In this document: positions 1 to 43,538 of the stretch, in pieces
How the letters are laid out: each line of letters opens with the position of its first letter
Numbering within the stretch: position 1 is the stretch's first letter
Position numbers and translations under genes: made by a program
Assembly: GCA_016281275.1 (NCBI GenBank)
Contig: JAEEIH010000076.1
Span: forward strand, 1-43,538
DNA length: 43,538 nucleotides
Reading direction: 5' to 3'
Origin: Lachnospiraceae bacterium
Lineage (GTDB): Bacteria; Bacillota; Clostridia; Lachnospirales; Lachnospiraceae
Notes under the pieces: model-generated
What the model saw: the letters and a program-made list of their open reading frames with translations, nothing else
What the model was told of the DNA's origin: nothing
Databases searched by the model: none

Positions 1-166
1 ATGCGGCAATCTCAGCAATATGAAGAGCTTCGGCTCTGATCTGCTCGATGAGCTCCTTACTGATCCTCTGATAAGAGACTACTCCGAAAATACAGAAGCA
101 GACGATACTGGATAATGCGATAACAAGTGTGATCTTAGTTCTGAGACTTAACTTTCGTGTTTTCAT
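1..166 (-). CDS. Partial N-terminus of a membrane sensor/signalling protein (runs off the window)
   Basis: Reverse-strand translation MKTRKLSLRTKITLVIALSSIVCFCIFGVVSYQRISKELIEQIRAEALHIAEIAA; single N-terminal TM typical of chemoreceptor or sensor proteins; GGGGGAG Shine-Dalgarno just upstream of ATG. Not in the ORF track because it is truncated. Confidence 0.6.
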   Translation of the reverse strand, partial: MKTRKLSLRTKITLVIALSSIVCFCIFGVVSYQRISKELIEQIRAEALHIAEIAA

Positions 167-360
167 GCGCTCCCCCTTTGTGTTGTAGTTCACGTACCCT
201 TTCTTTTTAATGTCCAGAACACTTTCTTTGAACATTAGCTCTTCGAATATCAATATTGTATTAATTTCTTTCGTTTTGCGCAATGTTTATTTTTTGTCAT
301 CCGCATTCATTTTTTGTCGTGGGAACAAGCTTACAACAGATGTCATTCGTTTATCGCGCA

Positions 361-392
361 AAAAGACTCCGTCTTGTAACGGAGTCTTTGGG
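361..392 (-). terminator. Rho-independent terminator downstream of nrdD
   Basis: Perfect 11-bp stem AAAGACTCCGT (363-373) / ACGGAGTCTTT (380-390) with a T-run in minus-strand sense. Confidence 0.85.
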
Positions 393-424
393 ACTGTTTA
401 TTCTGTTAGGATCGGCTGTCAGAT

Positions 425-2815
425 TCAGATTTCAGCAAAACGCTTGATGCTGGCAGCGTTTGCGTATTTGGTTTTCTTTCCGTCCTGCATGACAATGAGC
501 GTGGGAGCGCTCAAAATTCCGAATTCTTTTGCCATCTCGGGATTTTCCTCAGCGTCGATCAGCTTATAATCAAGCCCGTCAAGATACTGTTTTGCAAGCT
601 TGCAATTTGGACAAGTCTTTTTTGTGAAAAGATAAAGTCCGTCACCCACAAGAGTGGCTACCTGATCTGTTTCGGCAGCTTCAGCGATACAATTGTCTTC
701 TTTCTTTTCAATCGCAGTCTCAAGATTGTAACGATCATATTTCATGGGCTTATAGGTCGTGCGATTCCTGTATTCCTGAGATTTTCCGATATTCCAATTC
801 TTAACCGGTCTGTAATATCCTGTAATTCTCGAATAAATCTCCGCTTCCTCACCACATATAGGGCAAACGCTCTGCTCTCCGTCAAGATAACCGTGCTTAG
901 CACAGATCGAATATGTGGGTGAAATTGTATAATAGGGAAGTTTATAATTATGAGCTATCGTGCGAACAAGCTTCGCAGCCGACTCCCATGTGGGCATCTT
1001 CTCACCGAGGAACGCATGGAATACGGTTCCCGATGTGTAAAGAGTCTGAAGTCTGTCCTGAATATCAAGCGCCGCGAAAATGTCCTCCGTGTAATCAACG
1101 GGAAGGTGACTTGAGTTGGTGTAGTAAGGAGCGTCTCCCTTTGCACCTGCCGTTCTGATATCGGGCCAGCGCGAGCGGTCATGCTTAGCAAGTCTATAGC
1201 TGGTGGATTCTGCGGGAGTAGCCTCAAGGTTGTAGAGGTCGCCGTACTCTTCCTGATAGTCCGAAAGTCTCTCACGCATATGATTGAGAACGTCGATCGT
1301 GAAATCCTGAGTTCTCTTGTCCGTCATGTCACATCCGAGCCACTTCGCATTGAGACCAACCTCGTTCATACCGACAAGTCCGATCGTCGAGAAGTGGTTG
1401 TTGAACGTTCCGAGGTACCTCTTGGTGTAGGGATAAAGACCCTCATTGAGAAGCTTTGTGATGATCTCGCGCTTAACCTTAAGGGATCTTGCAGCGATGT
1501 CCATCATATGGTCGAGACGCTTATAGAATTCGTCCTCGTTTGCCGAAAGGTATGCGATCCTGGGCATGTTGATGGTAACAACACCGACCGAGCCTGTCGA
1601 CTCTCCGGATCCGAAGAAACCGCCGGACTTCTTACGAAGTTCACGAAGATCCAGCCTCAGACGGCAGCACATCGAACGCACATCCGAAGGCTCCATGTCA
1701 GAGTTGATGTAGTTGCTGAAATAAGGTGTTCCGTATTTTGCGGTCATCTCAAAGAGAAGCCTATTATTTTCCGTATCGGACCAGTCAAAATCACGTGTGA
1801 TCGAATATGTGGGGATAGGATACTGGAAGCCGCGACCGTTGGCATCGCCTTCGATCATGATCTCAAGGAACGCCTTGTTGACCATGTCCATCTCCTTCTT
1901 ACAATCCTTATAGCAGAAATCCGCTTCTTCGCCACCGATGATACAGGGAAGTTCTGCAAGATCCGCAGGTACGGTCCAGTCGAGAGTGATATTTGAGAAA
2001 GGAGCCTGCGTTCCCCAACGGCTGGGAGTGTTTACACCGTAAACAAAGCACTGGATGCACTGCTTAACTTCATGATAGCTCAAATTGTCGATCTTAACAA
2101 AGGGGGCAAGGTAAGTATCAAACGAGGAGAATGCCTGTGCTCCCGCCCACTCGTTCTGCATAATTCCGAGGAAATTAACCATCTGGTTGCAAAGAGTCGA
2201 AAGGTGCTTTGCGGGTGACGAAGTGATTTTACCGGGAATACCTCCGAGTCCTTCCTTTATAAGCTGCTTTAATGACCATCCCGCACAATAACCTGTGAGC
2301 ATGGAAAGATCATGAATATGTATATCGGAATTTTTGTGAGCATTTGCAATTTCATCATCATAAATCTCAGAAAGCCAATAATTTGCTGTGATCGATCCCG
2401 AATTATGAAGAATGAGTCCACCAACCGAATAAGTGACGGTGGAATTCTCTTTAACTCGCCAGTCTTCTTCCTTAACATAGCTGTTAACCAAATCCTTGTA
2501 ATCAAGGATGGTGGATTTCATGTTTCTGATCTTCTCTCTGTTCTTGCGGTAAAGAATATATGCCTTGGCTACTTCATTATACCCGGTCTGGTTAAGCACT
2601 TCTTCAACACAGTCCTGAATTGCCTCAACGCTGACAGTTCCGTTCTCAATCTTATTCTGAAACATTGATGTAACTCTCAATGCAAGAAGATTGATGATAT
2701 CGTCATTATAGAGTTTCTCGGTAGCGTTAAATGCTTTTTTGATAGCGCTGGAAATTTTGTCGAGATTGAAATCCGCTATTTCCCCATCCCTTTTGGTAAC
2801 AGTAAAACTATTCAT
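425..2815 (-). CDS. nrdD: Anaerobic (class III) ribonucleoside-triphosphate reductase with C-terminal glutaredoxin/thioredoxin-like domain
   Basis: N-terminal ATP-cone-like region, Zn cysteines (CAKHGY...CPICG), glycyl radical motif RITGYY, then a redoxin tail with CPNC (LYLFTKKTCPNCKLAKQYL). Start set at MNSFTVTKRDG, after an AAAGAGGAGAGGAGAAAGG Shine-Dalgarno region. Confidence 0.93.
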   Translation of the reverse strand: MNSFTVTKRDGEIADFNLDKISSAIKKAFNATEKLYNDDIINLLALRVTSMFQNKIENGTVSVEAIQDCVEEVLNQTGYNEVAKAYILYRKNREKIRNMKSTILDYKDLVNSYVKEEDWRVKENSTVTYSVGGLILHNSGSITANYWLSEIYDDEIANAHKNSDIHIHDLSMLTGYCAGWSLKQLIKEGLGGIPGKITSSPAKHLSTLCNQMVNFLGIMQNEWAGAQAFSSFDTYLAPFVKIDNLSYHEVKQCIQCFVYGVNTPSRWGTQAPFSNITLDWTVPADLAELPCIIGGEEADFCYKDCKKEMDMVNKAFLEIMIEGDANGRGFQYPIPTYSITRDFDWSDTENNRLLFEMTAKYGTPYFSNYINSDMEPSDVRSMCCRLRLDLRELRKKSGGFFGSGESTGSVGVVTINMPRIAYLSANEDEFYKRLDHMMDIAARSLKVKREIITKLLNEGLYPYTKRYLGTFNNHFSTIGLVGMNEVGLNAKWLGCDMTDKRTQDFTIDVLNHMRERLSDYQEEYGDLYNLEATPAESTSYRLAKHDRSRWPDIRTAGAKGDAPYYTNSSHLPVDYTEDIFAALDIQDRLQTLYTSGTVFHAFLGEKMPTWESAAKLVRTIAHNYKLPYYTISPTYSICAKHGYLDGEQSVCPICGEEAEIYSRITGYYRPVKNWNIGKSQEYRNRTTYKPMKYDRYNLETAIEKKEDNCIAEAAETDQVATLVGDGLYLFTKKTCPNCKLAKQYLDGLDYKLIDAEENPEMAKEFGILSAPTLIVMQDGKKTKYANAASIKRFAEI

Positions 2816-2901
2816 TATCCTTTCTCCTCTCCTCTTTGGAAGAATTCGTACAGCTTCCGAACTGCGGTCGGTCATCGCCTCTCAAAACCGCCTATGTAAT
2901 G

Positions 2902-2930
2902 AGTTTATCAAAGAGGATAATATATGTCAA
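2902..2930 (-). promoter_or_regulatory. Candidate sigma-70 type promoter of nrdD
   Basis: Minus strand TTGACA (2925-2930) - 17 bp - TAAACT (2902-2907). Confidence 0.6.
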
Positions 2931-2936
2931 TACAAA

Positions 2937-2984
2937 ACACAAAATCTATGTTGAAAAAAGACAGCCTCATACAAGATATTGTGG
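2937..2984 (-). promoter_or_regulatory. Candidate tandem NrdR boxes upstream of nrdD
   Basis: Plus strand ATACAAGATATTGTGG (2969-2984) matches 13/16 of the NrdR consensus ACACWATATATWGTGT. A weaker box ACACAAAATCTATGTT (2937-2952) matches about 11/16. They are exactly 32 bp apart. Confidence 0.65.
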
Positions 2985-3054
2985 TCGCCTGTTTACTGAC
3001 CGCATGTAACAGCATAGGCTTTTGAAGCCCGATTTTACGGGCATTTCAGACATT

Positions 3055-4002
3055 TCAGAATCTGTTTTCCAAAAAAAGCTTTTCTTTGATCGCCTTCTTA
3101 TCATCCTTACAATGGTTCAGATACACACCAAGGAGTCTGATCGCAACATCCTTCTGATGCATTCTCTCGGCAATGACGATCCTGTATCTGAGCTTCTGTT
3201 CATAGGTTAGTCCCTTATCACCGGCAAGCGTGATAAATTCCTGCGCGGCATCATAATAATCCTGCGGAGTTTTTTGATAGTCTTCAACATAAGACGCAGC
3301 TTCTGCCGCATCAAGTATCGAGCATATTGCCGCCGGGAAATTGTCGATATGAGCCGATCTTCCTCTCATATATATGATCATATTGTCGGTGGTCAATAAC
3401 ATTTCCCTGTATTCCCCGCCGGTCCTGTAGGTATTTACGAGTTCGACATATTCGTTTCCCGCATAGACAGAAAGATCGATCACATTCATGAGGGATATTC
3501 TGTATTCCGATATATGATCGGGATCGTCCTTATAGATATCGACTCCGACCCCGGCGCTTTTCAGCTGATATTCTTTTTTTTCTTTGTCACTTCGCGCAAA
3601 AAAGGCAAGCTGATCAGCCACATAAGCAGCCTTTTCTCCTTCTCCCGTATCCGTATAGAGATCAATGAGCGCATCTCCGAGTTCAAACATGAATTCTATG
3701 TCTTTTTCGGTTTTAAGACCGTTAAGGATCCTGCTCTCATATATGGGAGCAAGATCCTTTATCGCCAAATCCGCCCTTCCAAGCATGGCGAGATTAAAAC
3801 CGTGACCGATATGGATCAATTCATCATCGGGGTTTTCTTCGACAGCAATCTCAAAATAATCCTCGGCTTCTCTGTATTTCCCTTCCTCATACAGTTGCGC
3901 TGCTTTTTCGAAAGATCCTTCCGAAGCGGCACAACCGGACAAAAAGAGCGCAAAAAAGAGCAACAGCGCAGTAATTATGCTCGCATTGCTCTTTCTGTAC
4001 AT
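3055..4002 (-). CDS. Lipoprotein with TPR-like repeats
   Basis: Lipobox LFLSGC; EKAAQLYEEGKYREAEDYFEIAVEENPDD is TPR-like. Start set at MYRKSNAS. Confidence 0.75.
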   Translation of the reverse strand: MYRKSNASIITALLLFFALFLSGCAASEGSFEKAAQLYEEGKYREAEDYFEIAVEENPDDELIHIGHGFNLAMLGRADLAIKDLAPIYESRILNGLKTEKDIEFMFELGDALIDLYTDTGEGEKAAYVADQLAFFARSDKEKKEYQLKSAGVGVDIYKDDPDHISEYRISLMNVIDLSVYAGNEYVELVNTYRTGGEYREMLLTTDNMIIYMRGRSAHIDNFPAAICSILDAAEAASYVEDYQKTPQDYYDAAQEFITLAGDKGLTYEQKLRYRIVIAERMHQKDVAIRLLGVYLNHCKDDKKAIKEKLFLENRF

Positions 4003-4024
4003 GGTTTTCACCTCATCTGTTGTG

Positions 4025-5713
4025 TTATTTGTTATCCTTTTGGGCCGCGCTCTTTTCGGCATCCTCATGTCTGATCTGGGCACGCTTTATCTTGCCTCCG
4101 AGAGTCTTGGGCAATTCCTTGACATATTCGACTATTCTGGGATATTTATAGGGGGCTGTGTTATGTTTAACATGATTTTGGAGCTCTTTTGTAAGCTCAT
4201 CACTCGGTTCATATCCCTTGGCAAGAACAACCGTTGCTTTAACAACCTGCCCTCTTATGGGATCGGGTGCGGCTGTGATCGCGCACTCTACGACCGCGGG
4301 ATGTGTGATGAGAGCGCTTTCTACCTCAAAGGGACCGATGCGGTATCCGGAACACTTGATAACATCGTCATGGCGACCTACAAACCAGAAATAGCCGTCG
4401 CTGTCACGCCAAGCAACATCCTTAAGGTTATATACCCCGGATCCGATAGCTTCCTTTGTGAGTTCTTCACTTCTGTAATATCCCACAAAAAGACCAACGG
4501 GATATTCCTTGTCGAGACCCCTAATAGTGATCTCGCCCTCCTGTCCGTCTTCAGCTTCATGATCTTCACTGTTCCAGAGCCTGATATCATAAACAGGCGA
4601 AGGCTTTCCCATCGAACCGGCCTTGGGTTCGAACCAGGGGTAGTTCGCAACAAGGACGGTACCTTCGGTCTGACCGAAGCCTTCGGCGATCGTATGACCC
4701 GTGAATGAACGCCACTTGTTCACAACTTCGGGGTTAAGAGGTTCCCCGGCAGTACACCAGCGTTCAACGCTTGAAAGGTCGTAAGCCGCAACATCTTCCT
4801 GAAGCATAAACCTGTACATCGTGGGAGGAGCACAGAACGTAGTAAGCCTGTAATTCTGTATTTTTTCAAGAAGCCTCGTGGGAATAAATTTCTTCATATC
4901 ATAGCAAAATACAGTCGCTCCGCAGATCCACTGACCGTAGATCTTACCCCAGCCGAATTTTGCCCAGCCCGAATCCGAAACGCTCATGTGGAGCTTGTTT
5001 TCCTGAACGCACTGCCAGTAACCGGCTGTAACGATGTGCCCGAGGGGATGTATGTAATTATGGCATACCATCTTGGGCATACCCGTCGTACCCGATGTAA
5101 AATAGATCTGCATGATGTCGCTGTTGTGGGTGGCCTGATCGCCTATCGGACGTTCAAAAACATCGCTTGCGTCCCTCATGCCGTCGTGAAGGTTGAGCCA
5201 TCCCTTTCTGTGTCCGTTTGCGAGCATGATGTGTTTTACGCTCGGAGATTTTTCACTGGCTTTTTCTATCTGCTCAACGACAAAATCATCATCGAGGCCG
5301 ATAAACATCTCGATATCGGCAGCCTGCGCTCTGTACACAAGGTCATGCTCGGTAAGCTGCAGTGTACCCGGAATTATGATAACACCCAGCTTAATAAGCG
5401 CCGTTGCGCAGATCCAGTACTCGTAACGTCTTCTGAGGATCATCATGACAACGCTGCCCTTTTTGAGACCAAGGGATTTAAAATAATTGGCAGCCTTATT
5501 TGAAAGTCTGCTCATGTCAGCAAATGTGAATGTTCTTTCCTCACCCTCGTCATCACACCATACGAGAGCCCTGTTTTCAGGCTTCTCTTTGGCCCAACCG
5601 TCCACTATATCAAAGCCGAAATTAAAATCCTCGGGGATATTGACTTTATAATTGGCTTTAAAATCTTCATATGAATCAAATTTTATGCGTGGTAAAAATT
5701 TCTCTAACATCAT
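4025..5713 (-). CDS. AMP-binding acyl-CoA synthetase (medium-chain/acetyl-CoA synthetase-like)
   Basis: YFTSGTTGMPKMV (A3 motif), GFGQTEGT, GRHDDVIKCSGYRIGPFEVESAL, C-terminal GGKIKRAQIR lysine motif. Start approximate. Confidence 0.9.
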   Translation of the reverse strand: MMLEKFLPRIKFDSYEDFKANYKVNIPEDFNFGFDIVDGWAKEKPENRALVWCDDEGEERTFTFADMSRLSNKAANYFKSLGLKKGSVVMMILRRRYEYWICATALIKLGVIIIPGTLQLTEHDLVYRAQAADIEMFIGLDDDFVVEQIEKASEKSPSVKHIMLANGHRKGWLNLHDGMRDASDVFERPIGDQATHNSDIMQIYFTSGTTGMPKMVCHNYIHPLGHIVTAGYWQCVQENKLHMSVSDSGWAKFGWGKIYGQWICGATVFCYDMKKFIPTRLLEKIQNYRLTTFCAPPTMYRFMLQEDVAAYDLSSVERWCTAGEPLNPEVVNKWRSFTGHTIAEGFGQTEGTVLVANYPWFEPKAGSMGKPSPVYDIRLWNSEDHEAEDGQEGEITIRGLDKEYPVGLFVGYYRSEELTKEAIGSGVYNLKDVAWRDSDGYFWFVGRHDDVIKCSGYRIGPFEVESALITHPAVVECAITAAPDPIRGQVVKATVVLAKGYEPSDELTKELQNHVKHNTAPYKYPRIVEYVKELPKTLGGKIKRAQIRHEDAEKSAAQKDNK

Positions 5714-5856
5714 CCTCATCCTTTCCATTCCTATGGTAAAAAGACCGCAAAACACCTGCCGGTTTGATACCGCAAGCATTCTCCCGATCCGGTGTGTTCC
5801 TCAAACGCCCTGTAAAGCTGCGCCGGAGTAAATGCGCAGTCCTCTGCCCAGGGCCT

Positions 5857-6411
5857 TCACACCTCGCTGATCACCGTAAGGAAAGTCGAGGGCTTGTCGC
5901 ATCCGCACCTCTGTCCGTGAGGGATCATTGGATTAAAATACACGCTGTCGCCCGCTTCGAGCGTGAGCTCTTTATCGCCGATCGTAACGATTATTGTTCC
6001 CTCCGTGACATAATTGAATTCCTCACCCTTGTGAGAAACAAGATCGGCTGTCTTGTCCGAAGGATCAATGGTCACAAGAAGGGGTTGCATGATCTTCTTC
6101 GGAAAACGGAATGCAAGATCCTTAAAAATATATCCGGGATATCTGTCGATAAACTGACCCTTGCCCGCGCGGACGACGTGATACTTATCAAGCTTTGCCG
6201 ATTCTCCGGTGAGGATCTCGGCAAAATCCACATGACATTTCTTTGAAATATCGTAAATCACGCTGATGGGAATATTCTTCCCCGATGATTCGTATTCGGC
6301 ATAAACAGCCCTGTCTATGCCCAGTTCATCGGCAAATTCGTCCCGCGAAAAACCACAGGCATCCCTCAGTCCGCTGATGCGTTCAGCAATCTCTCTGATC
6401 TCGTCATCCAT
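5857..6411 (-). CDS. XRE-family HTH regulator with C-terminal cupin domain
   Basis: HTH-like region RDACGFSRDEFADELGIDRAVYAEYESSGKNIP; cupin EEFNYVTEGTIIVTIGDKELTLEAGDSVYFNPMIPHGQRC. Confidence 0.85.
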   Translation of the reverse strand: MDDEIREIAERISGLRDACGFSRDEFADELGIDRAVYAEYESSGKNIPISVIYDISKKCHVDFAEILTGESAKLDKYHVVRAGKGQFIDRYPGYIFKDLAFRFPKKIMQPLLVTIDPSDKTADLVSHKGEEFNYVTEGTIIVTIGDKELTLEAGDSVYFNPMIPHGQRCGCDKPSTFLTVISEV

Positions 6412-6530
6412 AATTCTCTGTAACCTCTGCTTCTTTTTGTCTTGATCTGCCCCGATATAACCGATCAAAAAACGACCTTTATACCGGGTGAATTTCTATC
6501 AACGCATTATAACGCAACACATTTTATTAT

Positions 6531-7874
6531 TCAAGAGCCATGTAGCGCACTGCGGGTGTATTCAATACCGGCATTCCACAAAAGCCAGGATGTGTATCCG
6601 GCATCATAGACCGCCTCTATCTGATCCCTGACTTCCTTCTGTCCGTAATCGAGATGGTACTTCACCCACGTAGCCGTAAAATCCTGAAGCCAGGGTCTTA
6701 CATCCGCCTTATTGCCGTCCGGATCGATCATGTAGAGGATTCTGTTCGTATCAAGAAGTGCATGATTCACAAGCTCATAAGGGTGCATATCGGGATGGTC
6801 AAGGTTGTAATATCCGTCCGCGTAGTGGGACGGGTAGATCATCGGACATATATAATCAAGGTATTGCGCCATCCTGAAGAAACTCTGTCCTACGATCTTG
6901 GCATCGACGGTACTTGTGATGATGGCGCCGTAAACGTCGCACGAAACAAATGCGCCCATAGGCTTGAGTTCTTCACATATTCGCTTGATACCGTCTGTGA
7001 TCGCATCAATCCTCGTCCTCTCGCCGGCATCCTCCGAGAAATCCACCTGATCCATGCCCTTTCCGGTTGAAAAACGTATGTAATCGAAATTGATCTCGTC
7101 AAATCCGATATTCACGCATTCCTTGGCAATCTCAATTAGGTAATCCCAGACACCTTCCTTGAAAGGATTGAGCCACATCCTTCCGGTACTGTCCTTAAAC
7201 ATCGTCCCGTCCTTTTTTTTGACCGCAAGCTCGGGATGCGCCTTCGCGTATTTGGGATCCATCATCGACACTATCCTCGCCACGGCATAAATGCCTTTTT
7301 CTTTAAGCTTTCGGATCGTCGTTTCAATATCGGGGATTGTCGACGTAAGCGCGCCGACCTCCCGCGCCTTATCACTGTTCATATGGAACATTATGTACCC
7401 GTCATCGGTTTTTACGTCGATGACCATCGTATTGAGTTCAGTCGATTCGACAAGCTCAACAGCCTTGTCAAATCTCGATGTCATGTATGCCGCCGAAACA
7501 TATATTCCTTTTGCGGTGACTCTCGGTCTTTCATCCTTAAAATCTCCCATCCACAAATTTTCTTCGGGATGATATACAGAATCTTTTTCGTCAACTTGAG
7601 CAGTATCTTCCGGGCTGTGCCAAAGACCGTAGACTCCCGTCTGCTCGAGCGCTCCGTCGTCCTGCATCGATTCCGCCACGCTCACGGAATCGGGCGTTGC
7701 TGTCAAACTGTTGTCCTGTTCGTCAATTATCTCATAATAATATGAAGAAACGAAAAAAACCGCGAGTCCCGCCGCCCCGGCAACAAGCATCACGATTATT
7801 GCCGCAATGACCGTCTTTTTTCCCGCAGTACGTCTCCTGCTATGACGACCGTAATCAATGTAATCATTTTTCAT
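6531..7874 (-). CDS. Membrane-anchored putative glycoside hydrolase (DUF4015-like)
   Basis: N-terminal TM; VTAKGIYVSAAYM...NTMVIDVKTDDGYIMF...GFDEINFDYIRFS typical of this TIM-barrel family. Confidence 0.8.
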   Translation of the reverse strand: MKNDYIDYGRHSRRRTAGKKTVIAAIIVMLVAGAAGLAVFFVSSYYYEIIDEQDNSLTATPDSVSVAESMQDDGALEQTGVYGLWHSPEDTAQVDEKDSVYHPEENLWMGDFKDERPRVTAKGIYVSAAYMTSRFDKAVELVESTELNTMVIDVKTDDGYIMFHMNSDKAREVGALTSTIPDIETTIRKLKEKGIYAVARIVSMMDPKYAKAHPELAVKKKDGTMFKDSTGRMWLNPFKEGVWDYLIEIAKECVNIGFDEINFDYIRFSTGKGMDQVDFSEDAGERTRIDAITDGIKRICEELKPMGAFVSCDVYGAIITSTVDAKIVGQSFFRMAQYLDYICPMIYPSHYADGYYNLDHPDMHPYELVNHALLDTNRILYMIDPDGNKADVRPWLQDFTATWVKYHLDYGQKEVRDQIEAVYDAGYTSWLLWNAGIEYTRSALHGS

Positions 7875-7885
7875 AAAACAATTCT

Positions 7886-9016
7886 TTATCTCCTGGGATC
7901 GGTAATCTGCCAATCGGGAATATATTCGTCTTCATCAACGGTCATTCCGTGTTCTGTCATGACAAGACGCCTTTCAAGCCTTAACATAATATCGACCACA
8001 TCGGGATCAAACATTTTACCGGACTGCGCTTTAATGGCCTTCAGGGCTGCTTTTTTGCTGTACGGCTTTTTATACAGTCTCGGTGCCGTGAGAGCGTCAA
8101 ACACATCACATATTTCTACTATCCTTGCGGGAAGCGGAAGATCCCTGCTGCCCTTGTTCTCGTCCCATTTCTTGTGATGATTAGCAACAATATCCTTTGC
8201 CATCCGCAGAAAAATGTTCATGCCCGAACCGTTGTCGGAAAGAGATTCGACGATCTTCAATCCCGCCTCGCAATGTCTGTTCATGATCTCGATCTCTTTA
8301 TTCCCGAGCCTGCCCTTTTTCATGATTATCTTCTCCGGTACGGCAAGCTTGCCGACATCATGCAGTCTGGCAGCGATCCCTATCATTTCGATATAATTGG
8401 TTGAGATTACCTTTTCATATTTGGGAGTCAGCGACAGACCCGTTGCTATCAGCCTGCTGTTTGCCGCAATATTATCCGAATGTTTGTAATTCTCCGGAAT
8501 ATCTCTGTTTTCACACAGATTTGCAAGACATGTGATAAGATTGATCCGTTCCGTCTCAAGCTGCTGAAGTTGCTTGTTTACAAGGATATTGAGCTTCTGG
8601 TTCCTTATATACAGATTCTTCTGCATATGATATTCCTTTAGATGCGTATTGATGCGCATCAGGACTTCAAGGTTCTCGAACGGCTTGGTGATAAAATCAA
8701 CGCCTCCACATTCAAAGCCTCTGATACGATCCTTCGGATTTGTAAGCCCGGATATAAAGATAACGGGTATGTTTCTGGTACGTATGTCTTTTTTCAGGAT
8801 CCGACAATAATCAAAGCCGTTCATGTCAGGCATTGTGACATCAAGAAGAATGATGCTCGGAAGTTCGGCATCAATTGCTCTCATAGCGTAGTCAACGCTC
8901 TTCACGGGGCGGGCGATATAGCCCTCGTTACGGATTATTTCGGAGAGCGTGATCAGGTTTGACGTAACATCATCGATAAGAAGCACATTATCCTTCTCTA
9001 CTCGTTTGAATTCCAT
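7886..9016 (-). CDS. Response regulator with HD (degenerate HD-GYP) output domain
   Basis: REC domain (LLIDD...[12 protein letters not shown]...KPF); [14 protein letters not shown] retained, but the GYP region reads [21 protein letters not shown]. Confidence 0.85.
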
Positions 9017-10515
9017 AATAGTCTCCCAATTTCTTCCGTCTCTAAAAGCACTTCCTCAGTCTTCTCTTTTCTCGTGTTAAGGACAAGCGCAAACGCCTTT
9101 CTCGTAAGCTCCGGATAATAGTTGGCAACAAGTTGTTTGAGCGTCGTGGCAAAGCCTTCTGCCTTTTCCCACGCACCGAGTTCCGCGCAAATCGAGAGCT
9201 TTTCGATGCAATCCTTCATCTCCTTATTGTCCGCTTCTTCCTTCGGCACACTCAGCTGGAAATCCTTTCCGGTTCCTGTAAGCGTCGAGAATGAACCTGC
9301 TGTGCCGCTGCCGGGATTTCCGAGCAACTCATCCTCTTCCGATTCGGTCTCCTGTGTCATGGCACTTCCGAACACGTGCGAGTACTCGGATTTGCCCTGA
9401 GGGAAGTTGATCAGATCGCCGCGTTTACCTCCGAGCTTCAGCCTTACCGAGAAAGAAAAAGTACTGCCCTTTCCTTTTTCACTTTCAACGTTTATGGTCC
9501 CGCCCATCATCGATACAAACTGTCTTGTGATCGAAAGCCCGAGTCCCGTACCTCCGTACCTTCTTGTAATAGATCCGTCAACCTGCGAAAAGCTCTTGAA
9601 AAGCTTGTCCTTTTCCTCCGGAGAAATACCGATCCCCGTATCAATGACCATGAAAAGCAGTTCGACATAATCCTTGTCGGACCTGGTCGCGGCAAGATCG
9701 AGTCCGACATATCCGTTGCTTGTAAATTTGATCGCGTTTGAAAACAGATTGCTCAAGATCTGACCCAATCTGAGTTCATCGCCGATGACCGAATCGGGGA
9801 CTTTCCCCACGATGTTGATCATGACCTTAAGTCCCTTTTCGACCGCCTTTGATATCTGAAGTCTCAAAACATCGTTGATGACGTTTGTCAGGCTGATCTC
9901 CCTTTCCTCGAGAGTGATCTTTCCTGCCTCTATCTTTGCATAATCAAGTATATCGTTAATGATCTTCGTCATATTGTCACAGCTGTGAAGCACTATTTTC
10001 ACACACTCCTGCTGTTCGACGTTGAGCGGTGTCCTGTTAAGGTCTTCGATAAGTCCCTTTATACCGTTTATCGGGGTCCTCAACTCATGAGTGATATTCG
10101 CGGTGAACTGGTCCTTCATGCGGGTTGCTTCCTCCGCATCGGCGACTATCTTCTTGTTCGCACGTTCATCATCGTAATGCTGCTGGTCATTGATCGCATA
10201 AGCAACATAAAGATCGGAATCGTCGTCAAGCTTTTTGATCGTAAGCCTCACGGGGTAACATGTATTGTTACTGCGATATGCAAATGTACGCCTGTCCCTG
10301 ATCGTGCGATTCGACCAAAAGATGCCCTTCTCTTCTTTGGAATGGATCATCCTGGGGAATATCGCCGATATGTTCACATCATCAAACGATTTGTATTCAA
10401 GCTCTGCAGCGGCCGCATCGTTGTGATATGAGATCCTTCCGCTCAGATCAAACAAAAAGACAGCCTCACCGACACCGTCCAGCAGCTTCTTAAATGTATC
10501 CACTTCCTGTTTCAC
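8998..10515 (-). CDS. PAS-domain sensor histidine kinase with C-terminal helical extension
   Basis: [20 protein letters not shown] (HisKA), [48 protein letters not shown]. Overlaps the downstream response regulator by 19 bp. Confidence 0.93.
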
Positions 10516-10616
10516 GGTTCACCTGTCCTTTCCCGTCAGAACGGATCTTATATCACCTGATTCCGGGACACTCCCCGGTATCCTCTTTTCCGCTCTGCCG
10601 TCACGCCTGAGTTTTT

Positions 10617-10645
10617 ATTATACTTCACCCTTCATATATAGTAAA
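10617..10645 (-). promoter_or_regulatory. Candidate promoter of the histidine kinase operon
   Basis: Minus strand TTTACT (10640-10645) - 17 bp - TATAAT (10617-10622). Confidence 0.5.
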
Positions 10646-10665
10646 GGGTAGGAGCTTTCAAATGC

Positions 10666-10694
10666 TTGCACTGTTTAACGTGATAAAGTATAAT
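10666..10694 (+). promoter_or_regulatory. Candidate promoter of the BTAD regulator
   Basis: TTGCAC (10666-10671) - 17 bp - TATAAT (10689-10694), 35 bp before ATG. Confidence 0.7.
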
Positions 10695-10728
10695 TATTTA
10701 ACACGATTCCCGAAAGGAAAATAAAGGT

Positions 10729-11937
10729 ATGGCCGATAACACGATCTACATTACAACACTTGGAGATTTTTCGATCAAATACAACAACAACATTGTATCC
10801 GATTCGATCAACCGTGCCTATAAACCTTGGAATTTCCTTGCATATCTTACGGTAAACAAAGAACGAAGCATTTCCTCGGGAGAGATTTCCGCTCTCGTTT
10901 GGGACGAAAAACAGGAAAGCAATACTCACGGTTCCATAAAGGTTCTTGTTCACCGTGTACGTTCTTTTCTCGCCCCCCTCAGCAAAGGTAAAGATTTTAA
11001 TCCCATCACCTTCAAAAAAGGGGTTTTCACATGGAATTACGCCGACAATACGGTCATGGACTTTGAAATATTCGAGAATCTTCTTTCCGAGGCAAACGAA
11101 AACGACACGCCCGAAAGCCGTTCTTTCAGCCTTTATCAGGAAGCGCTCTCACTGTACAAAGGCGACTTTCTTCACACAAACAAATCCACATGGACAAGCA
11201 CTATACGCGACAGGCTTCATACCGCCTATGTCAATGCTGTCTGCAGATTTGTCGAGCTTTGTTACAAGAGCAAAAAATACAACCTTGCCGTGTCAACCTG
11301 TGAAAGAGCACTGTATATCGAGAAAAATGATGAGAGACTCTATTATCACCTCATCAAATCCCTCTATCTCACCGGTGCCCGCAGCGAAGCATTGCAGAAG
11401 TACCATGAAACGACCGAAGTATTTTATAAGGAATTCGGCATTACTCCTTCCGACGATATCAAGCTCCTCTACAGAGAGATCACAAAGGCACTCAATGTCA
11501 CGGAGAAAAGCATTCAGGTTGTTCAATCCGAACTTCAGGAATCCCTCGCCACAAAAGGAGCGTTTTTTTGCGAATATGAGATATTCAAGGACATTTACCA
11601 GCTTACCGAACGTGGCTGCAGGCGAAGCGGCGAAACAGCATTTCTTTGTCTGCTCACCCTCATTTCCGATATCGACGGGGGCGTTACGCCGACCGATACC
11701 AGACATTACAACAAATGCATGGAAGAACTCAAGCAGGTCGTCCAGGACACCTTGCGCAGGCGCGATGTCTACGCGCGCTACAGTCTGACACAGTTTGTCG
11801 TTCTCCTAAACGATGTGACAATGGAAAACGCTTCCGTCATCACCGAAAGGATCATACGCTCATATAAACGCGTACATCCCTCAAAGGATGTAAGGCTCGA
11901 TTCCAAGATCGCGGCCATTGATGTCTCGATAGGTTAA
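10729..11937 (+). CDS. BTAD/SARP-like transcriptional regulator with a C-terminal degenerate cyclase-like domain
   Basis: Winged-helix N-terminus (ITTLGDFSIKYNNNIV...KPWNFLAYLTVNKERSISSGEISALVW), then BTAD repeats (LYKGDFL...YVNAVCRFVELCYKSKKYNLAVSTCERALYIEKNDERLYYHLIKSLYLTGARSEALQKY). Confidence 0.85.
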   Translation: MADNTIYITTLGDFSIKYNNNIVSDSINRAYKPWNFLAYLTVNKERSISSGEISALVWDEKQESNTHGSIKVLVHRVRSFLAPLSKGKDFNPITFKKGVFTWNYADNTVMDFEIFENLLSEANENDTPESRSFSLYQEALSLYKGDFLHTNKSTWTSTIRDRLHTAYVNAVCRFVELCYKSKKYNLAVSTCERALYIEKNDERLYYHLIKSLYLTGARSEALQKYHETTEVFYKEFGITPSDDIKLLYREITKALNVTEKSIQVVQSELQESLATKGAFFCEYEIFKDIYQLTERGCRRSGETAFLCLLTLISDIDGGVTPTDTRHYNKCMEELKQVVQDTLRRRDVYARYSLTQFVVLLNDVTMENASVITERIIRSYKRVHPSKDVRLDSKIAAIDVSIG

Positions 11938-12176
11938 CGATCTCTGTTCTTCTTCGAAAGCTTTTGGTAGAGTCCTGCGAGATAAACCATCACACCGATG
12001 AAAAAGCTTGCCGAAAAAAGACCGAGTACTATCCTGTCAGCACCTTCAAAATTTATAACAGCCACCACAACAGCTGCGATGATCAGTCCCAATATGGCGA
12101 TCACGCCGATAAGCGCGAGTATTCTAATCGATTTGGGTCTTTCACTCACATTATTCTCCTGGTTTTCCGGGTTCAT
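11934..12176 (-). CDS. Small two-TM membrane protein
   Basis: 80 aa with two hydrophobic segments. ATGA overlap with the upstream response regulator; its stop codon overlaps the convergent BTAD gene's stop. Confidence 0.65.
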   Translation of the reverse strand: MNPENQENNVSERPKSIRILALIGVIAILGLIIAAVVVAVINFEGADRIVLGLFSASFFIGVMVYLAGLYQKLSKKNRDR

Positions 12177-14224
12177 AAATCATCTTCCTCATATGTATTG
12201 TTCTGAATAAAAGGCGTAGTGTCAATGTCATACGTAAGTCTTATGTCAGGCGTTCCGATACTCTCATAAAAGATTTTTCTGATCCTTTCAGCAATAAGGT
12301 AGCCGTTTTGTGTTGTCGAATCCATAAGAATTGCGAGATACTGGCTGCTGCTGTAATTCGTCGTGACATCACCGCTTCTTATCGCAGTTGTGATCGCGCT
12401 CTTTAAGTGTATCATCGAAGCCTCAAGCACTTCACTGTTCGCGGGTGAGCCATCCGGAGCCGTCAATGTCAGCAACAGAAGGATGATCGGACTGGCCGAT
12501 CGTTTCTGGGCACGGCCGAGAAATCTGAATATCTTCTTAAAACTTTCGTATTCGACCATGAATCCGCCCGGCGTCGAATCCTTCTCCGAGACAAACTTCT
12601 TCAAATATTCGAGGTCTATCCTCGTGCTGGCAAGCGTATGCCTCATCATGCTCCCTTCATCAGAGAAAAAGTGGTAGGAATGCTTACCGTTTTCCTTGAC
12701 AAGATAAAGAGCCTTATCGGCTTTGTTGTAGAGCGTGGCGAAATCCTTTCCGTCCGATTGAGCTATCGTGATACCGATGGACACCGAAATACGCTCATCG
12801 GAAACGGGATTCTTAAGTCCGTCGTCAAGACACAGAATGATCTCCTCCGCCTTGGCGGTCGCAAATTCTTTGCTTCCTCCGTCCTTGAAGAAAAGGATGA
12901 ATTCATCTCCGCCGACACGGCTTATGATATCATCGTTGCGCATCATTTCCGAAAGAATAACGGAAATATTCTTAATGACAGAATCTCCCACGATATGACC
13001 GAGATTATCATTTATCTGCGAGAATCCGTCTATATCGACAAGCATAAAGCAACCGTTCGATCTCTTGTCCGAAAGATATTCGTCTATCTCATCCATCGCG
13101 TACGAGCTGCTCCACAGACCCGTCAACGGATCCCGCACATGAGTCCTGCGAGGCTTTCCCGAATACGAGGAAAGAACATCCTGCAACAGCCTCGAACTTT
13201 CCGCAGCGAGTTCTTCTTCCCTTATCACATCCGCTTCGTCACGCTTAAAATCGTCATGTGAAAGGAGTTCTATCGCTATATCGACAAGTTCGGGGTCAAA
13301 TTGTGTTCCTCTTCCCCTTTCAAACTCTTTTAAAACTTCTTCTTTACTGAGTTTTACCCTAAATGCCCTGTCGCTTGTCATGGAATCGAAGGCATCCGCT
13401 ATTGCGATGATCCTTGCCTCGATGGGTATGCTGCGACCCGAAAGACCGTTCGGGTAGCCCTTGCCGTCATAACGCTCATGGTGAGTCTCCGCAACTTCGG
13501 CAGCCTTCCTGATGACTGTCATGTCGGCAAGTATGTTTCTCCCCAGGGTTGTGTGTTTTTTAACGGTATCATATTCCTCGGGAGTGAGCTGACCTTTCTT
13601 GCGGATAATGCTCTCGGGTACGCCTATGTTCCCTATGTCGTGTATCAGCGCCAGATTTTGGAGATTGTAAAGATCATCATTATTCCAGCCGAGTTTCTTG
13701 GCTATCTCAACAGAGAACCATGCAACATTATTTGAATGCTCAGCCGCAAGCGGATCCTTCTTATCCACCGTGTTGGCGATCATCATCATGGATTTGAGCG
13801 AAATGCGTGCGATCTGCTTTGTCTTTTCAAGAAGCCTTCCTTCAAGATCTTTTCTCAGTGACACAAGGTCAAGCGTTCTCGCAACCCTGCTGCAGAGAGT
13901 AACCTTTTGGAAAGGCTTGGCAATATAATCAAAAGCACCCATCTCAAAGCACTTGCGTTCCGTCTCCGGATCGGCATCCGATGTAAGAAAAATAATGGGA
14001 ATATTCACATGTTCAGGCATCTCCCTGATAAGCTTCAACGTCTCAAAGCCCGACATATCGGGCATATTGATATCAAGGAGTATCAGATCAACATCCCGCT
14101 TCTCAAGAAATTTGATAGCCTGCTCACCCGAAATGACCGCAAATATCTCATATTTGTCTGCAAGCATGTTTTTTGCGAGAGCGAGACTGACATTATTATC
14201 GTCAACCAACAGAATCTTTTCCAT
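12173..14224 (-). CDS. REC-HD-GYP-GGDEF c-di-GMP signalling protein with an extra C-terminal degenerate GGDEF-like domain
   Basis: REC (LLVDDNNVSL...LILLDINMPDMSGFE...KPF); HD-GYP (LIHDIGNIGVPESI...HHERYDGKGYPNGLSG); GGDEF with I-site-like RNDD five residues before GGDEF (RNDDIISRVGGDEF). Confidence 0.93.
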   Translation of the reverse strand: MEKILLVDDNNVSLALAKNMLADKYEIFAVISGEQAIKFLEKRDVDLILLDINMPDMSGFETLKLIREMPEHVNIPIIFLTSDADPETERKCFEMGAFDYIAKPFQKVTLCSRVARTLDLVSLRKDLEGRLLEKTKQIARISLKSMMMIANTVDKKDPLAAEHSNNVAWFSVEIAKKLGWNNDDLYNLQNLALIHDIGNIGVPESIIRKKGQLTPEEYDTVKKHTTLGRNILADMTVIRKAAEVAETHHERYDGKGYPNGLSGRSIPIEARIIAIADAFDSMTSDRAFRVKLSKEEVLKEFERGRGTQFDPELVDIAIELLSHDDFKRDEADVIREEELAAESSRLLQDVLSSYSGKPRRTHVRDPLTGLWSSSYAMDEIDEYLSDKRSNGCFMLVDIDGFSQINDNLGHIVGDSVIKNISVILSEMMRNDDIISRVGGDEFILFFKDGGSKEFATAKAEEIILCLDDGLKNPVSDERISVSIGITIAQSDGKDFATLYNKADKALYLVKENGKHSYHFFSDEGSMMRHTLASTRIDLEYLKKFVSEKDSTPGGFMVEYESFKKIFRFLGRAQKRSASPIILLLLTLTAPDGSPANSEVLEASMIHLKSAITTAIRSGDVTTNYSSSQYLAILMDSTTQNGYLIAERIRKIFYESIGTPDIRLTYDIDTTPFIQNNTYEEDDL

Positions 14225-14310
14225 GCATTATTCCTCATTGAGACAGTGCCATTATTTGCGGATCTAACAAAGAACGCCTGACACCATTACCGAATTGACA
14301 CCATATACTG

Positions 14311-14341
14311 AAAAAGGGACCGAAAACGCAGTTTTCAGACC
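14311..14341 (-). terminator. Rho-independent terminator downstream of the XRE gene
   Basis: Minus strand GGGTCTGAAAAC-TGC-GTTTTCGGTCCC followed by TTTTT (one mismatch in the stem). Confidence 0.6.
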
Positions 14342-14369
14342 CCCGGCTTTACTGTTACAAAAAAGCTCT

Positions 14370-14708
14370 TTATTCATTTTCCTGCTTGTAGATCAAGTAA
14401 TTAACGTAGCTTCTGACCTCCTCGGCGCTCTGACTGTTGAGCTGCTGATAAAGGTTGAAAAACTCAACGATCTCCTTATCAAGAACTTCACCGACAATAG
14501 GAAGATAAGCATCGGAAACTCCGAGCAGATAGTCACACGAAACATCAAAATATTTCGAAAGTGCAATAAGCTTGTCAAAAGAAGGCTCGTTACGCTTTGA
14601 TTCGTAGTTGGAAATAGCTGTGGGCTTAAGTCCGAGAATATCCGCGAGTTCACTCTGCGTGAGCTTGTTCTTCTGTCTGAGCTGCTTTAATCTAACATTA
14701 AAGTTCAT
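14370..14708 (-). CDS. XRE-family transcriptional regulator
   Basis: MNFNVRLKQLRQKNKLTQSELADILGLKPTAISNYESKRNEPSFDKLIALSKYFDVSCDYLLGVSD; canonical HTH_3, AGGAGG Shine-Dalgarno. Confidence 0.93.
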   Translation of the reverse strand: MNFNVRLKQLRQKNKLTQSELADILGLKPTAISNYESKRNEPSFDKLIALSKYFDVSCDYLLGVSDAYLPIVGEVLDKEIVEFFNLYQQLNSQSAEEVRSYVNYLIYKQENE

Positions 14709-14782
14709 ATGGAAACCTCCTGAGATTTATATCAAAACGGGATGTGAAAGAGACCTTATCCCGACCTTTTTCGATTATCGCA

Positions 14783-14812
14783 ATTATATCTCACGTTATG
14801 TAAGTTTGTCAA
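14783..14812 (-). promoter_or_regulatory. Candidate promoter of the XRE gene
   Basis: Minus strand TTGACA (14807-14812) - 18 bp - TATAAT (14783-14788). Confidence 0.75.
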
Positions 14813-14853
14813 GAAAAAAATAACTAATTATGTACTTTTGTTTCCCGTTCTTC

Positions 14854-14882
14854 TTGCCTTTCGCTCTAATGACCTCTATAAT
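14854..14882 (+). promoter_or_regulatory. Candidate promoter of rarA
   Basis: TTGCCT - 17 bp - TATAAT. Confidence 0.6.
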
Positions 14883-15022
14883 TACAGTATTACGAATTAT
14901 GCACATCTCTGTCATTTGACACAGATCGGTTCAGTTTCTGCTTCCTTTCGCAGTACACCAGGTTCAGTGACAGATTGCCGATCGGTATAACAACCGATCG
15001 AGCGTTACACAGGAGGGCGCAC

Positions 15023-16351
15023 ATGGATCTTTTTGAATATTCCGGCTCAATGTCACGCGAGAAGGAATCACCCCTCGCCTCACGAATGAGGCCCACTTCG
15101 CTCGATGAGATCGTAGGGCAGCAGGACATTATAGGCAAGGACAAGATGCTTTACAGGGCAATAAAGGCAGACCGGCTTAGCTCTGTCATATTTTACGGTC
15201 CTCCCGGAACCGGAAAGACGACGCTCGCTAAGGTTATAGCCAATTCCACGAGCTGTGAATTCAGGTCCATAAACGCCACCTGCGCCGGAAAAAAAGATAT
15301 GGAAGAAGTGGTCGATGAGGCAAAAAAAACCTTCGGCGGGTACGGGAAACGCACCATTCTTTTCATTGACGAGATCCATCGTTTCAACAAAGGTCAGCAG
15401 GATTTTCTTCTCCCGTTTGTCGAAGACGGAACGATCGTACTTATCGGTGCAACCACGGAAAATCCCTATTTTGAGGTAAACAGCGCCTTGATCTCGCGTT
15501 CTCTCATATTTGAGCTTCATCCGCTCTCAAAAGAGGACATCAAAACGCTCATAAGCCGGGCCGTTACCGATAGATCAAAGGGTCTGGGGGGATTCAACCT
15601 TGAAATGACCGATGAAGCTCTCGATTTTATCGCCGACGCCGCAAACGGAGATGCCCGAAACGCACTTAATGCGATAGAGCTCGCTGCCCTTACTACCTCA
15701 AAAGGGGACGACGGCAAGGTGCATGTCGATCTCGGAGTCGCAGCCGAATGTATCAGAAAAAGAGCTATCAATTATGACAAAAACGGAGATTCCCACTACG
15801 ACACGATTTCCGCTTTTATTAAGAGCATGAGAGGCTCGGATCCCGATGCTGCCGTTTATTATCTCGCCAGGATGCTATATGCAGGTGAGGACATCAAATT
15901 CATTGCCCGAAGGATCATGATCTGTGCCGCGGAAGATGTGTCTCTCGCAGACCCCAACGCTCTCACCGTCGCCGTCGCCGCTGCGGAAGCGGTCGAGAGG
16001 CTCGGCATGCCGGAAGCCCGGATAGTCCTTTCGGAAGCCGCCATCTATGTGGCAACCGCTCCGAAGAGTAATTCGGCAATCTGTGCAATCGACGATGCCT
16101 TAAGCGAAGTCGCAACCGGAATTACCCCGAGGGTTCCCGCCCATCTCATGGACGCTCATTACAAAGGTGCCGCAAAGCTCGGTCACGGTCTTGATTACAT
16201 CTATCCGCATGACTACGACGACCACTATTATCCGCAACAATATCTGCCCGATCCTCTCGTCGGAACCCGTTTCTACCACCCGGGCAAGCTCGGACATGAA
16301 GCCGAGACCGAAATGCGGCTCCGCTCCGTAAAGAATAAATATGGCAAATAA
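15023..16351 (+). CDS. rarA: Replication-associated recombination protein A (MgsA/RarA AAA+ ATPase)
   Basis: Walker A GPPGTGKTT, Walker B ILFIDEIHRFNKGQQDFLLPFVE, IGATTENPYFEVNSALISR; AGGAGG Shine-Dalgarno at MDLFEYSG. Confidence 0.94.
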   Translation: MDLFEYSGSMSREKESPLASRMRPTSLDEIVGQQDIIGKDKMLYRAIKADRLSSVIFYGPPGTGKTTLAKVIANSTSCEFRSINATCAGKKDMEEVVDEAKKTFGGYGKRTILFIDEIHRFNKGQQDFLLPFVEDGTIVLIGATTENPYFEVNSALISRSLIFELHPLSKEDIKTLISRAVTDRSKGLGGFNLEMTDEALDFIADAANGDARNALNAIELAALTTSKGDDGKVHVDLGVAAECIRKRAINYDKNGDSHYDTISAFIKSMRGSDPDAAVYYLARMLYAGEDIKFIARRIMICAAEDVSLADPNALTVAVAAAEAVERLGMPEARIVLSEAAIYVATAPKSNSAICAIDDALSEVATGITPRVPAHLMDAHYKGAAKLGHGLDYIYPHDYDDHYYPQQYLPDPLVGTRFYHPGKLGHEAETEMRLRSVKNKYGK

Positions 16352-16353
16352 TC

Positions 16354-16385
16354 GCAATCGAGTAGGCTGACTCCTACTCGATGCG
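16354..16385 (+). terminator. Strong hairpin just after rarA (possible transcription-end structure, no clear T-run)
   Basis: ATCGAGTAGG (16357-16366) - CTGACT - CCTACTCGAT (16373-16382), flanked by CGC/GCG. Confidence 0.5.
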
Positions 16386-16481
16386 ACGGGACATCTCGCG
16401 TACAAGTCCGCTCGATGTCCGTTCACTCAGCCGTCTGTTCACAAACAAGCTTGCTACAGACGGCCTTCGTTTATCGCAACA

Positions 16482-16516
16482 AAAAAGCAGGAGGGATCAA
16501 CTCTCTCCTGCTTTTT
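16482..16516. terminator. Bidirectional terminator between convergent rarA and the PBP gene
   Basis: AAAAAGCAGGAG (16482-16493) / CTCCTGCTTTTT (16505-16516) with A/T tracts on both sides. Confidence 0.85.
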
Positions 16517-16526
16517 ATCAAATTAT

Positions 16527-19355
16527 TCAACCCATCGGAACGTCGTCGGCAACAACATCACCGCCTTCATCCTCATTTACCTGTTCCGCGTTCTTTTTCT
16601 TTGATTTCTTTTCGTCTTCTTCCTGCCCGGTTTCCTCATCGACCGCTTCCGCACCGTCAGCCTCATCCGAAGGAACAAGATCTCCGTTTTCGTCGAGCAT
16701 CATGCCGTGGGGCAGATGCTTATCGCAAAGCTCGTCCGGATGATAAACATACGGCGTATCGCTTGTGGTGATAGGGAACGGATATTCCTTCTTAAGTATC
16801 TCTTCCCATTCGGGCGGATATTCATAATTCTCATCCTTGATAAGAAGGACCACGCTCTTTCTCTTCTTCTCGGGACAATCATCACGCGCGATCTTTTTTG
16901 ATTTGGTACAGATTTCAACCCTGACGTGACACGTGCATTTTTCTGTCGGAACCGTGCCCTTTGCAAAGAATTCACTTGCAATCGTCGACCCGCCTTCCGC
17001 TTCATCGCAAAGTCCGGCAACCGCAAGCTTTCCGCATTTCGTACAGATATTGGCCTTAACGATCGAATCGGGCATTTCGAATTCCTTGTCCGGAAGTTCG
17101 AGAGTCGAATGAATTTCCTCCATAATATTGCGCCACAGATCCTGCTGATAGGATTTGTTTTTCTGCTCGAAGTTGTGGTCGAATCCTGTCCATACGGCAG
17201 CTGTATAATAAGGCGAGAAACCGACAAACCAAAGGTCGTTGTTTTTTGACGCGGTACCCGTCTTGCCCGCAAGATGCATCTTGTAATTCTTAAACGCGAG
17301 CCTTGAACCGGTACCGTTCGTGATCGTATCCTCCATGGCATCGGTAAGAAGCCATGCGGTCGAAGTTTTCATAACCTGTGACGATTTGGGTTTCTTACTG
17401 ATAAGCACATAACCGTCATGGTCACGTATTTCCGTGTACATGATGGGTGTGTTATAAACTCCCTTGTTTGCAATGGACGCATATGCCGCGTTAAGTTCCA
17501 CGTTGTAAACACCGTCCGTAAGACCGCCGAGAGCGATGGCAAGGTTGATATCCGAATAGTACGTGCCGTCTTCCATCTTCTTCGATCTCACAAGCGTTGA
17601 GAAGCCGAGCTTCTCAAGGTATTCAAATCCAAGCGGAGCTCCGATCTGCTGAAGAGTGCGCACCGCAACAATATTAAGCGAGCTCGAGATACCTTTCCTG
17701 ATGGTCTGGAGACCTCTGAAGCCGGTATTATACCAGTTGTAAACTTCCTTCGTTGTCTGCGGATAGAAGAACGGTGAGTCATCCTGCACCGATGCGAGCG
17801 TAAGGCCGGCAGCATCGATAGCCGGAAGGAAGGACGCAAGGACCTTGAATGTGGAACCCACCTGGCGGGGACTCTGTGAAGCACGGTTTAGTGTTCTGAG
17901 TCCCGTCTTGGGACCTCTTCCGCCGTAAATGGCCTTAACTTCACCGGTTGCCTGCTCGATTACCGTGAACGAGGATTGGGGTTGCTTTACTATGTCCTTG
18001 TCTTCAATATATGTCTCGCCATCCTTAACCACATGGTTACGGAATTCCTCGATCTTGGCATTCATATCGTCGATGTCAAGAAAAAGCTCATTGATTCCCG
18101 TCCTGCCGTGTTCGTGGTAATAATATCCCTGCGTGTCATTGTAATCTTTAAAATATTGCAACAGATCATTTCTGTGGTAATGTGTGATCGTGCCGTCCTC
18201 ATGGTAAACCGAAAGGTTATAGGGATAAAGCTCGTAGCACGAACCCGTGGAACTTGTAAACCCAAATTCGGGGAAATTCGCATCGTCTGTATAATATTTA
18301 TCCACGATGGACTGAATATGTCTGTCCTGGGTGGTATAAATGCTTATACCTCCGAAATACAGCATATGTTGCGCTTGCTCCATGGTGATGCCGAGCTCTT
18401 TTGAAAGATCTTTTGTAACCTGGTTTATAAGCTCATCGGTAAAGTATGAAAATGATGTAACAGTCGTCGACTTTTTACGGCTCGCAATGTCCATGATCCT
18501 GCCATAGACATCGTCGGCTACCGCCTCATCGTATTCGTCCTGTGTACAATATCCCTGATCCCTCATGTTTTTAAGACAGTTCAGACGTCTCTCCGCATTC
18601 TCTTCGGGATAATTGACAGGATTACGTAATGTGGGTGAATATGCTATAGGCGCAATGACCGCCGCTTCGGAAAGCGTCAGTTCACCGACACTTTTTTCAA
18701 AATACGTGTTTGCCGCAGCCTCAATTCCGTACGCGCCGTTTCCGAGATTGACAAAATTAAGATAATTTTCAAGTATCTCACCCTTGCTCATCTCATCCTC
18801 AAGCTTGATCGCAAGGAACATTTCCTGGATCTTTCGGATGATCTTATCGAGCCCGTTTTCCTCGTTACCGCCGGAAAATACCATGTTTTTCAAAAGTTGC
18901 TGCGTAATGGTACTTCCGCCGTAATTGAGTCCGCCTTCCTTAAAAACAGAAAAACCCGCACGCATGATACCTCTGATATCAATACCGCTGTGTTCGTAGA
19001 AACGCTCGTCCTCGAGCGCGACAAAGGTATGCTGTACCATCTCCGGAATCTCATCTATCGTCACGGGCACTCTGTTAGCCTGCGCGCCTGCAAAAGACTG
19101 TGCTACCGTACCGTCCGAATAATATGAAGTTGAACTGTAGCCCATCGGCGTGAGTTCTGCTATCTTAACAACCGGAGCCGTGTCGATAAGAGCGTTCACT
19201 GCTCCGAAGCCCGCCGTGATAATGCAAATCGCTGCGCCGACGATTCCTACCAGAAGAAGACGAAAGACTATGATCCAGAATTTGCTGATGAGTTTTCTCC
19301 ACGGAGACTTCAGCTTCCGGGCATAGCATTTCATACCATATCTGCTGTAATCCAT
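16527..19355 (-). CDS. Class A penicillin-binding protein (PBP1A-like)
   Basis: Glycosyltransferase motifs (EDERFYEHSGIDIRGIMRA, GGSTITQQLLKN); transpeptidase motifs (SPRQVGSTFKVLA, SSLN, AGKTGTASKNNDLWFVGFSP). Start set at MDYSRYGMKC. Confidence 0.95.
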   Translation of the reverse strand: MDYSRYGMKCYARKLKSPWRKLISKFWIIVFRLLLVGIVGAAICIITAGFGAVNALIDTAPVVKIAELTPMGYSSTSYYSDGTVAQSFAGAQANRVPVTIDEIPEMVQHTFVALEDERFYEHSGIDIRGIMRAGFSVFKEGGLNYGGSTITQQLLKNMVFSGGNEENGLDKIIRKIQEMFLAIKLEDEMSKGEILENYLNFVNLGNGAYGIEAAANTYFEKSVGELTLSEAAVIAPIAYSPTLRNPVNYPEENAERRLNCLKNMRDQGYCTQDEYDEAVADDVYGRIMDIASRKKSTTVTSFSYFTDELINQVTKDLSKELGITMEQAQHMLYFGGISIYTTQDRHIQSIVDKYYTDDANFPEFGFTSSTGSCYELYPYNLSVYHEDGTITHYHRNDLLQYFKDYNDTQGYYYHEHGRTGINELFLDIDDMNAKIEEFRNHVVKDGETYIEDKDIVKQPQSSFTVIEQATGEVKAIYGGRGPKTGLRTLNRASQSPRQVGSTFKVLASFLPAIDAAGLTLASVQDDSPFFYPQTTKEVYNWYNTGFRGLQTIRKGISSSLNIVAVRTLQQIGAPLGFEYLEKLGFSTLVRSKKMEDGTYYSDINLAIALGGLTDGVYNVELNAAYASIANKGVYNTPIMYTEIRDHDGYVLISKKPKSSQVMKTSTAWLLTDAMEDTITNGTGSRLAFKNYKMHLAGKTGTASKNNDLWFVGFSPYYTAAVWTGFDHNFEQKNKSYQQDLWRNIMEEIHSTLELPDKEFEMPDSIVKANICTKCGKLAVAGLCDEAEGGSTIASEFFAKGTVPTEKCTCHVRVEICTKSKKIARDDCPEKKRKSVVLLIKDENYEYPPEWEEILKKEYPFPITTSDTPYVYHPDELCDKHLPHGMMLDENGDLVPSDEADGAEAVDEETGQEEDEKKSKKKNAEQVNEDEGGDVVADDVPMG

Positions 19356-19364
19356 TTCTCTCCT

Positions 19365-19472
19365 CTTTGGAAGCATATTTTCGCTTCCGTTTCCTTGCCC
19401 AAAGCATGACCAAGTACAAGATTTCTTTGGAAGCGTGTTTTTCGCTTCCGTTTCCTTGCCCAAAACATGACC
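19365..19472 (-). repeat. Two tandem copies of a hairpin leader motif upstream of the PBP gene (60-bp period)
   Basis: CTTTGGAAGCATATTTTCGCTTCCGTTTCCTTGCCCAAAGCATGACC and CTTTGGAAGCGTGTTTTTCGCTTCCGTTTCCTTGCCCAAAACATGACC (plus-strand reading). Confidence 0.85.
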
Positions 19473-19534
19473 CCAAAAAAATCCACTATGCTGGATTATA
19501 ATAATTTGTGCCCTTACATGCAATCAATTTCTTG

Positions 19535-20167
19535 TTACGAAATTGTTACGTATTCAAGGCAGTCAATTGCCACGCTGCCCCTTCCGGCTGTTGCTTCCCT
19601 TATGGCAGCTTCGATCCTTGGCAGCTTTTCTTCACTGCAATGAAATATGATCTTAACCGCATCCGCTTCATAAAGCGTTTCTTTTGATTCGATCCCTTCG
19701 CCCGAAAGAATACGGAGCATTCTGCTCTGACCGGCATAATCGGTAAGAGCGATCGTTCTGCACATAAGCGCTCTCTTTTTAATCACGGAGTTTGCTATTC
19801 CCTGTACAGCTGCCTCTCTGTAAGCCCGGGTGAGCCCACCGGTTCCGAGAAGAACCCCACCGAAATATCTGGTCACGACGCAACATACATTGTTCAGTCC
19901 CGCATCCTTCAGAGCTGACAATATGGGCATTCCTGCCGTGTGCGACGGTTCACCGTCGTCACTCTGTCTTTCAAGCGAATCCTCTGTCCCGATCACATAG
20001 GCATAACAGTTGTGACGCGCATCCCAGTACTTCTTCTTCAGGGCTGTGATTTTCTCCTTGGCGTCATCTTCGCTTTCTGTACAGAAAACCGTAGCGATGA
20101 ATCGTGACTTTTTTTCCGTAACGGTACCGATTCCGGTCCCTTCTACCGTAAAATACTCTTTTACCAC
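19535..20167 (-). CDS. YigZ/IMPACT family protein (GTG start)
   Basis: KKSRFIATVFCTESEDDAKEKITALKKKYWDARHNCYAYVIG...DDGEPSHTAGMPIL...RYFGGVLLGTGGLTRAY. Confidence 0.93.
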   Translation of the reverse strand: MVKEYFTVEGTGIGTVTEKKSRFIATVFCTESEDDAKEKITALKKKYWDARHNCYAYVIGTEDSLERQSDDGEPSHTAGMPILSALKDAGLNNVCCVVTRYFGGVLLGTGGLTRAYREAAVQGIANSVIKKRALMCRTIALTDYAGQSRMLRILSGEGIESKETLYEADAVKIIFHCSEEKLPRIEAAIREATAGRGSVAIDCLEYVTIS

Positions 20168-20227
20168 ACAATCTCCTCTTCGAAAGCGTTTTTCACGCTT
20201 GCATTTCCGGGATCAGATTTTGAAAGA

Positions 20228-20671
20228 TCATCCCGGAGTTTCTCTGGTATCACAAAACACGCTCTCTATCAGCACAAACAGCTCAAGCGCACTCCTGAAA
20301 TTAACACTTTTGTCACCCTCAACCCAAGTCACCGTGCCTTGCCATGAGGCATTCTGCCTGTACAGAATGTTAACAAGAAAGGTCGCAAGTTCTCCGCTGT
20401 AGCGCCCATGATCGAAATGCTTCACATGACCGTCGCTCTTTTTCGAGCTCTTTGCTTCGACTTTCTTTTTTTCGGAAAACGTCCTGTATTCAAAGAAAGG
20501 TCGGGGATTTCCTGCCTCTTCAAGAGCTTTACCCATTTCCGAGAGCAGCCCGTTCAAGCTTTTAAAAGTAAGTGCATTTTCAAAGACGGAGACAAAAAGA
20601 CGTCCCTTGAAAGTATCTGCCGAATGCTCATCAAGGCAAATACCGAATGTACCGAATTCGTTAATTCTCAT
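20228..20671 (-). CDS. Conserved-looking hypothetical protein
   Basis: Good Shine-Dalgarno (GAGGGAAAAATG); ILYRQNASWQGTVTWVEGDKSVNFRSALELFVLIESV. Confidence 0.65.
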   Translation of the reverse strand: MRINEFGTFGICLDEHSADTFKGRLFVSVFENALTFKSLNGLLSEMGKALEEAGNPRPFFEYRTFSEKKKVEAKSSKKSDGHVKHFDHGRYSGELATFLVNILYRQNASWQGTVTWVEGDKSVNFRSALELFVLIESVFCDTRETPG

Positions 20672-20710
20672 TTTTCCCTCTGCTTTAATTCCTGTACATG
20701 ACATGTACAA

Positions 20711-20739
20711 TTGATTATTCTAAAGAAATAATGTATAAT
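20711..20739 (+). promoter_or_regulatory. Candidate promoter of the M14 peptidase gene
   Basis: TTGATT - 17 bp - TATAAT. Confidence 0.7.
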
Positions 20740-20827
20740 CTTCGCGCATCCCGTGTTCAAAAACGGTGACAGAAAAACAATTCCCATGCTTGCGCGAACA
20801 CACATACAATCACAAAACGGAGTATTT

Positions 20828-22381
20828 ATGAAAATCATAAAATCATATATGCGCAGACTTATCGCTCTGTTGCTCATTGTGCTTATCGCCATAAACACTG
20901 CCGAAGGAACCGCAGCGACAGCAAAATCATCCAAATCTGATGACTCGATCGTTTCCGAGAACGCCGAAAAATCTAAAAAAACACAAAAATCGAAAGATTC
21001 CGATGACAGCAACTCTTCCTCAGAATCTGACATTTCGGTCGGCTCCGATGACTCCGAAGAAGTATTCGAAACGGAAACCCTCAAAATGATCAATCATTTT
21101 GATTATTATGCAGACAGCGTTTCAACCCTTTCAGCAAAAGCCATGACCTCAAAAGCCATTTCCAAGGCAATCGCACAATACGGAACATTTATGGGTACTC
21201 CCGGCATGTCCGATTCGCTCTATCGTGAAGCAATGGAGCAAAAATGGGAGGATGCCACCGATCGCACCCATAAGTACGAAACCATCTCCTTCAACCTTAA
21301 GGACCGATATACCTATAACAGCATTGTAGAGATAATGAGAAAACTGTCAAGGAAAGAAGGCATAAATCTTTACAAGATCGGCAAATCAAGTCAAGGTCGC
21401 ACCATGTATGCGCTCGAGATCGACATTCCCTCCGATGAAAAGAAGGATACCGTGATCATCACCGGAACGATCCATGCGCGTGAAACAGCAGGTACGACTT
21501 ATATAATCAAAGAGCTTGTCGATCTTCTGCAGAACAAATCCGACAAAGCAAAGGAAACATTGAAGCGCACTCGATTTATCGCCGTTCCGTGCGTCAACCC
21601 CGATGGGCGTGATGGAGTCTGCTTTAATCAGGAAGCTTATTCCTATTCAAACGGTGATCTTTGGAAGGCTACATACGGCGGAACCGATATTAACCGCAAC
21701 TTTCCGGGTCTTTCGTGGGGACAGCTTGCCAAAGGTTATGAAAAGTCAAAATTTATCAGCACTTCTCCCAAAAAGCTTTATTATCCCGGTCCGTCCGCCG
21801 GTTCGGCTCCCGAGACACGAGCCATGATGAAGCTTCTTTATCATTATATAGTCATCGAAAAAGCAGCCATAATGATCGACTACCATCAGCAAGGCAGGAT
21901 AATGTACGTCGAAAAGCCCTGGACTCCCCGTGCCCAGCAGGAGCGTTGCAGCGATGCAGCCAAATTCTTCCAGGAAATCCTCAACGAAGGGCAAAAAAAA
22001 TCGAGCAAAAACAAATATACGACCGTCAAGGAAGACAAGGAATACGGTCTTAACGGCGTCGGCTCCACGATGACGGATTATGCATGCTCGATTGCCAATG
22101 GCTCAAAATTCAGCCGTGCGTATGGCTTTAATGTGTATTGTTCAAGGGAGGAAGAATACCCTCTTATAATGATTCCCCGTCTCGGCAAGACAAAAAAGAA
22201 GCTTCTGACCGCTCCCAATCCGGACTTTATCACTTTCACATTCGAGATAGGCTGGGGATCCAAAGCGCTCGGTTATTCAGACAAGGCGCGATCGCTTATT
22301 GCCGAAGAGTATAAAACTTACCACTTCGACAAAGTTCTTTATGAATTGTCGGAATATGCATATAACCTGAGAAAGAATTAA
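20828..22381 (+). CDS. Secreted M14-family zinc carboxypeptidase
   Basis: Signal peptide; Ser/Asp/Lys-rich linker; HARETAGT (HxxE), NPDGRDG, DINRNFPG, MIDYHQQG. Confidence 0.88.
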   Translation: MKIIKSYMRRLIALLLIVLIAINTAEGTAATAKSSKSDDSIVSENAEKSKKTQKSKDSDDSNSSSESDISVGSDDSEEVFETETLKMINHFDYYADSVSTLSAKAMTSKAISKAIAQYGTFMGTPGMSDSLYREAMEQKWEDATDRTHKYETISFNLKDRYTYNSIVEIMRKLSRKEGINLYKIGKSSQGRTMYALEIDIPSDEKKDTVIITGTIHARETAGTTYIIKELVDLLQNKSDKAKETLKRTRFIAVPCVNPDGRDGVCFNQEAYSYSNGDLWKATYGGTDINRNFPGLSWGQLAKGYEKSKFISTSPKKLYYPGPSAGSAPETRAMMKLLYHYIVIEKAAIMIDYHQQGRIMYVEKPWTPRAQQERCSDAAKFFQEILNEGQKKSSKNKYTTVKEDKEYGLNGVGSTMTDYACSIANGSKFSRAYGFNVYCSREEEYPLIMIPRLGKTKKKLLTAPNPDFITFTFEIGWGSKALGYSDKARSLIAEEYKTYHFDKVLYELSEYAYNLRKN

Positions 22382-24225
22382 TCACGCGTCTTCTTCTTTT
22401 TCTGTTTTATTTCATACATGCAGTTATCGGCACGTTTAACGAGCTCTTCAAGGCTTGTGCTGTCTTCAGCGCTGTTGTTGATCACAAAACCGACACTCGC
22501 GGAGACAGCAAATTCAAGCCGATTGTCATGAGTGTAGTTTTCGAGATATTTATCGAGTGTCGAGATCCTCGTCCTCACATCCTCGTCGCTGATAAACGCA
22601 CCCATAACAAGGAATTCGTCTCCGCCCATGCGCACTCTGATATCGGTATCCGCGAAAGCGGTGCATATCGCACCCGCTATTCCCTTAAGCGCCACGTCTC
22701 CCATCGCATGCCCGTATTTGTCATTTATCTTTTTAAGGTCATCAAGGTCAATGTAGACAATGTAGACTCTTCCGAAATTCTTCTCGAAGAAATTACCCGC
22801 ATACGCGGCATAACCGAAACGGTTCAAAAGATCGGTGAGTGAATCCCTTACATAAAGCTTCTGGAGCTTAAGGTTTACTCCGTTGATGGCTATCCTCTGG
22901 CTTATATTCTCAAGTGCCAGTGAAATACTGTTCATGAATGTCCTGTAATTACCTGATTTAAAGAATCCTTCATCATATTCCGAGATCGTATAACCAAAGG
23001 ACTGACTTCCGAAATGAAGCGGTGAAAGGATGAAGATTTTCGATTCATTCTTACTGTTCCAGTAAACAGGGAAGATTCCCTCCTCCGAACGTTTGAAATT
23101 ACCGCTGACGTTACTGCTGTAGTAATTCATGCTGTCCGTAAATCCCTTCTGCTCCTTCTCAATCAAACCGTCGAAGAAAGATCTGTTGATGCAGATGGCC
23201 ATCTCCTCAATCCCGAATGCCTCGCAACCCTCGCCAAAATCAAGCATAAAGCCCTCAAAGCTGTTCTTGCTGCAAAGGTTGTTACGTACAAATTCCTGGA
23301 TGTTATTCATCTTCTCATTAAATTCGTTGAGAAGGATCATGTCCTGATAGTCCGCACGATAATCACGTCTCGATCTGCAGCCGCAGCTCTCGTTAAGCTT
23401 TATCCGACCCTGAATGAGCACCGACTTTTCAGAAGCTCCGCTCTTCATCATCTGAAGAAGTCTTTTTGTAGCCTCAAGTCCCGCCTTACGTCTGTTTCTG
23501 TTGATACTGGTAACTGACGGATAGAATGTCTGTCCGATATTGACATTGTCAAATCCGGTGACCGCAAAATCATTCGGAATCTCATGACCGTCTCTCATGG
23601 CCGCTTCGATATAACCGACTGCCATATAATCATTTGCACAGATAACAACATCGGGTGCCTCGAGTCCCATCCTCTTGAAATCCTGATATGCAAGAGCACC
23701 GTCCTCACGGAGGAATCTGTAGTTACGCACACGTTTGGGGTCAAGCTCCACCCCGTGAGCATCGAGACAGTCCTTAACAGCGCGAAGTCTGCTAATGTTT
23801 TCCTGATGATCCTCGGGACCTCCCACATAATTAATTACCTTTGCTTTGTGGTCAATGATCATGTGCTCCGCAAGCTTGTACATGGACGAATAATTGTCGA
23901 TACCGCAGAACGCAGCGCCCTCAATCTCCTGATCGATACTGATAACGGGCTTTCCCGCGTCAATAAACGGCCGTACTATCCCTTCAACCGCGCGAACGGA
24001 GTCATTGCCGTTGAGCGCAAGGATAATACCGTCATAGCTTTTAACGTCAGGCAGCAAAAAGATCTCGCCTTCCTTCATATAGTAAGACGATGTCTGTGCC
24101 GACTCGAATGCATTAACAATATGCACTTCGGTATTAGTGCCTATTACCGCTTCTTCAACACCGTCAATAAGCTCGCTTGTGTACTTATTGTCCCAAGTGG
24201 TAGAGAACATGAGTATCTTCTGCAC
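22378..24225 (-). CDS. LacI-type periplasmic-binding-fold sensor fused to GGDEF diguanylate cyclase (GTG start)
   Basis: LacI effector-domain signatures (VGGPEDHQENISRLRAVKDCL, DVVICANDYMAVGYIEAAMRDGHEIPNDFAVTGFDN) without an HTH; RVRMGGDEFLVMG. Confidence 0.85.
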   Translation of the reverse strand: MQKILMFSTTWDNKYTSELIDGVEEAVIGTNTEVHIVNAFESAQTSSYYMKEGEIFLLPDVKSYDGIILALNGNDSVRAVEGIVRPFIDAGKPVISIDQEIEGAAFCGIDNYSSMYKLAEHMIIDHKAKVINYVGGPEDHQENISRLRAVKDCLDAHGVELDPKRVRNYRFLREDGALAYQDFKRMGLEAPDVVICANDYMAVGYIEAAMRDGHEIPNDFAVTGFDNVNIGQTFYPSVTSINRNRRKAGLEATKRLLQMMKSGASEKSVLIQGRIKLNESCGCRSRRDYRADYQDMILLNEFNEKMNNIQEFVRNNLCSKNSFEGFMLDFGEGCEAFGIEEMAICINRSFFDGLIEKEQKGFTDSMNYYSSNVSGNFKRSEEGIFPVYWNSKNESKIFILSPLHFGSQSFGYTISEYDEGFFKSGNYRTFMNSISLALENISQRIAINGVNLKLQKLYVRDSLTDLLNRFGYAAYAGNFFEKNFGRVYIVYIDLDDLKKINDKYGHAMGDVALKGIAGAICTAFADTDIRVRMGGDEFLVMGAFISDEDVRTRISTLDKYLENYTHDNRLEFAVSASVGFVINNSAEDSTSLEELVKRADNCMYEIKQKKKKTRD

Positions 24226-24313
24226 TGTCCGCTCCTCTCTTTTCTTTGGTTGCGATAAAATCGCAACCGTTTCCTCGCCCATACCTTCACTAAACACACA
24301 TACCGTTGAAACG

Positions 24314-25489
24314 TCACGGCATTACATCCGGCCATTTTGTATGGTCATAATCATGAGAATTACCGTTAGCCTTCGAATAATCCATCAACTGTTCGTCGCC
24401 CCACATAAAGAAGTAGGGCTTGTCTTTTCTCGGGCACGTATCGTAGTGATACCAGCCTTCGCCCATGTCCACAAGATTCCAGTAATGCCTTGAGGTCCTG
24501 ATCATATCATTTTTAAATCCGGCACGCGTAAGAAGCTCTTTCGAGGCACATGCATATACATAGCAATCGCCTCTTTCATATTCAAGACCTTCCCACGCCG
24601 CCGACAAATCATCCTTCTGCTCAAAATAATTAACATAACGGATGTTCTTTTTTGTCCATTTAAAAAGCGTTTCAAGCGCATCAATGTCGCGCGGCGCATC
24701 ACCGAGCACCTTCTCGATTATTTCGTCGGCCCTGGCATCAAGCATTTCCTGTGTTATTTCTTCCCGCTCCCGCACGACCACGGTCACTTCACACGTCGCG
24801 GAGTTCCCTGCCGCATCCGTGGCGGTATAAGTAAGCGGGTATTCACCGACTTCTTTCAGATTAACCTTTGAAGAATCGATCGTAAGAACCGGTTCTTCGC
24901 CGCTGTCATCGGTAAGTACCACTCCGCCCCTATATGAAACGGTGTCACCGATATAAACAAGATGACTGCGATACTCCTTAAAAACGGGTGGTGTCGTATC
25001 GGGAAGCTTTTGCTGTTCGTCCTGTGATCCCTCTGCCGAAGCATCCGGATTTTCCCGCATGTTGTCGAAGTCTTCACCCCTGCCGACGTTCTGCCCGTCC
25101 TCAGTGTCGTCTTCCCGCTGTTCGCTCGCGGTACTTTCCGAATTTGCGGGCTGTGCAACTGTGGCACCTCCCGGTGTGCCGTTGTTCCGTGTACCGGCAT
25201 CACCTTCTTCCGGGCTCACGGGAAGTAGGTTTCGGTTTTCTTCGACGCCTTCGCTCTTTGATGCTTTATCACTTATCGCAATCTGATCAGCCTCTGCCTC
25301 TTCCTTCCCTGAAGAACCGGCATTGTCATTTTCTGTCATACCGCCGTCAGAGCCGCCGGTGTCCGTTTTTTCAATTCCGTCCGTCTGAGCATCGTTCCCG
25401 GACGAACACCCTGCCAGAAAGCAGATACACAACATAAAGCAGACAAACACACGAAAAAAAGTATCCGCCCTTCTTATTTTATTAATCAT
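24314..25489 (-). CDS. Lipoprotein with Ig-like domain and transglutaminase-like domain
   Basis: Lipobox CFLAGC; TPPVFKEYRSHLVYIGDTVSYRGGVVLTDDSG...YTATDAAGNSATCEVTV; ERGDCYVYACASKELLTRAG...SRHYWNLVDMGEGWYHYDTCP. Confidence 0.82.
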   Translation of the reverse strand: MINKIRRADTFFRVFVCFMLCICFLAGCSSGNDAQTDGIEKTDTGGSDGGMTENDNAGSSGKEEAEADQIAISDKASKSEGVEENRNLLPVSPEEGDAGTRNNGTPGGATVAQPANSESTASEQREDDTEDGQNVGRGEDFDNMRENPDASAEGSQDEQQKLPDTTPPVFKEYRSHLVYIGDTVSYRGGVVLTDDSGEEPVLTIDSSKVNLKEVGEYPLTYTATDAAGNSATCEVTVVVREREEITQEMLDARADEIIEKVLGDAPRDIDALETLFKWTKKNIRYVNYFEQKDDLSAAWEGLEYERGDCYVYACASKELLTRAGFKNDMIRTSRHYWNLVDMGEGWYHYDTCPRKDKPYFFMWGDEQLMDYSKANGNSHDYDHTKWPDVMP

Positions 25490-25717
25490 TTCTTTGTGAT
25501 GCAGATTACTGTCTTCCGCACCTTTCTCCTCTTTTGAACCGGCTTTATACCGATTCCGATTCCTCGACCGATACATTATCACGTATCGGACAACTTATAA
25601 TCTATTCTATTATGACAGATTCACTCAAGTAATTCAAGTTAAGTAAAAGTAATAACGGTATATTCATTGTTTTGTTTATAAAATATACGATGCAAACGGA
25701 TAACATCCTTTGCCATG

Positions 25718-27244
25718 TCATACGACCGGCTCGAATCTGAGCCTGATATCCGGAAGCTCTTCAAGAGTAAAATAATAATTCTCAGCCCAGTCTTCTCCCT
25801 GCGCAGGATCATTCTCTCCCGAAGCGGGCGGCGCAAAAATACAGAGATTCATCCTGCACGCTCCCTTAAGCCTGTTTTTATAGAATGCAGGCATAAGATC
25901 CACAAATCTCGTTCCGGGCGCCTTACGAAACCATCGCCCGTTAATCTCAAGCATAAGATTCGCCGGTATAAGCGATTCCGGAAAATTCACTTCCGCAAAG
26001 ACAGGATTTTTCTCCATGTCAAGGTCGATCGCAAGCCCGTCCGAATCCTCCGAACTGCCCCAACGAAGCGTTACCGGAAGTTTTTCTGTTTTTCCCGGCT
26101 TAATGTCCGGCACAAAAAACGGATCGTTAATGATTTCCCGATAAGTGTCCATAACGGGCCAATCAATTCCGACCGATGGATCGGAAGGATCCGTAAACTC
26201 GAGTCCGAGTCGTCCGTCATCTCTGAACTGGTAGAAAGTGATCGCGCTCGCCCAATGCTCGGGATCCTTCTTGAAAAGCGTGTAAAAATCCTTCATCACC
26301 TTCGCTTGCTTAAAAGGACCCGCAACATCACCGTCCGCGTTTACTTCAGACATAACGAAGGGCTTCTTTGTTCCGTAGATCTCACAGTAACGCTTGCAGC
26401 TCATCTTTGTGAGTTCATAATTCTTCCTTGCGCTTTCAAGTCTGTGGGAATGGTTGTCCTTCTCGGCAACTTCAAAAGGCCATCCCCAGTTAAGACCGAT
26501 ATACCTGTCGATCGACCAGATGTCCGCAACAGCGCCGGCTTCATTAAATTCTTTTTCCATTTCCAATTCGGGAATCTTTTTGTCCATAACCGCGCCCGCG
26601 CACAGAATCAAGCGCACATTTGGCGCATATTCGGACATGATCTTCTTAAATCTCACAAAGAAATCCGCAATCTGTTGATACGATGCTCTTTTTGTAAACG
26701 AGAACCAATTACCCGTGCACTCATGATTGAGACGCAACATCATTCTTCCGAAGGGTCTCAGATCCTTCGCGATAGCGATAATGTGTTCATCACCGACGTT
26801 CGGGTCGCATGTCAACGTCAGGATAACTTCCTGACCGTGCGACCTGATGTCCCTCATGCATGTAAAAGGCTCTCCCTCGGTGTTTCCACCGATCCCGCCT
26901 CTGTAGGGGAAATAATCATCATAAGGATAGTCCCATGCAAAGGTGACCTTTTTATCGGGATAAGCTTCACTCGCTCTTTTCGGCCATGCCTCATCAAGCG
27001 GATAATAGCAGTACATGATGCTTATCGCTCTGTGCGGTCTTCCGAGCTTATTGAGAATATATCCCTGTCCGACATAAGCCCCTCTCTCGCTTCCGTCCCC
27101 GAGATCGACCGACACGGTCGCAGCCGAGAGATGCACCTTTTTTATCTTATGTATATTTTGCGCCTTTTCCGATTTTTTCGAACCCGGCGTCTTCAGCGAA
27201 TCCTGTGATTTTTTTGAATCCTGCGTTTTTTGTACTTTTCCCAT
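25718..27244 (-). CDS. GH26-like putative glycoside hydrolase without obvious signal peptide
   Basis: MMLRLNHECTGNWFSF resembles the GH26 acid/base region; KPFVMSEVN resembles the nucleophile strand. N-terminus is K/Q/D/S-rich. Confidence 0.65.
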   Translation of the reverse strand: MGKVQKTQDSKKSQDSLKTPGSKKSEKAQNIHKIKKVHLSAATVSVDLGDGSERGAYVGQGYILNKLGRPHRAISIMYCYYPLDEAWPKRASEAYPDKKVTFAWDYPYDDYFPYRGGIGGNTEGEPFTCMRDIRSHGQEVILTLTCDPNVGDEHIIAIAKDLRPFGRMMLRLNHECTGNWFSFTKRASYQQIADFFVRFKKIMSEYAPNVRLILCAGAVMDKKIPELEMEKEFNEAGAVADIWSIDRYIGLNWGWPFEVAEKDNHSHRLESARKNYELTKMSCKRYCEIYGTKKPFVMSEVNADGDVAGPFKQAKVMKDFYTLFKKDPEHWASAITFYQFRDDGRLGLEFTDPSDPSVGIDWPVMDTYREIINDPFFVPDIKPGKTEKLPVTLRWGSSEDSDGLAIDLDMEKNPVFAEVNFPESLIPANLMLEINGRWFRKAPGTRFVDLMPAFYKNRLKGACRMNLCIFAPPASGENDPAQGEDWAENYYFTLEELPDIRLRFEPVV

Positions 27245-27326
27245 GTTGATTTCTCTTACGGTCCTTTTTATGTATTTGAATCATTTATTACAAATTATAC
27301 TATCAGACCTAACCCGATATATCAAG

Positions 27327-27655
27327 AAATCCTTACGCGTGAAGCGAGAGCCACTCTATATCTTAAATACATAACACCCGGGTCCGTACTCCCATATTCT
27401 TTCTAACATAAAAAAGACTCGAGCGCGTCCGCGAAGGATTTCCAAAACGATAAAAACGCGAAGCGGTTTTGGAAATCCTTACGCGTGACAGCGAGAGCCG
27501 CTCTATATCTTAAATACATAACACCCGGGTCCGTACTCCCATATTCTTTCCAACATAAAAAAGGCTCGAGCGCGTCCGCGAAGGATTTCCAAAACGATAA
27601 AAACGCGAAGCGGTTTTGGAAATCCTTACGCGTGACAGCGAGAGCCGCTCTATCT
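27327..27655 (-). repeat. Tandem 147-bp repeat (about 2.2 copies) containing a giant terminator-like hairpin
   Basis: AAATCCTTACGCGTGA at 27327, 27473 and 27620. AAGGATTTCCAAAAC/GTTTTGGAAATCCTT stems at 27434-27480 and 27581-27627. Outer GGCTC...GAGAGCC followed by T6 in minus-strand sense. Confidence 0.92.
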
Positions 27656-27671
27656 TAATCATACAACATAT

Positions 27672-28622
27672 TTACAGTGTAAAAATTAGATACGTCACAT
27701 ACGCGGCAAGCATCAGACACCCCTGTACCTTTGATGCCTTCCTCCTGATGAGCAGCGGCACGATCGCCAAAACTGTCACTCCGAGGCATACCGGGATATC
27801 GATCTGCGCGCCTTGTACGCTGACGGGAAGATTATCACCGGAAACAAGGCTGCAAAGAGGGAGAATGAGGGAAAGATCGATGATATTGGCACCGACGATA
27901 TTTCCGACCGAAAGACCGTACTCCTTCTTTTTTACGGCAGTGAGCGTCGTAACAAGCTCGGGAATTGATGTTCCTATCGCCACCACCGTCACCGCGATGA
28001 TCCGTTCGGGAACTTCGAGAAGCCTTGCGAAGTCGCTTCCTCCGTCAACAAGGAATCTCGACCCGATAACGATTCCGGCTGCTCCGCCGAAAAATTTTAC
28101 GATGTATATGATAACTGTTTTTTTATCCTTCGGAACCTCCGCCTCTTTCTCTTTGCTTGCCGCATTGTGTTTCTTTGCAAGTCGTACGTTAACGATCATG
28201 TGGATTATAAATATCGTGATAAGAATGATCGCCGCCCATGTTGAAAGAGCTCCGTTCAAGCATCCAAGAAGAAGAACAATACCTGATGCGATAAGCATGA
28301 TACACTGTAAAAGATAATCCTTAAGAGTTATCGTTATCTTCATGAAGATAAATGCGATCGCCATGATCATGGCAGTATTGGCCGTAACAGATCCAACCGC
28401 ATTGCCGATTGCCATTTCATTCTTGTCCTCTATGGCAGCCATAACCGATACTATTATCTCAGGGAGAGTCGTCGCTATACTGACTATCGTCGCTCCGACA
28501 ATGAAAGTCGGTATTCCTGCAGCCTTCGCCATCCAGCTCGCGGCATCAACGAAATAATCTCCGCCTTTTGCAACCAGTATTATTCCCGCAACAAGCGACA
28601 AAATTGCCCAAAACCACTCCAT
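27672..28622 (-). CDS. CaCA-family sodium/calcium (cation) antiporter
   Basis: Two alpha-repeats: IVGATIVSIATTLPEIIVSVMA...GNAVGSVTANTAMI and AVTVVAIGTSIPELVTTLTA...GNIVGANIIDLSLI. Confidence 0.93.
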   Translation of the reverse strand: MEWFWAILSLVAGIILVAKGGDYFVDAASWMAKAAGIPTFIVGATIVSIATTLPEIIVSVMAAIEDKNEMAIGNAVGSVTANTAMIMAIAFIFMKITITLKDYLLQCIMLIASGIVLLLGCLNGALSTWAAIILITIFIIHMIVNVRLAKKHNAASKEKEAEVPKDKKTVIIYIVKFFGGAAGIVIGSRFLVDGGSDFARLLEVPERIIAVTVVAIGTSIPELVTTLTAVKKKEYGLSVGNIVGANIIDLSLILPLCSLVSGDNLPVSVQGAQIDIPVCLGVTVLAIVPLLIRRKASKVQGCLMLAAYVTYLIFTL

Positions 28623-28668
28623 TATACAACTCCTCCTACATAGAAGATCTGTGTTTTTACACACAACA

Positions 28669-28696
28669 AAGGGAACCGAAGCACTTCGGTTCCCTT
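28669..28696 (-). terminator. Terminator after tRNA-Gln
   Basis: AAGGGAACCGAA-GCAC-TTCGGTTCCCTT, 12-bp perfect stem; weak T-run. Confidence 0.7.
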
Positions 28697-28699
28697 AAA

Positions 28700-28771
28700 C
28701 AGGGCTACAAGGATTCGAACCTTGAAATGACGGAGTCAGAGTCCGTTGCCTTACCGTTTGGCGATAGCCCT
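28700..28771 (-). tRNA. tRNA-Gln (anticodon CTG)
   Basis: AGGGCTATCGCCAAACGGTAAGGCAACGGACTCTGACTCCGTCATTTCAAGGTTCGAATCCTTGTAGCCCT-G folds as a cloverleaf. Anticodon loop CTCTGAC; GGTTCGAATCC T-loop; no encoded CCA. Confidence 0.93.
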
Positions 28772-28791
28772 TTGTTCAACCAACATGTGCC

Positions 28792-28820
28792 ATTATATCG
28801 CAGGCAAACGAAAAACGCAA
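28792..28820 (-). promoter_or_regulatory. Candidate promoter of tRNA-Gln
   Basis: Minus strand TTGCGT (28815-28820) - 17 bp - TATAAT (28792-28797). Confidence 0.75.
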
Positions 28821-28909
28821 GCATTATTTTTCGTTTTTTCGTTCTGCCCGTTACCCGGCAGAACGCGGCATAAACCCCGCTCCCGATTCATGCCGGGCAA
28901 GCGACGATT

Positions 28910-29929
28910 TCATCGGTTTTCATACATCTTTTTGTAATATTCGCGATACTCTCCGGATACGATCTCTTCCCACCATGCCTTATTGTCCACATACCAGTGG
29001 ATCGTTGATTTGATTCCGTCGGCAAATTTTGTTTTCGGAAGCCATCCGAGTTCCCCGTTGATCTTAGTGGGATCGATAGCGTACCTCAGATCATGTCCCT
29101 TACGATCCGTCACATATTTAATAAGACTCTCGGGTTTTCCGAGCTCACCGAGGATGATCTTAACAATGTCAATATTGTGCATCTCATTATGACCGCCGAC
29201 ATTATATATCTCGCCGTCGCGACCTTTGTGAAGGATAAGATCGACAGCCTCACAATGGTCTTCCACATAAAGCCAGTCTCTGACATTCATGCCGTTGCCG
29301 TAAACAGGGAGCTCTCTGTCGTTCATTGCGTTTATGAGCATGAGCGGAATAAGTTTTTCGGGAAACTGAAAAGGTCCGTAATTGTTCGAGCAACGACTCA
29401 CTGTAACCGAAAGCCCGAAAGTCCTGTGATACGAGAGCGCGAGCAGATCAGCTCCGGCCTTCGACGCCGAATAAGGACTGCTTGCCTTAAGCGGAAGCGT
29501 CTCGACAAAGAATTTATCGGTCGCCTCAAGCGGAAGGTCTCCGTACACTTCATCCGTTCCGATCTGGTGAAAACGCCTGATCCCGAATTTTCTCGCACAG
29601 TCAAGCAGTATCTGTGTACCGAGCACATTCGTCCTGACAAAGATTCCGGGATCGGTTATCGATCTGTCAACATGCGTCTGTGCCGCAAAATTAACGACAT
29701 AATCAAATCCGAATTCCTTAAAAAGCGATGTCATCGCCTCTGTATCGGTAATATCAGCCTTTCTGAACACAAAATTGCTGTTTTTTTGCGCTTCGTCCAG
29801 ATTTTTTATATTTCCCGCGTATGAAAGATTATCAATCCCGACTATAAGATCGTCGGGATGCTTTTCCAGCATGTGATATACAAAATTAGTGCCGATAAAT
29901 CCGGCTGCCCCGGTTACAAGATACTTCAT
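28910..29929 (-). CDS. rfbB: dTDP-glucose 4,6-dehydratase
   Basis: MKYLVTGAAGFIGTNFVYHML, ETHVDRSI-type motif (AAQTHVDRSITDP), GTDEVYGDL, YSASKAGADLL, RCSNNYGPFQFPEKLIP, NVRDWLYVEDHCEAV. Confidence 0.95.
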   Translation of the reverse strand: MKYLVTGAAGFIGTNFVYHMLEKHPDDLIVGIDNLSYAGNIKNLDEAQKNSNFVFRKADITDTEAMTSLFKEFGFDYVVNFAAQTHVDRSITDPGIFVRTNVLGTQILLDCARKFGIRRFHQIGTDEVYGDLPLEATDKFFVETLPLKASSPYSASKAGADLLALSYHRTFGLSVTVSRCSNNYGPFQFPEKLIPLMLINAMNDRELPVYGNGMNVRDWLYVEDHCEAVDLILHKGRDGEIYNVGGHNEMHNIDIVKIILGELGKPESLIKYVTDRKGHDLRYAIDPTKINGELGWLPKTKFADGIKSTIHWYVDNKAWWEEIVSGEYREYYKKMYENR

Positions 29930-29933
29930 GTTG

Positions 29934-31124
29934 TTATCTCCCCTGCGGTCTGTTGATTCCTTGTCCGTCGTCCCCGTTTCCGAAGCCGCTCGGGAATACA
30001 AAACCGCTCATGTCTTTTTGATTTCCGTTGTTGTTTACGGAACCCCGATTTCCTCCGGGTCTACCGTTATTAAGTCCCGAATAAGGATTTTTATTCGCGG
30101 ACCATCGATATTGCGATCCTTGCATGGATATCTTGCTTGTATCGATATTTCCGGATTGGCTCGGATTCCTTCCTGCCTGACCGGCGTTTTGGAAGCCTCG
30201 ACCGCGCATTCCGCCCGGCTGTCCGGGCTGTCCGGGATTACGACCGAATCCGGGCTGTCCGCCCTGCCCGCTCCTGTTCACGTGTTGGTTGTTTCCGTTC
30301 TTTTTCTTTGAAGACCTGACAAGGATAACTATCCCGGCGATAATGATAACGATGACGAGCGAGGACCCACCGATAATCCTGAACACACCCGAAACCAGCC
30401 CGGTAGCGGTTTTCACGATTCCGGAAACAAGTGAAACACCCCCGTCAACAGTTTTCTCGACAATGCTCATGCCTCCGCCGTCTTCTTCAACAACATAGGC
30501 ATTCGACATATTCCTGAAAGAAGCGGGATTGCTGATTATTTTAGCGATATCGTTATAAGCCGATTCTATGCCGTCACCGATACCGCGCATGTTACCATCA
30601 CGCGCTTCTTCAAATCCTTTTTTTAGAGCCGCATCCACGCTTTTCAGCTCCGCGTCGCTCATGTCCGCAAAGATCCTTCCGCTGGGATCGTGAAGATAAT
30701 ACTGCATGCTCTGGGTGTCTATGACCATGATGGCACCCTCATCCGAATTCAGATCAAGCCTATCAAAGAGTCTTTCGGCTGTTTTTTTCAGATCCTCCGG
30801 TGTTTGAACGGCACCGTCGGCAAATGTCTCCGTTGCTACGGCAACAACGCCGTCATCCCTGACCGCCATATTCGCGATGGTATTAACAATCGCATCGGTC
30901 TCATATGGTTCGATAACGTCCGCATTGTCAATGACGTATTGACCGCAGATCTCGGTAAGTTCCGCGAACCCCTCCTCGTCCTGGTAGTCTTTCATGACAC
31001 GATGAATAGACGCGCTTTCGGGCTGAGTATAGTTCGGTTCACGAACTTTACCGATCGTTACTGCCGCAGCAACCGATAAAACCAGTGTGGCGATACCCAC
31101 ACCTAACTTCTTGAAAAAGTTCAT
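29934..31124 (-). CDS. TPM-domain protein (YgcG-like) with a TM and a Gly/Asn/Gln/Arg-rich tail
   Basis: N-terminal TM, TPM-like region (YVIDNADVIEPYETDAIVNTIANMAVRDDGVVAVATE...RLFDRLDLNSDEGAIMVIDTQSMQYYLHDPSGRI), second TM, low-complexity C-terminus. Confidence 0.75.
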   Translation of the reverse strand: MNFFKKLGVGIATLVLSVAAAVTIGKVREPNYTQPESASIHRVMKDYQDEEGFAELTEICGQYVIDNADVIEPYETDAIVNTIANMAVRDDGVVAVATETFADGAVQTPEDLKKTAERLFDRLDLNSDEGAIMVIDTQSMQYYLHDPSGRIFADMSDAELKSVDAALKKGFEEARDGNMRGIGDGIESAYNDIAKIISNPASFRNMSNAYVVEEDGGGMSIVEKTVDGGVSLVSGIVKTATGLVSGVFRIIGGSSLVIVIIIAGIVILVRSSKKKNGNNQHVNRSGQGGQPGFGRNPGQPGQPGGMRGRGFQNAGQAGRNPSQSGNIDTSKISMQGSQYRWSANKNPYSGLNNGRPGGNRGSVNNNGNQKDMSGFVFPSGFGNGDDGQGINRPQGR

Positions 31125-31209
31125 CCCTTACTCCGCATTAATGAAACGGTCTTCAAGAAACCGCTTCTGATTCCTTTCTCAACGCACGACCATGCATTAA
31201 ACTATAAAA

Positions 31210-32427
31210 TCAGCCACGAAGTTCAAGAAGCTTCTGTCTGAGTTCTCCCTCGATACGACCGAGTTCCGCTTCCGCTTCCTTACGTTTCTGGCGACCTTCG
31301 TTCTGAATTCTCATAACCTCATCGAGAGTATTGATAAGATTCTCATTTGTGGTCTTGAGTGTTTCGATATCAACGATCGAGCGCTCTGCCTCCTTAGCCG
31401 TTTCAATCGTGGCCATCTTAAGAGCTTCCGAATTCCGTTTAAGAAGTTCATTGGTCATCTCGGTTACCGCTGCCTGAGCGGCTGTTGCCTGACGACCGTG
31501 CTCAATGCCGAGAGCAAGAACCATCTGCGATTTCCAAAGAGGGATCGTATTCACGATCGAGGACTGGATCTTCTCAACCATGAGAGTATCGTTATTCTGA
31601 AGAAGACGCGTCTGAGGACCGAGCTGAATGGAGATCATCCTGGTAAGCTCAAGGTCATGAATCTTCTTGTCGAATCTCTCGCAGAGGTTGGCAAGATCGT
31701 TGTATTTCTGTGCATCCTCCTGAGTTCCGGTCTCCTTAGCCTTCGCCTTCAGCGCTTCAAGCTCACCCGCACGGACCTCTTCAAGCTTCTTCTTGCCTGC
31801 GATGATGTACATAGTAAGTTCCTTGTAATATTTGAGATTGAGTTCGTACATCTGGTCGAACGTTGCGATATCCTTCATAAGGATAACCTGGTGTTCCTCA
31901 AGCTTCTCGACGATCTTGTCAACGTTGACTTCTGCCTTTGCATAAGCCGCTTTAAGCTCTTCGATATCTCTTTTTCTCTTCTGGAACCAGCCGGCGATAC
32001 CCTTCTTTTCGGGCTCATCCATTGTGCGAAGCTGTACGACGAGCGAGGAAAGCGCATCTCCTATTGTCCCGAGATCCTGCGTTTTAACGTTTTTAAGCGC
32101 ACTCTCGGAGAAATTGGCGATGTGCTTCTGTGCTGCGGAGCCGTATGACATAACCTGATTCGAATCCTTAATGTCGATCTGCTTGGCAAAATCCGCAACA
32201 ACCTTCTTCTCTTCTTCGGTGAGCATGCTTTCATCGATCTTAACCGCATTCTTGTCGCGGTCATCCTGAGTGAGCGTCTGAACCTGTTCCGTGCTTCCCG
32301 CATCCAGTGTGAGTCCGATGGACGGAGCTTCGGGTGCTGCAACGGAAGCCGATGAAAGATCAGCAATACCGGTTTCTGCCTCTGTCGAAGGCTCAAGTGT
32401 CAATGTGGGCATCTGATTATCTGTCAT
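31210..32427 (-). CDS. TelA-family toxic anion resistance protein
   Basis: VMSYGSAAQKHIANFSESALKNVKTQDLGTIGDALSSLVVQL...WFQKRKRDIEELKAAYAKAEVNVDKIVEKLEEHQVILMKDI; next to an XpaC-like gene. Confidence 0.92.
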   Translation of the reverse strand: MTDNQMPTLTLEPSTEAETGIADLSSASVAAPEAPSIGLTLDAGSTEQVQTLTQDDRDKNAVKIDESMLTEEEKKVVADFAKQIDIKDSNQVMSYGSAAQKHIANFSESALKNVKTQDLGTIGDALSSLVVQLRTMDEPEKKGIAGWFQKRKRDIEELKAAYAKAEVNVDKIVEKLEEHQVILMKDIATFDQMYELNLKYYKELTMYIIAGKKKLEEVRAGELEALKAKAKETGTQEDAQKYNDLANLCERFDKKIHDLELTRMISIQLGPQTRLLQNNDTLMVEKIQSSIVNTIPLWKSQMVLALGIEHGRQATAAQAAVTEMTNELLKRNSEALKMATIETAKEAERSIVDIETLKTTNENLINTLDEVMRIQNEGRQKRKEAEAELGRIEGELRQKLLELRG

Positions 32428-32440
32428 ACTTATTCTCTCC

Positions 32441-33142
32441 TTATGTCATTTGATTTTTAACAATTTCATCTTCTCCGGCCAGACCTTCCTGCGCCAGCAG
32501 ACTTTCCATAACGCTTATGTCGGAAGAGATGTCCATGGCCTCATCCGAATAAAGTGCGTCGAGCTGTCTGTCAAAAGCGTCAAGCGCTTTGTCCATCATA
32601 TTCTCGACCTTTCCTTTTGTTCCGTCAATGTTTATGCCCGAAATCCCCGCTTCATCCATTCTGTCATACGCATTAAGAAGCTTCAGGGTCGTGGGGAGGT
32701 AGTAATTAAAGAATCTGCGTACCTGCGACTTCTTTGAAGGATGTTCAACCACATAGCTCACGATCTTGGAGGTAACGTCCTCGAGATGTTCTATCTGCGT
32801 CGAAAGCTTCTCGTCGGGAATCGCATCATTCAGGCGCTTCATCTCGGCAATCGCCATCTCCTCATCGTCAAGCATCTTATCTATCGCGGCATCACCGGTT
32901 CTCGGTCTCTTATGCTCTGCCGGCTTCTCCTCTTTCTTTTCCGTCTCCGCGGGAGCCTCGAGCTGCTCGGTTTTTTCCTTGCCCTTTCCTGCATATCCGA
33001 GCAAAAGCATTATCCCGGATATGGCCGAAAGAATAAGGTAGTCGCTCACCTTATAAAGCGGCAGGAAGATCGACCACCCAAGCCACGTGGCAGCCGTAAG
33101 ATACAAGGGAAGTACCCTCTTTTTTCTTTCTTTCTTTGCCAT
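32441..33142 (-). CDS. XpaC-like protein (5-bromo-4-chloroindolyl phosphate hydrolysis family)
   Basis: Two TMs, then VEHPSKKSQVRRFFNYYLPTTLKLLNAYDRMDEAGISGINIDGTKGKVENMMDKALDAFDRQLDALYSDEAMDISSDISVMESLL; partner of TelA. Confidence 0.88.
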   Translation of the reverse strand: MAKKERKKRVLPLYLTAATWLGWSIFLPLYKVSDYLILSAISGIMLLLGYAGKGKEKTEQLEAPAETEKKEEKPAEHKRPRTGDAAIDKMLDDEEMAIAEMKRLNDAIPDEKLSTQIEHLEDVTSKIVSYVVEHPSKKSQVRRFFNYYLPTTLKLLNAYDRMDEAGISGINIDGTKGKVENMMDKALDAFDRQLDALYSDEAMDISSDISVMESLLAQEGLAGEDEIVKNQMT

Positions 33143-33226
33143 AGTGTCCTCTGCGCGGCACTGCATTATCTGACAGTACCGCTCCAAATTATTCTTGCAT
33201 ACGTAACAATTCTACATTTAACGCGT

Positions 33227-33266
33227 AAAAAAGGCAAGTCGTTTATCTGCGGGACCTGCCTTTTTA
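33227..33266. terminator. Terminator between the ABC and XpaC-TelA-TPM transcription units
   Basis: AAAAAGGCA-A-GTC ... GAC-C-TGCCTTTTT. Confidence 0.75.
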
Positions 33267-33275
33267 TTTTGCTGT

Positions 33276-34238
33276 TTAGTCAGTATTATCCTGCGTTTTT
33301 CCCGAGTCATCGTTTTGAGGATTTCGGATAGTGAGTGTTCCGTTTTCAAACCCTACCGTAACCTTATTGTCCTTAAGGTCAAGCTTTTTAAGAAGTTTTT
33401 CGGGAATCTGAAGTCTTCCCGCCCTGTCAAGGATAACATATTCATCCTGTGTTTCCTCGTTGCCCCATGATATGGTGTCCGTACTGAACACATCCTTATA
33501 CTGTTCTCTCAGGATTCTCTCGCTGCTTATTCTCCCGTCACGTATCGCGACCACTCTGTTAACCTTCTTTGACAGCCTGACGTCATGTGTGACGATCACG
33601 ACGGTCACTCCCATCTCGCCGCTGAGTTTCCTGAAAATATCAAATATCTTGTCCGCTGTGTCCTTGTCTACCGAACCTGTCGGCTCGTCGGCAAGCAGGA
33701 TTTTCGGATTGTTCGCAAGCGCAATGGCTATTGCCACTCTCTGCTGCTCGCCACCGGAAAGCTCTCCGAGGCGGCTTCCCTTTCTGTGACTCATGCCCAC
33801 GATCTCAAGCAGATGCTCTGCCCTTTCCCGTCTGTTTTTCTCTCCCGTGAGAAGCATGGGAGTCATCACATTCTCCATCGCGCTCAGATAAGGGAAAAGA
33901 TTTCTGGCGTTATTCTGCCACACAAAGCCCACCGTACTTCTTTTATAAAGCTCTTTTTGCCTGTTCGTAAGCTCAAACAGATTACGACCGTCAACAAAAA
34001 GCCTGCCCGCGCTCGGTGTATCAAGTCCGCCGAGCATGTTGAGGAATGTCGACTTACCCGAGCCGCTGTTTCCGATAATGGCAATAAGCTCGCCACGTTC
34101 CACAGTCAGATCGAGCCCCTGAAGGGCAAGCACCTCGATATCCCTCGTTTTGTAAATTTTAACCAGATTTTGAGCCAAAATCATGGGCTCGGAAGCGGTG
34201 TTATTTTCTTCGGTCACTGTTAATTCTGCGTTCTGCAT
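33276..34238 (-). CDS. ABC transporter ATPase (MacB/LolD-like) with C-terminal SpoVT/AbrB-like domain
   Basis: GNSGSGKST, LSGGEQQRVAIA, LLADEPTGSVD. Tail DEYVILDRAGRLQIPEKLLKKLDLKDNKVTVGFENGTLTIRNPQ. Confidence 0.9.
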   Translation of the reverse strand: MQNAELTVTEENNTASEPMILAQNLVKIYKTRDIEVLALQGLDLTVERGELIAIIGNSGSGKSTFLNMLGGLDTPSAGRLFVDGRNLFELTNRQKELYKRSTVGFVWQNNARNLFPYLSAMENVMTPMLLTGEKNRRERAEHLLEIVGMSHRKGSRLGELSGGEQQRVAIAIALANNPKILLADEPTGSVDKDTADKIFDIFRKLSGEMGVTVVIVTHDVRLSKKVNRVVAIRDGRISSERILREQYKDVFSTDTISWGNEETQDEYVILDRAGRLQIPEKLLKKLDLKDNKVTVGFENGTLTIRNPQNDDSGKTQDNTD

Positions 34239-34249
34239 CCGCATATCTC

Positions 34250-34344
34250 CTCTTTGGCGGCTGTGTTTGCCGCTGATTCCTCGCCAAACACATAACTATG
34301 TACAAGGGTACTCTTTAGCGGCGCTTTTTGCCGCTGATTCCTAT
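34250..34344 (-). repeat. Two tandem copies of a hairpin leader motif upstream of the second ATPase (61-bp period)
   Basis: CTCTTTGGCGGCTGTGTTTGCCGCTGATTCCTCGCC and CTCTTTAGCGGCGCTTTTTGCCGCTGATTCC (plus-strand reading). Confidence 0.8.
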
Positions 34345-34346
34345 TA

Positions 34347-35036
34347 TTATACCGTGCGCTCTTCGTCGGTAACGAGCACTCCGTTCTCGATCGAATAGAC
34401 AATATCGCCCGCAGACATAAGGCTGACATCATGTGTTGTCATCACTATCGTAACATTCTCTTTTTCGACAAGTTCCTTAAAGAGGCTTACGACATGTATG
34501 GCCGTCTGGCTGTCAAGCTCCGCGGTAGGTTCATCGGCAAATATCACGCGCGGCGAATGAGCGATCGCTCTTGCGATTGCCACACGCTGCTGCTCGCCTC
34601 CCGAAAGCTCCTGAGGCATGTGGTCTGCTCTTGCATCAAGTCCGACAAGAGAGAGGCATCTCATGACTCTCTCCTCGCGGTTTTCCTTGAAGTCCGACAG
34701 TCTCAGCGAGAATTCAACATTCTCGTAAACAGTCATGATCGGAATGAGCGATACCGACTGGAAGACAAAACCGAATTCCCTGCGGCGCAGTTCATCAATA
34801 TCCGTATCGCTGCGGGAATAGATATCCTTGCCGTCAAAGATCATCGTCCCGCCGTCGGGGGCGTCAAGTCCGCCCATAATATTCATGAGCGTGGTCTTGC
34901 CCGAACCCGAAGGTCCTTTAAGGATAGCGAGAGTGTTCTCCGGCACGCTGACCGAAATATTCCTGAGCACATCGAGTTTCTCGCCGGATGCGAGCCTGAA
35001 GCTTCGCTCTATGTTTTGCGCTTTTATGATTTCCAT
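34347..35036 (-). CDS. ABC transporter ATPase (MacB/LolD-like)
   Basis: GPSGSGKTTLMNIMGGLDAPDGG, LSGGEQQRVAIARAIAHSPRVIFADEPTAELD. Confidence 0.94.
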   Translation of the reverse strand: MEIIKAQNIERSFRLASGEKLDVLRNISVSVPENTLAILKGPSGSGKTTLMNIMGGLDAPDGGTMIFDGKDIYSRSDTDIDELRRREFGFVFQSVSLIPIMTVYENVEFSLRLSDFKENREERVMRCLSLVGLDARADHMPQELSGGEQQRVAIARAIAHSPRVIFADEPTAELDSQTAIHVVSLFKELVEKENVTIVMTTHDVSLMSAGDIVYSIENGVLVTDEERTV

Positions 35037-35156
35037 GTGTATCCTCTTTTATGCTTTTCGGTTGTTTTTCAACCTCTTTCTACAATACCACTACTTCCCA
35101 CTTTTATTGTTTTTGACTGAATTATCACGGTCATTATTTATTCTTCACAGCGGAGG

Positions 35157-35279
35157 CGCGCCCGTCTGTTTTTCCCAAACCTGTTGAGGACGTCAGTACT
35201 TAGTGACTGTGCTTTAGTCACTTATGTACCGCTACGTCCGAATACAGAGCGAGAGCGGGTTTGGGAGAAACATGGCGCG
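35157..35279. ncRNA. Highly structured intercistronic element (candidate structured RNA or MITE-like element)
   Basis: Nested complementary segments: CGCGCC/GGCGCG (35157-35162/35274-35279); GTTT-t-TCCCAAACC/GGTTTGGGA-g-AAAC (35168-35181/35258-35271); GGACGT/ACGTCC (35188-35193/35234-35239); GTAC/GTAC; AGTGACT/AGTCACT (35202-35208/35216-35222). Confidence 0.6.
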
Positions 35280-35303
35280 GCAGCCGACGCGTATTTAATA
35301 TTT

Positions 35304-38099
35304 TTAATCTTCACCCAATTTAAGTGCTTGTGAAATCTTCATACCGGAAATCTGCCTCATCAGAACCCCCATACATACGAGAAACACTCCGAGGATCACG
35401 ACCACAAGCTCAATAATGTCGCTCGGCTGCGTTATCAGTTTCATCGCAAGTACACTGTCTGCGCCCTGGTATGCGATCTGGATCATGGGGACGAAGAGCA
35501 TTGATGCAACATATCCGCTCACAAGACCCGCAACGATGCAATAAAGCCCTGTGAGAGACTGCTCTATGACAAGCATTCCGGATATCTGCTTAAACGAAAC
35601 ACCCATCGCCCTGAAGATTCCGAACTGAAGCTGTCTGGCCCTTATCGACAGACTCCAGTACATAAGGTATCCGATCGAGCAGATGATAAGGATCGTAATA
35701 AAACTCATTGTAAGAATTCCGCTCGTTCCCGCAAAAAGCGGATCGTCATGAAGCTTCTCTGTCTTCTCGACTTTGTCGGACAGTTTTGTAATCTTCAGAT
35801 CGAGTTTGTCGGCGAATTCGTAAAACGGCTCGGTATCGCCGTCAAGGTTGATCCAAACATCGTAAGGCGCAACTCCAACAGCTCCCTGTACCATCGATAG
35901 ATTGGCGACGATCAGGTTGTTTTCGGACGAGGTCGGTTTACCGTCGGGACCGATCACGATCTTTGACGGCCTGTATCCCGGCCAGTTGTCAAAGACACCG
36001 TAGACGGTCGTGTTGACAAGGTGATATCCTCCGGAAGCCAGGTAAAGGTTGACCGAGAGGGTATCTCCGATTTTGAGGTTATATTTGTTCTTCATGCCCG
36101 AAGAAATGAGGACCGCATCCGGATTACGGCTCAGTACATTGAGGTAATCGTAGTAATCGTGAGGCAGGAGACCTTCTTCAAGAGGTGCCGCTTTTCCGAA
36201 TTCATTTGTATTGATGCCCATAACCGAGGTGTCAAACCTTCTGCTGTCGATAAGGAACGTTGCATGCTCGTCAAGATAAACCTTTGCGACTCCCTCGCAG
36301 TCCAGCGAACCGTATTTGGCAAATTCGGGCTCATAGTAGTGTCCGGGGCCGAGGCGCGAATTGTTCATCCAGTATTCTCTGAGTTTGATGTCGGCTCCTT
36401 CGATATAATCAACGTTACGCTCGGAATTGGCAACGATTGTTCTTGCTATCGTCGTGTAGAAAAGACCGAATGAAACGGTGAGTATAAGGAAAACCATGAC
36501 AAACACCTGCTTGTTTCCGGACCTTATGAGCTGCAGGAGCGACGTATATGCCGCAGGTTTCCATTTTTTCTTTCCCAACCTGTATATGATCTTTAGAAGA
36601 ATCCGGTGAATCCTCACACAGATCAGACCGCTGCCGAGAATGAAAAGCGCTGCGCTCAGAAAAAGGAGCGGATCGGGCGCCTTACCGGAAAGGACTCTCA
36701 TAAGGAGCTCTTCCTCACCGTTTTTGAACGAATAGTAGCCATAGATCGCCACCCCGGTAATAATTATATCAAGATATAATTTCATCCATAACGGCTTTTC
36801 CTGACGGCTTCTGCGCCTTTTTACGGCGACAATACTGGTCTTATCCTTCTTCAGGACGGGAAGGAGTGTCATGAGTATGGAAAGGAGTGCCGCGATCAGC
36901 GCGTAAATGACAGCTTCCCACGTAAATATAAGCTCCATATTCCTTCCTCCCGAAAACGAGAGGAACGCATCCGCGCGACCGAGAAGCTTGGTGATCAGCG
37001 CTCCAAGCGGAAGCCCAATGACCACTCCGACGCCCGAAACCACAAGCGATTGCATCAGATAGAGCTTAAATATCTGGAATCCGCTCGCCCCGCGGCTCTT
37101 GAGCATGGCAACCTCGCCTTCTTCAAGAGAAAGCATCTGTCTCGATATCATAAAGATGAAAGCAAGAAGCATAAGCGCGACCGGAACTTCAAGTATCAAA
37201 AGCATGACATCTATCTGTTTTTTCTTTGTCCTGAACGAATCAAGCAACGAAAGGAAATCAGAGCATTCGAGTTTTCCGTATATCTCGTCGTTATCTCTCA
37301 CGATGCTTTGTGTCTTGGATATCAAGTAATCGACCCCTTCGGGTGTAACGGCTTTATAATCCGGAAGGATGTACCACTCCTCGTCAAATTGGTTCTTCTT
37401 TGCTTCTTCACCGATAAAAAGTTCCTCAAAAAGTCCGTTATCCATAAACAGATCTTTTGCATAATAAGCCGGCGTATTGTACCAGTAAAGATCCTCCGAA
37501 AGCGCATTTGTAAAGACACCCGTGATCCTTACCTTAACGGACTTGTTGTCCGATCCCTTAACCGATTCGATCTCGACCTCCTCACCGACGATAAGATCCT
37601 GCTCCACCATCAGCGTCTGCGATATGACCACCTCAATGAAGCCGTCATCCGTGATCTTGTCGGAACACATTTTTCCTGAAAGTATCTTAATATGATCTTC
37701 GAGATCGCTCATCGATGAGAGCGCAAGCTTCATCTCCGCAAACATTCCGTCATGAACGGTCATTGATTTTGCCGTCGAGGATACCATGTTCCTGTAGCAG
37801 ACGCTTTCAACAATGGGCAATCCGATCTCTTCACCGAGTCCCAAGGCAAGCTTACGCATCTTTGCGGTAACACTTCTGCCCGCGTTTTTTCTTGTTCTGC
37901 CTATCGAGTGAAACATAATGGGATATTTGTTGTTTTCACGCATCGATGTTTCAAACACCTCGGTAAGCATGCTCTGCGACGAAGAGTTGCTGTAAAGCGG
38001 GTGTGATGCCGCAATTCCGGCAAGAAGGATGTTGCCTATGATAAGGCAGGCTATCATCCACTTTTTATGTACTATTCTCTGAATAACAAGGTGAAGCAT
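35304..38099 (-). CDS. FtsX-like ABC transporter permease
   Basis: Large protein with N-terminal TM, ectodomain, then TM bundles with LEEGEVAMLKSRGASGFQIFKLYL and ARQLQFGIFRAMGVSFKQISGML. Confidence 0.9.
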   Translation of the reverse strand: MLHLVIQRIVHKKWMIACLIIGNILLAGIAASHPLYSNSSSQSMLTEVFETSMRENNKYPIMFHSIGRTRKNAGRSVTAKMRKLALGLGEEIGLPIVESVCYRNMVSSTAKSMTVHDGMFAEMKLALSSMSDLEDHIKILSGKMCSDKITDDGFIEVVISQTLMVEQDLIVGEEVEIESVKGSDNKSVKVRITGVFTNALSEDLYWYNTPAYYAKDLFMDNGLFEELFIGEEAKKNQFDEEWYILPDYKAVTPEGVDYLISKTQSIVRDNDEIYGKLECSDFLSLLDSFRTKKKQIDVMLLILEVPVALMLLAFIFMISRQMLSLEEGEVAMLKSRGASGFQIFKLYLMQSLVVSGVGVVIGLPLGALITKLLGRADAFLSFSGGRNMELIFTWEAVIYALIAALLSILMTLLPVLKKDKTSIVAVKRRRSRQEKPLWMKLYLDIIITGVAIYGYYSFKNGEEELLMRVLSGKAPDPLLFLSAALFILGSGLICVRIHRILLKIIYRLGKKKWKPAAYTSLLQLIRSGNKQVFVMVFLILTVSFGLFYTTIARTIVANSERNVDYIEGADIKLREYWMNNSRLGPGHYYEPEFAKYGSLDCEGVAKVYLDEHATFLIDSRRFDTSVMGINTNEFGKAAPLEEGLLPHDYYDYLNVLSRNPDAVLISSGMKNKYNLKIGDTLSVNLYLASGGYHLVNTTVYGVFDNWPGYRPSKIVIGPDGKPTSSENNLIVANLSMVQGAVGVAPYDVWINLDGDTEPFYEFADKLDLKITKLSDKVEKTEKLHDDPLFAGTSGILTMSFITILIICSIGYLMYWSLSIRARQLQFGIFRAMGVSFKQISGMLVIEQSLTGLYCIVAGLVSGYVASMLFVPMIQIAYQGADSVLAMKLITQPSDIIELVVVILGVFLVCMGVLMRQISGMKISQALKLGED

Positions 38100-38164
38100 C
38101 TTAAACTCCTCTGTAGGAATATTTTCCGTTATCGACTTAATTTACCCTGTCGATCTCACTTGTT

Positions 38165-39301
38165 TTATTTGATGATGACCGTATCCCCCTCATTGACACC
38201 GTTGATGATCCACGTGTCATCGGCATTGCTCCCGCCGGTAACAACATATTTGCGTGTTTTCTGTCCGTTAACGTCCACGAGCACGTACTGACCGTGTGAA
38301 TCGTCATAAACAGCAGTATTCTTGACCATCAATGCATTCTCCATGTGAACGCGTTCGGCTTTCAGAACAATATCCTTTCGGGGATTAAACTCGGAAACAA
38401 CGCTCTCGTCATCAAGAGCGATCAGGTTTTCATCGCCTACCAGAGCAGGCGGAAGCGATGTATTCAGGGATGTTACGACCATTCCGTCGGCTTCGACTTT
38501 TCTGCTTCCGTCGTTCTGAACGATTGTTGTCTTAAGTCCGTACCTGAGATATTCGGATCCTTTGTCGATCACGAGACGGGCATTGTCCGTTCTGTACATC
38601 ACTCCGATAAACGCGTAAGGTTCAAGGACCATTCCTCGCCTTAACGTTTCGAGATGAGCCACAAATCCGGGGGCGATGGCAGGGATCATCGTCTGAACCT
38701 GCGCCATCCTGAGAGCGTCATATTCGCTCTGCAGGGCGTCTATCGTTTCTCTGCGCGCCTTAACCTCTTCATCGTATTCAAGCTTGAGTCTGTCGTACAG
38801 GAGCTTTGCAAGCTCGCCGTCCGGACCGCCCTTTTGGTATCTTCTGTCATAGTCGTCAAGGAGCTCTTCACATGTATATGCATATGTGCTGAGCATGTCC
38901 TCATCCTTTCGGATCTCTGCCTCAAGCTCCGCTATCCTTCCCTCATCAACCTTAACAGAGACATAACAAACGGGCTCACCGATCTCAAGCCAGTCACCGA
39001 GTTTTGCCTCAAAATGTTCAAGCGTTACAGTGCCGACACCGATCGGATTGATAAGGTTTGAATAATCATTGTAATCGGTACGGGGCATCGTCGTGAAATA
39101 GATGCTGAACGTTCCTTTTCTGACCGTGGTGGTCTTGTAAAAAGAACCGGTCTCTTCCTTTTCAAGAGCCTCAATATAGAGGTCATCGTACGCATAAGTC
39201 TCGTCGGCGCGGGCATTTTTCTGCGCGGAGGGAACGACAGTCAGCGTCACAACAGACAGGATCACCAGAAGAGAGAAAAAACGTTTTTTAGTTTTCAACA
39301 T
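38165..39301 (-). CDS. Membrane-fusion/HlyD-like adaptor (Sec signal)
   Basis: Sec signal peptide; lipoyl-like segment (LGDWLEIGEPVCYVSVKVDEGRIAELEAEI) and coiled coil; C-terminal GSNADDTWIINGVNEGDTVII. Confidence 0.8.
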   Translation of the reverse strand: MLKTKKRFFSLLVILSVVTLTVVPSAQKNARADETYAYDDLYIEALEKEETGSFYKTTTVRKGTFSIYFTTMPRTDYNDYSNLINPIGVGTVTLEHFEAKLGDWLEIGEPVCYVSVKVDEGRIAELEAEIRKDEDMLSTYAYTCEELLDDYDRRYQKGGPDGELAKLLYDRLKLEYDEEVKARRETIDALQSEYDALRMAQVQTMIPAIAPGFVAHLETLRRGMVLEPYAFIGVMYRTDNARLVIDKGSEYLRYGLKTTIVQNDGSRKVEADGMVVTSLNTSLPPALVGDENLIALDDESVVSEFNPRKDIVLKAERVHMENALMVKNTAVYDDSHGQYVLVDVNGQKTRKYVVTGGSNADDTWIINGVNEGDTVIIK

Positions 39302-40373
39302 ATACACTTTCTCCTTCCCGAACACCACTGATCACTTCAATCCTCGCACCGTCCGAAAGACCTGTTTCCACCTCACGTCTTTCTTTCTTCCCATCGTCAC
39401 CCATTATATAAACAAAACGACCGTCCTTATCGGTATATACGGAGTTAACGGGAACCGTAAGTACATCCTCTTTTTTGTCAACAACTATGATCACCGCCGC
39501 ATAATCTCCGGTTTTAACTTCGTCTCCCGGAGGCGTCACAAAATTAAATCTTGTCTTGGGACGCTTGTCCGCCGCCGAAAGTAGTGAGAGCTGTTCCTTA
39601 GAGATTGGGACATATTCGAGCGGATACTCCGTTCCGTTTATGATCGCATAATAAGACTTATACGCTGCCGACTGCTTCTCCGAAATAAACTCACATGATA
39701 TGAACTTCGGAGAATCCTTGGTTGCGATAGCTGCGACCGGTGTCCCGGCCGTGATAAACGAACCGGGTGCCGTTGATGTCACCGCAACAATATGTCCGTT
39801 GCCCGGCGCAGGAATGTAGTTGTAGCCGATATCTTCGCTCTTTAGCTTTTCGTAGCGTTCTTCCTTCTGACTGAGCTTAAGATCCATAAGCGCCACTTCT
39901 TTTTCATAGGTGAATCTTTCTTCGGCGGCGTTTTCACCGTCCTTCTCCTTAAGCTTCACCTGAGCCTCAAGATAGTCGTGGCGTTTTTTGTTTTCCTTCG
40001 TGAGTTCTTCGATCTCTTCCTCAAGCTCCATGATCTCCATGAAGTCAGCACTCGTGAGCGCGGCTATCGAATCACCTTTTCCAACTTTATCGCCCGGTCT
40101 CGAGAATATTTCGAGAATATATCCGTCCGCATCAAACGAAAGGATTTCATAATCGGCTTCGATATGTGCGTCTTTTACCAGAATCTTTTCAAGATTTCCT
40201 CTCTCACAGATACCAACCTCATTTGCGAATACAGCGGGAACCAAAAGTTCCTTCTTCTCTTCCGTACTTGCACACGAAGTCAGGAGCGATACGGAAAGTG
40301 CACCGATAAGGGCCGTGGCACCCGCACGTTTTGCGACATTTGCCGCCATCCCCCAAAACTTGTCTCGTTTCAT
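39288..40373 (-). CDS. Efflux adaptor lipoprotein (HlyD/MacA-like)
   Basis: Lipobox SLLTSC; GDKVGKGDSIAALTSADFMEIMELEEEIEEL; KKEDVLTVPVNSVYTDKDGRFVYIMGDDGKKERREVETGLSDGARIEVISGVREGESVYV. Confidence 0.88.
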   Translation of the reverse strand: MKRDKFWGMAANVAKRAGATALIGALSVSLLTSCASTEEKKELLVPAVFANEVGICERGNLEKILVKDAHIEADYEILSFDADGYILEIFSRPGDKVGKGDSIAALTSADFMEIMELEEEIEELTKENKKRHDYLEAQVKLKEKDGENAAEERFTYEKEVALMDLKLSQKEERYEKLKSEDIGYNYIPAPGNGHIVAVTSTAPGSFITAGTPVAAIATKDSPKFISCEFISEKQSAAYKSYYAIINGTEYPLEYVPISKEQLSLLSAADKRPKTRFNFVTPPGDEVKTGDYAAVIIVVDKKEDVLTVPVNSVYTDKDGRFVYIMGDDGKKERREVETGLSDGARIEVISGVREGESVYVEN

Positions 40374-41440
40374 CCTATACTCTTACCCTTTCTCAGGATA
40401 ACCTGTTCGTACGGAAGAAGTCCGCCTTTTATCTCAACAAGAGATGTGCCTATGATCCCGATCTCTATTTCCTTAAGTTCCCTGACTCCGTTTTCGTTAA
40501 GCTCATACACATACGCCATGTCTTCTGTTGTATGGACCGCTTCACGCGGCAGAGAAAGAACATGATCGGCTCTTTCGAGCTCGACTTTTATCGTCCCCCG
40601 CGTACTCATCTTGATGCTGTAATCGGGCTCATCGAGATCCATTATGACTCTTCCGCCCTCCGTATCCTTCTCGATAACGGTCGCATCGTAGTATTTTTCA
40701 TCCGAAATATCGATCTTAACGGAATCGCCGACATTAAGAAGCTCAAATGCCGCTTCATCCCTTGAAACGAATGAGCAATGATCCGTATTTATGATCTTCA
40801 TGACGGTGGCACCCTTTGAAGGACGCGAACCTATAAAGGCCTTATTGATGTTGCTGACCGTTCCGTCCATTCCGGCATACAGCATCGAGGCATTTATGAT
40901 CTCTTTAAACTCTTCGTTTTCGCGCTCGGCGTTTTCCTTGTCGTTCCTGATCTTTTCAAGCTCCTGCTCAGCGTCGGACACCTTGAACTCAATCTCCTCA
41001 CGTCTTCTGAGACCGATCGACCCGCCAAGCAATCCTTTATAATAATCGACAAGCTTATTTGTTTCTGAGATCAACAGTTCCGACTGCTCAATGAGATCCT
41101 CGTTGTCGCGAAGCTTCTTTTCGAGATCATCGACATTGAGCTTAGCCACAAGCTGTCCGGCCTTTACGGTATCACCGTCGGCAACATAGACATGAGTAAG
41201 TTCTCTCTTCTCGATTGAAAACGAGAGGCTTTCCTCATTAATCTGCGAGTAGAGGCAACTTATCTCCTTGCTCATTACAACATCGGCGTAATCAGTCTCG
41301 ACAGTCCTGTACTCATCCGACACATCATCGGATTTTATCGTAACGGTCGGCGCTTCCGCCTCGGAACAACCCGAAAAAGCACCCGTTATCATCAGAAGGG
41401 TGCCCAGACAGGCTATCTTTTTAAGAGTCATTCGTTTCAT
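40370..41440 (-). CDS. Efflux adaptor lipoprotein (HlyD/MacA-like)
   Basis: Lipobox GAFSGC; VADGDTVKAGQLVAKLNVDDLEKKL; HVLSLPREAVHTTEDMAYVYELNENGVRELKEIEIGIIGTSLVEIKGGLLPYEQVIL. ATGA overlap with the next gene. Confidence 0.88.
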   Translation of the reverse strand: MKRMTLKKIACLGTLLMITGAFSGCSEAEAPTVTIKSDDVSDEYRTVETDYADVVMSKEISCLYSQINEESLSFSIEKRELTHVYVADGDTVKAGQLVAKLNVDDLEKKLRDNEDLIEQSELLISETNKLVDYYKGLLGGSIGLRRREEIEFKVSDAEQELEKIRNDKENAERENEEFKEIINASMLYAGMDGTVSNINKAFIGSRPSKGATVMKIINTDHCSFVSRDEAAFELLNVGDSVKIDISDEKYYDATVIEKDTEGGRVIMDLDEPDYSIKMSTRGTIKVELERADHVLSLPREAVHTTEDMAYVYELNENGVRELKEIEIGIIGTSLVEIKGGLLPYEQVILRKGKSIG

Positions 41441-41578
41441 GGTTAATAACATTCCTTTGATCGACCGGGCAGGCAAAAACCTTACCCAATGTTATGGCTC
41501 GTTTTTCAAAAATGTAGTATTAAGTATCCAAAGAGGAGGGTAAACGGATCATCCACCCTCCCCTATATTATCTTTTCC

Positions 41579-41613
41579 GAAAGCCGGGGGACAATAATGA
41601 TCCCCCGGCTTTC
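41579..41613 (-). terminator. Terminator downstream of pta
   Basis: GAAAGCCGGGGG...CCCCCGGCTTTC stem. Confidence 0.8.
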
Positions 41614-41632
41614 ACACCCTTAAAAGCATCAT

Positions 41633-42625
41633 TCAGTTCGCACACTGTACTGCTGTGATGGCAATAACACCGACGATATCCTCTGCAAAACAACCTCTCG
41701 AAAGGTCATTGACGGGAGCGGCGATACCCTGCATAACGGGACCGTAAGCTTCTGCCTTAGCAAGACGCTGAACAAGCTTGTAGCCGATGTTTCCTGCGTC
41801 AAGGTCGGGGAATACAAGGACGTTGGCCTTGCCTGCAACAGGTGAACCCTTCGCCTTCGAAGCACCGACCTCGGGAACGATGGCAGCGTCGAGCTGGAGC
41901 TCGCCGTCGATAAGGATGTCGGGATAAGCTTCCTTTGCAAGAGCCGTAGCGTCAACAACCTTAGTAACGTCGTCATGCTTTGCGGAACCCTTTGACGAAT
42001 GTGAAAGCATTGCAACACGTGCTTCCTTGCCGGTGAGCATTGTAAAGCTCTTTGCCGAAAGACCTGCGATCTCTGCAAGCTGCTCGGGATCGGGGTTCTG
42101 GTTGAGTCCGCAGTCAGCGAAAACGAAGACACCGTCGTCACCGTATGCGCAGTCCGGAACGATCATAAGGAAGAATGCCGAAGCAGACTTCACACCGGGT
42201 GCGGTCTTAAGGATCTGAAGGCAGGGACGAAGTGTGTTGGCTGTGGAGTGGCAAGCACCCGAAACAACACCGTCAGCGTCGCCCATCTTAACCATCATAA
42301 CTGCAAATGTTGTGTTGTCTGTGGTGAGTGCTTCGCGTGCAAGCTCGGGTGTCATACCCTTCTTCTGACGAAGCTCTACAAGCTTGTCAATATAAGCGTT
42401 AAGCTTATCAGACTTGGTAGGATCGATGATGGTTGCTGCGGAAAGATCGAGATCCTTTCCGAGTTCCTTGATATCAGCCTCTTTGCCGAGGATAACGACC
42501 TTGGCATTTCCTTCTTTAATGGTAGTAGCTGCTGCTTCGAGCACTCTGCGGTCCTCTCCCTCGGGAAGGACGATAGTCTTAATGTTTTTTCTGGCACGTG
42601 CCTTGATCTCATCTATAAAGCTCAT
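41633..42625 (-). CDS. pta: Phosphate acetyltransferase
   Basis: KTIVLPEGEDRRVLEAA, DGVVSGACHSTANTLRPCLQILKTAPGVKSASAFFLM, MLSHSSKGSAKHDDVTKVVDA, LVFPDLDAGNIGYKLVQRLAKAEAYGPVMQGIAAPVNDLSRGC. Confidence 0.97.
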   Translation of the reverse strand: MSFIDEIKARARKNIKTIVLPEGEDRRVLEAAATTIKEGNAKVVILGKEADIKELGKDLDLSAATIIDPTKSDKLNAYIDKLVELRQKKGMTPELAREALTTDNTTFAVMMVKMGDADGVVSGACHSTANTLRPCLQILKTAPGVKSASAFFLMIVPDCAYGDDGVFVFADCGLNQNPDPEQLAEIAGLSAKSFTMLTGKEARVAMLSHSSKGSAKHDDVTKVVDATALAKEAYPDILIDGELQLDAAIVPEVGASKAKGSPVAGKANVLVFPDLDAGNIGYKLVQRLAKAEAYGPVMQGIAAPVNDLSRGCFAEDIVGVIAITAVQCAN

Positions 42626-42768
42626 GATATTCTCCTTTACATTTGACGAACAATCCGTTCGTTTATATTCTTGGTTTTATCCGCATAAATCGTTTGTCAC
42701 AATCTGTCGGATCTGTTTTCTCACCGAACCTGCCGGTATGCGGATCTGCCGCTCTGTCGCCGGAGCTA

Positions 42769-43538
42769 TTATTTGCCGGTGACAACTTCCTTGGTCTCGC
42801 GTGCGATGACAAGCTCCTCGTTTGTGGGGATGACAAGTATCTTAACCTTGGAGTTCTTGCCTGTGATATCCTTAACGGGAACCTTGCAGGAATCGGTGTT
42901 CTTCTCTTTGTCCACCTCGATGCCGTACGCATCAAGACCTTCAAGGATCTGATTAATGATGAATCCGTTCCACTCGCTGATACCTGCGGTGAATACGATG
43001 CAGTCAACTCTGCCGAGAACCGCCATGTATGCGCCGACATACTTTTTGCAGTCATAAGCGAACTTGTCAAGCGCGAGCTGTGCTCTTCGACCTGCCTCGC
43101 CGCCCTTTTCAACGTTCTCACGAAGGTCACGGAAATCCGAGAATCCGCCCGAAAGTCCCTTAAGACCCGACTCCTTGTTGAGGTATGTGAGGATCTGGTT
43201 GATGTCCATGCCCTTTTGGTTTGCAAGGAACTGAACCGCCGAAGCGTCGATATCGCCGGAACGCGTGCCCATGCAGACACCTGCGAGGGGTGTGAAGCCC
43301 ATGGATGTGTCCACACACTTGCCACCCTTAACGGCACTGATCGAAGAACCGTTGCCGAGGTGGCATGTGATGATGTTGAGGTCCTTAGGGTCCTTGCCAA
43401 GGTACTCGGCAGCCTTGCCAGAAACAAACTTGTGGCTTGTTCCGTGAGCGCCGTAGCGTCTTACGCTGTACTGCTTGTAATCCTCGTACTTGATGTTGTA
43501 GAGATATGCCACTTCGGGCATCGTAAGATGGAAGCTTG
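42769..43538 (-). CDS. ackA: Acetate kinase, partial (N-terminus outside the window)
   Basis: RRYGAHGTSHKFVSGKAAEYLGKDPKDLNIITCHLGNGSSISAVKGGKCVDTSMGFTPLAGVCMGTRSGDIDA; FTAGISEWN; C-terminal TNEELVIARET. The reading frame stays open to the window edge. Confidence 0.97.
   Translation of the reverse strand, partial: SFHLTMPEVAYLYNIKYEDYKQYSVRRYGAHGTSHKFVSGKAAEYLGKDPKDLNIITCHLGNGSSISAVKGGKCVDTSMGFTPLAGVCMGTRSGDIDASAVQFLANQKGMDINQILTYLNKESGLKGLSGGFSDFRDLRENVEKGGEAGRRAQLALDKFAYDCKKYVGAYMAVLGRVDCIVFTAGISEWNGFIINQILEGLDAYGIEVDKEKNTDSCKVPVKDITGKNSKVKILVIPTNEELVIARETKEVVTGK

What the first reader, a model, noticed from the sequence alone, without database searches (positions are those of the whole stretch)
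19356..19480. Recurrent hairpin plus AAAGAGGAG leader motif with covarying stems, tandemly duplicated upstream of the PBP gene
On the minus strand the leader reads TCATG(C/T)TTTGGGCAAGGAAACGGAAGCGAAAA(TATG/ACACG)CTTCCAAAGA twice at a 60-bp period, and the proximal copy ends in the Shine-Dalgarno AAAGAGGAG. The same architecture (GGAAAC/GGAATC, stem-loop, then CAAAGA or AAAGAGGAG, then a start codon) recurs upstream of unrelated genes in this window with different but compensating stems:
- GGTTGCGA/TCGCAACC (24232-24280, LacI-GGDEF).
- AATCGG/CCGGTT with one G-U pair (25525-25570, transglutaminase lipoprotein).
- AGCGGC/GCCGCC or GCCGCT (34250-34344, ABC ATPase).
- AAGCGT/ACGCTT (20174-20212, YigZ).
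- GGAAG/CTTCC (2826-2858, nrdD).
Varying stems with conserved flanks are what a structured RNA or REP-like element should show. In the PBP copies CTTTGG and CCAAAG could also pair, giving an alternative fold that competes with the hairpin.
Basis: partly seen in the sequence, partly recalled or inferred. Interest (0 to 1): 0.75.

Follow-up and report, generated by a model that had tools for sequence, protein, structure and literature searches.

The report
Hairpin repeat inserted at ribosome-binding sites
A roughly 65-base RNA-hairpin repeat, found only in one genus of gut (rumen-type) Lachnospiraceae, sits directly in front of about a hundred unrelated genes of this genome and seems to have spread by inserting at the ribosome-binding site while leaving a working site next to the gene.

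Summary
The PBP leader carries two tandem copies of a 61-68-nt element: hairpin P1, conserved linker (GG)RCRAGGAAWC, hairpin P2, then AAAGA, with the gene's GGAG directly after. A covariance model from 28 copies finds at least 134 copies (98 arrays of 1-4 units) in this 2.43-Mb genome, 8-79 in ten congeners, one in another, none in twelve, and none in 297 family genomes outside the genus. P2 and P1 show compensatory changes; the proposed competing fold does not. Of 95 arrays, 75 end 4-13 nt before an ORF start (random 10%, opposite strand 3/95). Downstream genes are functionally unrelated. Copies turn over fast: close orthologues have the element in one species and a short leader in another. 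A few filled/empty pairs show clean gains of one unit after a native GGAG-type Shine-Dalgarno, and stand-alone copies carry GAG/GGAG at the left edge far above background. No Rfam match; no Y1 transposase or reverse transcriptase found in the two richest genomes. Best reading: a new BOX-like small interspersed repeat that inserts at Shine-Dalgarno sequences. A regulon-type riboswitch is less likely. The mover and any effect on translation are unknown.

The parts
19360..19426 (-). PBP copy 2 (proximal), whole element (71.4 bits); ends in AAAGAGGAG, the Shine-Dalgarno of the PBP gene (ATG at 19355-19353)
19389..19400 (-). PBP copy 2: conserved core GGGCAAGGAAAC
19369..19388 (-). P2 hairpin of copy 2, GGAAGC (19388-19383) / GCTTCC (19374-19369)
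   Evidence: covariation of this helix
19360..19368 (-). AAAGA (19368-19364) plus GGAG (19363-19360)
   Evidence: AAAGA/AATGA kept in 34 of 36 non-terminal copies while GGAG is in 4 of 36, versus 71 of 95 terminal copies
19420..19482 (-). PBP copy 1 (distal), core 19461-19450, P2 arms 19449-19444 / 19434-19429, AAAGA 19428-19424, no GGAG
16527..19355 (-). downstream gene: class A penicillin-binding protein (Transgly + Transpeptidase)
24239..24306 (-). copy upstream of the LacI-type/GGDEF gene (start at 24225)
34247..34312 (-). copy upstream of the ABC-transporter ATPase gene
34317..34342 (-). 5'-truncated copy (GGAATCAGCGGC..GCCGCTAAAG) in tandem before the ABC copy
   Evidence: 13.6 bits, E 0.11; by eye
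   Evidence: 31.0 bits
   Evidence: 19.0 bits, E 0.005
2826..2858 (-). P2-like hairpin plus AAAGAGGAG before nrdD; not a model hit, membership doubtful

Best explanation
The PBP leader holds two tandem copies of a genus-specific, non-coding, dispersed repeat (a small interspersed element, BOX-like in scale). Each copy lies in the sense direction of a gene and can fold into two hairpins flanking the linker RAGGAAWC. SHOWN: more than 130 copies in the genome; covarying helices; fixed orientation, ending immediately 5' of start codons; tandem arrays; presence/absence differences at orthologues between congeners; GAG/GGAG far above background at the left edge of stand-alone copies, and AAAGAGGAG at the right edge of most terminal copies. 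INFERRED: new copies insert 3' of the GGAG of a native Shine-Dalgarno, and GGAG is present again at the element's 3' end (carried or duplicated), so the gene keeps a ribosome-binding site at normal spacing; the resulting direct repeats (SD-element-SD) allow local duplication into arrays; P2, standing right against the exposed SD, probably keeps it single-stranded, so that insertion is tolerated or mildly useful. UNKNOWN: the enzyme that moves it, and its real effect on translation.
For: 37 core hits vs 0 reversed control; 134 model hits, 98 arrays of 1-4 units. 12 of 24 congeners with hits, 12 with none, including a 100%-complete one; of 299 family genomes only the two in this genus match; an exact-pattern scan of 84,980 species genomes found 8 stretches, all in Lachnospiraceae/Clostridia MAGs, several named as rumen or omasum. 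P2 92.9% paired, 6 of 8 pairs compensatory on an alignment not fitted to the model; both helices supported on 118 and 42 copies of two species. 75 of 95 arrays end 4-13 nt before an ORF start, random 10.2%, opposite strand 3/95. Orthologue tables (both/only first/only second/none): 4/19/11/394, 4/19/6/170 and 0/10/9/209. Filled versus empty: 66-nt gain at a cheY-like gene (98.4% aa identity) next to AGGAGAAATAATATG; 68-nt gain at L174 vs L057; a single-unit gain at L181 vs L098 with near-identical flanks and left GGAGA present in both; four 64-nt copies at pyrH where three relatives have a short leader. Left flank of 49 stand-alone copies: purines 80% at -6..-1 vs 54% upstream, GAG at -3..-1 in 15 (background 1.9%, p 9e-15), GGAG in 9 (background 0.5%, p 3e-12). 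Downstream genes unrelated. SD more exposed than with shuffled leaders in the window genome (0.60 vs 0.51, p 9e-5).
Against: No mobilising enzyme identified: Y1_Tnp and RVT_1 absent from the window's genome and from G121. No terminal inverted repeats seen. Only a few filled/empty pairs have flanks similar enough to place the boundary, and L181 lacks GGAG on the right, so carried GGAG and target duplication cannot be told apart. Retention at orthologues is somewhat above chance in two of three comparisons (odds ratio about 5-7.5, p 0.006-0.04), which a selected regulatory role would also give. SD exposure gain is not significant in the second species (p 0.23; start region p 0.005). The left-edge analysis used my own rule to exclude tandem copies, and a conserved 5' end of the element could mimic part of it.
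Confidence: 0.66

Rival explanations
1. A cis-regulatory RNA: an aptamer or RNA-binding-protein target (linker RAGGAAWC plus AAAGA between and behind two hairpins) that controls translation of a large regulon by occluding the adjacent Shine-Dalgarno, with tandem copies giving cooperativity.
For: Conserved unpaired linker and covarying helices; direct contact with the SD; AAAGA kept in 34 of 36 non-terminal copies although only 4 of them have GGAG; mild excess of shared occupancy at orthologues.
Against: Downstream genes share no pathway; the element is confined to part of one genus; most orthologues lack it in the sister species; 90% lie behind a co-directional gene, many probably inside operons, against 78% expected; predicted structures leave the SD open; the competing fold has no covariation.
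Confidence: 0.22
2. A REP/RAYT or IS200/IS605-derived element: P1 and P2 are the ssDNA hairpins recognised by a Y1 transposase, which inserts 3' of a tetranucleotide (here GGAG) on one strand without target duplication.
For: Fixed orientation, insertion 3' of a GGAG-type target and paired hairpins are what such enzymes would give (family knowledge); Y1 genes exist in 12 of 24 congeners.
Against: No Y1_Tnp match in the two genomes with most copies, one of them 99% complete; Y1 presence does not track the element across the genus; the unit is two unlike hairpins with a linker, not the 20-40-bp palindrome of REPs.
Confidence: 0.1
3. Ordinary convergent ribosome-binding-site hairpins: many genes of a species with AAAGAGGAG-type SDs happen to have a 5' stem, with no common descent.
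For: The nrdD and YigZ leaders show that weak look-alikes exist.
Against: Similarity extends over about 65 nt including unpaired positions; bit scores up to 82 with zero hits in many congeners and in the other family genomes; tandem arrays and filled/empty pairs.
Confidence: 0.02

Closest known systems
BOX elements of Streptococcus pneumoniae (PMC3049150)
   Same: About 125 per 2-Mb genome, modular, with internally repeated tandem modules, fold into stem-loops when transcribed, restricted to a few relatives, next to unrelated genes.
   Different: BOX has terminal inverted repeats and target duplications and is also found between convergent genes (70 upstream of at least one CDS, 16 convergent). 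This element has no such ends that I could see and sits at Shine-Dalgarno sequences in one orientation. Sequence kinship not claimed.
REP/BIME elements with RAYT (TnpA-REP)
   Same: High copy number, short hairpins next to a short tag, GGAG-like tetranucleotide at the edge (literature lead, and memory).
   Different: Two hairpins plus conserved linker, always sense and at the RBS, no Y1 transposase in the richest genomes.
Tandem riboswitches (for example glycine, NAD+-I, guanidine-II)
   Same: Tandem copies of a small structured leader RNA next to the SD.
   Different: No Rfam family matches; no coherent regulon; one genus only; fast turnover.
MITEs in general
   Same: Small, non-autonomous, structured, dispersed.
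   Different: No inverted termini or parent IS identified; SD-specific position.

Membership tests
BOX / MITE small interspersed repeat | many dispersed copies, absent at orthologous sites of relatives | tested here: met
BOX / MITE small interspersed repeat | highly base-paired secondary structure | tested here: met
BOX / MITE small interspersed repeat | terminal inverted repeats | tested here: inconclusive
   edges CCTGGTAC.. and ..AAAGA(GGAG) are not complementary by eye; no dedicated search, exact ends not settled
BOX / MITE small interspersed repeat | target site duplication | tested here: inconclusive
   GGAG on both sides at several loci but only on the left at L181
BOX (S. pneumoniae family itself) | boxA/boxB/boxC sequence homology | not tested
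   kinship of sequence not claimed
REP/RAYT | Y1 (RAYT) transposase in the same genome | tested here: not met
   0 matches in G000 (82.6% complete) and G121 (99% complete)
REP/RAYT | 20-40-bp single palindrome with GTAG/GGAG tag at its foot | tested here: not met
   two unlike hairpins with an 8-12-nt conserved linker
Riboswitch / protein-binding leader | covarying structure with conserved unpaired positions next to the expression platform | tested here: met
Riboswitch / protein-binding leader | functionally coherent downstream genes | tested here: not met
Riboswitch / protein-binding leader | alternative fold that sequesters the SD | tested here: not met
Riboswitch / protein-binding leader | ligand or protein binding | not testable with these tools
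   needs experiment
Any Rfam 15 family | match at gathering score | tested here: not met
   window; 10 copy-rich loci, E up to 10

The most novel reading that the evidence does not exclude
A mobile element about 65 nt long whose target site is the Shine-Dalgarno sequence: it inserts 3' of GGAG on the sense strand and has GGAG again at its own 3' end, so it can colonise the 5' leader of almost any gene, including essential ones, without destroying translation, and then grows into tandem arrays.
Probability: 0.45. Interest if true: 0.85.

Novelty: new variant of a known kind. Interest (0 to 1): 0.7.

Why it matters
If right, a bacterial lineage has rebuilt about a hundred gene leaders with one repeat that targets the ribosome-binding site. 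That would be a natural, portable translation-initiation leader, a new way for a selfish element to stay harmless, and a rich set of matched with/without orthologues for measuring what a 5' hairpin does to translation. It would also warn against calling every covarying, SD-adjacent RNA motif a riboswitch.

Tried and rejected
Competing fold CTTTGG/CCAAAG: no covariation beyond shuffles. Upstream ORF: GTACATGG sometimes gives an ATG with SD spacing and a short frame, but ATG is replaced by ATA or TTC in many copies and hairpin lengths of 16-25 nt break the frame, so no conserved peptide (by eye). Known RNA family: none. Y1/RAYT and reverse-transcriptase mobilisation: not supported by gene content. 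Phage carriage: no exact-pattern match in the viral contigs. Species-specific amplification judged by pairwise identity: no difference within versus between species (0.64, 0.65, 0.64), so not claimed; adjacent copies in an array are more alike (0.80 vs 0.64). The family-wide core-pattern search gives only 0-7 matches per genome outside this one, mostly no more than its reversed control.

Full report
WHAT WAS CHECKED. On the minus strand the PBP leader reads twice, 61 bp apart..TCATGYTTTGGGCAAGGAAACGGAAGCGAAAA..GCTTCCAAAGA, the proximal copy running into GGAG and ATG at 19355. The core pattern GGNCRAGGAAWCNG has 37 matches in the 2.43-Mb genome of which the window is contig 101, against none for the reversed pattern.

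ANATOMY. Copies align over about 65 nt: P1 (consensus YYGGTACAT-loop-ATGTNTTGG; in the second species CCTACTACTTCGTTGAAGTGTTTGG), the linker RCRAGGAAWC, P2 (RGNNGC..GCNNCY, total 16-25 nt), AAAGA. On an alignment not fitted to any structure, P2 is 92.9% paired with compensatory change in 6 of 8 pairs; P1 is weaker there, 72.7% paired with compensatory change in 4 of 11. On model-fitted alignments of 118 copies of this genome and 42 of a relative, all 17 and 15 of 17 pairs change on both sides, with covariation scores of 0.42 and 0.44 against 0.21 and 0.18 for shuffles and at most 0.13 for slid partners (such alignments lean towards the model). A longer modular form with two extra small hairpins (GGCC-TAAA-GGCC and GCATTCCC-TTCG-GGGAATTGCGG) stands first in about a dozen arrays. 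AAAGA (or AATGA) belongs to the unit: 34 of 36 non-terminal copies keep it, only 4 have GGAG, whereas 71 of 95 terminal copies have GGAG.

ABUNDANCE AND RANGE. Model R1 finds 134 matches at E<=0.01, grouped into 98 arrays (71 single, 19 double, 7 triple, 1 quadruple; spacing mostly 60-68); only 150 candidates are scored, so this is a lower bound. In the genus 12 of 24 species match (134, 79, 62, 50, 19, 14, 12, 12, 12, 10, 8, 1) and 12 have none. Of 299 genomes of 298 genera in the family, only the two of this genus match (which scored 17 candidates per genome). No Rfam family matches.

POSITION. 75 of 95 arrays end 4-13 nt before a start codon of an ORF of at least 60 aa; random positions 10.2%, the same test on the opposite strand 3 of 95; several of the other 20 are also just upstream of a gene, at a slightly different distance. 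75 of 83 with a neighbour have a co-directional upstream gene (0.90; all genes 0.78), median 163 nt from stop to start. The genes are unrelated: PBP, LacI-GGDEF, ABC ATPases, jag, fabG-like, aldose epimerase, EAL, hisH-like, MCP, trmB-like, ruvB, infA, pyrH, trigger factor, Mur ligase, ddl, ECF transporter, fliG, fliS, cheA, uppS, DNA polymerase III delta', guaA, purD, aroC, hprK, class II tRNA ligase (names beyond the Pfam domain are my reading).

GAIN AND LOSS. Among reciprocal best hits with the 5' region present, element status is both/only first/only second/none = 4/19/11/394 (G000-G121, identity >=35%), and at identity >=60% 3/16/9/246 (G000-G121), 4/19/6/170 (G000-G106) and 0/10/9/209 (G121-G106). 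At pyrH this genome has four 64-nt copies in about 260 nt where three relatives have a short leader. Other filled/empty pairs: a cheY-like gene (98.4% aa identity; 66-nt insert abutting AGGAGAAATAATATG), L174 versus L057 (68 nt; left edge ..CGAGGAG, native ..AAAGGAG), and L181 versus L098, where nearly identical flanks differ by one unit inserted after GGTGCAGGAGA. In 49 copies with no copy before them the bases left of P1 are SD-like: purines 80% at -6..-1 against 54% further up, GAG at -3..-1 in 15 (background 1.9%), GGAG in 9 (background 0.5%). Hence many copies are bordered by SD-like sequence on both sides.

MECHANISM. The simplest account is insertion 3' of GGAG in a native Shine-Dalgarno, with GGAG present again at the 3' end, followed by duplication between the direct repeats. 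Selection alone (random insertion, survival only at RBSs) explains the position less well, because neutral copies elsewhere or in the other orientation should be common and are rare here. Whether GGAG is carried or duplicated is open; L181 shows it only on the left. No Y1 transposase or reverse transcriptase was found in this genome or in G121, so the mover is unknown. As to effect, the SD is predicted to be slightly more open with the real leader than with shuffled ones in this genome (0.60 vs 0.51, p 9e-5), not clearly in G121 (p 0.23); I take P2 as an insulator that makes insertion tolerable (inference).

VERDICT. Observation confirmed; 'structured, REP-like' partly supported; 'switching leader' not supported. 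It resembles a BOX-type small interspersed repeat (PMC3049150) but without visible inverted termini and with a specific seat at the Shine-Dalgarno: a new variant of a known kind.

Noticed in passing
G000 C144:33988, C211:651, C88:16158, C155:927, C1:1405, C188:27044; L117:19850, L134:13619: Long modular form of the element with two extra hairpins (GGCC-TAAA-GGCC; GCATTCCC-TTCG-GGGAATTGCGG) between P1 and the core, mostly first in an array.
   Followed up: partly
L190:8420-8640 (G106): Tandem array in which each unit also contains the last codons and stop of the upstream gene (GGGTAGAGAAGCCTAGTGAAAAT), so array growth there duplicated host flank together with core and P2.
   Followed up: partly
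G000 C111:6347, C14:7274, C35:2345, C178:3060, C2:11284; window 34317-34342: First copies of arrays are often 5'-truncated, keeping little more than the P2 hairpin or its 3' arm and AAAGAG.
   Followed up: partly
L082 about 6240, L026 about 640, L069 about 4509, upstream of pyrG in L106: A second, different repeat: GGGGACGGGGGTTGTGGGTCATTTGATTTTTTGACCACCCGGGGACGGGGG.
   Followed up: no
L088 about 7600, L099 about 9950, L098 about 5500: Another inverted repeat, GGTACTTAGCGG..TTTTA..CCGCTTATGTACCGC..ACGTCGAA, next to some copies.
   Followed up: no
G000 and G100-G122 (genus): Y1_Tnp and RVT_1 genes are patchy across the genus and missing from several element-rich genomes.
   Followed up: partly
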